Source: Sphingomonas daechungensis
GTDB lineage: Bacteria > Pseudomonadota > Alphaproteobacteria > Sphingomonadales > Sphingomonadaceae
Length of the DNA stretch: 64,000 nt
Assembly (NCBI RefSeq): GCF_014489495.1
Contig: NZ_CP060780.1
Coordinates: forward strand, 248,001-312,000
Reading direction: 5' to 3'
The translations under genes were made by a program, and so were the position numbers. Below are positions 1 through 64,000 of this stretch, one piece after another; the first letter of the stretch is position 1; each line of letters begins with the position of its first letter. Below the pieces are notes generated by a model. The model saw only the letters and a program-made list of their open reading frames with translations. It had not been told where the DNA came from and made no database searches.

Positions 1-1685
1 CTTCGCCAGCTCGACCGCCATCGGATTACGGTCGGTGCCGTGGATGCAACGGCTGACCACATCGCGCAGCGCGGCCTGCTTCTCCTCCTTGCCGGCATCG
101 GGATTGCGCCACAGCGCCACCCGGTCCGCCATCCGACGCGCGGCACCGAGTAGAAAGTGGCCGGAGCCGCAAGCCGGGTCGATCACACGCAGGTCGAGGA
201 CGGCGGCGGCTCTGTCCTGGCTCGTCTCGGCGTTCGCCTCGGCCTTCTCCAGCACCGGATCGAGCGCTGAACCGAGCAGTGTCTCCACGAGGCTATCGGG
301 TGTGTAGTAGCTGCCGCTGATCTTGCGCGCGTTGCCCTTGCCGGTGCCGAGCACGAACTCGCCGTTTGGAGCGAGGCTGGGCCGAATCTCGAGCAGGCTT
401 TCGTAAACGCTACCCAGCTCCTCTGTCTTCATGTCGCGCCAGTTGATGCGATGCAGGCCGCCGTCAACACGGATGAAGCCGAGGTTGAACAGCGCCTCGA
501 GGAAATGGCGATTGGAGATGCGCGCCTCGTTCAGAGTCGGCGTAGCGCCACGCGCGAACAGCCCACCGAGTGCGGGAGGCCGAGCGCCGCCTCCCCGTGC
601 TCCAAGGCGGCGAGCGCAATTTTCATGCCTTCCCAAGCGTCGTGGTGATGATCGCGCGCGACCCGGCGGCGCGATCGCTCACGCCAGAAGGTGAACGAGT
701 AGTTCCCCGCATAGAGCGCGCGCACTCGTTGCGACACGTTACGTGGATGCAGCAGGTCCCGATCCTCAGCCACCGCCAAGAAGATCAGCCGATACACGGT
801 GCGCAGCAACTCCTCGAACAGAGCCGTCAGCGAGAGCTCGTTCTCGACAATGCGTCGGCGAATGTCAGGATTGGCTTCGACCAAACCTTGGCCAAGTTGG
901 CGAAGGGCTTCCTCGACTCCCTCCCGCAGGCGTTCGCGAGCGGCGGTGCCCTGTTTCAGCCCTTCCTCGCGCCACTGTTCGAGCGCGCAGTCTGAGGCCG
1001 CAGCGCCCTCGGCTCCGAACCGCGTGGCGTGCGTAAGCAACCACCAAGTAGTGAAGTCCGCAAACATCTCGTCTCGGAACATTGCTGCGAGATCCGCCTC
1101 GATCCATGCGGGCCGGGTGAGGCTTGCGTTGTCGCGCATCAGCCGCACGCGATCGCCGGCGAAAACGAGACCCCAGTAGAATTCCGGCTTGGCGTTCAGC
1201 CAGTCTTGGAGGAGCACGGTGGGGCTGCGGCGAGCGCGTCCGCCTTCACCGTCTCCAAACTCGGGCTGCGATTTAGCGAAAGCGTCTGCGCCGGGAACAG
1301 GAGCCGCGACCACGACTGGCACGCGCCCACCCTTCGCTTCCCATGCAATGCGAAACCGCCGGCTTCCCTCGTGGTGTTCGTGCGGGCCCGTCAGATCTGT
1401 GAACCCGAAGCATTGGATCAGAAGGTCGCGGGCAAACGCGGCGGTTTGAGTTACTGTGGGGCTTTCGATCCGGTCGAATTCGGACCAGAGCGCATGGCCG
1501 ATGCTGTAATAGCGCGCGATCTCGTCGCGCAGCGTAGTGCCCTTGGGACAGGCGTAATCTGCAGCTCCTTTCGGGCCCATCTCAGCGGCAGCAATTTTGA
1601 CGATCTGCTCAGGAGCAATCAGGCCGCCTTCTACTACGACGGCTTCAAGCGCTAGGGCGCCCGTGCGCGAACCGATGCGGACCAT
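1..1685 (-). CDS. Eco57I/PglX-like N6-adenine DNA methyltransferase, 3' part missing (DrmMI-like)
   Basis: Third gene of the minus-strand helicase/methylase operon; the reading runs off the left edge, so the C-terminal half is not seen. The first ~375 residues are an N-terminal region typical of large Eco57I-type methylases. After one frame change near 562-565 (a G run one base short) the reading continues to the edge and contains methylase motif I, PACGSGHFLLGAARR, followed by HGTDRNPMAVELAK, the segment before the catalytic NPPY region, which lies outside the window. The ATG at 1685 overlaps the TGA of the SNF2 gene, so translation is probably coupled. Expected role is methylation of host DNA for self/non-self marking; a restriction activity in the missing part cannot be excluded. 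The assignment as an adenine methylase is firm; the DISARM link is inference. Confidence 0.85.
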
Positions 1686-4489
1686 CAGTTCGCCTCTGGA
1701 ACGAGCACGTAGAGGCCAATGACATCGGCCGGCAGGACTGGCGCGACCTCCGTCGTCGCACCCTCGCCGCGGGTAGCAGACTTCACCCTATCATGGTCCT
1801 CGCCGAGTTTCGCGGCGCGTTCATGCGCGTAGGAGGAGATCGCATCTTGGCATCCCGGTAAACGGTTGAGTGCTTCATTGACCTGCCTGGCGATAACCGG
1901 CGTAGCGACGTCGCCCGCGGCAGCCTGTTCGATCAAAGCCAGTGCCTCGGGACCAGTAGCAAGTGGGATGGTCTCTCCGCGCTCGAAGGCGACGGCGCTC
2001 GCTTCCTCCGCCAGCAGTGTCTTTCGCCCACTTGTCGTGAGAGTAAATCGCAGCCGCAGCAGAAGCACCGTGGTCAGCTTGTTGACTGCTGTGGAGCGCC
2101 ACGCACCAGCTCGCCCCATAGGCTTGGCGCCGGTCACCCCGTCAGGATCGAGCGCACCCTCGCTAACGCTTTCGGCCAGCATCGACACAAGCGGATGCGT
2201 GCGGCCAACGTGGGTCGTGTCCGGCAAGGGGTCATCGTGAAATGATACCAGCCGCGTGCCGGTCAGACCGCGCGCCGCGAGCCGTTCCTGCAATTGCTGG
2301 GGCAGCTGGTCATAATGCACACGCCATGCGCTGCCTGCCTTACCCTCAACGTCGCCCATCGGCACGTCGATGCGGGCCAGAGCTCGACGGGTGAAGCGCT
2401 CCACTTGCTCCGGGCCACCGAGGAGGTCGCGCATCTTGTGCCATTCCGGCAGGACTTCTTGCGGCTGCAGCGCGGTCTGCGCGTAGCGCGTGCGGCTCTT
2501 CTTGGCGTTTGCCTCCGCATCGCGCCATTCGGCATCGAGCTGCGCCTCCGCATTGCCGAAGTCGAATGTGCCTTGCGCGCGGGGGCGCTAGAGCGGAGCA
2601 GCATCGCTTGCATCAACGCGTTCGTAACGCTGGCGGAATCCTCGGGGATCGGCACGGTGACGCCCGTCTCCCTCGCAATTCGCTCGGCTTTCTTGGTGAT
2701 AACGTCGAGCACGGCACCGTCGATCATCGAGTTCTCGCCGAACATCATTACCGACCAGACCTCGCGCTCAGGCTGGCCGAAGCGGTCGACGCGCCCTTCT
2801 CGCTGCTGGTGACGGGTGGGATTCCAGTTAAGGTCGTAGTGGACCACGGCGTTGAACAGCGCCTGCAGGTTGATGCCTTCCGAAAGACAATCGGTGGCAA
2901 CGAGGATACGGTGCGGATAGTCGGCCAGAGCTTCTACCCGCACGCGGCGTTCGTCGGGCGTTAGTCGGCCGGTGACGATCTCTATTGTATGCTTCTTGAA
3001 TTGCTGTCGAAGTGCTTCGCCTACGGCCTCCGCGGTCGAGATAAAGCGACAGAAAACCACCGGCCTGGCGCCCTTAGCATCGAGGTCCTTGAGGTGCTGC
3101 ACGAGCTTGCGCAGTTTGGGATCATCCAGGGGGCGCGCGGCCAGCGCTTCGGCCTGATCGATCAGCCTTTGCAGCGCCGCGGTTTCCTCTGCTTTCGGTG
3201 CCGTCGCCGGCTCGACATCGCTTTCGATGAGCTGACCGTCGTCCTCGTCTAGGATGGCCGTTTCGAGCGCGGCCTCGTCCGCCATGCCAACAAGCCTATT
3301 TCTGAGCGCGCTGATCGCCGCCGCAGGCGAGGAGCCGACGCAGCGCATCAGTGCCAGCGTGCCCAGAACGCGAGCCGCCTCGCACGTTCCCCGTCCGAGC
3401 GGGTGGCAACGCCGACGCAGTAATCGAGCACGTCTTCTTGGAACGTTTGAGACTCGCCGGAGAGAACGTAGGAAGCTGCTGAGGCCGGGAGCTTCATCGG
3501 CTTGGCGAAAGCACGCTCGGCGCCCCAGTTGTCCATGATGTCGGGCCGGCGGCGCTGGACGAAGTGCTGAGCAAGGCGGCGGCGATAGCGCTCCAGAGCG
3601 TTCGCATCCGGCGTATCGGGTTCGCTCGTCAGGTCTACGTGCAGCAGGCTCAGCAGGCGCGCGTAGGCGTCCTGGTTCCCACTGTGGGGTGTTGCGGTCA
3701 GCAGCAGCATGTGCCGGCTCTCGTCGTCAGCGAGCCGCTGCAGCAGCGCGAACCGTTGTTGTGTTCCGCACTCGTTTCCGCCCACGCAGGTGTGCGCCTC
3801 GTCGACGATGACCATGCCGGGACAGACGTCAGCGAAGCTGTCGCGGCGGGTGTCGGCCTTTATGTAGTCCAGGCTGACGACCGTATAGGGGTAGGCGGAA
3901 AATATGCTCTCTGAGAGGGCAAGGCCGCGCTCCAGCCCACGGGCGCGCGAGGACGTGACCGCGACGGCATCGATGTCGAACTTTTCCGCCAGCTCCCTGA
4001 CCCACTGGTCAACCAAGTGCGGGGGCACAGCACGGTGAAGCGATCGACCTCGCCGCGGTCTATCATCTCCCGCACGATCATGCCGGCCTCGATCGTCTTG
4101 CCGATGCCGACATCGTCCGCGATCAGCAGCCGCTTCGTATCGAGGCGCAAAGCCATGAGCAGCGGCACGAGCTGATAGGCACGCGGCTCCACGCCCAAGT
4201 GCGCGGCGGAGCGGAATGGCCCCGCGCCGCGCCGGAGCGAGAGGCGCAACGCATCAGCGAGCAGGCGGGCAGCCTCCTGCGTGTCGAGGCTCTCCGCCGT
4301 TGGCGGAGCGAATGCCGTGCTGACGATCGGCTGGCGCTCGAGCAAGGGCGCGATGGTGATGGCGTCCTCTTCCGACCCTGAGAGCGGCCGCACCCGCAAC
4401 AGCCCGTCGCGCTCCTGCTTGTCGAGCACGATCCAGTCCCGGCCGCGCGCTTTGACGAGATCGCCGCTCTGCAATTGCGCGAGGATCAT
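1685..4489 (-). CDS. SNF2/HepA-type helicase (DrmD-like), ~935 aa, frameshifted
   Basis: Superfamily 2 SNF2-like ATPase. Visible motifs in order: Walker A LLIADDVGIGKTIEA (about residue 130), DEAH box VIVDEAHT, motif III LLLTATPHSGN, the helicase C-terminal part with VATDCLSEGINLQ and HQQREGRVDRFGQ (motifs V and VI). The C-terminal ~250 residues have no motif I recognise. The protein is read in three successive frame changes, near 4020-4025 (C run), about 3360 and about 2570, each consistent with one missing base. The ATG at 4489 overlaps the stop of the upstream helicase (ATGA), and its own stop overlaps the methylase start, so the three genes form one coupled operon. Proteins of this type occur as DrmD in class 1 DISARM and as DpdE in Dpd clusters. 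Confidence 0.88.
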
Positions 4490-7400
4490 GCATTCACTCC
4501 AAGCGCCAGTGCGAGTTCGGCAGGAATCGATTCTCCCGGCCTTTCGGGCAATTGAACGAGAACCCGCCCCATGTCCTCGCACCTCTGCGCTAAGCCGACT
4601 GGCGCTGACCCGACTGTCGCCATGACCATCAGATCCGGCCAGCACAGTGGATAGGTGCACCCTGCGATGGATTCAGTGGTGGGAGCCGGAGCGCCCCACT
4701 TCTCCAGCGCCTCCACCCAGCCCTCGCCACCCGCGGTTGCGCTTCGCCGCGCATCACCTCGCACCGCGTCAGACGATCTAGAAGCGATTGAACCTGGCCG
4801 TCGCTCCGCTCAATCAGCTCATGGTCGGGCTGGTTGTAGTAGGACAGTAGGCAGCGGTAGCAACCTTCCACGCAGGCATTGTCGCTGTCGTGCAGTGCGC
4901 CATCATCGTCGCGTTCGAGGTGAAGGAGATCAAGCGCCGTCGACGCCAACGTGCGCCAGCTGTCCGAGCCCGTCATCAGCCGCTTGAGCACGCCCGCGCC
5001 GCCCTCCGATGCCTCGTAAAGCAGGATCGCCTTGCGATTGTCCCGAGTAGGCAACGGCTCGCCAAGCAGTTCCCCGGTTTCCAGCACATGGACCGTCTCA
5101 ATGGCGCGAACGAAGGCGTGCTGCAGGGTCGCCATCTGCACAGGACCGAAGCCAAGAGAGGGGCTGAACTGCACCAATAGTGCGTTCTTGGTATCCTCGA
5201 CCATCGGCACGATGGACTGGCGGCGGGCGCTTTTCGGATCGGCGCCTTCCTCCTCGCCTGCCGCCTCGTTCTTCAGCCAGCGGCCGGTCAGGGTATCGAT
5301 GTCAAAGCCGGTAATCTCTTGCGCCTTTCGACGCCGCAGCCCGAGATTAGCGCGGGCCAGCACAGTCTGCGGCCCATAGCGGAGCGTAACGATGGCGCCT
5401 TCGCCATCCCCCAGAACTAGCTCCTTCTGTCCGCCATCGGGCCAAGTGAAGATGGTGCGCACATCGAAACCGCGCCGTTGCCGATCCTCGTCATTCGCAG
5501 TGATCCGTGCGCCGGGAACGGCCTCGACGTTCTCGATGCGGTAAAGCTTCGAGAGGCGCCCCTCGCTCGTCAGCGGCGAAGCGCACACGGCGCAGCGTTC
5601 CTGCGTCTCGCCATCGTGGCCCGCGCCGCATTCGGTGCAGCACGTCAACGTCCGGGTAGCGAGATTCCCTTCCTGGTCGCGCGTGCCGGCGGGGAGTTTG
5701 GCACGGTTGCAGCGGTAGGCCTTCCCCTCGTGATAAACGAGGCTGTTCGGTCCGAACTCCGCGATCGCGAGGAAGCGCGGCCGTTGTAGGACAGTCGAGC
5801 CTTTTTCGGCATCTACGAACGCATAGAGCGGCAATCGTGGGAAGTTGTAGCCGGGCAGGAATCCCTCCGTGGCCAGGTAGCGGTATGAGTAAAAATCGGA
5901 CCCGCTGCTGGCGCGACCGCTGTCTAGCAGTTCCAGCTGCTTGTTCGCCCGATGCTGGCGCGCTCCTGCCTCAGCCCGCTGCTCTTGGGAGAGACCCATC
6001 CGTCGGACAATCTCCTGAGCCGCCTCGAGCTCTTCCTGGGTCGATTCGCGAAGCTTCCTCCACCTGTCGAACGCTTCGTTGAATGCGCCTGCAGCTTCGA
6101 GCCAGAGGCGTTCCACGAACATCTCGACCGTGCCGAGACCTTCTGCAGCCAGAGCAAGGTCATCGACTGCTGCTCGAACCACCGCAATCGCACGCCTGCA
6201 CGCAGTCTCGTCGGCACTCGCCTCAGAAGCCGCGGCGGCAAGTTCGGGCGACAAGGGTAACCCTTCGATCAGTTCAAGATTGGCGGGAATGGCGGCTTCG
6301 AGCGGCTTGACGCACGCAGCCAGCCATTCTGCCTGAACGTGCGCCGTGAGAAGGTCTGGGTTGGCCAAGTCGATCGCCGGCGGACGAACGACACCGGCAA
6401 CTAGGTCACTGCGACGTTCGAAGTAGTATTGGTCGTGGGGCTCTGAGCGGCGCAATAGGTCACCACGAGGGCTGCCTGGCCGCTGCGCCCCGCACGACCG
6501 GCCCGCTGGACGTAGTTCGCCGGCGTAGGTGGAGCATTGCGCAAGTAGACGAAGTTCAATTGCGAGATGTCGACACCGAGTTCCATTGTAGGGGAGCAGA
6601 AAAGCACTGGCAGGAAGTCCTGCGGTTCCCCTCGTTGCGCATTTCGCCAACCTCCTTGGCGATCTGCGCGACGTCGGTGGGGCCGTAACGGAAGCGATTC
6701 TCGCGCCATTCCCGGACCTCGCTTTTGACCTGCGCTGTGTGCTCGCGCGCCTCAAAGCCGAACGGCAGCGCACCAGGATCGGCAAGCCGCATCGCGACAT
6801 CCGAATAAAGCTGGGAGAAGAAGGCGTTCTCCTGTCCCCGTTTCGTATCACCCGTTCCCTTGTGAAGCCTCACAGCATCCGGTGCGAGGCGCCATCCGGT
6901 AAGATCCCGCGTCGAAAATTTACGAGCGATGTAGTGGCTCTCTGCCGCGAGCAGCATCGCCGCTATCAACGCCTCGCGGTCTGTGACCGATAGGCTGCCC
7001 GCCAGCTTGCCGATGTCGCGACCCAGCACACTCCGGCCGGTCGCCCGGATAACGTCTCGTTCCCCTTCTGGCGCGCGCTTCCTATGACTAGGGTGCCTGC
7101 TCGCGAGAGGCTCTCTCGCTCTTCCTTGCCGATAGCCCAAGGATCTTTGAGTAAGTGCCGCGAGCGTTCGGCGACTTGGTCGAGATCCGTGGCGTCCAGG
7201 GCGTCGACGGCAACAGCAAGTCCCTGTCGCATCGCGTCAAACAGGCGCGTGAATACCTTTTTCCTAACGTCGATCGTCAATTCGGAAAGTAAGGCGAAGC
7301 CCCTGCGCTCTGTATCGCTAAGATCACCCTGTAACCCCGCTCCAGCGCAAGCATCCTCGTCAGCCGCAAGTGATGCGGTCGCAGGATAAGCGACACAGAT

Positions 7401-9610
7401 GAGCCCAAGTTGGTCGAGGTTGGGATTGGTGTAACGCCACCCGCGTCGCAGGTCGGTCCATAGCCGATGCGCCAATACCCGGTTCAACGTGCGTTTGGCG
7501 TCATCGAGTGCCGCAAAATCGCGTCGGCCGGTATCCTGCATCCACTCGGCCCGGCGCCGTTCGTTCTCCGGTTCGAAGCCAAGAGCCTTACGCAGGGCGT
7601 TACCGAACTCTTCGTGACTGAGCCCGTCCACGCCGGCTTCTTCCACCGCGCGCAGCATTGCGCCCCGTAGGAGTGTGACGAAAATGAAGTCGTTGAAGTG
7701 CCCAGCCTGGAGGGCCGCATCCTGCCGATTATCAGTGAACCCCAGCAGTTTTCGACGGTGTTCGTCCTCAGGCGCGCGGGCACGATCCATCCAGTCGAGC
7801 GCCGCGGTCGTAATCATCGTCGTGGCAGAGCTTCGGCCCTCGGACGAAAGCCCCGCGAGCTTGTTGATGTCTCGGGCCTGGGGGCTGGTTCGTAGCGACA
7901 CTGCGGGCAGAAACGGAACTTGCCAGGGAAGAACCATGAGCGGAGCCCGATGCCCTCGCCCTTTTCGCGACCGTCCCGTGCGAGATGCATCAGGCGGCCC
8001 TCGTGCTTTCCACGATGGCTATTCCTCAGACGAGGACCTGAACTACCCTCTTCAAGCCAAGCATCGGGATAGTCCTCGACGTTGCCGGCGAAGGCGAGAT
8101 CGCCTGCTGCGTCCGGCACGAGGAAGCCCGTCCAATTGCCGTCCAGGTCAGGTTCGTCTCGCGGAGTTGCGTCGATTGAGCGAGGAAGAACCTGCCCCTC
8201 GCTGTCAATCGACACACTGTGCACCTCCTGACCGCACTCGCGGCAGAAGAAAACAGGATAGAGTCGTGCATCCGGTGTATCACGATCAAACTTCTCGCCG
8301 GCAAGCGAGACAGTCCGCTTATCAACTGCCTCGAGTGTAGAGTGTGCATGGCCGGCGCCCGCAATGAAGCGGTGCAGCTTGAACGCCATGAACGCGGGAT
8401 CCGGCGCGTTCCTGTTGTCACTCATGATCACGAGTTGCCGCATGAGCGCTTCGCGGCATGTCTTCTCGTCCAGGCCGGAATGTGCCCCCAGGTCTCGCGC
8501 GGCCTGGGTCAAGGTCATTGGTGGCCTACGCCTAACTGTTTCGCCCAGATGGAGTCCTACCTGCTCCTCAACCCAAATCGCCAACGGATCGGTTTCAAAG
8601 TCGGCGGGGCCCGTATTTTGAGATGGCTCCACTATGGCCCGGCGCAGCGCGTGAAGGTATTCTGCTTCATTCGTTGGCTTGATGGTGCGACGCTGGAGCG
8701 TCTCGGTAATGACATCGTCGGGTAGGACTGCGCTCCCGAACAAGCGGGTGCCTACTTCCGCGACCGCAAGGCGTCCGGCATCCTCGTCGCCGGACGCCAT
8801 CGTCGCCGACGTGCCGACACACAGCATCTCAGGCGATCCCACGCGCTCGCGAACTCGCCGAACGAGCATCGCTACGTCAGCGCCTTGCCGGCCGCGGTAG
8901 GTATGCAGCTCGTCGAGCACGAGAAACTCTAGGCCACGCATGTTCTCGATGACGGCGCGGTCGAGATGGTCCTGCCGCGTCATCAGCAGTTCAAGCATCA
9001 TAAAATTTGTGAGGATAATGTCTGGCTTTTCGGCCGCCGCTGCCCGGCGCTCGCTGTCCTGTTCCTGCCCGGTGTAACGTCGGAATGTAGGCCGCAACTC
9101 GTCGGGCAAACCGCACCCGCCGATGAACTTTTCTAGTTCTTCTCGCTGGGAGTTCGCCAGCGCGTTCATGGGATAAATAATGACAGCACGTGTGCGTTGA
9201 GGCTCACCTGCCCGCCGTGCTTTTAGGATGCGGTCGATGATGGGCACGAAAAAGCACAGCGACTTACCCGATCCAGTGCCCGTCGTGACGATGTAGTTCT
9301 TACCTTGCTGCGCCTTCGAGAGCGCCTGCTCCTGGTGCCGGTGCAAACGAATGGGCTTGCGAGGCTGGCCCGCGGCAAAAACCTGCGGCAGACCGGCATC
9401 AATGAAACCGTTGGCGGCGAGCGCTTCCAGCGTCTCTTGGGCCGGTCGAAAATTCGGATTCAAGCCGATCAAGGGCTCAGGCCAGAAGGCGTTGCTCGCG
9501 TAGATCCGGTCGATCTTGGCCTTCAGATCCTGTGCTCGGATCGATGTGAATGAGCGCGTGAAGTCTTGATAGCGCGCGACCAGCTTCTCATCGAGATCGA
9601 AGACATTCAC
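4486..9610 (-). CDS. Giant DEAD-box helicase with C-terminal DUF1998 region (DrmA/DrmB- or DruE-like), ~1709 aa, frameshifted
   Basis: First gene of the putative defence operon. The N-terminal part has Walker [29 protein letters not shown], a DExH-type box [16 protein letters not shown] and [10 protein letters not shown]. The middle has cysteine pairs [10 protein letters not shown] and FCPQCRYEP; motifs V and VI follow as [10 protein letters not shown] and [12 protein letters not shown]. The C-terminal ~600 residues carry more zinc-like cysteines ([13 protein letters not shown]) and end in the DUF1998 signature [20 protein letters not shown]. Five frame changes (about 7881-7885, 7062-7065, 6626-6630, 6437-6440, 4726-4735) each fit one missing base, several in G/C runs. 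Start is GTG at 9610, overlapping the stop of a small upstream ORF. In DISARM the helicase and DUF1998 parts are separate proteins; in DruE they are fused. Confidence 0.85.
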
Positions 9611-9729
9611 GGCAGCTTTCCCACCAGCTCGAGTGCAGCCGAGAAGGAACGGCCCTCAAATTTGACCCGATTCTCAAGTGGCCGATTAGGCAGATGCTCA
9701 GCCGCGCGCACACCCTCGCCGCGCGGCAT
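9607..9729 (-). CDS. Possible 40-aa ORF coupled to the giant helicase gene
   Basis: An open frame from ATG at 9729 ends at a TGA (9607-9609) that overlaps the GTG start of the helicase gene, a spacing typical of genuine coupled genes. The predicted peptide starts MPRGEGVRAAEHLP and ends [11 protein letters not shown]. The frame is open for a few codons further upstream until a TAG, so this could also be the tail of a longer gene cut by another missing base. No domain recognised; tentative. Confidence 0.35.
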   Translation of the reverse strand: MPRGEGVRAAEHLPNRPLENRVKFEGRSFSAALELVGKLP

Positions 9730-9829
9730 CAAGTCCAATGTGGGCAACCCTGCTCCCCGCTACGCTTCAACCCGAGCAAAGCGACAGTAGCCGGAGAACA
9801 CCTGGTATCGCTAGCGGGAAGAAACACCG

Positions 9830-10219
9830 CTACCGAAGCCCGAACTCAAGTTCCTGACTGATCCTTTGAATGTCGGGGCATTCGCCGAGTGACCGTCCCG
9901 CGTTGCGGGCCGCGTCCATCGCCTCGAAGATTTGGTCGACGAACCGTGAGATCACTTCCCTCTGTCTTGCCGCAGCCTCAGCTTTAGCTCGTTCCCGCTG
10001 GATAGCCTCGGCATCGAGCCGCGTCTCAATCGCGCCAATTGTCTCGGCGATCCTGGATGCCTTCACACATCCGCGCCTGGCAAACTCTCGCGAAACGGTA
10101 GGTGGCGAAACCCCGAGATCTCGCGCGATCTGCACGGCGTGGCGTTCACCTAATTCATAGGAGGCGGCGGCGGTATCCCACTGCTCTTTACTAATCCGAT
10201 TCGGTCGTTGTAGCGGCAT
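9830..10219 (-). CDS. Small helix-turn-helix protein
   Basis: 129 residues. A helix-turn-helix is visible around residues 27-50 (AVQIARDLGVSPPTVSREFA), followed by a long charged helix rich in E, R and A (IQRERAKAEAAARQRE). It lies 220 bp upstream of the helicase operon on the same strand, so it may be a regulator of the operon or an accessory DNA-binding component. Phage terminase small subunits have a similar small HTH-plus-helix form and are an alternative. The reading is uninterrupted. Confidence 0.65.
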   Translation of the reverse strand: MPLQRPNRISKEQWDTAAASYELGERHAVQIARDLGVSPPTVSREFARRGCVKASRIAETIGAIETRLDAEAIQRERAKAEAAARQREVISRFVDQIFEAMDAARNAGRSLGECPDIQRISQELEFGLR

Positions 10220-10447
10220 GCGTCAGTATAGCATGGCCGAAGGCCAAATGCATGAAAGTAATGTTTCCCGTCAGGTGCCAGCGTCGGTGAATTTCATCAG
10301 AAATGGCACAAAACCGCCAGGACTCTGTAGGGCACAAACTACTCTTGATGCTTTCTTGATTGGATGGTGGACTATGCACTGCCAAACATTCACAAGCGCT
10401 CGAGCAGTTCCGTAAGAACCAGCCGCTAATTTGGCGCGAGGCCAAAG
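10220..10447. other. Gap without a supported gene
   Basis: 228 bp between the HTH gene and the paired small genes. The only open frames here lack protein-like composition and overlap the start of the HTH gene. The HTH promoter presumably lies here, but I cannot point to a clear -35/-10 pair. Confidence 0.4.
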
Positions 10448-10723
10448 CTATCCAGAGGGGCCCTCAGCCGAAACAAAGCCCCACTCTCCGTCAGGGTCGC
10501 GTAGGACCAATCCTTCGCACCCGAACTCAAGAGCTTCATAGACGGCGTCGTTGGCAGGCTCGTTGAGCTGCTGAAGTTCCAATTCGCGTAACATGATGGT
10601 GTCTGGGTCGCCCCCAACCACCCAGAGATAATGCTCAAAGATCTCCGAGGCTCGATCGACATCAGCCGCCAGGACGAACGCCTCGACTGTTCCGAGGTCC
10701 CGCATCTCGGATATGCGGATCAT
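10448..10723 (-). CDS. Small protein of unknown function, second of a related tandem pair
   Basis: 91 residues, acidic, no signal peptide or membrane segment. Its ATG at 10723 overlaps the stop of the preceding gene (ATGA), so the two are coupled. The stretch beginning VLAADVDRASEIFEHYLW and ending DPDGEWGFVS can be laid along most of the preceding protein without large gaps, with shared A..D.D.A, EAL and G.(W) positions, suggesting an old duplication. No family recognised. Confidence 0.6.
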   Translation of the reverse strand: MIRISEMRDLGTVEAFVLAADVDRASEIFEHYLWVVGGDPDTIMLRELELQQLNEPANDAVYEALEFGCEGLVLRDPDGEWGFVSAEGPSG

Positions 10724-11028
10724 GACACATCTCCGGGATGCTTAAGAGTGGACAGCCGATCGAACTCGGCTTGCACCCGCGAGATTCGCCAGCCTTCACC
10801 GTGTTGATACGTTCCGAAGCCTTGCTGTTCCCAAGACAGGGCTTCGCGAAGGTGTTCCTGGCAAGGACGGGCGACAGTATTGGGGGTCAGCTCCAGAACC
10901 CAGACCTTTGAGGGCCTGACGCTCTCAAGGACGATACAGACTGAATAGAGCTCTAGGGCCTCGTCCGAGTCCTCGGCAAATAGATAGCGGCAGCACCCCG
11001 CATCCGTAGAACAGTAGAAGAGCCTCAC
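10720..11028 (-). CDS. Small protein of unknown function, first of a related tandem pair
   Basis: 102 residues, start ATG at 11028. It starts MRLFYCSTDAGCCRYLF, then an acidic helix AEDSDEALELY, a hydrophobic strand KVWVLEL, and a segment GFGTYQHGEGWRIS. The order of elements matches that of the following gene, to which it is joined by an ATGA overlap. No known domain recognised. The pair lies inside the accessory island and may be island cargo. Confidence 0.6.
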   Translation of the reverse strand: MRLFYCSTDAGCCRYLFAEDSDEALELYSVCIVLESVRPSKVWVLELTPNTVARPCQEHLREALSWEQQGFGTYQHGEGWRISRVQAEFDRLSTLKHPGDVS

Positions 11029-11334
11029 TTCGATAACCTCATGACGTTGTTGACGATGAGGTCAGAGTTACCGTTACGCTCTCATGGAAGCGGGTGGCTT
11101 CGTATTGGCTTACGTCGCTGCTGGTAGCGCCCTGCGGCCGCTACCAGGCGTCGCCTACGCTGCGCTCCGGCTTGCCTGTTATTCTTGAGTGGTCCCTATG
11201 AGCTTCTGAAAGCCATACCTCTGGATCACCACGGCGCTGAGCGCGTAGCGTCCGACCTGCCGATCGGGAGCTCGTCGCGAGCATCTTGTGATGACAAGAT
11301 CCACTCGTGCCTAGGCTCCGCGTCCGCGCGACGA
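11029..11334. repeat. Non-coding stretch with two inverted repeats
   Basis: No credible gene in about 300 bp. Two inverted repeats are visible: CCTCAT ... ATGAGG with a 13-base interior (11038-11062) and a stronger one, CTGGTAGCG / CGCTACCAG around a 9-base loop (about 11120-11146). Neither has a T run, so they are not obvious intrinsic terminators. They lie beside the Rep-like gene and could be its target, but that is speculation. Confidence 0.4.
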
Positions 11335-11923
11335 TCAGGGACGCCTCGATGCCGATTGGCTATTGGTGCGTCCGACACCTTCGGACGGCAGCTCTCCGTT
11401 GATGGCGAGGTGCGCATCGGCGTTCCTTGAGCTTGTCATCTCGATGGAAGTCCCACGAGTGCAGATAATCGTGGTCGTGGCGCAGCGCCTCCTTCGTGCG
11501 ATAGACTGCAGCGCCCCGATCGAAGTCGGCCGTAATGTGGATTGTGCCAGACCCCTCGGTTACCTCTTGCCAGATCTGTTCCAGCTTCCATTCCCATGGC
11601 AGCTGTCTGAGCTGGTCACCCCATTGAGCCTCGGAAAGGTCGGCGAAGCAGTGGAGGTGAGGATTGGTCGAAAGCTTCTCCGGCAACGCAATGACTTTGA
11701 GTCGATCATGTGAATTGCGCAGGTGCACATGCCTGCATCCGAGCATGTAGCTATCCCAGCGGAAGGTGGTGCGACGGAACATCTCGGTAAGCGCTCGGTC
11801 ATTGATGTCGTCATGCCGATTGGGTGCGAGATCAATCGCGTGCGTCGCCGTCGTCATGATCCACTCGACGAGTCCTAGGCGCCGGGAGGTTCGAGACATT
11901 GGGGATGATGATGTTGCGATCAT
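11335..11923 (-). CDS. Candidate HUH-superfamily (Rep-like) protein, frameshifted near its C-terminus
   Basis: About 175-196 residues depending on the start (ATG 11923, or ATG 11857 giving MTTATHAIDLAP). Key features are TNPHLHCFADL, an HxH pair as in HUH endonucleases and Rep proteins, and AVYRTKEALRH further on, where a Tyr-x-x-Lys would be expected in this group, then HSWDFH. Near 11430 the reading moves frame in a short A run (two A missing, or one base inserted); the other frame continues as NADAHLAINGELPSEG and stops at 11335, which is more protein-like than the frame carrying straight on. It lies next to a repressor, excisionase and integrase. Function (replication or transfer of the element) is inference. 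Confidence 0.55.
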
Positions 11924-11948
11924 ATGAGGCTACATCATAGCCTACGTG

Positions 11949-11968
11949 TGCGTGTTGTTCAACACGCA
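11949..11968. promoter_or_regulatory. 20-bp palindromic operator candidate (copy 1)
   Basis: TGCGTGT-TGTTCA-ACACGCA, arms of 7 bp perfectly inverted around 6 bp; the symmetry extends into the spacer to give 9-bp arms. It begins immediately after the stop of the helix-turn-helix gene and lies just upstream of the Rep-like gene start. A second site with the same arms and spacing is at 12531-12550. Confidence 0.6.
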
Positions 11969-12493
11969 TTATGCCGATCGTAACGCTGTAGCGAACCTTT
12001 CCATGAGCCGGCGCGGCATCCCGTCGGAGCGGGCATATGGGACTGCTGCACGAATCAGCTCCATGACGGGCACCTCCGCAAGTGAGAGCCAGCGCCGCTC
12101 CGGCCTACTCTCGGCGACAATCTCTCTCATCACCTGGCGGTGCTCGGCAGGGAGCGTCGACAAAGGCCGGCCGGCGATCGCCTCGAGCTCGTCCACGAAC
12201 TCGTCAGATGATGACGTAATCAGACTCCAATCGACTTCGTCATGACGTTGGTGAAGCACAGCGAGGAGGAACTCTCTCTCTGGTAAACCTACAGCCCGAG
12301 CAATGTCGGTTGCGCGATCAACAGGGATCGGAACCCGGCCGTTGGCCATGTGACTGAGGACAACGGCCTGCTTGTAGCCCAGCTCCTTGCCTATCGCGCG
12401 CACACTCATGCGCTCCGTATCCGCCTTCCGCCGCAGCGCGCTCGCAAGTAGCTGCGCCGCACGGGTGTTCGCGTAGGGATGCTCATCGACCAT
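11969..12493 (-). CDS. XRE/Cro-like helix-turn-helix regulator of the island
   Basis: 174 residues. A helix-turn-helix is visible at about residues 29-70 (MSVRAIGKELGYKQAVVLSH, then a short turn and VDRATDIARAVGL). The C-terminal half is acidic and helical and may dimerise. The gene is bracketed by two copies of the same 20-bp palindrome: one in the divergent region 38 bp before its start and one just after its stop, before the Rep-like gene. This is the layout of an autoregulated element repressor. The reading is uninterrupted. Regulation is inferred, not shown. Confidence 0.75.
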   Translation of the reverse strand: MVDEHPYANTRAAQLLASALRRKADTERMSVRAIGKELGYKQAVVLSHMANGRVPIPVDRATDIARAVGLPEREFLLAVLHQRHDEVDWSLITSSSDEFVDELEAIAGRPLSTLPAEHRQVMREIVAESRPERRWLSLAEVPVMELIRAAVPYARSDGMPRRLMERFATALRSA

Positions 12494-12530
12494 GCAACGA
12501 TCCTATCAATAATCTATTTACAAGAACACA

Positions 12531-12550
12531 TGCGTGTCATATAGCACGCA
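12531..12550. promoter_or_regulatory. 20-bp palindromic operator candidate (copy 2)
   Basis: TGCGTGT-CATATA-GCACGCA, the same 7-6-7 geometry and near-identical arms as the site at 11949-11968. It sits in the 58-bp divergent region between the XRE gene and the plus-strand small gene, ending one base before the ATG at 12552, so a bound repressor would cover the start region of the excisionase/integrase operon. Confidence 0.65.
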
Positions 12551-12551
12551 T

Positions 12552-12728
12552 ATGACAACGATAACCAAAGCGCCGGCGGTTGAGCTGGCACAAAAACTAC
12601 GATGCGCTGCTAGCCGGCGTTCGATGCTCCGTTTGACGCCCGAGCACGTCGCGATCCTCATGCAGCCGCAAATATACGGTCGAATAAGCGACCTCGAAGC
12701 AACGGAATTGAGGGCAGCATGTCTCTGA
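12552..12728 (+). CDS. Small protein at the head of the excisionase/integrase operon
   Basis: 58 residues from ATG at 12552, which follows the palindrome directly. Contains LTPEHVAILMQPQIYGRI; no domain recognised. Its end overlaps the start of the excisionase-like gene at 12719, which supports it as a real first gene of the operon. No clear Shine-Dalgarno is visible because the operator occupies that space. Confidence 0.5.
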   Translation: MTTITKAPAVELAQKLRCAASRRSMLRLTPEHVAILMQPQIYGRISDLEATELRAACL

Positions 12729-13075
12729 CCAGCAGGATAAGCCTCGCGGAAGCCAGCGATGAGAGCGGCTGCCACGCAGTCCAATCAGTCAGAGCCACAC
12801 GGCCCTACACGCCTGAGACCCTCTCGGAGCGGTGGAGCTGCAGCGCCGAGAAAGTGCGCCAAATGATCCACCGTGGCGAGCTTGCTGCCTTTCCGCTTGG
12901 CAAGCTCTTCCGCATCCCCGCCCTAGAAGTTGAGAGATACGAATGCGCCCACTTGCGTCCAGTGAAGAATATGAACTCGTTCCACACCGAGGCAAGCTCG
13001 CCGTTGCTATCGGAACGGGAAAGGCTCGCCGTCGGATCTCGACTGGCACGTCTGACCCTGGTCTCGCCCGAGTAG
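12719..13075 (+). CDS. Excisionase-like (HTH_17/MerR-type) DNA-binding protein
   Basis: 118 residues as read. The central part, YTPETLSERWSCSAEKV, MIHRGELAAFPLGKLF and IPALEVERYE, is the standard winged-helix excisionase form (about residues 29-75). Directly followed by the integrase, as usual in integrative elements. The last ~44 residues overlap the integrase start by 133 bp and look less protein-like, so the true end may be earlier and the overlap caused by a missing base. Confidence 0.75.
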   Translation: MSLTSRISLAEASDESGCHAVQSVRATRPYTPETLSERWSCSAEKVRQMIHRGELAAFPLGKLFRIPALEVERYECAHLRPVKNMNSFHTEASSPLLSERERLAVGSRLARLTLVSPE

Positions 13076-13929
13076 TCGCACGGCAGATCTGGGAGAAGCT
13101 TCACGCTCCAGCTTCCGAGCGTCTCGACGACCTTTGGAAGCACTATCTTGCCGACCGCCGCAAGGATCGGAAGGATGTGACCCGGCAGGAGAACGCTTGG
13201 AAGCACCTTCAGCCAGTATTTGGTCACTTCCTTGGCACCGACATCAGCAAGGACGATTGCCGCGCCTATGCAAAGTTGCGGCGGCGTTTTGGTGCAGCAC
13301 CAGGAACCGTGAGAACGGAACTCGAATATTTGCGGGCTTGTCTAAACCTTCGCTACGGTCGGGGTCACAATCGAGTATGGCTTCCGACTGGGAGCCCTCC
13401 TCGCGATCGATACCTGACGCGAGAAGAGTTCGATATGCTGCTGAGCAACGTCCAAACCGCGCATGTGCGACTGTTCATCATCCTAGCGATGACGACCGGC
13501 GCCCGCATGAGCGCAATTCTGGAGCTCCGGTGGGATCAGGTGGACTTCAAACACCGGACTGTAAACTTCAATTCCCCGGAGCATGAGCAAACTAACAAAA
13601 GACGTCCGGTGGTGCCTCTCAACCAACGGGCCCTTGCTGCTCTTGAGGACGCTGCACGCGGTGCTTTGACTGCTTTTGTGATCGAGTGGAGCGGGGAGCG
13701 CGTAAAGAGCATCAAGAAGGCCGTCAGAATGGCGGCGAAGCGTTCGGGCATTCCTTGCTCACCTCATGTCTTCCGCCACACCGCCGGTGTTTGGATGGCT
13801 CAGGCCGACGTGCCCATGCAGAAAATCTCACAGTTCTTGGGACACACCTCGACGCGTGTCACGGAGCGAACCTATGCGCGCTACTCGCCTTCATTCATGA
13901 AGGATGCCGCGGCAGCGCTGGAGTTTTGA
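12943..13929 (+). CDS. int: Tyrosine recombinase (phage-type integrase)
   Basis: 328 residues. Catalytic residues are visible: Arg in TGARMSAILELRW (about 188), HxxR in SPHVFRHTAGVWMA, His in FLGHTST and the nucleophile Tyr in TERTYARYSP near the C-terminus. An arm-type N-terminal segment (RGKLAVAIGTGKARRRIS) and a core-binding SAM-like region precede the catalytic domain. It lies about 1.8 kb from a tRNA-Val gene, the usual target class, and after an excisionase gene. The reading is intact, so it may be active. The actual attachment site is not shown. Confidence 0.93.
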   Translation: MRPLASSEEYELVPHRGKLAVAIGTGKARRRISTGTSDPGLARVVARQIWEKLHAPASERLDDLWKHYLADRRKDRKDVTRQENAWKHLQPVFGHFLGTDISKDDCRAYAKLRRRFGAAPGTVRTELEYLRACLNLRYGRGHNRVWLPTGSPPRDRYLTREEFDMLLSNVQTAHVRLFIILAMTTGARMSAILELRWDQVDFKHRTVNFNSPEHEQTNKRRPVVPLNQRALAALEDAARGALTAFVIEWSGERVKSIKKAVRMAAKRSGIPCSPHVFRHTAGVWMAQADVPMQKISQFLGHTSTRVTERTYARYSPSFMKDAAAALEF

Positions 13930-13945
13930 CGCCGCCGCACTTCAC

Positions 13946-14827
13946 TCAGCTTTGAAGCAATACGTCTTCGGGCAATTGTTCGTCCTCGTCCTCGCCTTCC
14001 CACTTCGATCGGCGGAATGCCGCCGAAACATACTCGAGCGGGACGGTGCACAGCGCGATGTGCGAGTTTAGTATCAACACCTCCTCGCCGTCTGCATCGA
14101 CAAAGGATACCTGACTTAGGAAGGAATCATCGTCCGCGCCGTCATACATCTCGAGATAGTGGAATATGTCTGAGAGATTATCCGCCTCGCCCGCTTGATC
14201 ATCGTCTTCGTCATCCACCTGATCCGGCTCGACGTCGAAAGTTAGCGGTTCGGTCGAGTCCGTGAGCCACACCTTCAACGGCTCTTCATCTTCCGCGCTC
14301 TCAACCCCTTCACTCACAGGGGCGCCGACATCGTATAAGAACTGGCAAAAAGACATTTCTCTGAGATTGAGGGCCACCCTCTCAGTGGGCGTGTCAAAGA
14401 CCACGAAATAGTAATCCAATCGGTTTTTAAGCACGGATTGGAGTCGCGCCCGATCCTTTAGGCTGATGTTGAAGTCGCGTGCGAAGCCGCCGCGCATTCT
14501 GACATCCAGCCGGTAGTGACGAGGATCTATGTCGATACCCGCTTTGGCCAACGCGATGGCTCTTTTATCGAGCGGTGCGACTTCCTCAGGCACCTGGACC
14601 GTCTGCGAAGCCGGGAACAACTCGCGTATCGGAGCTTGGAGCGCGTGCGCGAGCTTGCGAGCAAGGTCGACCTTGGCTGCTTGGAACCCAGACTCAATCC
14701 GCTGGATCTGTTGCTGGCTTGTGCCTGCAAGCTCCGCCAATTGGCGCTGGGTCATACCCTCTTCAAGCGCAGTGCTCGGATATTGTTTTGAATCATCGAC
14801 TAGCTCCCTGAACCGTTCAGAGAACAT
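13946..14827 (-). CDS. XRE-family regulator with acidic C-terminal region
   Basis: 293 residues from the ATG at 14827. An HTH of the Cro/C1 type lies near residues 25-65 (GMTQRQLAELAGTSQQQIQ then IESG). The rest is unusual: a middle part with ARDFNISLKDRARLQ and a long Asp/Glu-rich stretch (DEDDDQ). An upstream in-frame ATG at 14857 is possible, but it would place the perfect palindrome at 14831-14850 inside the coding region; starting at 14827 leaves it as an operator. Convergent with the integrase. Target genes unknown. Confidence 0.75.
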   Translation of the reverse strand: MFSERFRELVDDSKQYPSTALEEGMTQRQLAELAGTSQQQIQRIESGFQAAKVDLARKLAHALQAPIRELFPASQTVQVPEEVAPLDKRAIALAKAGIDIDPRHYRLDVRMRGGFARDFNISLKDRARLQSVLKNRLDYYFVVFDTPTERVALNLREMSFCQFLYDVGAPVSEGVESAEDEEPLKVWLTDSTEPLTFDVEPDQVDDEDDDQAGEADNLSDIFHYLEMYDGADDDSFLSQVSFVDADGEEVLILNSHIALCTVPLEYVSAAFRRSKWEGEDEDEQLPEDVLLQS

Positions 14828-14830
14828 AGT

Positions 14831-14850
14831 TTGACACGTTATAGTGTCAA
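14831..14850. promoter_or_regulatory. Palindromic operator candidate of the XRE gene
   Basis: TTGACAC-GTTATA-GTGTCAA, perfect 7-bp arms around 6 bp, four bases upstream of the chosen start of the XRE gene. TTGACA on the plus strand also resembles a -35 element. Same 7-6-7 geometry as the other two palindromes in the island but a different sequence, suggesting a separate repressor, probably autoregulation. Confidence 0.6.
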
Positions 14851-14910
14851 GATACACGTTTGTGTGTTATGGTATGTATGCATGTGTCTACGGCGAAACA
14901 TCGGCGACCG

Positions 14911-15655
14911 CTAAGTCGAAGAACTCGCTAGGACGTCCCAAGGCGTAATCATCCGCTGCAGCGCTTCGGTGCTCTTTCCAGACGCAGTGACGAAAATGGC
15001 CCCCACGCGGGTCGTTGGGGTCTCCAAAGCAACGAACATGTCCGTGAGGTCGTCTAGCAGAGTTGTCGGCCTTACGAACCTAAATGCCTCGGTGTGACCT
15101 GCGTCGAGCCGGCAATGCCGCAAAATCTCGCTGACCGTCATGTCACGAGCGATGATTGTCTCCGTATCTGCCCACAAATGGTCGAAGACCGCTGACTCGT
15201 TGAACACTCCAACCACCGCATCGCGCTCATCGAGTATGGGTAAGTGGCTAAACCCGCCCTGCCTCATCGCCTCTGCTAGATCACCGAGCTTATCGGTCAG
15301 CTTGGCGACGACAATCTCATTTCGCGAGACGCCTACTCGGCTCGCCACGGGGGATTCTGCAGGTGACGGAGTAACGCCTGCACTTCAGCGAGGAACGACT
15401 CTGTCACTTGAACAGCGCCCCCTCCGACCTGTGTTGGGGGTGCTGGAGAGCGTTCCGAACATCTTTCACGTAGAAAAGGAGAGTGCGGTTCCTCCGCACT
15501 AAGCCGTCATGGCTCGCGGCTCTGTCGATCTTAAATTCGACTGACGCCGCATCACCTGCGCGGCGATTGACCTCCGCCTTGACCCTCTCGAAGGTGCGAA
15601 TGAACTCTTCCGTTATGCGATCCAAATCCACATCTCCGCCGACCCCGCACTCCAA
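14911..15655 (-). CDS. Possible HEPN-like domain fused to a CBS pair, ~248 aa, frameshifted
   Basis: Read in three pieces joined by two one-base losses: near 15411 (AAGTG, probably AAGGTG) and near 15358 (a C5 run, probably C6). The joined N-terminal ~100 residues are helical and contain LLFYVKDVRNALQH, with Arg67-Asn-x3-His72 matching the HEPN RNase R-x4-6-H rule. The C-terminal ~145 residues hold two CBS motifs (GGFSHLPILDERDAVVGVF and, after a spacer, TLLDDLTDMFVAL ... VGAIFVTASG ... MITPWDVLA). CBS pairs usually bind adenine nucleotides. Start is probably TTG at 15655 or a GTG nearby. It is the island gene closest to the tRNA. The CBS call is good; HEPN rests on one motif. Confidence 0.6.
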
Positions 15656-15751
15656 TGGCCGGCATCCTCATCTTTGGTGCAACTGCACCAGCCGAACCCT
15701 GCAGGCAGAGTTAGCGCTTTTGACTAAGCACCTGAGATCACGAGAGAAAAA

Positions 15752-15826
15752 TGGTGGGCGTGGCAAGGATTGAACTTGCGACCCCTGCGATGTCAACACA
15801 GTGCTCTACCACTGAGCTACACGCCC
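15752..15826 (-). tRNA. tRNA-Val (GAC)
   Basis: Cloverleaf on the minus strand: acceptor stem GGGCGTG / CACGCCC, D arm GCTC..GAGC, anticodon stem CTGTG / CGCAG with loop TTGACAT (anticodon GAC), T arm GCAAG-TTCAATC-CTTGC, discriminator A and an encoded CCA. The 3' end faces the island, the usual orientation for tRNA-targeting integrases. Confidence 0.96.
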
Positions 15827-15926
15827 ACTCGGGAGGCGCATGTAGAGAGCGGCGGCGGGTGGCGCAACCCTTTGTGGCGGCTCTTCGGCGGTTGCGTGCC
15901 AAGGGCGGAGATGGGACACTCTACCG

Positions 15927-16639
15927 ATGTCCACACTCCGCATCGAACGACGGTTTCGCGGGCCGCCAGAGTCCGGCAATGGTGGCTATGCGGCCGGCCT
16001 GGTCGCCGCTGCCCTCGGGGGCTCGAACTGCACCGTCACCTTGAAGTCACCGCCCCGATCGGGCGCAACCTCACCCTCTCGACCGATGCCGACGGCGCGA
16101 CATTGTTCGACGACGGGACCATCGTCGTCACCGCTTCACGAGATCCTGTTGAGGTGGAGGTCCCGCCTCCACCCACACTCGCGGAAGCGCAGGACGCCGA
16201 ACCTCGCTTCACCGGACATGTGCACCACATCTTTCCAGGCTGCTTCGTCTGCGGGCCAGAACGGGAACGTGGCGACGGGATGCGGATCTTTCCGGGTTCA
16301 TTGCATGACGGAGCCGATCGCGTCGCTGCGACATGGACGCCTGATGCGAGCGTCGGCGACGCGGACGGTTTCGTCCTGCCCGAGTTCCTGTGGGCCGCTT
16401 TGGACTGCCCGGGATACTTTGCCGTCGAAAGCACCGCCGGCCTTGCCTTGCTCGGACGCATGTCGGCGACCATTCACCGGCAGGCACAAATCGGCGAGCC
16501 ACTGATCGTCACTGGGTGGCCCATCTCCGCCGAAGGTCGCAAGCATCGCGTCGGAAGCGCCCTGCACGATGCGAATGGCGATTTGATCGCGGCTGCGACC
16601 GCGACCTGGATCACGCTGAATGAGGCGAAAGCCGCCTAG
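15927..16639 (+). CDS. Hotdog/thioesterase-like protein, ~237 aa, frameshifted
   Basis: Start ATG at 15927 (MSTLRIERRFRG). The reading moves frame at a G5 run (16016-16020), joining AAGLVAAALGG to LELHRHLEVTAPIG, and continues to 16639. A cysteine motif, IFPGCFVCGPERERGDGMRI, is characteristic of a group of uncharacterised acyl-CoA thioesterase-like proteins. The C-terminal part (PLIVTGWPISAEGRKH) fits a second hotdog repeat. A longer frame beginning inside the tRNA was rejected. Tail-to-tail with cpdR. Substrate unknown. Confidence 0.7.
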
Positions 16640-17013
16640 AGGCGGCCGTGTTGATCTTCGGTCTGGAAGATTCGGTCTACTTCAGCGACCAGATCCTTCA
16701 GGTGAAACGGCTTCGACAGGAGTTTCGCTCCCGGAGTCGTCCGGCCGCCCTGAAGCGCCACCGCGGCAAAACCGGTGATGAACATCACGCGGATCTCGGG
16801 ATCGATTGAAGAAGCCTTCTGGGCGAGCTCGATCCCGTCCATCTCAGGCATGACGATGTCGGTCAGAAGCAGGTCGAAACGGTCGGTTTCCAGAAGAGGC
16901 ATGGCCTCCGTTCCGCACCCAACCGCAGAGACTTCATAGCCGACACGCTGCAAAGCGCGCTGCAGATACTCGCGCATGGAGCTGTCGTCTTCGGCCAGAA
17001 GAATTTTCGCCAT
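16636..17013 (-). CDS. cpdR: Response regulator CpdR
   Basis: 125-residue stand-alone receiver domain. Acidic pocket AEDD near the N-terminus, phosphoacceptor Asp in LLLTDIVMPEMDG (about residue 52), Thr in MFITGFAAVAL, and Lys in LLSKPFHLKDL. The motifs and length match CpdR, which in Caulobacter acts downstream of CckA-ChpT and in its unphosphorylated form directs ClpXP to the pole for degradation of CtrA and other substrates. Monocistronic, divergent from the N-formylglutamate amidohydrolase gene. Intact. Confidence 0.93.
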   Translation of the reverse strand: MAKILLAEDDSSMREYLQRALQRVGYEVSAVGCGTEAMPLLETDRFDLLLTDIVMPEMDGIELAQKASSIDPEIRVMFITGFAAVALQGGRTTPGAKLLSKPFHLKDLVAEVDRIFQTEDQHGRL

Positions 17014-17123
17014 ATGTGCCCTTATGCTCGGAACGCTTAATTTTTTCCAGCGTCATAGGTTGCAATTGCCCCGAAACGCGACACTCATGGGGTGATGGCC
17101 ATGAACAGGACCACCTGCCCCTA

Positions 17124-17957
17124 ATGTCTCTTGCCCCTCCGGCCATTTTTCCATCCACCGCCGAATTCCCGGTGCTGCTGTCCGTTCCGCACGCCGGCCG
17201 GGACTACCCCGAGTGGCTGATCGCCCTATGCAAGGGCGGAGCATCGGCGCTGTACGCGCTCGAAGACCCGTTGGTCGACGACCTCGTCGAAACCACTGTC
17301 GACAAGGGCTTCGGCGCCGTAATCGCGCGCGCGCCGCGAGCGGCCGTGGATTGCAATCGGGCCGAAGACGAGATCGACCCGACCGTTATTCGCTCGGGGC
17401 CGATCGCTTCGCTGAGCCCGCGGGCGCGCGGCGGGCTGGGTATCGTCCCCGGCCGCACAGCATCGCATGGCCCGCTTTGGCGACAGGCCATCCCGCGTCA
17501 CGAGCTTGAGGAGCGCCTGGCCCAGGCGCACCGCCCCTATCACAAGGCGATCGAGGACGCTTTGAGGCGCCTGCTGGATACGTTCGGCTGCGCGCTGTTG
17601 CTCGATTGTCATTCCATGCCGCCGCCCGAAGAGGGGCCGGCCATCGTGATCGGCGACCGCTACGGGCAAAGCGCGGCGCCATGGGTGACGACGGAGGCGG
17701 TGAAGATCGTCACCTCGCTCGGATTTCGGGCAGGCGTGAACCAGCCCTTCGCAGGCGGGCACATCGTCCAGCGCCACGGTGCACCGGCACGCGGGATTCA
17801 CGCGATCCAGATCGAGATCGACCGCCGTTGCTACATGCGGCCGAACCTCGTCGGACGCGGACCCGGGTTTGGAAAAGTGTCCCGCCTGTTCGAGCAACTC
17901 GCCCTTCGACTTGGCCAGCATTTGCTCGACCGACGCTTCTCGGAAGCCGCCGAATAG
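17124..17957 (+). CDS. N-formylglutamate amidohydrolase family protein
   Basis: 277 residues from ATG 17124 (MSLAPPAIFPSTAEFPVLLS); an upstream ATG at 17016 would overlap the cpdR promoter region and gives unlikely sequence. Family motifs: LLSVPHAGRDYP, RAAVDCNRAEDEID, LLLDCHSMPP and AIQIEIDRRCYMRP, holding the likely metal ligands (His, Asp/Glu and His). In histidine breakdown such enzymes hydrolyse N-formyl-L-glutamate, but no hut genes are nearby, so the substrate here is open. Intact reading. Confidence 0.88.
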   Translation: MSLAPPAIFPSTAEFPVLLSVPHAGRDYPEWLIALCKGGASALYALEDPLVDDLVETTVDKGFGAVIARAPRAAVDCNRAEDEIDPTVIRSGPIASLSPRARGGLGIVPGRTASHGPLWRQAIPRHELEERLAQAHRPYHKAIEDALRRLLDTFGCALLLDCHSMPPPEEGPAIVIGDRYGQSAAPWVTTEAVKIVTSLGFRAGVNQPFAGGHIVQRHGAPARGIHAIQIEIDRRCYMRPNLVGRGPGFGKVSRLFEQLALRLGQHLLDRRFSEAAE

Positions 17958-17963
17958 CCAAAG

Positions 17964-17996
17964 AAAAAGGGCCGTCCCGAAGTTGCGGAACGGCCC
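17964..17996 (-). terminator. Intrinsic terminator of the SapC gene
   Basis: On the minus strand GGGCCGT-TCCGCAACTTCGGG-ACGGCCC, then TTTTTC. Strong GC stem followed by a T run, placed about 120 bp after the SapC stop; convergent with the amidohydrolase gene. Confidence 0.7.
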
Positions 17997-18117
17997 AGTT
18001 CAGGGAGGAACGCACTCAAGGTGCGTCGCTCACGCCGCCTAAGGGGGAGCTGGCGGCAGCGAGCAAGAGTTAGATGGTTACGCGGCGGCCGTTTTCAATT
18101 CCCCCACCGCGCGATCC

Positions 18118-18909
18118 TCACGCGTCGGCTGTCGCCGGCTGAGGAATTGCGATCGGCCCCTTCCCCTGCTGGACCTGAAGCGAGAACACTTCACGGATCT
18201 GCGACAGTGAGAAGAGGTGCGCGTAGATGAGGGCAAGCATGCCGCTCTGGTTCATCTTGCGGAGCTCGTCGCCGCGCAAGTTCCGGAGCTTCTCCTCGTC
18301 CACCATGCGGAAGCCACGGTAAACGAACGGCTGCGTCGCGCCTTCCGGCTGGATCGCGACTTCACCGTCCATCAGCAGATCGCTGGTCTTCAGTTCCTGG
18401 ATGAATGCGGCGGTGCGCTGACCCGCAGTCTCGAACTGTTCGCAGAACTGAAGGACAGCCTTGGTCGCTTCCGAAGGCTGGTCGCCGTCGAACAGTGGCT
18501 CGCCTTCGGCGAATTCGCCGACCGCGCCCGACGTCGGGTCGAAGCACAGCGACAGCTCGTCGCTCTCCGGCGCGAGGCGGGCGAGAAGGAACGGATACCG
18601 GCGCATGTAGGCCGGGATGTAAATCGCCGGATCGTGCGGAATACCGCTAGCATCCAGGAAGACATTCGAGCCTTCGTTAAGCCCCATCAGGGCCAACGGG
18701 ACGGGATCGCCGCCGACCGAGAAAACAATCGGATAATGGCGCTGAAGCAAGGCGAACTCATCGACCGTGACCGGCACGGCGTGGGTCTCGCCCATCTGCG
18801 GTGCGCTCTCGATGCGGCGAATACGCATATTGCCGTGTTGAGGTCCGTTGAGAGCTTCCAGCTTGTTATAGAAAAGCGGTAGTTCCTGAGTGGGCGCAGC
18901 AGTCGCCAT
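18118..18909 (-). CDS. SapC family protein
   Basis: 263 residues from ATG 18909 (MATAAPTQELPLFY). The sequence RHYPIVFSVGGDPVPLALMG, YIPAYMRRYPF and the C-terminal QVQQGKG stretch are typical of the SapC family. The name comes from a Campylobacter S-layer cluster, but the family is widespread in alphaproteobacteria without S-layers, and its function is uncertain. No signal peptide. Followed by a terminator, so probably monocistronic. Intact. Confidence 0.88.
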   Translation of the reverse strand: MATAAPTQELPLFYNKLEALNGPQHGNMRIRRIESAPQMGETHAVPVTVDEFALLQRHYPIVFSVGGDPVPLALMGLNEGSNVFLDASGIPHDPAIYIPAYMRRYPFLLARLAPESDELSLCFDPTSGAVGEFAEGEPLFDGDQPSEATKAVLQFCEQFETAGQRTAAFIQELKTSDLLMDGEVAIQPEGATQPFVYRGFRMVDEEKLRNLRGDELRKMNQSGMLALIYAHLFSLSQIREVFSLQVQQGKGPIAIPQPATADA

Positions 18910-19108
18910 ATTCCGAGTTTCTCCTGGGCGTCGTTTCGGGGGCACTCGCGCGCGTTCCACCGGGCCGACTGGAAATTGTGCGCAGCGCTGTAGGCATGGG
19001 CCTCAACTAAGGCAAGTGCCGCGGCTAGCCCCTATGCCGGGCGTATCAATTCATTGATTGTTCAACGGGGTGGCCGCAAAGCAAGGAGAACCGGGGACGA
19101 CTGCCTGA

Positions 19109-19534
19109 ATGCCGATAACGCTTTTCCTTTCGCTGCTTCAGGCGATGTTGGGGCTCGCCGCAGCCGAGCAGCCCGACCAGGTGCGCACACTCGTCGTCCA
19201 GGAAGAAGTGATCATGCGCATTCCGGTCCGGCCGCGCCCGATGCAGCCGGATGCGTGGGAGGTGCAGAAGGGCCCGAAATGCATCGATGCGTCGACGATA
19301 CGCGGAGCGGCCCTTTCCGGCAGGGAGTCGGTCGACTTGATGTTGTACGATCGCAGTCGGGTCCGCGCGGAGCTTTCGGAAGATTGTCCGGCGCTCGACT
19401 TCTACAACGGATTTTACGTGACTCCCGAAAACGGAAAGCTCTGCGCGAAGCGGGACGACATCCACTCCCGCATCGGACGGAGCTGCCGCATCGAGCGATT
19501 TCGGCGGCTGGTCCCGAGGGTCCTCTCGCGCTGA
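19109..19534 (+). CDS. Exported hypothetical protein
   Basis: 141 residues with a short hydrophobic N-terminal signal (LFLSLLQAMLGLAAAEQ). The mature part has four cysteines (KCIDAS, SEDCPALDF, KLCAKRD, RSCRIERF) that could form two disulfides, as expected for a periplasmic protein. No family recognised. Intact reading, stand-alone, upstream of rhlE on the same strand. Confidence 0.7.
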   Translation: MPITLFLSLLQAMLGLAAAEQPDQVRTLVVQEEVIMRIPVRPRPMQPDAWEVQKGPKCIDASTIRGAALSGRESVDLMLYDRSRVRAELSEDCPALDFYNGFYVTPENGKLCAKRDDIHSRIGRSCRIERFRRLVPRVLSR

Positions 19535-19538
19535 TTCC

Positions 19539-19567
19539 TTGACAATTTTGAAAAGCGCGCCTTAGCC
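19539..19567 (+). promoter_or_regulatory. Candidate promoter of the rhlE-like gene
   Basis: TTGACA at 19539-19544, 17-bp spacer, then TTAGCC at 19562-19567, about 60 bp before the ATG at 19629. The -35 is perfect; the -10 is weak, as often in alphaproteobacteria. Confidence 0.4.
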
Positions 19568-19628
19568 ACCACCTTACGAGAAAGCCGCGTCCCGAACGCG
19601 ACTGCATCGTCTTTCATCCGGATTCACC

Positions 19629-20960
19629 ATGACTTTTGCCGATCTCGGCCTTTCAGACCAATTGCTCCGTGCCGTGGAGGAAAGCGGCTATACCGAGCCG
19701 ACCCCGATCCAGCGGGGCGCGATTCCATCCGTGCTGATGGGCCGCGACCTCATCGGCATCGCCCAGACCGGAACGGGCAAGACGGCCAGCTTCGTGCTGC
19801 CGATGATCGACATCCTCGCCCACGGCCGCAGCCGCGCGCTGATGCCGCGCTCGCTGATCCTGGAACCGACGCGCGAACTCGCTGCCCAGGTTTCCGAGAA
19901 CTTCGAGAAGTACGGCAAGTACAACAAGCTCTCCATGGCGCTGCTGATCGGGGGCGTGCAGATGGGCGACCAGGTCAAGGCACTGGAAAAGGGCGTCGAC
20001 GTTCTGATCGCCACCCCCGGACGGTTGATGGACCTGTTCCAGCGCGGCAAGATCCTGCTCAACGGTTGCGAACTGCTCGTCATCGACGAAGCCGACCGCA
20101 TGCTCGACATGGGCTTCATCCCGGACATCGAGGAAATCTGCTCGAAGCTGCCAAAGAACCGGCAGACCCTGCTCTTCTCGGCGACCATGCCGCCGCCGAT
20201 CCAGAAGCTGGCGGCGAAGTTCCTCAATGAGCCGAAGCGGATCGAGGTCGCTCGTCCCGCCACCGCCAACGTCAACATCGAACAGAAGCTGGTCCAGGTC
20301 TCGCCCGACAAGAAGCGCGACACGCTGCGCAATCTGCTGCGGAGCGATGACGTCAAGAACGCCATCATCTTCTGCAATCGCAAGACGACCGTGCGGGAGC
20401 TGGCGACGAGCCTGAAGCGCTCGGGCTTTGCGGTTGGACAAATCCACGGCGACATGGACCAATCGGACCGCATCGCCGAGTTCGAGCGGTTCAAGCGCGA
20501 CGAGATCAACATCCTCGTCGCGTCCGACGTTGCCGCCCGCGGTCTCGACGTGAAGGGTGTCAGCCACGTCTTCAATTTCGACGTTCCCTGGCAGCCGGAC
20601 GATTATGTGCACCGCATCGGTCGGACCGGCCGCGCCGGAGCGACTGGCACCGCGATTACGCTTGCGACGCGGGAAGATCGCGAGGCGATTGCCGCGATCG
20701 AGAAGCTGACCGGCGGTCCTATCGCCAGAGCTGACGAGCCCGCCAAGGTTGAGACTGCGGCCGAACGGCCAGGTCGTGCCGAAAAGCCTGCCCGCACGGA
20801 AAAGCCTCCGCGAGCTGAGAAGCCGAAGCGTGAACCTCGCCGTCCCAGGGAGCAGCGTGACGAGCACGAGGAGACCCACGAGCGCTCGCTCGTCGTCGAG
20901 GACATCCAACCGGAGTGGAACGGGCCCCTCCCCTCGTTCCTCTCGGTCGGCGCTGCCTAA
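19629..20960 (+). CDS. rhlE: DEAD-box RNA helicase, RhlE type
   Basis: 443 residues, intact. Q motif EPTPIQRGAIP (about 24), Walker A AQTGTGKTASF, PTRELA, DEAD box VIDEADRMLDMGF, SAT, then DVAARGLDV and HRIGRTGRAG. The C-terminal ~75 residues are a low-complexity tail of RAEKPARTEKPP-type repeats, common in RhlE-like proteins and probably RNA binding. Role: RNA unwinding in ribosome assembly or mRNA decay, often cold induced. Confidence 0.9.
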   Translation: MTFADLGLSDQLLRAVEESGYTEPTPIQRGAIPSVLMGRDLIGIAQTGTGKTASFVLPMIDILAHGRSRALMPRSLILEPTRELAAQVSENFEKYGKYNKLSMALLIGGVQMGDQVKALEKGVDVLIATPGRLMDLFQRGKILLNGCELLVIDEADRMLDMGFIPDIEEICSKLPKNRQTLLFSATMPPPIQKLAAKFLNEPKRIEVARPATANVNIEQKLVQVSPDKKRDTLRNLLRSDDVKNAIIFCNRKTTVRELATSLKRSGFAVGQIHGDMDQSDRIAEFERFKRDEINILVASDVAARGLDVKGVSHVFNFDVPWQPDDYVHRIGRTGRAGATGTAITLATREDREAIAAIEKLTGGPIARADEPAKVETAAERPGRAEKPARTEKPPRAEKPKREPRRPREQRDEHEETHERSLVVEDIQPEWNGPLPSFLSVGAA

Positions 20961-21034
20961 GGCACATTCGTGTTTCTAGAAGGCGCCTTTTCGCCTTCCT
21001 AGCTGTTGTCCCTAACCGAAAAGGGACTTCAGCG

Positions 21035-21900
21035 ATGACCGAGTACGTTCCCCGAAAGTGTGGACATGGGAGCAGCCCAGCGGCGGCCAGTTCGCCAGCA
21101 TCAACCGGCCGGTCGCCGGACCGACGCACGACAGGGTATTGCCGGTCGGGAAGCATCCCTTTCAGCTCTATTCGCTTGGAACTCCAAACGGACAGAAGGT
21201 GACCATCATGTTCGAGGAACTGCTCGAACTCGGTCATAAAGATGCCGATTATGACGCCTGGCTGATCAACATTGGCCAAGGCGACCAATTCGGAAGCGGC
21301 TTCGTCGAGGTGAACCCGAATTCCAAGATCCCCGCTCTGGTCGACCGCAGCGGTCCCGAACCAGTCCGTATCTTCGAGTCCGGAGCAATTCTCGTGCACC
21401 TCGCGGAGAAATTCGGCGAGCTTCTTCCGAAGTCCGGACCGGAACGCGCCGAAGCGCTTTCGTGGCTCTTCTGGCAGATGGGCAGCGCGCCCTTCCTGGG
21501 CGGCGGGTTTGGACACTTCTTCGCTTATGCGCCTGCGAAGCAGGAATATCCGATCAATCGCTATGCGATGGAAACCAAGCGCCAGTTGGACGTGCTCGAC
21601 CGCCAGCTTGCGGACCATGAGTTCATTGCAGGCAGCGATTACACGATCGCCGATATCGCGATTTGGCCCTGGTACGGGCAGCTCGCCCTCGATCGCAGCT
21701 ACAAGGGCGCAGGCGAATTCCTATCGGTCGGCCACTACTCCAACCTTCAGCGGTGGGCGCGCCAAATCGATGCCCGGCCTGGCGTGAAGCGCGGGAGGAT
21801 CGTGAACAAGACGAACGGCGATCCGGGCGAGCAGCTCCGCGAACGTCACGACGCGAGCGATTTCGAGTTTCGGACCCAAGACAAGCTGGAGGCAGCCTGA
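21035..21900 (+). CDS. yghU: Glutathione transferase, YghU type, ~288 aa, one frameshift
   Basis: Starts at ATG 21035 (MTEYVPRK) and moves frame near 21058 (AAAGTG, probably AAAGGTG), continuing VWTWEQPSGGQFASIN to 21900. YghU features: long N-terminal arm, GTPNGQKVTIMFEELLELG, NPNSKIPALVD, and FESGAILVHLAEKF in the thioredoxin-like domain, then an all-helical C-terminal domain. YghU/YfcG enzymes reduce organic hydroperoxides and disulfides with glutathione. Cytoplasmic. Confidence 0.87.
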
Positions 21901-21993
21901 CCGACAGCAGCGGCGCTTCGACGCCGCCGCGTCCCTGTGTTACTGCTGTTTCCCAGAGTAAGCGTACATCGTCCATTGCTCTGGGGAACGCCC

Positions 21994-22167
21994 ATGATGG
22001 CAGTGATTTTCGCGACGCTTTCGGCAGCGCTTGTTACTGCCTGGCTAGGACGCCGGCTGGTTGCGATCATCCTGATCGCGGTCACCCTAGTCCTGTCGGT
22101 TCACCTGTTCCTCTGGGAAGTTCACGATCCCGTTTACGGATACAGCCTTCCGTGGATCCAGACATGA
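21994..22167 (+). CDS. DUF5993 family small membrane protein
   Basis: 57 residues from ATG 21994 (MMAVIFATLSAALVTAWLG) with two hydrophobic segments separated by a GRR turn and ending in WEVHDPVYGYSLPWIQT. Small proteins of this sort are found directly upstream of DsbB-like genes. Its stop overlaps the dsbB ATG (ATGA), so the two are coupled. Possibly a partner of the DsbB; function unknown. Confidence 0.7.
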   Translation: MMAVIFATLSAALVTAWLGRRLVAIILIAVTLVLSVHLFLWEVHDPVYGYSLPWIQT

Positions 22168-22747
22168 CTGCTTCTGAGGAGCGCCGCCAAGGCACGTTGC
22201 GCTATATCCTGAACGAGTTGTTCGGTGTGGCGATGATGGCCGTGATCGCAGCGGTGCTGACCGCCGCCTTGTATATGCAATACGGCCGGGGCGAGATCCC
22301 ATGCCCATTATGCCTGCTGCAGCGCGTGGCGATGCTCGGCGTCTGCTTTGGGCTGATGCTGAACTTCCGCAACGGCTTTTCCGATCGAAACACCGGCTAT
22401 GGCCTTCTCTTTTCGGTGTTCCTGCTGATTGTCGCGGTTCGCCAGACGCTGCTGGATATCTACCCTCGGCCCGGTCACGAATATGTCGGCAGCGCGGTGC
22501 TTGGTCTGCACATGCCGGTCTGGTCCGTGATCATCGCGGTCGCGCTGATTACCGGCTTCGCACTGAAACTGTGCATCATCGGCACCGAGGACGGGGCGCG
22601 GCCGCCAAACTCAAGTTCCCTGGTGGACGGTTCGCCGCGATAGTGGGTCTATACGTCATCGCGTTGGCGGTGGTGAACTTCGCATCCGTGGTCGTTCAGT
22701 GTGGCCTCGGCCAATGCCACACCACCGGATACGCCCTGCTGAAATGA
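22164..22747 (+). CDS. dsbB: Disulfide bond formation protein B, ~194 aa, one frameshift
   Basis: Four-helix inner membrane protein that passes electrons from DsbA to quinones. The first periplasmic loop motif CPLCLLQR contains the redox CxxC; a helix pair follows and GLHMPVWSVIIAVALITG is the next membrane part. Near 22597 the frame changes, and the true C-terminus continues AAKLKFPGGRF into a further hydrophobic segment (VGLYVIALAVVNFASVVVQ) with CGLGQC near the end, which would provide the second cysteine pair. Coupled to the DUF5993 gene. Confidence 0.82.
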
Positions 22748-23221
22748 TCAGACGACCTTGGGTCGCCGGCGCATGATGAAATGCGGGATCAAATGCTCGG
22801 TGCGAGCATCGGGATCGATGGCGAAGTCGTGCTTCTCGTAGAAGCGGATCGCGCGCCGGTTGTGCTGCAGGACGTTGAGCCACATCGGGCGATCGCGGCC
22901 CAGCCAGTCGACACCGGCGCTCATCAGGGCGTCGGCGACACCGTTCCCGTGAAATGCCGGATCGACCATCAGCCAGTCGAGCTCGCGACTGTCCGGAGCG
23001 TGAACCGTGGAGATGACGTAGCCTGCGAATGCCCCATCGACGAAGGCCGCGGCGAAGAACTGATGTGAGTTGCGCATTGCCCCGAGCGCAGTCTCCGCAC
23101 TAATCCTCACCACTCGCCGGTTCGCATCGATTTCATCGGGGCGCAGGTCATCGCGATAGAAGGTCGCGTTCGTCGCCCGCTCGGTCAGCGCGGTGATGTC
23201 ATCGCCACCGATACGCTGCAA
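22748..23221 (-). CDS. GNAT-family N-acetyltransferase
   Basis: About 157 residues. Acetyl-CoA site ELDWLMVDPAFHGNGVADAL, with NVLQHNRRAIRFYEKHDF typical of GNAT motif B. The start is not clear: the frame runs back into the tgt 3' end without an ATG; TTG at 23221 after CAGGA is my best choice. Downstream of tgt on the same strand, probably cotranscribed. Substrate unknown. Confidence 0.75.
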   Translation of the reverse strand: MQRIGGDDITALTERATNATFYRDDLRPDEIDANRRVVRISAETALGAMRNSHQFFAAAFVDGAFAGYVISTVHAPDSRELDWLMVDPAFHGNGVADALMSAGVDWLGRDRPMWLNVLQHNRRAIRFYEKHDFAIDPDARTEHLIPHFIMRRRPKVV

Positions 23222-23247
23222 CGCCTCGGCATCCTGAAGGAGCTCGA

Positions 23248-24375
23248 TCAGCTCTGCCTCCGATACCGCGCGAGGACGTTTGCGGCATGCTGCGAGAACC
23301 GGCCATCGGCGATCGCATCGCGAAGTCCCTGCATCAGGCGCTGGTAGAACCACAGATTATGCTCGGTCATGAGCATTGCGCCGAGAATTTCCCCCGACCG
23401 CACGAGATGATGAACGTAGGCGCGCTTGAACGTCGTGCAGGTTGGGCACGGACAGCCGGGCTCAATCGGCTCGCGGTCCTCGCCGAACTTCGCGTTGCGA
23501 ATGTTGAGCGGCCCGTCGGCGGTGAAGGCCTGACCAGTTCGACCTGACCGGGTCGGCAGCACGCAGTCGAACATGTCGATCCCGCGCCGGACCGCCTCGA
23601 CGATATCATCCGGCTTGCCAACGCCCATCAGGTAGCGCGGCTTGTCCTCGGGAAGCTGCCCCGGCGCATAGTCCAGGCACGCGCACATCGCCTCATGCCC
23701 CTCCCCCACAGCCAGTCCGCCAACCGCATAGCCGTCGAACCCGACTTCGATCAGCGCGTCGGCCGAGGCCTTGCGCAGCTGCTCATCGAGACCGCCCTGT
23801 TGGATTCCGAACAGGGCCGCGCTGGCCGCGTGCTCGCCGCCACGGTCGAATTCGTCGCGAGAGCGCTTCGCCCACCGCATCGAGCGCTCCATCGCCGCCG
23901 CGGCCTCGTCTCGCGTCGCCGTTGCCGGAACGAGCTGGTCGAAGGCCATGACGATGTCCGAGCCCAGCAATCGCTGGATGTCGATCGACCGTTCAGGCGA
24001 CAGCATGTGGCGAGTACCGTCGAGATGGCTCGCGAACGAGACTCCCTCTTCGCTCACCTTTGTCAGCTCGCTGAGGCTCATCACCTGGTAGCCGCCGCTG
24101 TCAGTCAGGATCGGCCGCCCCCACCCCATGAAGCGATGCAGACCTCCCAGCCGCGCGACGCGTTCCGCGCCGGGCCGCAGCATCAAGTGATAGGTATTGC
24201 CGAGAATGATATCCGCGCCGGACGAGCGCACGTCCTGCGGCTTCATCGCCTTCACCGTCGCGGCGGTCCCGACCGGCATGAAGGCCGGCGTCCGGATCTC
24301 GCCCCGCTTCATGGCGATCGTGCCGGTCCGGGCCTTGCCGTCAGTCCTGGCGATGGTGAACGAGAAGCGGGTCAC
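23248..24375 (-). CDS. tgt: tRNA-guanine transglycosylase
   Basis: 375 residues, intact. Exchanges guanine-34 of GUN-anticodon tRNAs for preQ1 on the way to queuosine. Catalytic Asp in [11 protein letters not shown] and nucleophile Asp in [13 protein letters not shown]; zinc site CPCPTCTTF followed by the YVHHL histidine. With queA at 29153 the window holds two steps of queuosine synthesis. This is canonical Tgt, not the DpdA type. Confidence 0.96.
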
Positions 24376-24439
24376 GAAGCGCGCTTAGCGGAGGCCTCGC
24401 CGGGTGCAAACAAGAGCAGCGCTACGGGCTAAGCCGATC

Positions 24440-26120
24440 TTACCGTCGCGCTTTCTTTGCCTTGGGCCCCTTGTTCGGCATTGGACGCTGATGGGGTCTT
24501 GCGGGCCGCGCTTGCGTCGGAGGCACGGCGCGAGGCGGGGCTTGCTCGATCACGAGTCCCTCATCCTCCGGCGCAATGGTTGCCCGCCGCAGCGCCTTGA
24601 TGAACCCCGGCGTCGCGCGCTGTGTAACTTCGAAATAGCTCTCGTTCGCCGCCACCCTGATCGCACCGATATCGTTGCGGCCTATGTGACCGTAGCGGCA
24701 GATGACCGGCAGCAGCCAGCGCGGGTCGGCATTGTGGCGGCGGCCGGCGTTGATCGTGAACCACGTCGATCCCTCGAACCCTGGCCGCGGCCCCGGCTCG
24801 CGCTCGTCACGCCCTCCCGACGCGAGAATGTCCTCGGGAGCCGGCAGGTCGGTCCGTAGAGCCCGGACGAGCGCGCCAGCGATCATGTCCGGGGCCAGGC
24901 GTTCCATGATCTGCGCCGCGAGTTGCTGATCCTCCTCATCGAGCTCGACGGGCGCGGACAGCGTTTCGAGCAAGCGGGCGCGATCCTTCGCGCGGATTTC
25001 GTCGGCCGTGGGGGTTCGATCCATTCGGCGTCAATGCGCGCCCGCTTCAGCATTGCGTCTACCGCGCGGCGGCGGCGGAAAGGGACCATCAGCACGGCAA
25101 TGCCTTTGCGCCCGGCTCGGCCGGTTCGGCCCGACCGGTGCTGAAGCGCCTCGGCGTCGCGGGGAAGCTCGACGTGAATCACCAGCGAAACCGATGGCAA
25201 ATCGATGCCGCGAGCGGCGACGTCAGTCGCGACGCAGACTCGCGCCTTCCTGTCGCGGAGGCTCTGGAGCGCATTGTTACGCTCGTTCTGGCTATGCTCG
25301 CCGGACAAGGCGACGGCGTGAAAGCCGCGCTCGGTCAGGCTCGCATGAAGTCGGCGGACGGCTTCGCGGGTGGCGCAGAACAGAATCGCCGTTTCGGCCT
25401 CGTGCAGTCGAAGCAGGTTGACGACTGCGTGCTCGATGTCGGTAGGGGAAACGGCGACGGCCTGATAGGCGATATCGGCATGAGCCTCACTCTCGCCGAT
25501 GGTCTCGATCCGCAGTGCGTCCTTCTGATACCGGCGGGCCATCGCGACGATCGGGCGCGGCATGGTGGCTGAGAACAGCAAGGTCCGGCGTTCGACCGGC
25601 GTGGCGTCGAGAATTTCCTCCAGCTCCTCGCGGAATCCCATGTCGAGCATCTCGTCCGCTTCGTCGAGAACGACGGCCCGCAAGGCGGACAAGTCGAGCG
25701 CGCCTCGCTCGAGGTGGTCGCGGAGGCGTCCGGGCGTCCCTACGACAATATGCGCGCCGCCCTGCAGCGCCCGGCGCTCCTTCATTGGGTCCATCCCCCA
25801 ACGCAGGTGACGACACGGGCACCCGCCGGAGCGTAGAGCCACTGCAGTTCCTTGCTGACCTGGATCGCGAGCTCGCGGGTCGGCGCGATGACCAGACCGA
25901 GAGGTTCGCGGCTCCACGGCGCCTTGTCGCCTTCCAGCAACTGGTCCGCGATTGCGAGGCCGAACGCCACGGTCTTGCCGGAACCGGTCTTGGCGGAAAC
26001 GATCAGGTCGCGCCCGTGCGCCCCTTCCTCGATGACCGCGGCCTGGACGGAGGTCAGTGTGTCATAGCCGCGCGCAGCCAATGCCTCCGCAAGCGCGGAG
26101 TGGATTCTCGAATGTTGCAT
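24440..26120 (-). CDS. DEAD-box RNA helicase with DbpA-like RNA-binding domain, ~560 aa, two frameshifts
   Basis: N-terminus from ATG 26120 with Walker A SAKTGSGKTVAFG and PTRELAIQVS; after a frame change near 25800 the DEAD box LDEADEMLDMGF, SATMPRP, DVAARGIDL and HRSGRTGRAG follow; after a second change near 25020 the C-terminal domain (WFTINAGRRHNADPRWLLP ... ICRYGHIGRNDIGAIRV) matches the DbpA RNA-binding fold, with a basic tail. Likely acts on rRNA or structured mRNAs (DbpA/DeaD family). Both frame changes fit single lost bases. Confidence 0.85.
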
Positions 26121-26201
26121 GATGCAGCGCCTACGCCGAATTGCGTGGGAACGGTAGTGGACTAGTGGGCCGTCCTCGACATGTGCCCTTGAAGCGTTAA
26201 T

Positions 26202-27323
26202 CTAGGCTGACAATTGCAACGCAGGAGCCATTTCGGTTCTTGCTAGCGTTCTCTTCTCGAGCTTACGATTCAGTGCCTTCAGCACCGGTCGCTCGATGAG
26301 TTTCCAGCTAACCCAACCGCAACACAGGGCGATGGTGACGGTGATCAGCACATGCACCGCGATCGGCAACCCAGGCACGTATCGAGTCAGCAATTGTGCG
26401 ACCGGCCAGGCGTAGAGATAGACGCCGTAGGAGACATCGGTTCCGGTATTGAGCTTACCGATCCTGCGTGTTGATGCCCAGGATGCCGCCGCGAAAATGA
26501 GATAAGCACCAAAGACGGCTATGGCCGGTTCGGCCAGCTTTGCAGAAAACAAGCAACCAACGAGCAGCAATCCTGCGAGCACCACCGCGCGAGGCGAGAA
26601 CCTGATGCGCTCTCGCTCGACATAGAAGACGATGCCCATGACGAAAATCGCAGTGAAACGGAGCGCTTCCTGGGACAGCCCAAACCAGAAAATCGAAAGC
26701 GGGACTTGCCGGTCTAAGGTCTCGAAGAAGGCGGTCGGCAGGATTCCCAGTGCCAGGAAACACACGCCGGCAAGCACTACCAAGATCCTGGGATGACGCA
26801 GAAGTCCCAAAAGGCCGAGACCCAGCAACAAGAGGTAGCACCGAAACTCATACGCAATCGTCCACATTGGAGCGTTCGTGTAGGGGAGCGGTTGATCGGA
26901 AAAGGCGTTTGGAATGTCCGGTGGCTGGAGCAGCCCGATCCTGAGGCTTTCGTACTCAAAATGACGGGCGATCCAGTCGATACCCACGCCGGCTAGCGGC
27001 GCGACGACAAGAAGTGTCACGAGACTGGCAACAATGAATGCGGGATAGATCCGGGCAACGCGCTTACGCAGATATACCAAGGCATTGGGCGACTGGAGAT
27101 AGCTTCCCGCAATCAAATAGCCGCTGATTATGAAGAAGGCGTCCACCGATAGCTCGCCCAGCGAAACCGTTCCGAATATCTGGGTGAGAGGCTCGCGGGT
27201 TCGATCGCCATCGAGAATCTCTGGGGCATGAGAGACGATAACCAGCGCCGCAAATAGCAGCCGGAGGAAGCCAAACGCGCTTCGGCGTTGATCCGAACTT
27301 TCAAGACTTGTCTCGGAAGCCAA
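26202..27323 (-). CDS. Acyltransferase family 3 membrane protein (OafA/OatA-like)
   Basis: 373 residues, intact, about ten hydrophobic segments. FLRLLFAALVIVSHAPEI holds the family Arg and the SH pair close to the catalytic His; DAFFIISGYLIAGSY and VRKRVARIYPAF-like RKRVARIYPAF follow. These enzymes O-acylate sugars of lipopolysaccharide, exopolysaccharide or peptidoglycan. Start is TTG at 27323. No sugar synthesis genes adjacent, so target unknown. Confidence 0.88.
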   Translation of the reverse strand: MASETSLESSDQRRSAFGFLRLLFAALVIVSHAPEILDGDRTREPLTQIFGTVSLGELSVDAFFIISGYLIAGSYLQSPNALVYLRKRVARIYPAFIVASLVTLLVVAPLAGVGIDWIARHFEYESLRIGLLQPPDIPNAFSDQPLPYTNAPMWTIAYEFRCYLLLLGLGLLGLLRHPRILVVLAGVCFLALGILPTAFFETLDRQVPLSIFWFGLSQEALRFTAIFVMGIVFYVERERIRFSPRAVVLAGLLLVGCLFSAKLAEPAIAVFGAYLIFAAASWASTRRIGKLNTGTDVSYGVYLYAWPVAQLLTRYVPGLPIAVHVLITVTIALCCGWVSWKLIERPVLKALNRKLEKRTLARTEMAPALQLSA

Positions 27324-27446
27324 CTCGTCCCCCAGCGAATGGCTCCGGTGACTATCCCTAGAATATTAACCTTAAACTAAGTACGCCCGATGGCACCCAT
27401 AGCTCGGAGGCTGGAAAGGCGGCACCAGCTGAACTAGCCAAGCGAA

Positions 27447-28637
27447 GTGCCGTCCAGCGAGCCTTCGGCAGGCGCCATCTTCGCCCGCTTCCTGCGGTTC
27501 GGCCTGCTCGCCTGGGGTGGGCCGGTCGCGCAGATCGCGATGATCAAGCGCGAGCTGGTCGAAGAGGAGCGTTGGGTGGAGCCCTCGCGCTTCAATCGGC
27601 TGCTCGCAATCTATCAGGTCCTTCCTGGTCCTGAGGCGCACGAGCTTTGCGTTCATTTCGGGATGATGAAGGGCAAGAGGCTGGGCGGGTTGCTTGCCGG
27701 GCTGGGCTTCATGCTGCCCGGACTTCTTCTCGTTCTGGCGATGGTCTGGTTGTACCAGCGGCTCGACCTCAAGCAGCCCGAAATTGCCGCTCTGTTTGTC
27801 GGCGTCCAGATCGGCGTAATCGCATTGATCGTTCGCGCCGTTCACAGGATCGCCGACCACACTCTTGGCAGTCCGTGGTTGTGGGCAATCGCGGCCGTCG
27901 CGGCGATCGGCGCAGCATTCGATGTGACGTTCTGGATTACACTTTCAGCGGCTGGCCTGGCCTACGCTGCGTTGGCTGGGAAGCATTATGGTCGGGCTGC
28001 GCTGATCCTCGCGATTGCCGTCGCTCTAGCGATATGGCTAGGCGGTCAGTCGGAGGGCGTCCTTGGCAGCTCGAAGATCATACCGCACGCGGCATCCGGC
28101 AGCGTTGGTCCTGCGGTCCTGTTCCTCTCAGGGCTGAAAGCCGGGCTCCTCACTTTCGGCGGCGCCTACACTGCCATTCCGTTCGTGCGCGACGATGCGG
28201 TCGGACGCGGCTGGATGAGCGAGGGCCAATTCCTCGACAGCCTGGCGCTGTCCGGGATCATTCCCGCGCCTCTGATCATCTTCGCGACCTTCGTCGGATA
28301 CATCGCCGGCGGCCTTGCCGGCGCGCTCGCAATGACGGCAGGGATCTTCCTGCCCGCGTTCGCTTTTGCGATGCTCTTCTTCGACCAGCTCGAGCGCGTG
28401 ATCGAGGACGAGCGGCTGCACAGATTCCTGGAAGGCGTTGCGGCTGCCGTTGTTGGCCTGATTGCGGTGACGGCTGTCCAGCTCGCGTGGCACGTGAGCC
28501 AATCGACACCATCGACCGTCTGGGGCTTCTCGATCTACGCGGCGGGCCTCGCGGCACTTTACCTGTGGCGCTCGAAACTCAACGTCCCTGCGGTCGTGCT
28601 TGGGTCCGCGCTCGCCGGAGGCATTCTCTTTGCGTGA
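27447..28637 (+). CDS. chrA: Chromate transporter ChrA, two-domain form
   Basis: 396 residues, intact, start GTG 27447. Two homologous CHR domains: LRFGLLAWGGPVAQIAMIKR with YQVLPGPEAHELCVHFG in the first, and GLKAGLLTFGGAYTAIPFVR with SGIIPAPLIIFATFVG in the second. Hydrophobic helices throughout. Exports chromate, probably by proton motive force. No chrB regulator seen nearby. Confidence 0.93.
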   Translation: MPSSEPSAGAIFARFLRFGLLAWGGPVAQIAMIKRELVEEERWVEPSRFNRLLAIYQVLPGPEAHELCVHFGMMKGKRLGGLLAGLGFMLPGLLLVLAMVWLYQRLDLKQPEIAALFVGVQIGVIALIVRAVHRIADHTLGSPWLWAIAAVAAIGAAFDVTFWITLSAAGLAYAALAGKHYGRAALILAIAVALAIWLGGQSEGVLGSSKIIPHAASGSVGPAVLFLSGLKAGLLTFGGAYTAIPFVRDDAVGRGWMSEGQFLDSLALSGIIPAPLIIFATFVGYIAGGLAGALAMTAGIFLPAFAFAMLFFDQLERVIEDERLHRFLEGVAAAVVGLIAVTAVQLAWHVSQSTPSTVWGFSIYAAGLAALYLWRSKLNVPAVVLGSALAGGILFA

Positions 28638-28641
28638 GCGA

Positions 28642-28851
28642 TCAGGCGAAGAGCTGCTGCGGGGGAAACAGCAGCTGGTAGCCCGTCACCAGCGTGGCGA
28701 AGGTCAGCACGGTCGTGACCGCCATGATCCCGTAGAGCTTGGCAGGGATCTTTTCCGGCTCGGATGGAGCCGGCATTTGGACCGCCTCTCGCCGCATCGC
28801 GATCAGGCTCTGCAGATGCGCGGATAGATCCGCACTCTCGGTGTCACGCAT
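28642..28851 (-). CDS. Small single-pass membrane protein
   Basis: 69 residues from ATG 28851. Soluble N-terminus (SADLSAHLQSLIAMRREAV) and one C-terminal membrane helix (YGIMAVTTVLTFATLVTGYQ). Its start overlaps the stop of the preceding small gene (ATGCGTGA), which suggests coupling. An earlier ATG exists but lies inside the upstream gene. Function unknown. Confidence 0.55.
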   Translation of the reverse strand: MRDTESADLSAHLQSLIAMRREAVQMPAPSEPEKIPAKLYGIMAVTTVLTFATLVTGYQLLFPPQQLFA

Positions 28852-28981
28852 TGGCTGCAACGTGGGTCGGAGCGCTTGAAGCCTGTGCTGGCCCAACGGC
28901 CGCGCCGACCGCCACGGTGCTCATGGCGATTGCAGCGGAAATGGCGACGAGGCTGCGCTTCAGGTTCGAGTGATTGAACAT
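28844..28981 (-). CDS. 45-aa exported small protein, sphingomonad type
   Basis: ATG 28981 preceded by AGGGAGAAAGCAA, a good ribosome site. Starts MFNHSNLKRSLVAISAAI with a signal-like hydrophobic stretch, then VGAAVGPAQASS. I recall near-identical small proteins in many sphingomonads, so it is likely a conserved unannotated gene. The long upstream extension of this frame is not protein-like. Confidence 0.7.
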   Translation of the reverse strand: MFNHSNLKRSLVAISAAIAMSTVAVGAAVGPAQASSAPTHVAANA

Positions 28982-29152
28982 TTGCTTTCTCCCTTTTTTG
29001 CAGCTCGATTGTTTCGTGCCGCTTGGTCGAAAGTAAGTATTCAAAGACCGTGCCATCCGCGGAAAAGCACCATTCCTTCCTCCCGAGCGGCGGCTATTCG
29101 CCGTGAAAGCACCAACCATGGGTGAATTGCACCATCTCGAGGCGAGCAGACT
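28982..29152. other. Gap between queA and the small-protein genes
   Basis: About 170 bp with no gene. It must hold the promoter of the 45-aa gene (minus strand), but no clear -35/-10 pair is visible. Confidence 0.4.
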
Positions 29153-30183
29153 TCAGCGGGATGGCAGCAGCAGGCTCGCATCGCCGTAGGAGTAGAAGCG
29201 GTAGTTCTGCGAGATCGCGTGGCCGTAGGCGGACTTCATGACGTCCAGTCCCATCAGCGCGCTGACAAGCATGAAGAGTGTCGATTTCGGCAAGTGAAAG
29301 TTGGTGACGAGCCCGTCGATCACCTTGAATCGATAGCCAGGCGTAATGAAGATCGCGGTGTCACCTGCGAATGGGTGAATGATGCCGTCGTCGTCGGCCG
29401 CGCTTTCGAGCAGGCGGAGGGACGTGGTTCCGACGGCAATGAGCCGACCGCCCGAAGATCGGACCTCGTTGAGCCTCTTTGCGGTTTCCGCGTCGATCCG
29501 GCCCCATTCGGCGTGCATCTTGTGCCCGCTGGTGTCCTCCGCCTTCACTGGCAGAAAAGTGCCTGCGCCCACGTGTAGCGTCAGCGTCTCGCGGCGATGC
29601 CGGCCTCGCCCAACTCCTCGATCAGGCGCGGCGTAAAGTGCAGGGCGGCGGTCGGAGCTGCAACGGCGCCATCCTCGCGGGCAAACATTGTCTGGTAGTC
29701 GCTGCGATCGGAGTCATCTGCCGGCCGCTTCGACGCGATGTAGGGCGGCAACGGCATCCGGCCGGCACGTTCGAGGAGGATCTCGACCGGCTCATCTCCC
29801 TCGAAGTGCAGCAGGATCGCCCCGTCATCGCCGCGATCGACAACAGCGGCCGTAACCCCTCCGCCGAACTCAACGGTGTCGTCTGTCCGCAGGCGCTTGG
29901 CATTGCGGACGAAGGCCCACCAGTCGCGCGGTCCTTCACGCTTGTGGAGCGTCGCTCCAATCTTCGCGTCCCCGCGGCGGCCTTCCAGCTGAGCCGGGAT
30001 CACGCGCGTATCGTTGAAGACGAGCGTGTCGCCGGGCCGGAGGAGGTTCGGCAGGTCGAGCACCGTCCTGTCCGAAATCTCCGTGCCCTCGACCAGCAGC
30101 AGTCGCGCCGAATCCCGCGGCTTGGCGGGTCTCAGCGCGATCAGCTCTGCCGGAAGGTCGAAATCGAAGAGGTCGACGCGCAT
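29153..30183 (-). CDS. queA: S-adenosylmethionine:tRNA ribosyltransferase-isomerase, ~343 aa, one frameshift
   Basis: Transfers and rearranges the ribosyl part of SAM onto preQ1-34 to give epoxyqueuosine, after Tgt. N-terminal [34 protein letters not shown] and [15 protein letters not shown]; after one missing base near 29583 the reading gives [19 protein letters not shown], then [19 protein letters not shown], all family marks. Starts 10 bp after the cyclophilin gene. In this window tgt lies 5 kb downstream. Confidence 0.93.
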
Positions 30184-30192
30184 TCGCGCCTG

Positions 30193-30767
30193 TTAGCCGC
30201 CCAGGCTCATGTGCACGATCTTGGTCGGGCTCTCAGGCGGTTCGCCCGGAGCGATACGGTCCACGGCGTCCATCCCGGAGATGACGCGGCCGTACACGGT
30301 GTACTTGTCATTGAGCGTCGCATTGGGCGCGAGCATGATGAAGAACTGGCTGTTCGCGCTGTCCACATTTTCGGACCGGGCTGCGCCAAGCATGCCCGCA
30401 TGAACGGCAACGTGTTGAACTCGGCCTTGAGGTCGGGAAGTGGAGAGCCGCCCTCGCCCGTCCCCTTGGGATCGCCGCCTTGCGCCATGAAGCCCGGCAC
30501 GACGCGGTGGAACGCAAGCCCGTCGTAAAATCCCTGGCGGACCAGGGTCTTCATTCGCTCGACATGGGCCGGAGCGGCATCAGGACGGAGCTGGATGACC
30601 ACGCGGCCGCCATTGCTGAGCTCGATGGTCAGGCGGTTGGTGGGATCGTTGGCGACCTCGGCCGGGGCGATGATCGTGAGCATGGGCCGCGCCGGCGCTT
30701 CGACCGCCGCAGGCTTGGCGGCAACCAACGCAAGTGCCGACAACGAAAACAATACCCTCCCAATCAT
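30193..30767 (-). CDS. Cyclophilin-type peptidyl-prolyl isomerase, exported, ~191 aa, one frameshift
   Basis: Hydrophobic N-terminus (VLFSLSALALVAA) for export, then the cyclophilin fold: QGFYDGLAFHRVVPGFMAQG with the catalytic Arg in FHRV, GDPKGTGEGGSPLPD and, after a missing base near 30400, MLGAARSENVDSANSQFFIM and YTVYGRVISGMD. Starts within the coaD stop (ATGA overlap) and precedes queA, an operon order I know from other alphaproteobacteria. Confidence 0.9.
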
Positions 30768-31266
30768 GCGCCCGCTTCTCCTTCGAGGTGCCTTTTGACG
30801 TCCGCGGCGACCGCCGGCGTGACGAACTTGTCGATGGACCCGCCATAGCGGGCAATTTCCTTAACCAGACGTGAGGCGATCGGCTGCAGCGACACGTCGG
30901 CCATCAGGAAGACGGTCTCGATGTCGTCATTCAGCTGCTGGTTCATGCCCGCCATCTGGAATTCATATTCGAAGTCGGCGACGGCCCTGAGACCGCGGAT
31001 GATCATCGACGCGTTCTGCGATTCCGCGAAGTCCATCAAGAGCGAGTTGAACTCCACAACCTGGATCTTGCCGTTCGCCAGTCCCGCAATCTCGCGCTTC
31101 ACCATGGCCAGGCGCTCGGAAAGCGAGAACATCGGCTCCTTTGACGGATTGGTCGTGACGCCGATGACCAGTTGGTCGACCAGGTGAACGCCTCGCCGGA
31201 TGATGTCGATATGGCCGAGCGTGATCGGATCGAACGTGCCCGGATAGACGCCAATGCGTTCCCCAT
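30764..31266 (-). CDS. coaD: Phosphopantetheine adenylyltransferase, ~167 aa, start disrupted
   Basis: Penultimate CoA synthesis step. RIGVYPGTFDPITLGHIDI holds the nucleotidyl-transferase T/HxGH motif; MIIRGLRAVADFEYEFQ and the C-terminal SRLVKEIARYGG are typical. No in-frame ATG: the ATG at 31266 is followed by GGGGAACGC and joins the correct frame only if one G is missing (MGERIGVYPG). Since coaD is essential, a base loss in the assembly is the likeliest reason. Lies just after ispA. Confidence 0.92.
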
Positions 31267-31275
31267 GCTGCCCCC

Positions 31276-32188
31276 TTAGTGCTTTCGCTCGATCGAAAAG
31301 CGCGCGAGCGTTCGGAGAAGGTCGGCCTCGGCGCCGTGCGCGTCGAGGTGCTCGATGGCCTGGCTGACGAGGAGCCTTGCCTGCTGCTCCGCCCGCTCCG
31401 GCCCAAGGACCGAGACGAACGTCGCCTTCCCCGCCTCCGCGTCCTTGCCCGTTCGCTTGCCGGCCGCACCCTCGTCGCCCCCGTGATCGATCAAATCGTC
31501 GGCGATCTGGAAGGCTAGGCCAATGTTACGCGCATAACCGCGATAAGGCGTCCGCGCATCCGCAGGCAGGCGCGCCATGATGCAGGGCGCTTCGACCGAA
31601 TATTCGATCAGGGCACCCGTTTTCAGCTGCTGGAGGCGCGTGATTGCCGGCAGGTCGAGCGTCTGCCCTTCCGCCGCCAGGTCCATCATCTGGCCGCCCG
31701 CCATCCCCACGGCCGGCCGCCTTGGCCAGCTCCAGGATCAGGTCCGCCCGCACGAAGGGGTCCTCGTGGGTGTCGGGCTCGGCAAGGATTTCGAACGCCA
31801 AAGCGTGAAGACTGTCTCCCGCAAGGACTGCGGCTGCTTCGCCGAATGCCTTGTGCACCGTCGGCTTGCCTCGGCGCAGGTCGTCATCGTCCATGCACGG
31901 AAGGTCGTCGTGAATCAGCGAATAGACGTGGATCGCCTCGATAGCGGCTCCGGCTCTCAGGGCCCGCTCGCGATCGATCCCGAACAGCTTTGCCGTCGCG
32001 ACCGTCAGAAGAGGGCGAAGCCGCTTGCCGCCACCGATCGCTGCATGCCGCATCGCTTCGAAGAGAACGTCCCGTCCATCACCGCGGGAAACCAGAAGTC
32101 GAGCGAACAGGTCGTCGATCTCGCCGCGGACCCGATCGGCTTCGGCGTCTAGCTCCAGCCGCGACCGATCGACGGTCTCAACCGGCAT
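31276..32188 (-). CDS. ispA: Polyprenyl (farnesyl) diphosphate synthase, ~304 aa, frameshifted
   Basis: First Asp-rich motif [15 protein letters not shown] and [10 protein letters not shown] upstream; second motif [10 protein letters not shown] downstream. Near 31700 the text reads GCCGGCCGTGGGG where the family expects [15 protein letters not shown], so two bases appear lost. ATG 32188 overlaps the xseB stop, as in many proteobacteria. Makes farnesyl diphosphate for quinone, carotenoid and cell-wall lipid synthesis. Confidence 0.93.
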
Positions 32189-32426
32189 CGAACGGCGTGA
32201 CTCCGGACGGACGGCCGTCAACCCCGAACGCGATCTGCTCGATCCGCTCCTGCGCAGCCTTCAGGCGAGCCTCGCAATGGCGGCGGAGACGATCCCCTTC
32301 CTGGTAGAGCTCGATGGACTGGTCGAGCGGCGCCTCACCGCGCTCCAGCAGGCGCACGATTTCCTCGAGCCGTGCAAGCGCTGCCTCGAAGCTCAATTCG
32401 TTCTGCGGTTCCGGTGCGTCCATCAC
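32178..32426 (-). CDS. xseB: Exodeoxyribonuclease VII small subunit
   Basis: 82 residues; [19 protein letters not shown] and [18 protein letters not shown] are the family core. Partner of XseA, which is not in the window. First gene of the xseB-ispA-coaD-cyclophilin-queA run. Confidence 0.94.
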
Positions 32427-32454
32427 AGAGGAATGACCCTCCTAGAGTGCCGAA

Positions 32455-33162
32455 TCAACCGTCTGAGCGCTTGAACGGATCGCGGATGCCCGGGACGATC
32501 TCGTCCGACGGCGCTTCGTCCCCTGCCTCGGCAGCCGCGAGAGCAGCCTCGGCTTCGCGGGCGTGCAGTTCGCGCTCGTGGCGCAGTTGCTCGATCAGGG
32601 CGTCGCGGTCGCTCTCAAAGCGCTCGTCGGTCGGAGCGGCGGCACCGGCGGCCTTCTGAGCCTTGGCGATCGAGGCATCGAGCTCACGCTGGCTGGTCAG
32701 TCCAAGCGTGACGGGGTCCTTCGGAGTGATGTTCGCCATGTTCCAATGCGAGCGCTCGCGGATGGCCGCGATGGTCGTGCGCGTTGTGCCGATCAGCTTG
32801 CTGATCTGGCCGTCGCTGACCTCCGGATGGTTCTTGATGATCCAGGCGATCCCATCAGGCTTGTCCTGGCGCTTCGACACCGGAGTGTAGCGCGGGCCCT
32901 TGGTTCGGCGGACGGGGTCCGGGGCCTTGTGCATCTGCAGCACGTAGTTCGGGTCCTCCTGGCCCTTCTCGATCTCCTCGTGGGTCAGCTCGCCGGCGCG
33001 GATCGGGTCGCGGCCGGTCAGCTTGGTCGCGGCCGTGTCATCGGCGATGGCCTGCACTTCGAGGATATGCAGCCCGCAGAATTCGGCGATCTGCTCGAAG
33101 GTGAGCGACGTATTTTCAACCAGCCAGGAGGCGGTCGCATGGGGCATCAGGGGCTGGGCCAA
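32455..33162 (-). CDS. trcR: DUF1013 cell-cycle transcriptional regulator TrcR
   Basis: 235 residues. Start chosen as TTG 33162 because GGAGAG lies six bases before it and the result, MAQPLMPHATASWLVENTSL, has the family N-terminus. A helix-turn-helix-like region FEQIAEFCGLHILEVQAIAD and a second, DGQISKLIGTTRTTIAAIRE, are visible; the C-terminal part is a charged coil. DUF1013 proteins are alphaproteobacterial and TrcR influences cell-cycle transcription. Intact. Confidence 0.9.
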   Translation of the reverse strand: MAQPLMPHATASWLVENTSLTFEQIAEFCGLHILEVQAIADDTAATKLTGRDPIRAGELTHEEIEKGQEDPNYVLQMHKAPDPVRRTKGPRYTPVSKRQDKPDGIAWIIKNHPEVSDGQISKLIGTTRTTIAAIRERSHWNMANITPKDPVTLGLTSQRELDASIAKAQKAAGAAAPTDERFESDRDALIEQLRHERELHAREAEAALAAAEAGDEAPSDEIVPGIRDPFKRSDG

Positions 33163-33180
33163 CGGTTCTCTCCGGTCGTC

Positions 33181-33215
33181 CAAAAATGAATAGGGCCGCC
33201 CCTTGCGGAGCGGCC
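33181..33215 (-). terminator. Possible terminator of the glutathione transferase gene
   Basis: Minus strand GGCCGC-TCCGCAAGGG-GCGGCC, then TATTCATTTTTG. The stem is good, but the T run begins several bases after it, so it may be weak. Confidence 0.4.
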
Positions 33216-33260
33216 AGCGTTGGCGGCGATGTACGCTTGCCACGGCGTTGGGGCAAGGTC

Positions 33261-33877
33261 TCAGTCGCTCATCGCAATATGCTTCGGAAGCACCATGATC
33301 CGCTCCATCCAGGCGATCACATTCGGGTAGAGCTCAAGGTCGAAATCGGCCTCGTCGGCGACATGCGTGTAGGCAAACAGGCAGATATCCGCGAGGCTTA
33401 GCGCATCGCCGACCAGCCACTCCCGGCCGGCAAGGTGGTCGTCCAGTAGCTTCAAGGCTTCGTTACCCGCCTTGCGCTTCACTCCAATCTGGTCGCGCTG
33501 AAGTCCCGACAGGGCATCGAGGCCGACATAGCGAAGCCAGAAGCGGAGCGTCGCGATATTCGGCTCGTGATTGTACTGCTCCCAGAACATCCACCTCAGC
33601 ATGTCGGCCCGGTCGAACCGGTCCGCCGGGATCAAGGCGCTTCCGTCGGCGAGGTAGAAGCAGGCGGCATTGCTCTCGGGAATGAACCGGTCGCCGTCCT
33701 GGAGCACAGGGATCCGGCCGTTGGCATTTACGTTTGCCAGAAATTCAGGCGTTCGCGTCTCGCCTCTCATGATGTCATAGTCGCGCCGCTCCAGCGGGAT
33801 TCCAAGATGAGCGGCAGTCAGCCGGACTTTGTAGCAATTTCCCGACGGCGCGTATTCGTGCAGGATCGTCTGCCCAT
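33261..33877 (-). CDS. Glutathione S-transferase family protein, ~205 aa, start disrupted
   Basis: Thioredoxin-like N-domain ILHEYAPSGNCYKVRLTAAH, NANGRIPVLQDGD and IPESNAACFYLAD (the Glu-Ser of the GSH site), then a helical C-domain with LAGREWLVGDALSLADICLF. The frame has no ATG at the expected place; ATG 33877 (ATGGGCAG) fits if one G is missing, giving MGQTILHEY. Substrate unknown. Confidence 0.87.
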
Positions 33878-33901
33878 GTTCATCGCTCCGTTCAGCCTGC
33901 C

Positions 33902-35312
33902 TTACATCCGGTAGAAGCCTGCTAGCCAGCCGCTCTCGCAATAGCGAGGTTGGGTCGAGTGTGCTGGGTCTGGGCCCGGCGGCAGGCATTCCTGCGCCTC
34001 GTCCGAAAGGTCTGCAACCCAAGGTCTCGGCCACACGGCCAGCGGGTGGTTGTGATCCGCGCGCCAGGCGCGCACCTCGTCCGGCCAGGATGGCCATGGG
34101 CAAAATCCTCTAGCGGGAGCTGGTAGTGATAGGCGCCGGTGATCAGCATGAGAAGGCAGAGTGCAGCGAAGATCGATCGGCGGAACTCCGTCCGCATAGC
34201 CAGCACCAGCAGCGCGAGGCCGACAAGCACAAGGGCAGGAAATTGTAACGCTCTCCTCCCTGGATGTTGAATGCGCTGAGTGGGTTCAGAGTGGCCATTC
34301 CGACCCCGAAGGTGACTGCCGAGATGGAGAGTCCAGACAGGACCAGCCAGACTGCCGCGTCACGCCGCTGCGCGGCTTTCCAGACCAACGCCGCGAAGAG
34401 AGCGACCGTAGCCGCAGATGCCAGCCACACGAGGACACCACCTTCAAGCAGTGAATCGACGATGGTCATCGCGACACGATTGCCAAGCTGGATGCCAACG
34501 GCGGGCAAGGCGATCATGCGGACGAGCATGACCGCCGGAATCAAGGCCGGATTGAGCGGATGCCCGCGAACCGGGCTCGGCCCGTAGAAGATCAGCAGTT
34601 GGAGCGCGGCGCCAACGGCCAATACCCCGAATTGCCAGGCTCGCCCGGTGTCACGATCCAGGAACGCCCGCAATGCGAAGAAGGGCAACAGCACGATGGC
34701 GCCCGGCCCGCAAAGCGGCGCCAGAAACAGAAGCAGTTGATAACTCGCTCTCGCCAGCCGGCTGTCGGGAACGTCCAGCGCGAGGATGATCCCCGTGCAG
34801 AGCGCCAGGTGGAACTGAATGTGAAGGACGTTGAAGGACACCTCCGACGTCGCCGGCATGATCGCGATCATCAGCAGTGCGACGACGACCGCCAGCCGAT
34901 TGGCCAGCCACTGTGCCTTTCCGGTGAGGATCAGGACGCCGGGCAAGACCTGGAACGCCAGCCCGATCGTCATGGTGATGTACGGGGCGCGCTCGAGCGA
35001 AACCACTCCGCCCTTCACCAATTCGGCGACCAGCACGGTCGACGCATTGGCGCCAAGGTTCCAGTAGCCGGCAAAGGGCCGAAATAGCGCGTCGAGCCAC
35101 GGATGATGCCACGCATAAGCGAGGAAGACCGTCGCCTCCTCGTCCTGAAAGCGGCCATGCGTCCAAGCATCCGGCAGGCGGAGAGCTACGAGCAACGTAA
35201 AGGCGGCGAAAAGTGCCCAGCGCTGGCCGACGGTAAATACCGATCGGGCACCCAAGGGCGAATCCGGCACGGCGGCGGCTGGTCGCGGCGGTGCGCGCAG
35301 GCGGTTCAGCAT
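33902..35312 (-). CDS. Polytopic membrane protein of unknown function, ~470 aa, two frameshifts
   Basis: About ten hydrophobic segments: e.g. WALFAAFTLLVALRLPDAW, RLAVVVALLMIAIMP, FHLALCTGIILAL. Aromatic HG-rich first loop (WTHGRFQDEEATVFLAYAWH) recalls lipid-linked sugar transferases (GT-C fold). Frame changes near 34220 and 34090 lead to the C-terminal soluble part (SWPDEVRAWRADHNHPLAVW) ending at 33902. Could be a GT-C glycosyltransferase, not proven. Confidence 0.65.
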
Positions 35313-35363
35313 CAAATGAGGATACAAATCGGCGCAGGCATCGATCGAATGTTGTGCGGCTTT

Positions 35364-36339
35364 CTAGCGAACGGTCAACACGATCTTGCCGACATGCTCG
35401 CCTGCTTCCATCCGGGCGTGTGCCTCGGCCGCGCGGTCGAGGGGACGCTGCTGTCGATGACGGGCTTCAACCGGCCGCCCTCCACGTAAGGCCAGACGGT
35501 TCGCGCAATCTCGTCGGCCACCATCGTCTTGAATTCGACCGAGCGCGGCCGAAGCGTCGAGCCGGTCAAGGTCAAGCGCCGTCGCATGATCTCCGGGATT
35601 AGCACTTCGGATTTCGCACCCTGCTGGAAGGCGATCGAAACGTGGCGGCCATCGTCCGACAGGCTCGCAAGGTTGCGGGGAACGTAGTCTCCGCCGACCA
35701 TGTCGAGGACGACCGACACGCCTTCACCGTCCGTAACCCTCTTCACTTCGGCTACGAAATCCTGAGTCCGGTAATTGACCGCGGCTGCCGCTCCGAGCTC
35801 TAGCGCCCGCGCGCATTTCTCATCGGTGCCGCAGGTCACGATGACCTTGAGGTTGAACAGCTTGCCGAGAGCGATTGCCATCGTGCCGATGCCGCTGGTT
35901 CCGCCATGCACCAGAACCGCGTCTCCTTCCGCAGCATAGCCGCGTTCGAACAGGTTTACCCAGACGGTGAAGAGCGTCTCAGGCATGGCCGCAGCCTCGG
36001 CCAGCGTCAAGACTTCCGGCACGACGAAACAGGTACCTGCAGGGGCGACGCAATATTCGGCATACCCGCCGCCCGCGACCAAGGCACAGACCTTCTTGCC
36101 GAGGAGCTCGCCGGCGCCCTCCCCGGCCTCGACCACTGTTCCCGCAACTTCCAATCCGAGGATGTCGGGCGCGCCCGGAGGCGGCGGATAGAGCCCGCGG
36201 CGTTGCAGGATATCGGGACGATTGACCCCGGCCGCGGCGACCTGAATGAGGACTTCGCCGGGTCCGACCCTGGGACGGGTCGCTCGACAACGGTGAGCTC
36301 TTCGGCTCCGTCGGGCTGGGGCGCGACAATCGCCTTCAT
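35364..36339 (-). CDS. NAD(P)H quinone oxidoreductase, zinc-free MDR type, ~325 aa, two frameshifts
   Basis: Start ATG 36339 (MKAIVAPQPDGAEELTVV); a missing base near 36280 restores GPGEVLIQVAAAGVNRPDIL. GroES-like fold with GLYPPPPGAPDILGLEVAG, then the nucleotide fold with VLVHGGTSGIGTMAIALG (NADPH loop). A second loss near 35455 restores LDRAAEAHARMEAGEHVGKI and the stop at 35364. The PIG3/QorA group reduces quinones by one electron; substrate not shown. Confidence 0.88.
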
Positions 36340-36375
36340 TGTGGCTGGAACTGGGCTGGTCACTGGCTCGCGCTT

Positions 36376-36404
36376 ATTGACAGGGCGGCCGCAAGGGTCA
36401 ACGA
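36376..36404 (+). promoter_or_regulatory. Weak promoter candidate before the DUF1192 gene
   Basis: TTGACA, 17 bp, AACGAT, ending nine bases before the ATG at 36413, so the transcript would have almost no leader. The -10 is a poor match. Confidence 0.25.
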
Positions 36405-36412
36405 TTCCCGGC

Positions 36413-36610
36413 ATGGATCTTGACGATCTTTTCCCGAGCAAGCCGGGCGATCCCTTGGTCGAGCTTGCCAAGCAGGACCTCGACCCCATTTCGATCGAGG
36501 AGCTGCTGGCGCGGATCGAAGCCTTGAAGACCGAAATCGCCCGGGTCGAAGCACACATGAACCGTGCCCAGGCGCACCGTTCGGCCGCCGAGGAACTGTT
36601 CAAAAAGTAG
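36413..36610 (+). CDS. DUF1192 family small protein
   Basis: 65 residues: acidic start MDLDDLFPSKPGDPLVELAK, then SIEELLARIEALKTEIARVE, a coiled coil. Typical length and sequence for DUF1192, a common alphaproteobacterial family of unknown function. Divergent from the oxidoreductase gene. Confidence 0.88.
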   Translation: MDLDDLFPSKPGDPLVELAKQDLDPISIEELLARIEALKTEIARVEAHMNRAQAHRSAAEELFKK

Positions 36611-36765
36611 GTTCCGAGCTGCCGCATTCAGGCTCAACCAAGCTTTCTGAGCGATATTCTGGGGATAAGCGGCTCATCGCCCCTTGATTGAGCGCCAAGC
36701 GCGTATGACATTTGGTAAGTGAGCCCGGGCCAATTTCCGGGGACCCGGGCAGGAGTAACACCTAA
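36611..36765 (+). promoter_or_regulatory. clpA upstream region with ribosome site
   Basis: Holds CAGGAG about 10 bases before the clpA ATG. No certain -35/-10 pair. clpS, often found here, is absent. Confidence 0.4.
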
Positions 36766-39108
<2,343 letters not shown>

Positions 39109-39127
39109 GCTCGCAAACACCTACGAG

Positions 39128-39156
39128 GGCCGGGATGATCTCCCGGCCTTTTTTTT
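39128..39156 (+). terminator. Intrinsic terminator of clpA
   Basis: GGCCGGGA-TGATC-TCCCGGCC followed by eight T. Placed 20 bp after the clpA stop. Confidence 0.93.
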
Positions 39157-39232
39157 GCGCGCGCTTCATTTGTAGGACAATTGATTGTCGGCTAAGCCCC
39201 GCGTGAGGCGCGTTAGGGGAGGTCGAGTGCGT

Positions 39233-40189
39233 ATGAACATATTGGCGAGGCTGAACGGTCTGACGCGGTCGACTGCGTTCGGAATGATGGTCGGACTGGC
39301 ATGCTCCATCGCTACGCCCGCCCATGCGCAGAACGACAAGATGGTCCCGGTCGCGGTTCCGGATCAGCCGAATGCAATCGTGCTTGGAACCGGAAATTTG
39401 CCCGATAACGCCGCGCCGGAGAGCTGGCACCGCCAGTATGAGAAGCTGTTCGCTCGCAACGTCACCGTAGCCACGCTGACACCGTTTCTGCCTGATCCGG
39501 CAAAGGCGAACGGGACTGCGGTTGTAGTTGCGCCAGGCGGCGGTTTCCGGACGCTTTCGATGGAAAATGAAGGCTGGGACGTGGCCCGCGCACTCGCGGA
39601 TCGGGGCGTTGCGGCATTCGTGCTGAAGTATCGCCTCGTTCCGACGCCGGAGGGCATGCCGGCATTTGAGAAATCCATGGCCGACATGTTCGCGGGCGTC
39701 GCCTCGGCCCCTCGCCCGCCGATGACGATGGAAAGCGCAGTCCCGCAACTCGCGCCGCAAATCGCCGATTCCCGGGCCGCGTTCGCGCTCATCCGCAAAA
39801 GGGCGGGCGAATGGCACGTCAATCCTGATCGCATCGGAATGGTCGGCTTTTCCGCAGGCGCCATGCTGACGTTGGTGACAGCCCTTGCCGGCGAGGATGC
39901 CAAACCGGCCTTCATCGGGACGATTTACGGTCCGCTGGCGGCAGTGAAGGTTCCTGCTGACGCGCCACCCATTTTCGTTGCCCTCGCGGCGGACGATCCG
40001 CTGTTTGCCGGCAAGGGCATGGGTCTGATCGAAAGCTGGACGGCGGCCAAGCGGCCCGCGGAGTTCCACCTCTACGAACAGGGCGGCCACGGCTTTGGCA
40101 TGTATCCCAAGGAGACGACGAGCACCGGCTGGTTCGACGCTTTCGTCAAATGGATGGGCATGCACGGCATGCTGAAACCCGCGCAGTAG
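39233..40189 (+). CDS. Secreted alpha/beta-hydrolase, carbohydrate acetylesterase type
   Basis: 318 residues from ATG 39233, after an AGGGGAGG ribosome site. Signal peptide with cleavage after TPAHA. VVVAPGGGFRTLSMENEGWD (oxyanion loop), nucleophile Ser in MVGFSAGAM, Asp in ALAADDPLF and His in EQGGHGFGMY. Group resembles BD-FAE/acetyl xylan esterases; the next gene is a beta-xylosidase, so removal of acetyl groups from xylan is likely. Intact. Confidence 0.82.
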   Translation: MNILARLNGLTRSTAFGMMVGLACSIATPAHAQNDKMVPVAVPDQPNAIVLGTGNLPDNAAPESWHRQYEKLFARNVTVATLTPFLPDPAKANGTAVVVAPGGGFRTLSMENEGWDVARALADRGVAAFVLKYRLVPTPEGMPAFEKSMADMFAGVASAPRPPMTMESAVPQLAPQIADSRAAFALIRKRAGEWHVNPDRIGMVGFSAGAMLTLVTALAGEDAKPAFIGTIYGPLAAVKVPADAPPIFVALAADDPLFAGKGMGLIESWTAAKRPAEFHLYEQGGHGFGMYPKETTSTGWFDAFVKWMGMHGMLKPAQ

Positions 40190-40197
40190 GCCGGCCG

Positions 40198-42856
40198 ATG
40201 ACCAAGGGCCGGACGTTCGTCCACCTCGCTCGCCTGTGCCTGTTAGCAGGCACTCTCCTCCCTTCGGCTTTGCAGGCTCAGGCCGCGGTCCAAAGCACTC
40301 CGGATGCGCGCGAACGCGCTAACGCGCTAGCCTCCGATCTCGTCGGCAAGATGACGCTGGAGGAGAAGCTAGGGCAGATGGTCAATGTCGCTCCGGCGAT
40401 CCCCCGGCTCAAAGTCCCTGCCTACAACTGGTGGACCGAATCTCTGCACGGCGCGATCGGAAGCGTTCCGACCACCAACTACCCGAGCCGATCGGTCTCG
40501 CCGCTAGCTTCAACGCGCCGCTGGTGAAGGAGGTCGCCGGAGCGATCGGCACCGAGGTCCGCGCGCTTCACACGCTCGGACGCCAGACCGGCGAGCTCGG
40601 CAGGATTGGGACCGGCCTCGATACGTGGTCGCCCAACATCAACATCTTCCGCGATCCGCGCTGGGGCCGCGGACAGGAAACCTATGGCGAAGACCCGTTC
40701 CTGACCGCGCGTATCGGGGTTGCGTTCGTGGAGGGGATGCAGGGACCGAATCCCGATCTTCCCAATGTGATCGCGACGCCAAAGCATTTCGCCGTCCACA
40801 GCGGCCCTGAAACTACGCGGCACAAGGCGAACGTCTTCGTGTCGCAGCACGATCTTGAGGACACCTATCTTCCGGCGTTCCGGGCGGCTCTGGTGGAAGC
40901 CCGAGCCCAGTCGGTGATGTGCGCCTACAACCGCGTGGACGGACAGCCGGCCTGCGCAAGCGACGAATTGCTCAAGGATCATCTGCGGGGCGCCTGGAAG
41001 TTCGACGGCTACGTCGTGTCCGACTGCGATGCCGTCCAGGATATCAGCGACAATCATCGTTACGCGCCGGATATCGCTGCAGGTGTCGCGGCGGCGGTCC
41101 GCGCCGGCGTCGACAATGAATGCCACACGGCAACGCTGGGCCCAACGCCGCCGCCGCTGTGGCAGCGCTATCGCGAGGCGCTCGATCGGCATCTCATCAC
41201 CGAAGCTGACATAGACCGTGCGCTGATCCGGCTGTTTGCGGCTAGGTATCGCACCGGCGATCTTGCGGGTGTTCGCCAAGATGGGCCCGTCCCCGCCTCC
41301 GCGATCGGGACGGCCGAGCACCAGGCCCTCGCGCTCAAGGCAGCCGAAGAGAGCCTGGTGCTGCTGAAGAATGACGGCATCCTTCCTCTGAAGCCGGGTG
41401 CCCGCATTGCGGTGATCGGACCGCTCGGCGACGCCACGCGTGTGCTGCGCGGAAATTATTCGTCTCCGGCATCGGCGCCCCGATCTCTGTCCTCGACGGC
41501 CTGCGCCGGGCATTGCCCCACACGCAGGTCGTCTACGCCCCGGCGGGAGAGTCGATGACCGACGGCGATCCTGTACCCGCGTCGGTTCTGGAGACGCCCG
41601 AGGGTAAGCGCGGATTGCTCGCCCGCTTCTACAATGCTCTCCCAGGCGCGCTCGGGAGAGACGGAAAGCCGATGGCAGTTTCCGCAAAGCCCGCCGCCAC
41701 GGCAATCGTGTCCGGACTGAACAACGGCGACGCGGATATGGCAGCCGTCGATGACGACTACCGCGTGGTGTGGACCGGATTCTTCGTGCCGCCGGAGTCC
41801 GGCTCATATCGGCTCGGCCTGTCCGGCTGGCGGAACGGCAGGTTCACGTTCGACGGCCAGCCGCTCGTCGAGTTCGTCGATGCGCCCTGGGGCAGCCTTC
41901 CGAAGCTGAAGACCGTTCGCGTCGAGAAAGGTCGTCGCTATCCGATCCAAATCGTGGCGGATGCTCACGGTGAGACCGGCGTGGGTCTGACATGGAAATA
42001 TGTTTCGGAGCAGCCGGAAGCCGACCTCAGGGCGGCAGCGGCAAACGCCGACGTCATCATTGCAATCGTCGGGCTGACATCGGACCTTGAGGGCGAGGAA
42101 TCCTCCGTAGAGCGGCCCGGCTTCAAGGGTGGCGACAAGACGACGCTCGACCTGCCCACGGACCAGCGCAAGCTGCTCGAACAGGCCAAGGCAACAGGAA
42201 AACCTCTGGTCGTCGTCGCGATGAACGGGAGCCCGATCAACCTCGATTGGGAAAAGCAGAACGCCAACGCGATCCTCGAAGCCTGGTACCCGGGCCAATC
42301 GGGAGGCCTTGCAGTCGCGAACGTCCTTTCGGGCCGCGTCGATGCAGGCGGGCGACTTCCGTTGACGTTCTACAAGAATGTGAACGACCTTCCGCCCTTC
42401 GACGATTACGCGATGGCAGGAAGGACCTACCGCTACTTCGCCGGGACGCCGGTTTATCCGTTCGGATATGGCTTGAGCTTCACCAGCTTCGCTTACTCGT
42501 CTCCAGCGGTAGTGAGGACCACCGACGGAGGTGCTCGCGTATCAGTGGAGGTTCGCAACACCGGCCCTCGGGAGGGCAACGAGGTCGCTCAGCTTTACCT
42601 CGATTTTCCCGATGCGCCCGGCACTCCGAGGCTCGCATTGCGCGGGTTTCAGCGACTGTCGCTCAAGCCGGGCGAGGTGCGAGCCCTGACCTTTAATCTC
42701 TCCACGCGCGATCTCAGCAGCGTGACGCCGGAAGGTCGGCACGTCGTCCTCGCCGGGAACTACACGGTCAGCGTCGGATCCGGACAACCGGGAACCGGCG
42801 TGCCATCGCAAAGCGCGTCTCTCAGGATCGAGAAAGCGATCGCCCTACCCAAGTAG
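40198..42856 (+). CDS. Glycoside hydrolase family 3 beta-xylosidase/glucosidase with PA14 domain, ~886 aa, two frameshifts
   Basis: Signal peptide (LCLLAGTLLPSALQAQA), then GH3 N-domain with WSPNINIFRDPRWGRGQETY, ATPKHFAVHSGP, and nucleophile Asp in YVVSDCDAVQDI. A PA14-like insertion (RVVWTGFFVPPESGSYRLGL) splits the second GH3 domain, followed by a fibronectin III-like end (SVEVRNTGPREGNEVAQLYL). Frame changes near 40490 and 41480 fit missing bases. Likely periplasmic release of xylose from xylo-oligosaccharides. Cleavage of a different sugar is possible. Confidence 0.9.
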
Positions 42857-42857
42857 C

Positions 42858-44663
42858 TTAGTGGTTGTGCCTCGGCACGCCGAAGATCTGAGCGATCCTC
42901 TGGTACTTCACAGCAGGCTCGAGCACCGCACCGTCCGACAATTGGCCGACGGTCGCGCGTTGCATCTCCTGCCAGGGCGTCTGGCTCCGCGGATAAGGGT
43001 AGCCGCCTTGGGCCTCCAACTCCCGGCGCCGTCCCTCGAGCTCAGCCTCGTCGATGAGGATGTTCGCTTCGCCACGGTTGAGGTCGATCCGAACGCGGTC
43101 TCCACTCCGAAGAAGCGCGAGGCCGCCGCCGACCGCTGCTTCCGGTGACGCGTTGAGGATCGATGGCGACCCAGACGTTCCCGACTGACGGCCGTCACCC
43201 ATGCACGGAAGCGCGTGAACCCCCGCTTTGATGAGCTCCGCAGGCGGGCGCATGTTCACCACTTCGGCCGCGCCGGGATAGCCGATCGGCCCCGCTCCGC
43301 GCATGATGAGGATCGTGCTGTCGTCGATGCCGTTCGCGGGGTCGTCGATCCGACTGTGATAGTCTTCGGGGCCATCGAAGACGACGACGGGGCCTTCGAA
43401 TGCATTCGGGTCGTCCGGATTGCTGAGATAGCGCTCGCGAAACTCGTCAGAGATGACGCTGAGCTTCATCACCGCGCTCTCGAACAAGTTACCTCGGAGC
43501 ACGGAGAAACCCGCCGCGGCCTTGATCGGCCGGTCGAACGGACGGATGACGCGCTCATCCTCGATCTCCGCGCCCCGGCAATTGTCGCCGATGGTCCGGC
43601 CGTTCACGGTCAGGGCATTTTCCTGGATAAGGCCGTGGGTCATCAGCTGGGACACGATCGCTGGCACCCCGCCTGCCCGATAATAGTCTTCTCCGAGATA
43701 CTCGCCGGCGGGCTGCAGGTTCACGAGCAGGGGAATGTCACGGCCGAACTCCTGCCAGTCGTCGATTGATAGTTCGACGCCGACGTGACGAGCGAGACCG
43801 ATGAGATGGATCGGCGCATTGGTTGAGCCGCCGATGGCGGAATTGACCCGGATGGCGTTCAGAAACGCATCGCGCGTAAGGATATCCGACGGTTTGCGGT
43901 CTGCCTCTACCATTTCCACGATTTGGAGGCCGGTTCGGTAGGCCGACTCCTGGCGATCGCGATAAGGCGCCGGAATGGCTGCCGACCCCGGGAGCGACAT
44001 TCCCAGTGCTTCGGCAAGCGAGTTCATCGTCGTCGCGGTTCCCATCGTATTGCAGAACCCTGTCGATGGCGCCGAGGACGCGACAAGCTTGATGAAGCCC
44101 TGGTAATCGATCTCACCGGCCGCGAGCAGCTCTCGGGCTTTCCACACGATCGTCCCTGAACCGGTGCGCTCGCCCTTGTGCCAGCCGTTCAACATCGGGC
44201 CGACTGACAGTGAAATCGCGGGGATGTTCACGGTTGCTGCAGCCATGAGGCAGGCGGGCGTCGTCTTGTCACAGCCGGTGGTGAGCACAACTCCGTCGAG
44301 CGGATAGCCGAAAAGCACCTCGACTAAGCCGATGTACGCGAGGTTGCGGTCGAGCCCCGCGGTCGGCCGCTTGCCGGTTTCTTGAATGGGATGGACGGGA
44401 AACTCGAACGGTATGCCGCCAGCTTCGATGATCCCGGCTCGGATTCTCTCGGCAAGCACCAGATGGTGTCGATTGCAGGGGCTGAGGTCGCTTCCCGTCT
44501 GGGCAATGCCGATGATCGGCTTGCCCGATTGAAGCTCATCCAGAGCGAGGCCGAAGTTCATGTACCGCTCAAGGTAGAGCGCCGTCATGTCGGCATTCGC
44601 CGGATCGTCGAACCAGGCGCGCGAGCGAAGATGCCGGCCAGGCGAGGAAGTGTCATGAGTCAT
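42858..44663 (-). CDS. IlvD/Edd-family sugar-acid dehydratase (L-arabinonate or D-xylonate)
   Basis: 601 residues, intact. Iron-sulfur/Mg site in [25 protein letters not shown] and [14 protein letters not shown] (cluster cysteines). Overall very like Caulobacter XylD including the PRHNH C-terminus. Dehydrates aldonic acid to 2-keto-3-deoxy acid. Because AraD1, which takes 2-keto-3-deoxy-L-arabinonate, is in the same operon, L-arabinonate is the likelier substrate; xylonate possible. Overlaps the permease stop (ATGA). Confidence 0.9.
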
Positions 44664-45681
44664 TGAGATTGTTCCGATGAAAGTGTCAGGCCACGCTTTG
44701 ACGCAACGTTTCGGCGCGCAAATTGGCCAGGCGCGAAAGACACATGGGAAAAGAACTTCTGGGCTGCGATGAAAAACAGAAGCAGCGCTCCGGTGGCGAT
44801 CTTCGCGACCCAGCTGGAAAGCGTGCCCTGCAGCGTGATGTAGAGCTGGATCAGCCCCAGGATCAGAACGCCGAGCGCGGTTCCCCAGACGCTGCCGTAA
44901 CCGCCAGCCAGCAATGTGCCGCCGATGATCGTCGCGGCGATCGCGTCGAGCTCGAGCCCGACGCCGGCGAGCGGATATCCCGACTGCGTATAAAGCGAAT
45001 AGAGGATGCCACCCGCGGCCGCCATGAACCCCGAATAAGCGTAAATGCTCGCCGTGGTTGATCCCGCCGGAACGCCCATCAACTCCGCCGCCCGGCGGTC
45101 TCCGCCAAGCGCATAGACGTTCGCTCCGAACCGCGTGCGGCGCAGGAGCACCGCGGTAAACAGCACTGCAGCCAGCAGGATGATGGCACTGAACGAGAGA
45201 CGCGCACCTCCGCCTAGTGGCAGGCCGACGTCGGTCAGTCTTTGATAGGTCGGCGAGCTGATCGGTATCGAATCCTCCGTCAGCAGGAAGCAGGCGCCGC
45301 GTGCCAGGAACATGCCCGCTAGAGTCACGATGAAGGCCGGAGCGCGCAGCACGTGCACCGCCACACCCTGCAGTGCGCCGAACGCCGTTCCGGCACCAAG
45401 AACGATGACGAATGCGAGGGCCGGATCCACGCCCCCTTTCGTGATCAGTACGCTGAGCAGCACGGCGCTGAATGCCAGCACCGAACCGACCGAAAGGTCG
45501 ATCCCCCAGAGATGATGACCACCGTCATTCCGATGGCCAGCATCCCGAGGAAGGCGTTGTCGGTGAGCAGGTTGCCGATCACCCGCGTCGACAGGATGAA
45601 CGGGAATTGAAAGGCGCTGAAGGCGAACAAGGCCACCAGGACGGCCAGGGTCACCATGATCGTGCGGTTCTGGCCGGTCAT
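44660..45681 (-). CDS. CUT2 sugar ABC transporter permease 2 (YjfF-like), ~340 aa, one frameshift
   Basis: Start ATG 45681 in the ATGA overlap with permease 1. N-terminus [33 protein letters not shown]; one base lost near 45505 restores IDLSVGSV and [36 protein letters not shown] is the coupling loop of this family. Like E. coli YjfF, the partner of YtfT in the galactofuranose transporter. Confidence 0.87.
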
Positions 45682-46673
45682 GACGCGGCCCTCCGCAGCG
45701 CTCGATGCTGCAGCCATTGCTGAAGCGCGGGAGCCTGAACGACTAGCAGGATCGAGACCATGACCGCCATCAGGATCAGGCCCATCTGCGGCGGGAAGCC
45801 GGCAAGCAGGATACCGGTCTTGATCGCCTGCAGGGTAATCGCGCCGACGATGGTGAGACCGTAGGATAAACGCCCGCCGAGGAGGGATCCTCCGCCGAGC
45901 ACGACCACGAGAATCGCATCCGGCTCCAGCCAGAGCCCGGCGTTGTTGGCATCGGCGCCTTTAATATCGGCGGTCGCGATGATGCCTGCGAGGGCCGCCG
46001 TGACTCCGGACAGCGCATAGACGGCGACGACGATCGAGCGCGTGTTGATGCCGACCAGTTCGGCCGCGCGCGGGTTCACGCCGATCGCTTCCACCATGAG
46101 CCCGAGCGCCGTGGAGCGAACCAGCAACGTCAGCAGAACGGCAATTGTCGCGACAATCAAGATCGGCGCCGGGATCGTGAGGAGCGTACCTCCAGCCAAT
46201 GCCGCAAACGGCGCGTCGTCGAAGGTCGTGATCTGTCCGCCGGTGATGAGCTGGGCAATGCCGCGACCCGCGACCATGAGCACCAACGTCGCAACGATCG
46301 GCTGCAGCTTCAGGAAGCCGACGAGCATGCCATTCCACAGACCGCACGCGAGCCCGGCTGCGAGCGCATAGACGATGGCGCTAGTCCAGGACGCGCCTCC
46401 GGCCAGGGCATTGGCAGCCACCGCGCCGGCGATCGCCATGACTGCGCCGACCGACAGGTCGATCCCGCGCGTCGCAATCACGCCTGCCATGCCGAGCGCC
46501 AGCAACGCGACCGGCGCTCCGCGGATCAGTACGTCCACCAGGCTTCCGGTGAGGCGCCCGTCGACAAGCCGAAGTTGGAAAAAGGAGGGAAAGAGGACGG
46601 TGTTGATGAGCAACACGACGAGCATTGCAGCAACGGGCGGCGCCCAGCCCGGCAGGGAGCGCGCCTTGATCAT
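45678..46673 (-). CDS. CUT2 sugar ABC transporter permease 1 (YtfT-like)
   Basis: 331 residues, intact, about ten hydrophobic segments; MAGVIATRGIDLSVGAVMA and VEAIGVNPRAAELVGI are the family marks. ATGA overlaps on both sides couple it to the ATPase and to permease 2. Confidence 0.9.
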   Translation of the reverse strand: MIKARSLPGWAPPVAAMLVVLLINTVLFPSFFQLRLVDGRLTGSLVDVLIRGAPVALLALGMAGVIATRGIDLSVGAVMAIAGAVAANALAGGASWTSAIVYALAAGLACGLWNGMLVGFLKLQPIVATLVLMVAGRGIAQLITGGQITTFDDAPFAALAGGTLLTIPAPILIVATIAVLLTLLVRSTALGLMVEAIGVNPRAAELVGINTRSIVVAVYALSGVTAALAGIIATADIKGADANNAGLWLEPDAILVVVLGGGSLLGGRLSYGLTIVGAITLQAIKTGILLAGFPPQMGLILMAVMVSILLVVQAPALQQWLQHRALRRAAS

Positions 46674-48181
46674 CGATCACCGGACGAAGCAGCAATCGCA
46701 GCGACGATCCGGTCGACGGAAAGCTCGTCGCGCTCGAGCAGGGCAACCTGGCGGCGGTCGCGCATCACGCTGACCCGCTCGCTGTACGCGACCAGTTCCT
46801 CGAGCTCGGAGGAGATCACGTAAAGCGCGAGGCCGGAGTCCCGCAGCTCTTCGATGGCCTTCACGATATCGGCGTGCGCCCCGACGTCGATCCCGCGGGT
46901 CGGTTCATCGAGGATCAGGACCTTCGGGTCGGAGGCAAGCCAGCGCGCCAGCAAGGCCTTCTGCTGGTTGCCGCCCGACAATTGCCCGATCGGCTTGTCC
47001 GCATCGGGCGTCTTGACGTTTAGCCGCGCGATATATTCGTCGGCCAGGCGCTGCTGCTTGCGGCGGGACAATTTGCGCGCCCAGCCGCGCTTCGACTGAA
47101 GGACGATCGCGATATTGTCGCGGATCGACAGGTCGCCGAAAATCCCGTCGGCCTTCCGGTCCTCAGGGCTAAAGGCCAACCCCGCGCGGATCGCATCGCG
47201 GGGCGAGCGCAACCGACGCGGCTTGCCATCGATCTCCACGGAACCCGTGTCCGCCCGCTCAGCTCCGAACATCAGCATGGCGGTTTCGGTGCGGCCCGAA
47301 CCGAGGAGACCGGCAGCGCCAACCGCCTCGCCCGCATGGAGAGTAATGTCGAAGGGCTCGACCAAGCCGGTCTTACCGAGCCCGACGAAGCTCGCAGCCA
47401 CGTTCCCCTTTTTGGCATTGGCAGGCCGCTCCCTCTCGATCGCCTGCTCAAGTCCCTTCCCGATCATCATGTGGATCAGGTCGACTTGCGGGAGCTCTTG
47501 CGTCCTCGAACTGCCCACAGCCTTTCCGTTGCGAAGGACGGTGATGCGATCGCTGAGCGCGTAAACCTGGTCGAGGAAATGGGTAATGAAGACGATGCCG
47601 GTCCCGCGCGAGGCGAGTGCGCGCACCACGTCGAAGAGTCTCTCGACCTCGGGCGCATCGAGACTGGCGGTGGGCTCGTCGAGCACCAGCACCCGCGCAT
47701 TCGCCCGGACCGCACGGGCAATCGCCACGAGTTGGCGAATGGCCACCGGAAACGAACCGAGCTCGCGGTCCATGTCGAGCGAAAGGCCAAGTTCCGCCAG
47801 CGCCTGGTTCGCCAGCCTGCGAGTTTTGCGCCGGTCCACGAGGCCGAACCGCCGCGGCTGGCAGCCGAGCATCACATTTTCGGCGACGCTCAGGTTCGGA
47901 AGAACCATCACCTCCTGGTGAACCGCCCAGATCCCGGCCTGCTGCGCGCGCGGCGTGGAGTCCGGCTCGGCAGGCCGGCCGTCGATCAGGATCGCGCCGA
48001 AATCCCGTCGCACGGCCCCCGTCAGGATCTTGATCAGCGTCGACTTGCCCGCGCCGTTTTCGCCCATCAGGGCGTGGATCTCGCCGGCGCGAACGGCGAA
48101 GTTCACGTCGTCGAGAGCCACGGTCCCCGGATAGGCTTTCGTGATGCCTCTCGCTTCGAGCAAGGGCGGGGCGTCGGACAT
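46670..48181 (-). CDS. CUT2 sugar ABC transporter ATPase, duplicated (YtfR-like)
   Basis: 503 residues from ATG 48181 (MSDAPPLLEARGITKAYPG). First cassette has Walker A MGENGAGKSTLIKIL; second has LLGSGRTETAM in its degenerate P-loop region, LSGGNQQKALLARWL signature and LILDEPTRGIDVGA Walker B. Energises import of a monosaccharide. Upstream residues of the frame are not used because ATG 48181 fits the family start. Confidence 0.93.
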   Translation of the reverse strand: MSDAPPLLEARGITKAYPGTVALDDVNFAVRAGEIHALMGENGAGKSTLIKILTGAVRRDFGAILIDGRPAEPDSTPRAQQAGIWAVHQEVMVLPNLSVAENVMLGCQPRRFGLVDRRKTRRLANQALAELGLSLDMDRELGSFPVAIRQLVAIARAVRANARVLVLDEPTASLDAPEVERLFDVVRALASRGTGIVFITHFLDQVYALSDRITVLRNGKAVGSSRTQELPQVDLIHMMIGKGLEQAIERERPANAKKGNVAASFVGLGKTGLVEPFDITLHAGEAVGAAGLLGSGRTETAMLMFGAERADTGSVEIDGKPRRLRSPRDAIRAGLAFSPEDRKADGIFGDLSIRDNIAIVLQSKRGWARKLSRRKQQRLADEYIARLNVKTPDADKPIGQLSGGNQQKALLARWLASDPKVLILDEPTRGIDVGAHADIVKAIEELRDSGLALYVISSELEELVAYSERVSVMRDRRQVALLERDELSVDRIVAAIAASSGDR

Positions 48182-48192
48182 TCCTGCTTGGC

Positions 48193-49165
48193 TCAGTACA
48201 GGGTCTTGCGGCGCTCGTACTCGGCCGCCGCAGTATCCGGCAGGAACAGCTTCGTCGGAGTCTGATGCCATTTCGGCGCCGCCTTGCCGTCCTTCTTGTA
48301 GGCGATCAGCATGTCCAGCGCCGGTCCGGCCATTTCCGGCGTGAGCTCGACGGTCGCGTTCGCCTCACCGTCGGCCATCGCCTTGAAGATGTCAGGCACT
48401 GCGTCGATCGAGACGGTCAGCACGTCCTTGCCCGGACGCAGCCCGGCCTCCTTCATCGCCTGGATCGCGCCGATCATCATGTCGTCGTTGTGCGCATAGA
48501 CGGCGCAGATCTTGGCGTTGCCGAGCGACTTGATCGCGCTTTCCATGACCTCCTTGGCCTTGGCGCGCGTAAAGTCACCGGACTGGCTCACGACCGTCTT
48601 GATGTTCGGCGCCTTGCCGATGGCTTCGTCGAAACCCTTCTTTCGGGCAATTGCCGGGCTCGAACCCACTGTTCCCTGAAGCTCCACGACCGAGCAATCC
48701 TTGCCGCCGACGGTCTTCACCAGCCATTCCCCAGCCGTTCGGCCTCGAGAACCTGGTCGGACGTCACCGCAGACAAATACAGGTTGGGGTCGGACGTCTC
48801 GATCTGGCGGTCGACCAGGATGACCGGAATGTTCGCGGCCTTTGCCTCGCGCAGGACCTGGTCCCAGCCCGTCGCGACGACTGGCGCGACCAGGATGCCG
48901 TCCACGCCTTGCGCAATGAACGCGCGAATTGCCTTGATCTGGTTCTCCTGGCGCTGCTGCGCGTCCGAAATCCGGAGATCGACCTTGCGCTGATCCGCGG
49001 CGGCCCGGGCCGCGTTGGTCTCAGCGGTCCGCCAGCCGGATTCCGATCCGATCTGCGAGAAGCCGACGACGAGCTCCTTACCGTCGGCCTTGCCTGCGCT
49101 TCCCCCTGCCCGCAGCCGGTGAGGGCCACGGCCGCGGCCGCAATCGTCAGAGCGACATACTTCAT
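48193..49165 (-). CDS. Sugar-binding lipoprotein of the CUT2 transporter (YtfQ-like), ~324 aa, two frameshifts
   Basis: Signal with lipobox-like ALTGCGQG. Periplasmic-binding type 1 fold: VDGILVAPVVATGWDQVLRE, NIPVILVDRQIETSD, VVELQGTVGSSPAIARKKGF and NDDMMIGAIQAMKEAGL. Frame changes near 49090 and 48730 fit single lost bases. Length and order match YtfQ, which binds galactofuranose; substrate here probably L-arabinofuranose released by the GH51 enzyme (inference). Confidence 0.88.
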
Positions 49166-49196
49166 CACTTCATTCCCTCTTTCTTCCACGCGGCCA

Positions 49197-50798
49197 TCAT
49201 TGAACCTGGACGACCGCGATCGATTTGGCCGGAAGTTCGAACCGAAGCTGCCCGCCGGATGCTCGCCCGGAAAACGGCCGCGGCACGACGCTGTTCGGAT
49301 TTTCGAAGCTGTTATGCGCGTCGGCGGCTGTGGCCGTCAGGATGCGGCCGGAGGCGCCACGCGCATTCACGCCGTCAAAAGCCACATCGAACCGCGCCGG
49401 CTTGTTTGCATCCACATTGACCAGCGCCAGCCAAAGCTTGCCCGACGTGTCGCGCGCGGCCACTGCATCGACGCGCGGCACGGTCACGCCACCGTGGGTG
49501 TAGCTGCCCGCGTCAAAGGTTACCGGCACCGCCTTCGCGTCATGAAACGGCACGTACATGTGATAGACATGGTACGTCGGCGTCAGCAGCATCTTCGGCC
49601 CGTCGGTCAGGATCATCGCCTGCAGGACGTTGACCATCTGCGCGATGTTCGTGCCCCGGATGCGGTCGGCGTTGCGCATAAACAGGTTGAGGTTCAGCGC
49701 GGCAATGACAGCATCGCGCATCGTGTTCTGCTGCTGCAGGAAGCCGGGATTGCTGCCCGGGTTGGGGTCGACCCAGATGCCCCATTCATCGACGTAAAGG
49801 CCCAGCTTCTTGTCGGGATCGTATCGATCCATGATCGCGGTCTGCTTGGCGATCCAGTCCTTCATCTTGAGCGTTGCCTTGATGCCCTTGGCATATTCGT
49901 CTTCGCCAAAGCCGACGCTGGGCCCCTTCTTCTCCCAGGTGTTCGGGATGGTGTAGCCGTGGAGCGAAATGCCTTCGATGTCCCAGCTCCAGACCTTGTT
50001 CTTCCAGGCCTTCATGACGTCTTCGGTGTAGTCGCTGTCGCCGCTGTCCCAGCCGACCGCGACACGCTTCATTGCATTCTCGCCGGTCTGCGAAGGATTC
50101 AGGTTGCGCGAATAATGCGCGAAGCTCTTCATCTCCTCGACGTAGTGGGTGTTCGACATTGCGCCGCCGCAGCCCCAGTTTTCGTTGCCGAGGCCAAGAT
50201 ACTTGATCTTGTAGGGGGCGGGATGGCCATTGGCGGCACGCTCCTGCTGGAGCGTCGTCGGCTTGTCGGCGGTCAGATACTCCATCCAGTCGGCGGCCTC
50301 CTGGACGGTACCCGACCCGACGTTCACGGACAGGAAGACCTCGGCGCCAAGCTGGTCGACGAAGTCCATGAATTCGTGCGTGCCGAAAGAGTTCGGCTCG
50401 ATGACACTGCCCCAGCTGGCGTTAAGGCGCGCAGGCCTCTTCGCGGCCGGTCCGATGCCTTCGCGCCAGTGATATTCGTCGGCAAAGCACCCGCCAGGCC
50501 AGCGCACGTTGGGCACCTTGATCTCGCGTAGCGCCTCGACGACGTCGGTCCGAATTCCGCGGACGTTGGGAATGGTCGAGTCCGGTCCGACCCAGACGCC
50601 GCCGTAGATACCCGTGCCGAGATGCTCCGCGAACTGTCCGAAGATGTCCCGGTCGATCTTCGGTCCGGGAGCGTTGGCCTGAACCCGCACTTGCACCGGA
50701 GCGGAAGCGGACTGCGCGAACGCAGGCAGCGCCTGGCTTGCCAGAAGCGCGGCCATGCAGGCGCCCTTGATCAATCTGCCCGCGGAACTCGATCGCAT
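49197..50798 (-). CDS. GH51 alpha-L-arabinofuranosidase, exported
   Basis: 533 residues from ATG 50798 with a signal peptide cut after LPAFA. Acid/base Glu in YLGLGNENWGCGG and nucleophile Glu in LYVDEWGIWVDP; QFAEHLGTGIYGGVWVGPDS and VRWPGGCFADEYHWREG are family marks. Many bacterial GH51 enzymes are cytoplasmic; this one should act in the periplasm on arabinoxylan pieces, before the binding protein encoded next. Intact. Confidence 0.95.
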   Translation of the reverse strand: MRSSSAGRLIKGACMAALLASQALPAFAQSASAPVQVRVQANAPGPKIDRDIFGQFAEHLGTGIYGGVWVGPDSTIPNVRGIRTDVVEALREIKVPNVRWPGGCFADEYHWREGIGPAAKRPARLNASWGSVIEPNSFGTHEFMDFVDQLGAEVFLSVNVGSGTVQEAADWMEYLTADKPTTLQQERAANGHPAPYKIKYLGLGNENWGCGGAMSNTHYVEEMKSFAHYSRNLNPSQTGENAMKRVAVGWDSGDSDYTEDVMKAWKNKVWSWDIEGISLHGYTIPNTWEKKGPSVGFGEDEYAKGIKATLKMKDWIAKQTAIMDRYDPDKKLGLYVDEWGIWVDPNPGSNPGFLQQQNTMRDAVIAALNLNLFMRNADRIRGTNIAQMVNVLQAMILTDGPKMLLTPTYHVYHMYVPFHDAKAVPVTFDAGSYTHGGVTVPRVDAVAARDTSGKLWLALVNVDANKPARFDVAFDGVNARGASGRILTATAADAHNSFENPNSVVPRPFSGRASGGQLRFELPAKSIAVVQVQ

Positions 50799-50830
50799 TG
50801 TCTCTCCCCCAAGTTTCGATGCCAAAATAT

Positions 50831-51817
50831 CTAGAGTGGCGTCACCTGAACCTCGCTCGGCTCCGCGATCGTCAGGCGATTGCGGAGCTTCAGTGCGAAG
50901 GGCTCGGCTTCAATTTCGAAGATGTCGCCGGGCTCGGCCGTGATCGATTGCGCGAACGACAGCGTGGCCGTCCCGAAAAAATGGACGTGGACGTCGCCCG
51001 GCCTGCGGAACAGGCCATATTTGAAATGATGGTGCTCGAGGTTGGCGATCGAATGCGACATGTTCGCCTCGCCTGACAGGAACGGCGCTTCCCACAGAAC
51101 CTCGCCATTCCGCCGGATTCGGCTGGTCCCTCGCACGTCGGCCGGCAGCTCGCCGGTCAGGATCTCCGCGCCGAGCGCCGCCGGGCGAAGCTTGGAATGG
51201 GCAAGCCAGAGATAATTGTGCCGCTCGGTGATGTGATCGGAGAATTCGTTGGCCAGCGCGAAGCCAAGGCGGCGTGGCCTGCCTTCCGCATCGATGACGT
51301 AGATTCCCGCGATTTCCGGCTCTTCTCCGCCGTCCAGGGCGAACTCGGGCGAGCGAAGGTTTTCGCCAGGACCGACGAGCGAGGTCCCGTCCCCCTTGAA
51401 GAACCATTCCGGCTGGGAGCCCGGACCTTGCTCCGGCTTGCCGCCCTCGATGCCCATCAGGAACATGCGCATGGAGTCGGTCGTCGCGCCGGCGGCCGCC
51501 TGCTTGTGCATCTTGTCCCGGCCTTCGGCGGACCCGAGGTGGGTGAGACCAGTGCCAGTCAGGTGAAACCGGGCTGGATCGGGATGGTCGATGGCGGGAA
51601 GCAGCCGCCCTTCCTTCTCCGCTGCCGCCAGATCAACCTGGTCGTCCGTCCGCAGCTCGGTGACCAGTTCGGAAAGCGAGACGTCTCGTTCGATCGCCAG
51701 CGCCGCCAATTCGAAAACGGTTGCGATCTTGCCCAGCCGCCAGGCAACATCGTCCAGGAAGGCCGCAACAATCCGCTCGCCGCGATGGTCCTTGAGCTGG
51801 ATGAGGTGCAAGCCCAC
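50831..51817 (-). CDS. araD1: 2-keto-3-deoxy-L-arabinonate dehydratase, AraD1/GguC type
   Basis: 328 residues, intact. FAH-fold signatures: DSMRMFLMGIEGGKP, PEWFFKGDGTSLVGPG, GEEPEIAGIYVIDAEG, GFALANEFSDHITE and WLAHSKLRPAALGAE with metal ligand Glu/Asp residues. GguC lies in chvE-ggu clusters. Takes KDA to alpha-ketoglutarate semialdehyde in the non-phosphorylating arabinose pathway. Confidence 0.88.
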   Translation of the reverse strand: MGLHLIQLKDHRGERIVAAFLDDVAWRLGKIATVFELAALAIERDVSLSELVTELRTDDQVDLAAAEKEGRLLPAIDHPDPARFHLTGTGLTHLGSAEGRDKMHKQAAAGATTDSMRMFLMGIEGGKPEQGPGSQPEWFFKGDGTSLVGPGENLRSPEFALDGGEEPEIAGIYVIDAEGRPRRLGFALANEFSDHITERHNYLWLAHSKLRPAALGAEILTGELPADVRGTSRIRRNGEVLWEAPFLSGEANMSHSIANLEHHHFKYGLFRRPGDVHVHFFGTATLSFAQSITAEPGDIFEIEAEPFALKLRNRLTIAEPSEVQVTPL

Positions 51818-51827
51818 GTGCGCTGGT

Positions 51828-52589
51828 TCAGGCAGCTTTGGAGCGCTTGGAACGCCGTCCGGAGGGTGCTTGCGGGGCAGTCCTGGTATCGAACAGCGCC
51901 AATTCCACCAGCTTCCTCATCGCGCGTCTTGCGGCGTCCGGATCGCGCGACGCGATGGCTTCCAGCACTTCGGCGTGGTCCGGCACCGGGTCTCGGACCA
52001 GCGGGCGGACACGCTGCTTTAGAGCGGTCGTCCACGACACTGCCGTCGAGATGCTGCTGGTGAGGGTCCGAAGGAACGGATTGGCCGATGCAAGCAGAAG
52101 CGTGGTGTGAAACCGCTGATCCGCCGCGCGACCTTCCGCCGTGCCAAGCGTATGCTCAGTCATGTCGCGCAAGGCCTCGCGCATGATGGCGACTTGATCG
52201 CTGGTTCGCCGCTCCGCCGCCAGGGCCGCGGCCTCCGGCTCCACCACCATGCGCAATTCGAACAGAGCCTCGAGCACTTGGTCTTCAGGATCGGACTGGA
52301 AAATCCAGGCGAGGACGTCCGGATCAAGGAGATGCCATTGCTCCCGAGGAGTGACTCGCGTTCCGACCTTTGGCCGGGAAACCACCAATCCCTTTGCGGC
52401 AAGGATACGTACCGCTTCACGGTAGGCTGCGCGAGAGACCTGGTGACGCTCGCTCGCCGCCAGCTCCGTCTCCAAGAGCTCACCGGGGCGGATGACCCCG
52501 GATACGATCTGCACACCGAGGTCGCGAGCAAGCTTCCCGTGAATGCGAAGGCACTCAGAACTTGAGGACGCAGGTCTTGCCACTTCCAC
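51828..52589 (-). CDS. FadR-type GntR regulator of the arabinose operon
   Basis: 253 residues. Winged helix at about 15-75 (GVIRPGELLETELAASERHQ, SRAAYREAVRILAAKGLVV, RPKVGTRV) and an FCD ligand domain (ADQRFHTTLLLASANPFL with metal histidines). First gene of the minus-strand operon and 10 bp before araD1, so probably the sugar-responsive repressor. Intact. Confidence 0.88.
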   Translation of the reverse strand: MEVARPASSSSECLRIHGKLARDLGVQIVSGVIRPGELLETELAASERHQVSRAAYREAVRILAAKGLVVSRPKVGTRVTPREQWHLLDPDVLAWIFQSDPEDQVLEALFELRMVVEPEAAALAAERRTSDQVAIMREALRDMTEHTLGTAEGRAADQRFHTTLLLASANPFLRTLTSSISTAVSWTTALKQRVRPLVRDPVPDHAEVLEAIASRDPDAARRAMRKLVELALFDTRTAPQAPSGRRSKRSKAA

Positions 52590-52742
52590 TCCCGGGCCAA
52601 TGCCACCGATGCCGTACCCGGCAACCGGACTTCTTCACTGCTTTAGTCTGACAATTGAAACGGGCAATAGCGTATCGGCTGTGCGTCTAAGCCCGTCGAT
52701 GCGGGGTGGCCTTATCGGGCATGCTCGGCAATAGCCTGAGCG

Positions 52743-53815
52743 ATGCAATCGACCAGCCGCAACGCCAACCTTGCGCTCCCATTCATTGGATGGCTCGTGC
52801 TGTTCGCCGCCTGGGCAGGGCTAAGTTGGCCGCTGGTCACCGGCCTGACCTTGATCGGCGTCGTCATCGCTGCGGTTCATCACGCCGAGACGGTCGCTCA
52901 TCGGGTTGGCGAACCGTTCGGAACGCTGATCTTGGCAGTGGCGGTTACGATCATCGAAGTGGGGCTGATCGTGTCCCTGATGCTGGCCAATCGAGAGGCA
53001 GCTCTGACCCTGACCCGCGACACCGTGTTTGCGGCAGGCATGATCATCCTCAACCTGCTGCTCGGCCTTTGCCTGATTGCAGCAGCCAAGCATCAGCGAG
53101 AAGCGCGGTTCACGCGCACCGGCGCGACCGCGGCGCTCAGCACCCTCGCGACGCTGATGATCCTCACACTCGTCCTGCCGAATTTCACGACGACCGTGAT
53201 GGGTCCCGTCTACAGCAGGCCGCAACTTGCCTTCGTCGCTGCTTTCTCGCTCCTGCTCTACCTGACGTTCGTGTTCGTGCAGACGGTTGGCAATCGCGAC
53301 TATTTTCTCCCCAAGGGCGGCCTGCAGGCGGAGCCGGAAGCCCACGCCGCTCCCCGAGTCCGGCGCAAACCTGGCTTTCGCTTGGCGCGCTTCTGGTCAG
53401 TCTCGGCGCGGTGGTCCTGATGGCCAAGACATTATCGCCGACACTGGAGGCCGCCGTTACCCAGGCGGACCTTCCGCGGGCCGTCGTCGGGGTCGCAATC
53501 GCTGCGATCGTCCTCCTTCCGGAAGGTGTGGCGGCCGTGCGCGCGGCGCTTTCCAACCGCCTCCAGACGAGCCTGAACCTCGCCCTCGGATCGGCGCTGG
53601 CGACCATTGGGCTGACCATCCCGGCGGTGACGATCACGTCGTTCTTCCTTGGACTGCCACTGGCTCTGGGCCTGGATCCGAAGGGCATTGTCCTGCTCGC
53701 GCTGACGTTGTTCGTGAGCGCGCTCTCGCTGGCCCGCGGCCGGACGACTGTCCTCCACGGAGCAGTGCATGTGGTGATCTTCGGGGCCTACCTGCTCACG
53801 ACGATCGTGCCTTAG
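52743..53815 (+). CDS. chaA: Ca2+/H+ antiporter, ChaA-like, ~357 aa, one frameshift
   Basis: Two halves of hydrophobic helices. Family acidic motif VGEPFGTLILAVAVTIIEVG in the first half; the second half begins after one lost base near 53365 and has VVGVAIAAIVLLPEGVAAVR, the matching Glu motif. Cation exchange at the inner membrane. Divergent from the GntR gene by 150 bp. Confidence 0.9.
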
Positions 53816-54200
53816 GCTCCGCCTGGCAACGGCTGACACTCAGCCGGCCGCTGCTGAGCACCAAAGAGCCGTCGATCGCGCGGATCGCCCGGCTGTCCGG
53901 CCAGTCGCCGCTCCCGGTGCTGAAAATCGCCCTGCCCGGTATGATTTCCACCGTCCCGGCACGGCGAAGGTGGAAGGTGATGACGTCCAGGTCGGCATGA
54001 TCGATCTGTGGCCAGAACGTCCGCCGGCGCTCCCCATAACGGTAGTTCCGCTCCCACGAATCGAGCGAGCCCACGCAGGGGTGATCCGCGAGCCTGGCTT
54101 CCACCCGATCAATCTCCGCTTCGGAGGGCTTTGGATATTCGCCCTCGGCCGCGCAGCCGAGAAGAAAGGCGCAAAGAACTGCGGCACAAGGCCTTTTCAT
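53796..54200 (-). CDS. Putative lipoprotein
   Basis: 134 residues from ATG 54200, signal with lipobox-like CAFLLGCAAEG. Mature part has HPCVGSLDSWERNYRYGERR and a C-terminal GRLSVSRCQ. No family recognised. Overlaps the chaA end by 20 bp, convergent. Confidence 0.65.
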   Translation of the reverse strand: MKRPCAAVLCAFLLGCAAEGEYPKPSEAEIDRVEARLADHPCVGSLDSWERNYRYGERRRTFWPQIDHADLDVITFHLRRAGTVEIIPGRAIFSTGSGDWPDSRAIRAIDGSLVLSSGRLSVSRCQAEPKARSS

Positions 54201-54312
54201 GCCCGAAGTATGACAGGCAAAGCGGACGCGCGTCCAGTTGCAGCGACAATGCTTGTCGGAGGGCACAGAAAGTTGAATCGTGCACGGCTTCAATCAGGGG
54301 AGCTTTCCGAAA

Positions 54313-56419
54313 ATGCGTCGTCTTGCCCACTCGCTTGCGCCATGGGCGCTGCTGCTTTCCGCGACCGCGTTTGCAGCGCCGGCGCTTGCCGCCCCCGCCG
54401 AGGGTCCAAACCCAATCTTCACCGGTGGCGACCTTTTCAACCTAAGCGCGGCAACGGATGCTCAGATCAGCCCCGACGGACGGACGATCGCCTACGTCCG
54501 CAAGACGGCAGATATCATGACCGACAAGGCCCGCTCGTCGATCTGGGTCATCAACGTCGCGACCGGCGAGCAGCGTCCTTTGGTCACGGGCACGGGCGAC
54601 CACTTCAGCCCGCGCTGGTCCCCGGACGGCCGGCGGCTCGCCTACGCCTCGACCGGCGAAGGCGGCGCTCCGCAGCTGTTCGTGCGCTGGATGGATACCG
54701 GTCAGTCGGTCCGCGTCACCGGCCTTCCGGACAGTCCGCAGGGCATTGCCTGGTCGCCCGACGGGACACGCATCGCCTATCTGATGACGGTGCCCGACGA
54801 CGGACCGAGGCTCGGCTCCGCCCCGAAAAGCCCGAGGGTGCGCAGTGGGCGAAGCCGCTCGAGATCATCGACAAGGTGACATACCGCACCGACGACGGCG
54901 GCTACGTCAAGGCCGGGTTCGACCACATCTTCATGGTCGACGCCAACGGCGGCGCGCCGCGGCAGCTCACCTTCGGCGCCTTTCATGACGGCGCTCCGGA
55001 ATGGACGCCCGACGGGCGCGCGATCCTGTTCAGCGCGGTTCGCAAGCCCGACTGGGAGATGACCGTCGTCGATAGCGAGGTTTATCGCCTCGACATCGAC
55101 AGCGGAACGGTAACCGCGCTGACCAGCCGCAACGGGCCCGACGCCTCCCCCGTGGCATCGCCCGACGGACGAAGCATCGCCTACCTGGGCTTCGACGATC
55201 ACAAGAAGGGCTACGAGCAAGCTGACCTCTATGTGATGAGCACCAATGGCGGCGGATCGCGTTTGGTTGCGCCGGGCCTGGACCGCGGGATCAACCAGAT
55301 CCGCTGGTCGGCGGATGGGCGCGCGATCTACGCAGCCTATGAAGAAAGCGGCTCGGTCACCGTCTCGCGCATCGGGCTCGACGGGAGTGTGAGGCCAATC
55401 ACGCGCGATGTCGCGGATGCGGGCTACGACCGGCCATACGCAGGCGGCGGCTTCAGCGTTGCGCGCAACGGAACGGTCGCATTCACCACCAACTCCTATG
55501 ACCGGCCGACCGACGTCGCGGTTTCGAGCGGCGGAGCCATGCGCAAGCTGACCCGGCTCAACGACCTTAGCCTGGGATCGAAGAATCTCGGCACGCTGCG
55601 GACCCTGGATGTGGCCGCTCCAGACGGGGCCGGGTGCCGTCGTGGCTCCTGCTGCCGCCGACGTACCAGGAGGGACAGCGCGTCCCGATGATCCTGGAAA
55701 TCCATGGCGGCCCCTACGCCGCCTACGGCCCGCACTTCTCGACCGACTACCAGCTGTATTCCGCAGCCGGTTACGCCGTGCTCTATACCAACCCGCGCGG
55801 CTCAACCGGCTATGGCCAGGCGTTCGCGGATGGGATCGAGAAGACCTATCCGGACAGCGACTACGCCGACCTGATGGCGGCCGTCGACGCGGCGATTGCG
55901 AGCGGCGCGGTCGATCCGAACAACCTGTTCGTCACCGGCGGATCGGGCGGCGGCATCCTGACTGCGTGGATCGTCGGCAAGACCAACCGCTTCAAGGCGG
56001 CGGCCGCCCAGAAGCCGGTCACCAATTGGACCAGCATGGCGCTGACATCCGATGGCACGCCCTTCTTCGGACCCTATTGGATGGGCGCCCAGCCATGGGA
56101 GAATTACCAGTCGTACTGGGCGCGGTCGCCGCTGAGCTTGATGGCCAATGTGAAGACCCCGACGCTAGTGGTCGTTGGAGCCTCGGACTATCGCACGCCT
56201 GTCAGCGAAGCCGAGCAGCTTTATTCGGCGCTGAAGCTTCAGCGGGTTCCAACGGCTTTGGTCAAGGTGCCCGACGCCAGCCACGGTGGGATCGCCGCAC
56301 GGCCGAGCCAGTCAGCCGCCAAGGCGAGCGCTATCATCGCCTGGTTCGACCGCTATCGGCAGAAGCCAGGCACGGCGGCCAATTCGACGAACGGCTCTTC
56401 CCCGCCCGCAGGGCAGTAA
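54313..56419 (+). CDS. S9 family (prolyl oligopeptidase-like) exported peptidase, ~702 aa, two frameshifts
   Basis: Signal peptide to APALAAPA. WD40-like beta-propeller repeats (QISPDGRTIAYVRK, FSPRWSPDGRRLAY, PEWTPDGRAILFS), then alpha/beta-hydrolase with ILEIHGGPYAAYG, nucleophile Ser in VTGGSGGGILTAW, Asp in GASDYRTPV and His in DASHGGI. Frame changes near 54815 and 55625 fit single lost bases. Cleaves small peptides in the periplasm. Confidence 0.92.
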
Positions 56420-56496
56420 GTATCGCCCTTGCAACCTTTTCGGCGGCTGGTCGTCATTCGGCCAGCCGCCGCAGCTTGTGACTCTGGGAGAGTAAA

Positions 56497-58188
<1,692 letters not shown>

Positions 58189-58192
<4 letters not shown>

Positions 58193-58700
58193 GCGAAACG
58201 CTCGAGCCTGCCCTCCCGGACGACCTGGACGAGCAGGCCGAGCGCCTGATGCGGCGGCTATGTGAAAAGGATCTGAAGGTCGCCACGGCGGAAAGTTGCA
58301 CTGGCGGAATGCTGGCAGCGCTGCTGACCGACATCGAAGGTGCCGGCCACGGCTTTGAACGCGGCTTCGTCACCTACACGAAGGAAGCGAAGTCGGAGCT
58401 CCTCGGTACCCCGATGATTTGCTTGACCGCAACAATGCGGTTTCCGCAATCGTTGCCAAGGCGATGGCAGCCGGAGCCCTGGAGCGATCGAGTGCGGACA
58501 TTGCCATCAGCGTCACGGGCTTCGCCGGGCCTGGCGCCGAAGGAGACGAAGAAGGCCTGGTGCACATGGCCCTTGCCCGACATGGTTGTGACATCCGGCA
58601 CCGCGAGGAGCATTTCGGCGCCGTCGGGCGCGGCGTCATCAGGGTGAAATCCCTGCAAGCCATGCTGGAGATGCTTGAGCAATCGCTCGAGGCGGAGTAG
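58189..58700 (+). CDS. pncC: CinA C-terminal domain protein (nicotinamide-nucleotide amidohydrolase), ~170 aa, one frameshift
   Basis: Stand-alone C-domain: VATAESCTGGMLAALLTDIE with the nucleophile Ser, GFVTYTKEAKSELLG; after one missing base near 58410, AVSAIVAKAMAAGALE and DIAISVTGFAGPGAEG. Deamidates NMN to NaMN for NAD recycling. TTG start overlapping the M28 stop. Confidence 0.92.
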
Positions 58701-58732
58701 TTCCTGCTTTGTTCTAATCAGGGAGAGCGAAA

Positions 58733-59371
58733 ATGGCGGACCTCATTTTCTACACCAACCCGCAATCGCGTGGGCAGACAGTACGGTGGATGCTGGAGGA
58801 GATCGGCGCTCCCTACGACACGGAAATCCTCGATTACGCCACGACCATGAAGACCGAGCCGTACCTGTCGGTCAATCCGATGGGGAAAGTCCCGGCAATC
58901 AAGCACAAAGGCAAGGTCGTGACCGAAGTAGCGGCAATCTGCTGCTACCTGGCCGATGCGTTTCCCGAGGCGAACCTCGCACCGCCGACCGACGACAGGG
59001 CGGACTATTATCGCTGGATCTTCTTTGCATCCGGACCGATCGAAGCCGCGTTCAGCAATCGCGCCGCAGGTTGGGAGCCGACGCCAGAGCGCCAACGCAT
59101 GATCGGTTACGGCAATTTCGATCTAGCGATCGGCACGCTGGAAAAAGCCCTGACCGGGCGAAACTACATTGCCGCAGATCATTTCACTGCGGCCGACCTG
59201 TTCGTCGGCTCGATGGTCAACTTCATGCTCGCCTTCAACCTGCTCGATCCGAATCCAGTGTTCGTCGATTATGCTCGGCGGATGACTGACCGCGACCCCT
59301 ACCGCCGGGCGCAGGAGATCGACTCCAGGCTCGTCGCCGAGGCCCAGGCTCAACAGCCGCAGCCGGCCTGA
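58733..59371 (+). CDS. Glutathione S-transferase
   Basis: 212 residues, intact. N-domain LIFYTNPQSRGQTVRWMLEE with the catalytic Ser/Gln region, NPMGKVPAIKHKG; C-domain with GRNYIAADHFTAADLFVGS (N-capping box). Preceded by GGAGAGCG. Ends 2 bp before the next gene, so same operon. Substrate unknown. Confidence 0.9.
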   Translation: MADLIFYTNPQSRGQTVRWMLEEIGAPYDTEILDYATTMKTEPYLSVNPMGKVPAIKHKGKVVTEVAAICCYLADAFPEANLAPPTDDRADYYRWIFFASGPIEAAFSNRAAGWEPTPERQRMIGYGNFDLAIGTLEKALTGRNYIAADHFTAADLFVGSMVNFMLAFNLLDPNPVFVDYARRMTDRDPYRRAQEIDSRLVAEAQAQQPQPA

Positions 59372-59373
59372 CG

Positions 59374-60234
59374 ATGGACACCCAGCTCAGGAAGCAGGCG
59401 ATCGCGCTTTACGATCGCTTCACGCACGAGGGCCTAGACCGGCGCGTTTTCATGGCCCGTATGGTGGCCCTCGCCGGTAGCGTTGCGGCAGCGGAGGCCA
59501 TGATCGGCGCGATTGCCGCTACCCCAGCCGCTGCGGCGATCGTCCCGGCCGACGACAAGCGGCTCGTCGCGCGGACGCAGGACCTGGTCGGCGGATACAA
59601 GGCCTATGTCGCAGAGCCGCGATCGCGATCGCTGAAGCCAACGGTCCTAGTCATTCACGAAAACCGGGGGCTTAACGACCATATTCGCGATATCGCCCGG
59701 CGCCTCGCAGTGGCGGGCTTCCGTGCAGTCGCCCCGGATTTCCTTTCGCTGTCAGGCGGGACACCCGCCAACGAAGACGCGGCTAGAGAGGCGATCGGCA
59801 AGCTCGATCTCGCCAAATCGGTCAACGACGCCGTTGCGATGCTGGACGAGCTCGCCAGGTCGAGCCGCGGAGGGAAGGTCGGATCCGTCGGCTTCTGCTG
59901 GGGCGGCGGCTTCGTCAATCGGCTGGCGGTTGCCGCGGGCGACAAGCTGGCCGCCGGCGTATCCTTCTACGGCTCCGCGCCGGACGCGTCGGAGGCATCA
60001 AAGGTGCAAGCCCCGCTGCTGATCCATGACGCCGGCCTCGACGACCGGGTCAACCGCACCTCATTTCCGTGGGTCGACGCGCTTCGCGCGGTCGGCAAGC
60101 CGGTGAAGTTCTACCTCTACGAAGGCGTCAACCACGCCTTCAACAACGACACGTCGGCAGAGCGCTACGACAAGGCGGCTGCGGATTTGGCATGGAAGCG
60201 TACGATCGCCTTTTTCAAGCAGCATCTCGGCTGA
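59374..60234 (+). CDS. Dienelactone hydrolase family protein with Tat-like leader
   Basis: 286 residues, intact. Leader LDRRVFMARMVALAGSVAAA resembles a twin-arginine signal. VLVIHENRGLNDHIRDIAR and VAPDFLSLSGG; nucleophile Cys in GSVGFCWGGGF, Asp in HDAGLDDRVN, His in GVNHAFNND, all family catalytic marks. True substrate in such exported members unknown. Confidence 0.9.
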   Translation: MDTQLRKQAIALYDRFTHEGLDRRVFMARMVALAGSVAAAEAMIGAIAATPAAAAIVPADDKRLVARTQDLVGGYKAYVAEPRSRSLKPTVLVIHENRGLNDHIRDIARRLAVAGFRAVAPDFLSLSGGTPANEDAAREAIGKLDLAKSVNDAVAMLDELARSSRGGKVGSVGFCWGGGFVNRLAVAAGDKLAAGVSFYGSAPDASEASKVQAPLLIHDAGLDDRVNRTSFPWVDALRAVGKPVKFYLYEGVNHAFNNDTSAERYDKAAADLAWKRTIAFFKQHLG

Positions 60235-60251
60235 CTTGGTAAGCGGGGCTC

Positions 60252-60763
60252 ATGGAGTTCCGCACCAAACGACTGACACTCAGGCCGGCGCGCGAAAGCG
60301 ACCTCGTGGCCATGCACGGGATTCTCAGCGACCCCCGCGCAATGACCTATTGGTCGTCGCTCCCGCACGATCGTATTGAGCAGACGTGGGATTGGCTTGC
60401 TTCGATGCTCGCCATCCCGCCTTCCGAGGGCGAAGATTTCGTCGTCGAACTCGGCGGCAAGCTGATCGGCAAGGCCGGGCTGTGGCGCTTCCCGGAGATC
60501 GGCTTCATTTTCCATCCGGATTATTGGGGACGCGGTTATGCGCGGGAGGCGCTCGAGTTCGTCCTCGATCGCGCCTTTGGAGTACACCAGCTTCCAGCGG
60601 TCACCGCGGACGTCGACCCCGTAACGAGGGCTCGATCAGGCTATTGGCGGGGCTCGGCTTCCAGGAGACCGGACGGGAGGAGCGAACCTTCCAGATCGGC
60701 GATCAATGGTGCGACAGCGTCTATTTCGAACTCGATGCGGAGAACTGGGCAAAGCGCAAATAG
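60252..60763 (+). CDS. RimJ/RimL-type N-acetyltransferase, ~170 aa, one frameshift
   Basis: MEFRTKRLTLRPARESDL is the typical start; IGFIFHPDYWGRGYAREALE the acetyl-CoA site; after one lost base near 60625, RNEGSIRLLAGLGFQETG. Could acetylate a ribosomal protein or antibiotic; no evidence to choose. Confidence 0.88.
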
Positions 60764-60765
60764 AA

Positions 60766-60791
60766 AGGGCCGACGGTTTCCCGCCGGCCCT
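60766..60791 (-). terminator. Terminator of the BI-1 gene
   Basis: Minus strand AGGGCCGGCGGGAAACCGTCGGCCCT-like stem with one mismatch, then TTCTATTT. Lies between two convergent genes; the plus side lacks a T run. Confidence 0.6.
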
Positions 60792-60814
60792 CCCATTTCG
60801 CTCCGGGCGACGCC

Positions 60815-61560
60815 TTAGCGGCGGTTGCCCATGAACTGCAGCAGGAACATGAACATGTTCACGAAGTCGAGGTAGAGGTTCAGCGCCCCATGATCACGAC
60901 CTTGCCCATCATGTCGGTGCCAGCGACGTAGGCATACATGCTCTTGATCTTCTGCGTGTCGTAAGCGGTCAGGGCCGCAAACAGCAGGACGCCGATTGCG
61001 CTGATCGCCATCTGCATCGCAGGCGACTGCAGCCAAAGGTTCAGCAACATCGCGACCAGCAGGCCGACGACGCCCATGATCAGGAACGTTCCTAGCCCAC
61101 TGAGGTCGCGCTTGGTCGTGTAGCCGTAGAGGCTAAGGCCAAGGAACGCCGCAGCAACCGCGAAGAACGTCTGAGCGATCGAGGTGCCGGTGTACGTGAT
61201 GAAGATCGTCGACATCGACAGGCCCATCACCGTCGCAAATGCCCAGAACAGCATCTGCAACGCCCCGGTCGAGAGACGGTTGAGGCCGAAGCTCATGACC
61301 ATGACGAAACCGAGCGGCGCCAGAGTCACGATCCAGCCGAGGCCGCTGAGGCCGCGTCCGCTCGCACTGATCAGTGCGTCTTGAGCATAGGGTGCAAACA
61401 GCAGGGCGACGATGCCGGTCAGCAGCACGCCCGATGCCATGTAATTGTAAACAGACAGCATGTAGGACCGGAGGCCCGCATCGCGGGCGGCGCGCGGAAC
61501 ACCAACCGTTGCGGTGGTATTCACGCCGGTCGTCGTGCGCGGGTCAAACTGGTTCTGCAT
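60815..61560 (-). CDS. Bax inhibitor-1/YccA family membrane protein, ~248 aa, one frameshift
   Basis: Seven hydrophobic segments from ATG 61560; family marks YNYMASGVLLTGIVALLF, SLYGYTTKRDLSGLG and, after a missing base near 60885, NLYLDFVNMFMFLLQFMG. Orthologue of YccA, an inhibitor and substrate of FtsH; in other members a pH-gated calcium leak. Confidence 0.93.
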
Positions 61561-61683
61561 TCTTTCTCCTATCGGATGGGCTAAGGGCCCATGCTCCCGA
61601 AGCGCAATATCGGTAATTGCCGAGAGTGATTCAAGCGAAACCGGACGAGGTGAAATCTCGTTCATTCGTGCGAAAGGAGAGCG

Positions 61684-62217
61684 ATGCACCGGTTGTTCGT
61701 CGCCATCCGCCCGCCGGAGGGTGTTCGCGACCTGCTGATAGACGCCATGGACGACAGTCCTGCGCTGCGCTGGGTCGGCGATGAGCAGCTCCACTTGACG
61801 CTACGGTTTGTTGGAGAAGTCGAGCGTCCGGTCGCCTCGGACATCGCTTCTGCGCTGGGCCAGATCCATTCGGCGGTGTTCGAGTTGCGAGTGGCCGGCG
61901 TTGGGAAGTTCGAACGCCGCAGCGGCGGTGCCTTGTGGGCGGGCGTCGAACCGAAAGCTCCGGTCGCTGCGCTTGCGGCCAAGGTCGAACGCGCCATCCA
62001 GCAGGCGGGACTCGAGCCCGAGCATCGCGCTTTTTCGCCTCATATCACGCTCGCCCGCTGGAATCGGCGGGGCTCCGGGGCGATCGAGGCGTTCATGCGG
62101 CGCAACTCGGAGTTAAGGTCCGAGACCTTCTGGGTTAACCGCTTCATCCTGTTCGAAAGCAAGCTGTCACGCCACGGGCCGCACTATGAAGAGGTCGCGA
62201 CCTTCGATCTTCGCTGA
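61684..62217 (+). CDS. thpR: RNA 2',3'-cyclic phosphodiesterase
   Basis: 177 residues, intact. Two HxTx motifs of the 2H family: QLHLTLRFVG and SPHITLAR. Ligase-like hydrolysis of 2',3'-cyclic ends. Overlaps the minus-strand small membrane gene at its end. Confidence 0.93.
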   Translation: MHRLFVAIRPPEGVRDLLIDAMDDSPALRWVGDEQLHLTLRFVGEVERPVASDIASALGQIHSAVFELRVAGVGKFERRSGGALWAGVEPKAPVAALAAKVERAIQQAGLEPEHRAFSPHITLARWNRRGSGAIEAFMRRNSELRSETFWVNRFILFESKLSRHGPHYEEVATFDLR

Positions 62218-62494
62218 ACGAACGCCGCGATCCCGATCGTCACGAGCGAAGGCAGAATCCAGTCGAGCCAGGGATAGACCTTGTTCCACACCCGCGGATC
62301 GAAGCGCCCCACCATGGCATGTTCGCGCGGAGGCCGGACCCGAAATACTCGATCCAGCGATATTCCGCCTGGGCAATCTCCCGGGAGATGAACCATGCGC
62401 AAGCGGCTGCCGCACCCGCCCACCAACTCCCGGAAATAAATCTAACCAATAGCTGAATGAGAATTGCTAGAAGGATATGCTCAGCCATGATCAA
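62184..62494 (-). CDS. Small membrane protein, ~103 aa, one frameshift
   Basis: Hydrophobic N-terminus (ILLAILIQLLVRF), WWAGAAAACAWFISREIAQA, then (after a lost base near 62335) REHAMVGRFDPRVWNKVYPW and a last hydrophobic segment ILPSLVTIGIAAFV. No family recognised. Convergent with thpR with a 34-bp overlap. Confidence 0.55.
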
Positions 62495-62576
62495 GTACTC
62501 GAGTTAATAGAGATGCGTATCTGCTCCGGGTCTGGCGCGCGGCCGAAGATTACAAGGCAAGGACGCGATTCTTCGC

Positions 62577-63689
62577 ATGCCGCCTAAACAAACGATTCTG
62601 AAGTCCTGGTGGCGCGCGCCGTTCTGGCTGGCCGCTCTGCTGACCGGCGCGAAGAGCTTCGTCGATAACCCGATCCTCGGTTCCAGGCGGCTGAACGCAG
62701 CAGGCCTTCATGTTTGGCGCCTCAAAGGTGCACATGCCTTGGCGCGTTCGAGGCGAAGTCGGCTTGCTGGTGACATCCCGCTCGAGCTTCGTGAACAGTT
62801 CGACCGCGACGGCTATGTGCTAATTCACGACTTCTTGCCCCAGGATCTCTTCCAGTCCTTCCAGCGCGAACTTCTCGATCCGGCCCTGGAGTGCCGAAGC
62901 CAGCAACAGGGCGACACCCTAACGCATCGAATTCCCATCGGCCCCGGCTTCCGCCGCCGTCTACCGGAGCTCGCCAAGCTGCTGGACAGCCGCCGGTGGA
63001 AGGGCCTGCTGGCCTATGTCGCGAGTACGCGAAGCGCGCCGCTGTACTACGTCCAGGCCATTGCCGGAGGGGTTGCCGAGGGCCCGCCCGATCCGCAGCT
63101 CGAGCTTCACGCCGACACGTTCCAGCCTTCGATGAAGGCCTGGCTCTTCCTGTCCGACGTCCCAGACGATGGCCGGCCGCTGACCTACGTCGCGGGATCG
63201 CATCGCCTGTCGGACGCCCGGATCGCGTGGGAGAAACGCAAGAGCGTCGACGTGCTGGAAACCGGTGACCGGCTGTCACAGCGCGGCTCATTTCGCATTG
63301 CGTTAGAAGAGCTGGCGGAGCTCGGCCTTCCGCAACCGACACACTTCAGCGTTCCAGCGAACACCCTGGTAGTGGTCGACACCTGCGGTTTCCATGCACG
63401 CGCCCAATCGACGCGGCCGACCATGCGTGTGGAGCTCTGGGCATTTTCGCGCCGCTCACCGTTCATGCCTTGGACCGGGTTCGATCCTCTGTCCTGGCAC
63501 CCGATCGCAATCCGCCGCGGCGAATGGCTGCAATCCATTGTCGACTGGCTCGACCATCGAGGATTGAAAAAGCAGCACTGGCGCCCTGCCGGACGCTGGC
63601 CAAGCAACGTCTTCACACTGCCTGGCCGTAAATCGGCAGAGGCCGAAACTCCCGCCGAGGATTTCCCGCGCAAAGAAATGCGCGGCTGA
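62577..63689 (+). CDS. Phytanoyl-CoA dioxygenase (PhyH)-like protein
   Basis: 370 residues, intact. 2-oxoglutarate/Fe(II) fold: FDRDGYVLIHDFLPQDL, iron ligands His and Asp in LELHADTFQPS and a distal His in DTCGFHARAQS with RPTMRVELW supplying the 2OG Arg. SDVPDDGRPLTYVAGSHRL is usual. N-terminal ~60 residues resemble a membrane-associating segment. Substrate unknown. Confidence 0.85.
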   Translation: MPPKQTILKSWWRAPFWLAALLTGAKSFVDNPILGSRRLNAAGLHVWRLKGAHALARSRRSRLAGDIPLELREQFDRDGYVLIHDFLPQDLFQSFQRELLDPALECRSQQQGDTLTHRIPIGPGFRRRLPELAKLLDSRRWKGLLAYVASTRSAPLYYVQAIAGGVAEGPPDPQLELHADTFQPSMKAWLFLSDVPDDGRPLTYVAGSHRLSDARIAWEKRKSVDVLETGDRLSQRGSFRIALEELAELGLPQPTHFSVPANTLVVVDTCGFHARAQSTRPTMRVELWAFSRRSPFMPWTGFDPLSWHPIAIRRGEWLQSIVDWLDHRGLKKQHWRPAGRWPSNVFTLPGRKSAEAETPAEDFPRKEMRG

Positions 63690-63705
63690 CGATGCCCAGC
63701 CGCGC
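63680..63705. terminator. Inverted repeat between PhyH-like and M13 genes
   Basis: GCGCGGCTG-ACGATGCC-CAGCCGCGC; strong stem covering the PhyH stop. On the minus side ATTTCTTT follows, so it may end the M13 transcript; no T run on the plus side. Confidence 0.4.
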
Positions 63706-63738
63706 ACTCCCCTCAGCAGTCGAGGAACGACTTGCCGA

Positions 63739-64000
63739 TTACCAGATCCGGACGCGCTGCTCCGGCGGGATGTAGAACTTCGAGCCCGGCTTGATATCGA
63801 ACGCGGCGTACCAGGCGTCGAGATTCCGAAGCGGACCGATGATCCGGTAACGGCGCGGACTATGCGGGTCGGACGCGACCTGCGTCTTGATCGCATCGTC
63901 CCGTTGCTCACCGCGCCACGCCTGGGCGAAGGACAGGAAGAAGCGCTGGTCCGCGGTCAAACCATCGATCACAGGGGCGGGCTTGCCGTTCAGCGACATT
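63739..64000 (-). CDS. M13 family metallopeptidase, C-terminal end only
   Basis: Reading runs off the right edge. The end contains LTADQRFFLSFAQAWRG, DPHSPRRYRIIGPLRNLDAW and IPPEQRVRIW, the conserved M13 (neprilysin/PepO) C-terminus; the HExxH zinc site would be outside. No frame change. Confidence 0.9.
   Translation of the reverse strand, partial: MSLNGKPAPVIDGLTADQRFFLSFAQAWRGEQRDDAIKTQVASDPHSPRRYRIIGPLRNLDAWYAAFDIKPGSKFYIPPEQRVRIW

Follow-up and report, generated by a model that had tools for sequence, protein, structure and literature searches.

The 64,000-nucleotide stretch of Sphingomonas daechungensis DNA analyzed here (the window) begins with what is probably, though far from certainly, an anti-phage operon of ARMADA type I, from a branch with a changed nuclease. 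The large helicase of this branch lacks the catalytic stretch of its Vsr-type nuclease domain, and an HNH endonuclease encoded downstream of the operon's methylase is proposed to cut instead. The relevant genes are as follows (negative positions lie to the left of the window):

4495..9610, minus strand: YprA-like DEAD helicase with fused DUF1998 (ArmC-like), in six frame segments
1691..4489, minus strand: RapA/SNF2 helicase (BrxHII-like, ArmA-like), in four frame segments
1..1670 and on to -2293, minus strand: PglX/Eco57I-like adenine methylase (ArmB-like), in three frame segments
about -2354 to -4296, outside the window (locus L002), 3' of the methylase: DUF262 (GmrSD_N) gene
-4361 to -5146 (within L002:14851-15699), outside the window: unbroken HNH endonuclease gene, the proposed nuclease of the system

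On the minus strand, the helicase gene is followed by those for the SNF2 protein and the methylase, the set and order that a preliminary description had reported. Pfam domains agree with it: the helicase pieces give DEAD (E 3e-27) and MZB/DUF1998 (E 3e-9), the SNF2 pieces give SNF2-rel_dom and Helicase_C, and the part of the methylase within the window gives N6_Mtase. So does the near end-to-end coverage of all three genes by profiles built from six or seven relatives. The last 2.3 kb of the methylase gene lie left of the window. The lengths first estimated for the helicase (~1709 aa) and the SNF2 protein (~935 aa) fit the intact relative in Sphingomonas sp. MM-1, where the helicase, SNF2 protein and methylase have 1704, 933 and 1355 aa, respectively. 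Read across frame changes, the window copy carries the YprA helicase and DUF1998 in one protein, so that the view of a defence-type operon with both parts in a single protein was right. The helicase had been taken to end at the DUF1998 cysteines, but a further tail, a decayed Vsr-type domain, follows in another frame at 4734-4495. Extension leftward past the methylase end (near -2293), as the preliminary description had suggested, leads to the DUF262 gene and then to the HNH gene. Thus, the nuclease gene suspected left of position 1 is there, but it encodes an HNH endonuclease and not the PLD protein DrmC: a scan of seven further proteins from the left flank, which cover part of the flank frames, gave no match to a PLD model.

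ARMADA type I has been defined by a tree and an operon comprising a YprA-like helicase with fused DUF1998, a BrxHII-like (RapA/SNF2) helicase and a PglX-like methylase (Bell et al., bioRxiv 2025, PMC12458937). Its listed features include a BrxA-like insert after RecA1, and its helicases are predicted to carry an active C-terminal Vsr nuclease, which is a reported architecture and not part of the definition (PMC12458937). Judged by sequence, the three genes have this layout and are not a fused DISARM: the order YprA, BrxHII/RapA helicase, PglX-like methylase is found in the window and in its relatives, and the helicase is closer to Druantia than to DISARM, as in ARMADA type I. With PADLOC models, the MM-1 helicase scores 281 bits for DruE3, 90 for DpdJ and 48 for DrmA, and the window helicase piece scores 151 bits for DruE3 vs. 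17 for DrmA. The SNF2 protein and the methylase are close to the DpdE/DrmD and DrmMI models (253 bits for DrmD, 230 bits for DrmMI). In the YprA tree, 100 rows, including the window and a reversed-order Nostoc locus, lie apart from E. coli ArmC-II and DruE-III with support of 100, both outgroups being single long branches. The window and its clade lack the catalytic stretch of the Vsr that is predicted to be active in ARMADA type I, and we therefore file the operon as a variant branch rather than as a standard type I member; it differs also in the separate HNH gene downstream. In the main text of the ARMADA preprint (PMC12458937), HNH is absent except for one reference title.

The other known systems fit less well. 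ARMADA type II, for which phage tests are reported (PMC12458937), has the same three kinds of proteins, but in E. coli ATCC 8739 (L142) the order is SNF2, methylase, YprA and then a UvrD-type (RelE-GajB-like) helicase, which is not the order of the window operon, and the YprA helicase is longer (2113 aa). Druantia supplies the nearest PADLOC models for the helicase (DruE), but the window operon includes genes for a RapA helicase and a methylase, and Druantia partner genes (DruH and others) had no match among the proteins scanned. The preliminary description had proposed a DISARM relative with fused DrmA and DrmB, or a new hybrid with Druantia-type architecture. Class 1 DISARM does have a related SNF2 helicase and adenine methylase (DrmD and DrmMI); however, DrmA and DrmB are separate genes there, whereas here helicase and DUF1998 form one piece, and the PLD nuclease DrmC typical of DISARM was not found among the left-flank proteins scanned (part of the flank frames). 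Given the model scores and a layout already in print as ARMADA type I, we reject the DISARM fusion, which we consider scarcely credible; the hybrid is likewise unsupported, its three-gene order being the published one and ARMADA type I an already defined type with the same layout.

To compare nucleases across relatives, we examined 115 loci (88 + 27), collected via their helicases. Three without a helicase match (L077, L085, L091) were dropped, leaving 112; removal of three duplicates (L030, L046, L111) and two unread tails (L116, L118) and addition of the window gave 108. Of these, 23 were not judged for HNH because less than 4.8 kb followed the methylase or the methylase was incomplete, and no HNH was seen. 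The contig sample consisted of the best 80 of 493 relatives ranked by how close they are to the SNF2 protein of MM-1, and dead-Vsr loci are therefore over-represented. The pattern used to call a Vsr intact was picked once the tails had been seen (L131 is dead by this pattern, yet ambiguous), and the HNH profile was derived from dead-Vsr loci only.

The Vsr catalytic stretch is gone in the window and in one large clade, where the dead tails can still be matched to intact ones (99.7%, E 1.3e-25). Within this dead-Vsr clade, 63 of the 68 rows have an HNH gene and the other five are not judgeable. Among the 85 judged loci, 66 combine a dead Vsr with HNH, 13 have an intact Vsr alone, four have both and two neither; thus, HNH is present in 66/68 judged dead-Vsr loci vs. 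4/17 judged intact-Vsr loci, and at least one of the two nucleases is present in 83/85. The two loci without either comprise one with McrBC-like genes adjoining the methylase and one with an ambiguous tail. With the 4.8-kb limit for judging a locus lowered to 2 kb, and prior to the inclusion of L129 and the window, dead-Vsr loci numbered 64 with and three without HNH, and intact-Vsr loci four with and 18 without. Fisher's test on Vsr state and HNH (p = 4e-10) takes no account of relatedness, and we give it no weight; Vsr loss approximates a single event on the tree, and the association accordingly has little independent replication. We found no match in print for the pattern of dead Vsr plus HNH.

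Every HNH match of at least 50 bits lies downstream and on the operon strand, and the HNH and helicase trees are congruent (r = 0.81, 65 loci; 0/999 permutations as high), indicating joint inheritance. Intact operons with a dead Vsr are present in Paracoccus denitrificans DSM 413 (L053) and in Methylorubrum extorquens AM1 (L140); in the latter, the HNH gene overlaps the end of the methylase gene, and both HNH and helicase sit on long branches. The HNH domain resembles that of the EVE-HNH endonuclease VcaM4I (E 4e-35; PDB 6yex, PMC7897488), although the sequence match is limited to the HNH half. The active-site residues match with equivalent spacing, within one residue, and none of S175, H176, N194, D203 and D207 varies across 23 sequences.

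If the tested ARMADA type II is a guide, the two helicases would act on phage DNA entering the cell, whereas the methylase (PglX-like) would be required for defence and probably marks host DNA. Elsewhere in type I, the Vsr nuclease fused to the YprA helicase would be expected to cut; in this branch, where that domain lacks its catalytic stretch, the HNH nuclease encoded downstream in the operon is the proposed cutter. The best reading is that a separate HNH protein has taken over cutting from a helicase domain, a change we infer from few independent events. Further observations count against such a swap: the four intact-Vsr loci with HNH; the dead-Vsr Kozakia locus, in which the 3.8 kb following the methylase contain an IS21 element and no HNH; and the variable gene between methylase and HNH (an LmuB-like ATPase, a DUF262 or a UvrD-like protein), as a shared island would allow. 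A broader version, to which we give even chances, is that type I retains one or both of two nucleases that can replace each other, Vsr in cis or HNH in trans, HNH having joined while Vsr still worked and Vsr having then decayed across a large HNH-dependent clade; the four loci with both would represent the joining stage.

The variable intervening gene is also what would be expected if HNH were an independent defence gene sharing the island, acting alone or with that neighbour outside the ARMADA type I mechanism, and the LmuB-like gene, present in 31 loci, could pair with HNH on its own. Such independence is rather unlikely, given that the distance from methylase end to HNH start is at most 200 bp in 19/68 loci and that HNH follows the helicase tree and is missing from 13/17 judged intact-Vsr loci. 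Alternatively, HNH and the methylase could form a plain restriction-modification pair with the helicases as a separate layer: the methylase has similarity to type IIG and Eco57I enzymes, and PADLOC lists related HNH proteins as type II restriction enzymes. We find this highly unlikely, as the presence of HNH varies with the condition of the helicase tail. The swap to HNH remains the reading that we prefer.

A different objection is that decay of the window copy is genuine and has left it without function. There are five frame changes in the helicase gene, three in the SNF2 gene and two in the methylase gene, ten across the operon, plus one in the DUF262 gene, and the same genome has an unbroken rpoB and an unbroken gene of 783 aa. 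However, all eleven run in the same direction, as missing single bases would give, neighbouring segments join with at most three profile positions lost, and the completeness of the source genome is 86.6%, compared to 98-100% for 21/23 listed one-contig genomes of the genus. The common direction of the ten operon breaks suggests assembly errors, and we therefore reject true decay as their likeliest cause and regard an inert copy as distinctly improbable; this copy may defend its host.

The operon rides a 29-kb element (29,018 bp) in a tRNA-Val gene, delimited as follows:

-13272 to -13219 (L002:6728-6781): left copy of a 54-bp exact direct repeat
12943..13929, plus strand: tyrosine integrase of the element
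15746..15799: right copy of the repeat, inside the tRNA-Val gene
15752-15826, minus strand: tRNA-Val gene

The repeat of the element is present in many genomes of the genus.

PADLOC 2.0.0 models name parts of such operons Druantia, Dpd and DISARM. For a large ARMADA I group whose only reported nuclease looks dead, the HNH protein is a named and testable candidate effector. In one preprint (PMC13192584), Druantia III, which is likewise based on a YprA helicase, is proposed to co-opt ZorE, the HNH protein of Zorya II; therefore, the partnership of a YprA helicase with a trans-acting HNH nuclease may be a design that recurs.

Of the judged loci whose helicase has lost the Vsr catalytic stretch, almost all carry a separate HNH gene downstream of the methylase. 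All six frames of 115 loci were searched with a profile made from six HNH proteins. Judged loci are those with an HNH match or with at least 4.8 kb of sequence beyond a complete methylase (85 of 108). Among loci with a dead Vsr, HNH was present in 66 and absent in 2 (10 not judged); among those with an intact Vsr, it was present in 4 and absent in 13 (13 not judged). Every HNH match of at least 50 bits lay downstream, on the operon strand. The two judged loci with neither Vsr nor HNH are Chlorohelix and a Streptomyces whose tail is ambiguous; in Chlorohelix, the methylase is followed by an EVE-domain protein and a DUF2357 protein, the latter McrC-like. In Kozakia (not judged), HNH was absent from the 3.8 kb after the methylase, which hold an IS21 element.

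The arrangement of a dead Vsr with a separate HNH gene is found in the window genome (3.0 Mb in two contigs, the window being bases 248001-312000 of contig 1), in which the operon genes were delimited with profiles built from relatives and the methylase contains the DPACGSG and NPPW motifs.

Operon, neighboring genes and element boundaries (negative positions lie left of the window)
9610 to 4495, minus strand: helicase
4489 to 1691, minus strand: SNF2 protein
1670 to -2293, minus strand: methylase, reaching 2.3 kb past the left window edge
about -2354 to -4296, minus strand: DUF262 gene, left of the methylase
-4361 to -5146, minus strand: HNH endonuclease gene, unbroken, left of the DUF262 gene
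15746-15799 and -13272 to -13219 (L002:6728-6781 in the left flank): 54-bp exact direct repeat, tRNA-Val 3' part, bounding the integrative element that carries the operon

A nuclease gene, as the preliminary description sought to the left of position 1, is present in the form of the HNH gene, on the same strand. Some relatives have the operon genes unbroken, e.g. Sphingomonas sp. MM-1.

According to the preprint PMC12458937, type I helicases carry a Vsr nuclease, predicted to be active, at the C terminus. Of 108 tails inspected (107 loci plus the window), 78 are decayed and 30 intact, the latter including tails from alphaproteobacteria, namely Roseomonas (L130) and a genome (L117) from the same order as the window. 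The D-G-P-H-H stretch and a later Asp are invariant among 14 aligned intact tails; a solved endonuclease-like protein, 3hrl, matches only weakly (E 0.21). The window and many relatives have lost the D-G-P-H-H stretch, and their tails can nonetheless be aligned to intact ones (99.7%, E 1.3e-25, an alignment that takes in the shared stretch preceding the tail). The structure model of the tail is of fair confidence (pLDDT 83.7).

The model of one HNH protein (L034) is of high confidence (pLDDT 94.2). Its best fold match is VcaM4I (E 5.5e-8, but with a TM-score of 0.42 and rmsd of 18), and positions 120-253 of the HNH profile match the HNH half of this enzyme (E 4e-35). All 23 HNH sequences compared share S175, H176, N194, D203 and D207, whose spacing agrees to within one residue with that of Ser, H224, N241, D250 and D254 of VcaM4I; the substitutions H224A, D250A and D254A are reported to cripple VcaM4I (PMC7897488).

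HNH begins less than 200 bp beyond the methylase end in 19 of 68 loci; in another 32 the distance is 1.5-2.2 kb, and 26 of these have an intervening gene for a member of a single-linkage cluster of ~660-aa ATPases, of which the tested member matches Lamassu LmuB (e.g. the SMC/LmuB-like ATPase at L058:17171-19180). Counted over all loci, 31 have such a gene, one of them with an intact Vsr. Could the LmuB-like ATPase and HNH form a Lamassu-like pair inside ARMADA I? A DUF262-type gene occupies this position in the window operon and three other loci (L026, L029, L065). In Nocardioides (L132; AAA ATPase and McrC) and Chlorohelix (L134; EVE and DUF2357), the genes immediately after the ARMADA I methylase are of McrBC type.

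For the MM-1 proteins, the PADLOC matches are Druantia DruE for the helicase, DpdE (578 bits) and DrmD (253 bits) for the SNF2 protein, and DrmMI (230 bits) for the methylase. Such mixed matches underlie the earlier idea of a DISARM with fused DrmA and DrmB or a Druantia-type hybrid; however, the gene order is that published for ARMADA type I, and this reading was given up. The name ARMADA refers to the YprA helicases of the system and to two genes that it has in common with class 1 DISARM (PMC12458937), and the window operon matches the type I order given there. A relative from Nostoc (L135) has this order reversed, and the type II order, with a UvrD helicase, is seen in E. coli ATCC 8739. 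Defence by ARMADA II is described as direct, does not involve death of the cell and depends on all four of its genes (PMC12458937); no test of type I appears in the passages covered. The DpdE model (PDLC02853, PADLOC-DB 2.0.0) spans residues 13-932 of 933 of the MM-1 SNF2 protein in its 578-bit match, a near-full fit that may cause such loci to be mislabelled as Dpd.

Titles and abstracts from full-text literature searching on ARMADA, YprA/DUF1998, DISARM, HNH and Vsr yielded no link between HNH and ARMADA I. The only mention of HNH in PMC12458937 is in a listed reference, and the link may be given in its supplements; the passages covered of PMC13192584 that mention HNH concern ZorE.

The helicase, SNF2 protein and methylase comprise 6, 4 and 3 open segments, i.e. 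ten frame changes, and the DUF262 gene brings the total to eleven. All eleven run in the same direction, as expected of missing single bases, joins between segments cost at most 3 profile positions, and C or G runs occur at or near several of seven joins inspected. The genome is 86.6% complete compared to 98-100% for 21 of the 23 listed single-contig genomes from this genus. Although rpoB and a 783-aa window gene are both unbroken, which speaks against assembly error, the breaks appear to be mostly of this origin. Among other relatives, the ARMADA I methylase is in pieces on Deinococcus radiodurans R1 pMP1 (L013) and carries an IS982 element within its 3' part in D. radiophilus (L139). Operon coordinates, lengths and tails are equal in Hyphomonas and Thauera metagenome assemblies (L045, L046), probably through a binning mix-up.

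Between the repeats, the element spans 29,018 bp, with a GC content of 0.595 compared to 0.640 and 0.633 outside, and has a tyrosine integrase close to its tRNA end; ARMADA type II islands likewise lie in tRNA genes (PMC12458937). Other genes of the element (L002:7058-9439, 12621-13685) are those for a Ser/Thr kinase, for part of a UvrD/GajB-like helicase and for a further HNH protein, which resembles type IV methyl-directed restriction enzymes. At least 9 of 60 other same-genus genomes (among those listed, G009, G016, G019, G021, G048, G049, G054, G059 and G060) have two same-strand copies of the 54-bp repeat within about 31 kb, so that islands would appear to target this tRNA-Val repeatedly, as a hotspot.

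In a FastTree tree of 102 helicases with tails removed, one branch (support 99) holds 68 dead-Vsr rows, including the window, with HNH in 63 and 5 not judged. The window belongs to a fully supported group of 8, and four of its five nearest rows are sphingomonad-order loci. An adjoining branch of 9 intact rows has HNH in 4, lacks it in 4 and has 1 not judged. Hydrogenimonas, with a decayed tail, falls outside the main branch and has an HNH-family gene (157 bits) beyond the point at which its circular record begins. In a 38-row tree, a grouping of every dead row into one clade was not rejected (p-AU 0.27). In the HNH tree, the proteins of the four intact-Vsr loci form their own side (support 98). 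The HNH and helicase trees are correlated, with r = 0.81 for 65 loci and again for the 61 with a dead Vsr; in neither set did any of 999 permutations reach this value. This pattern is compatible with arrival of HNH before the loss of Vsr, but Vsr loss is still close to a single event.
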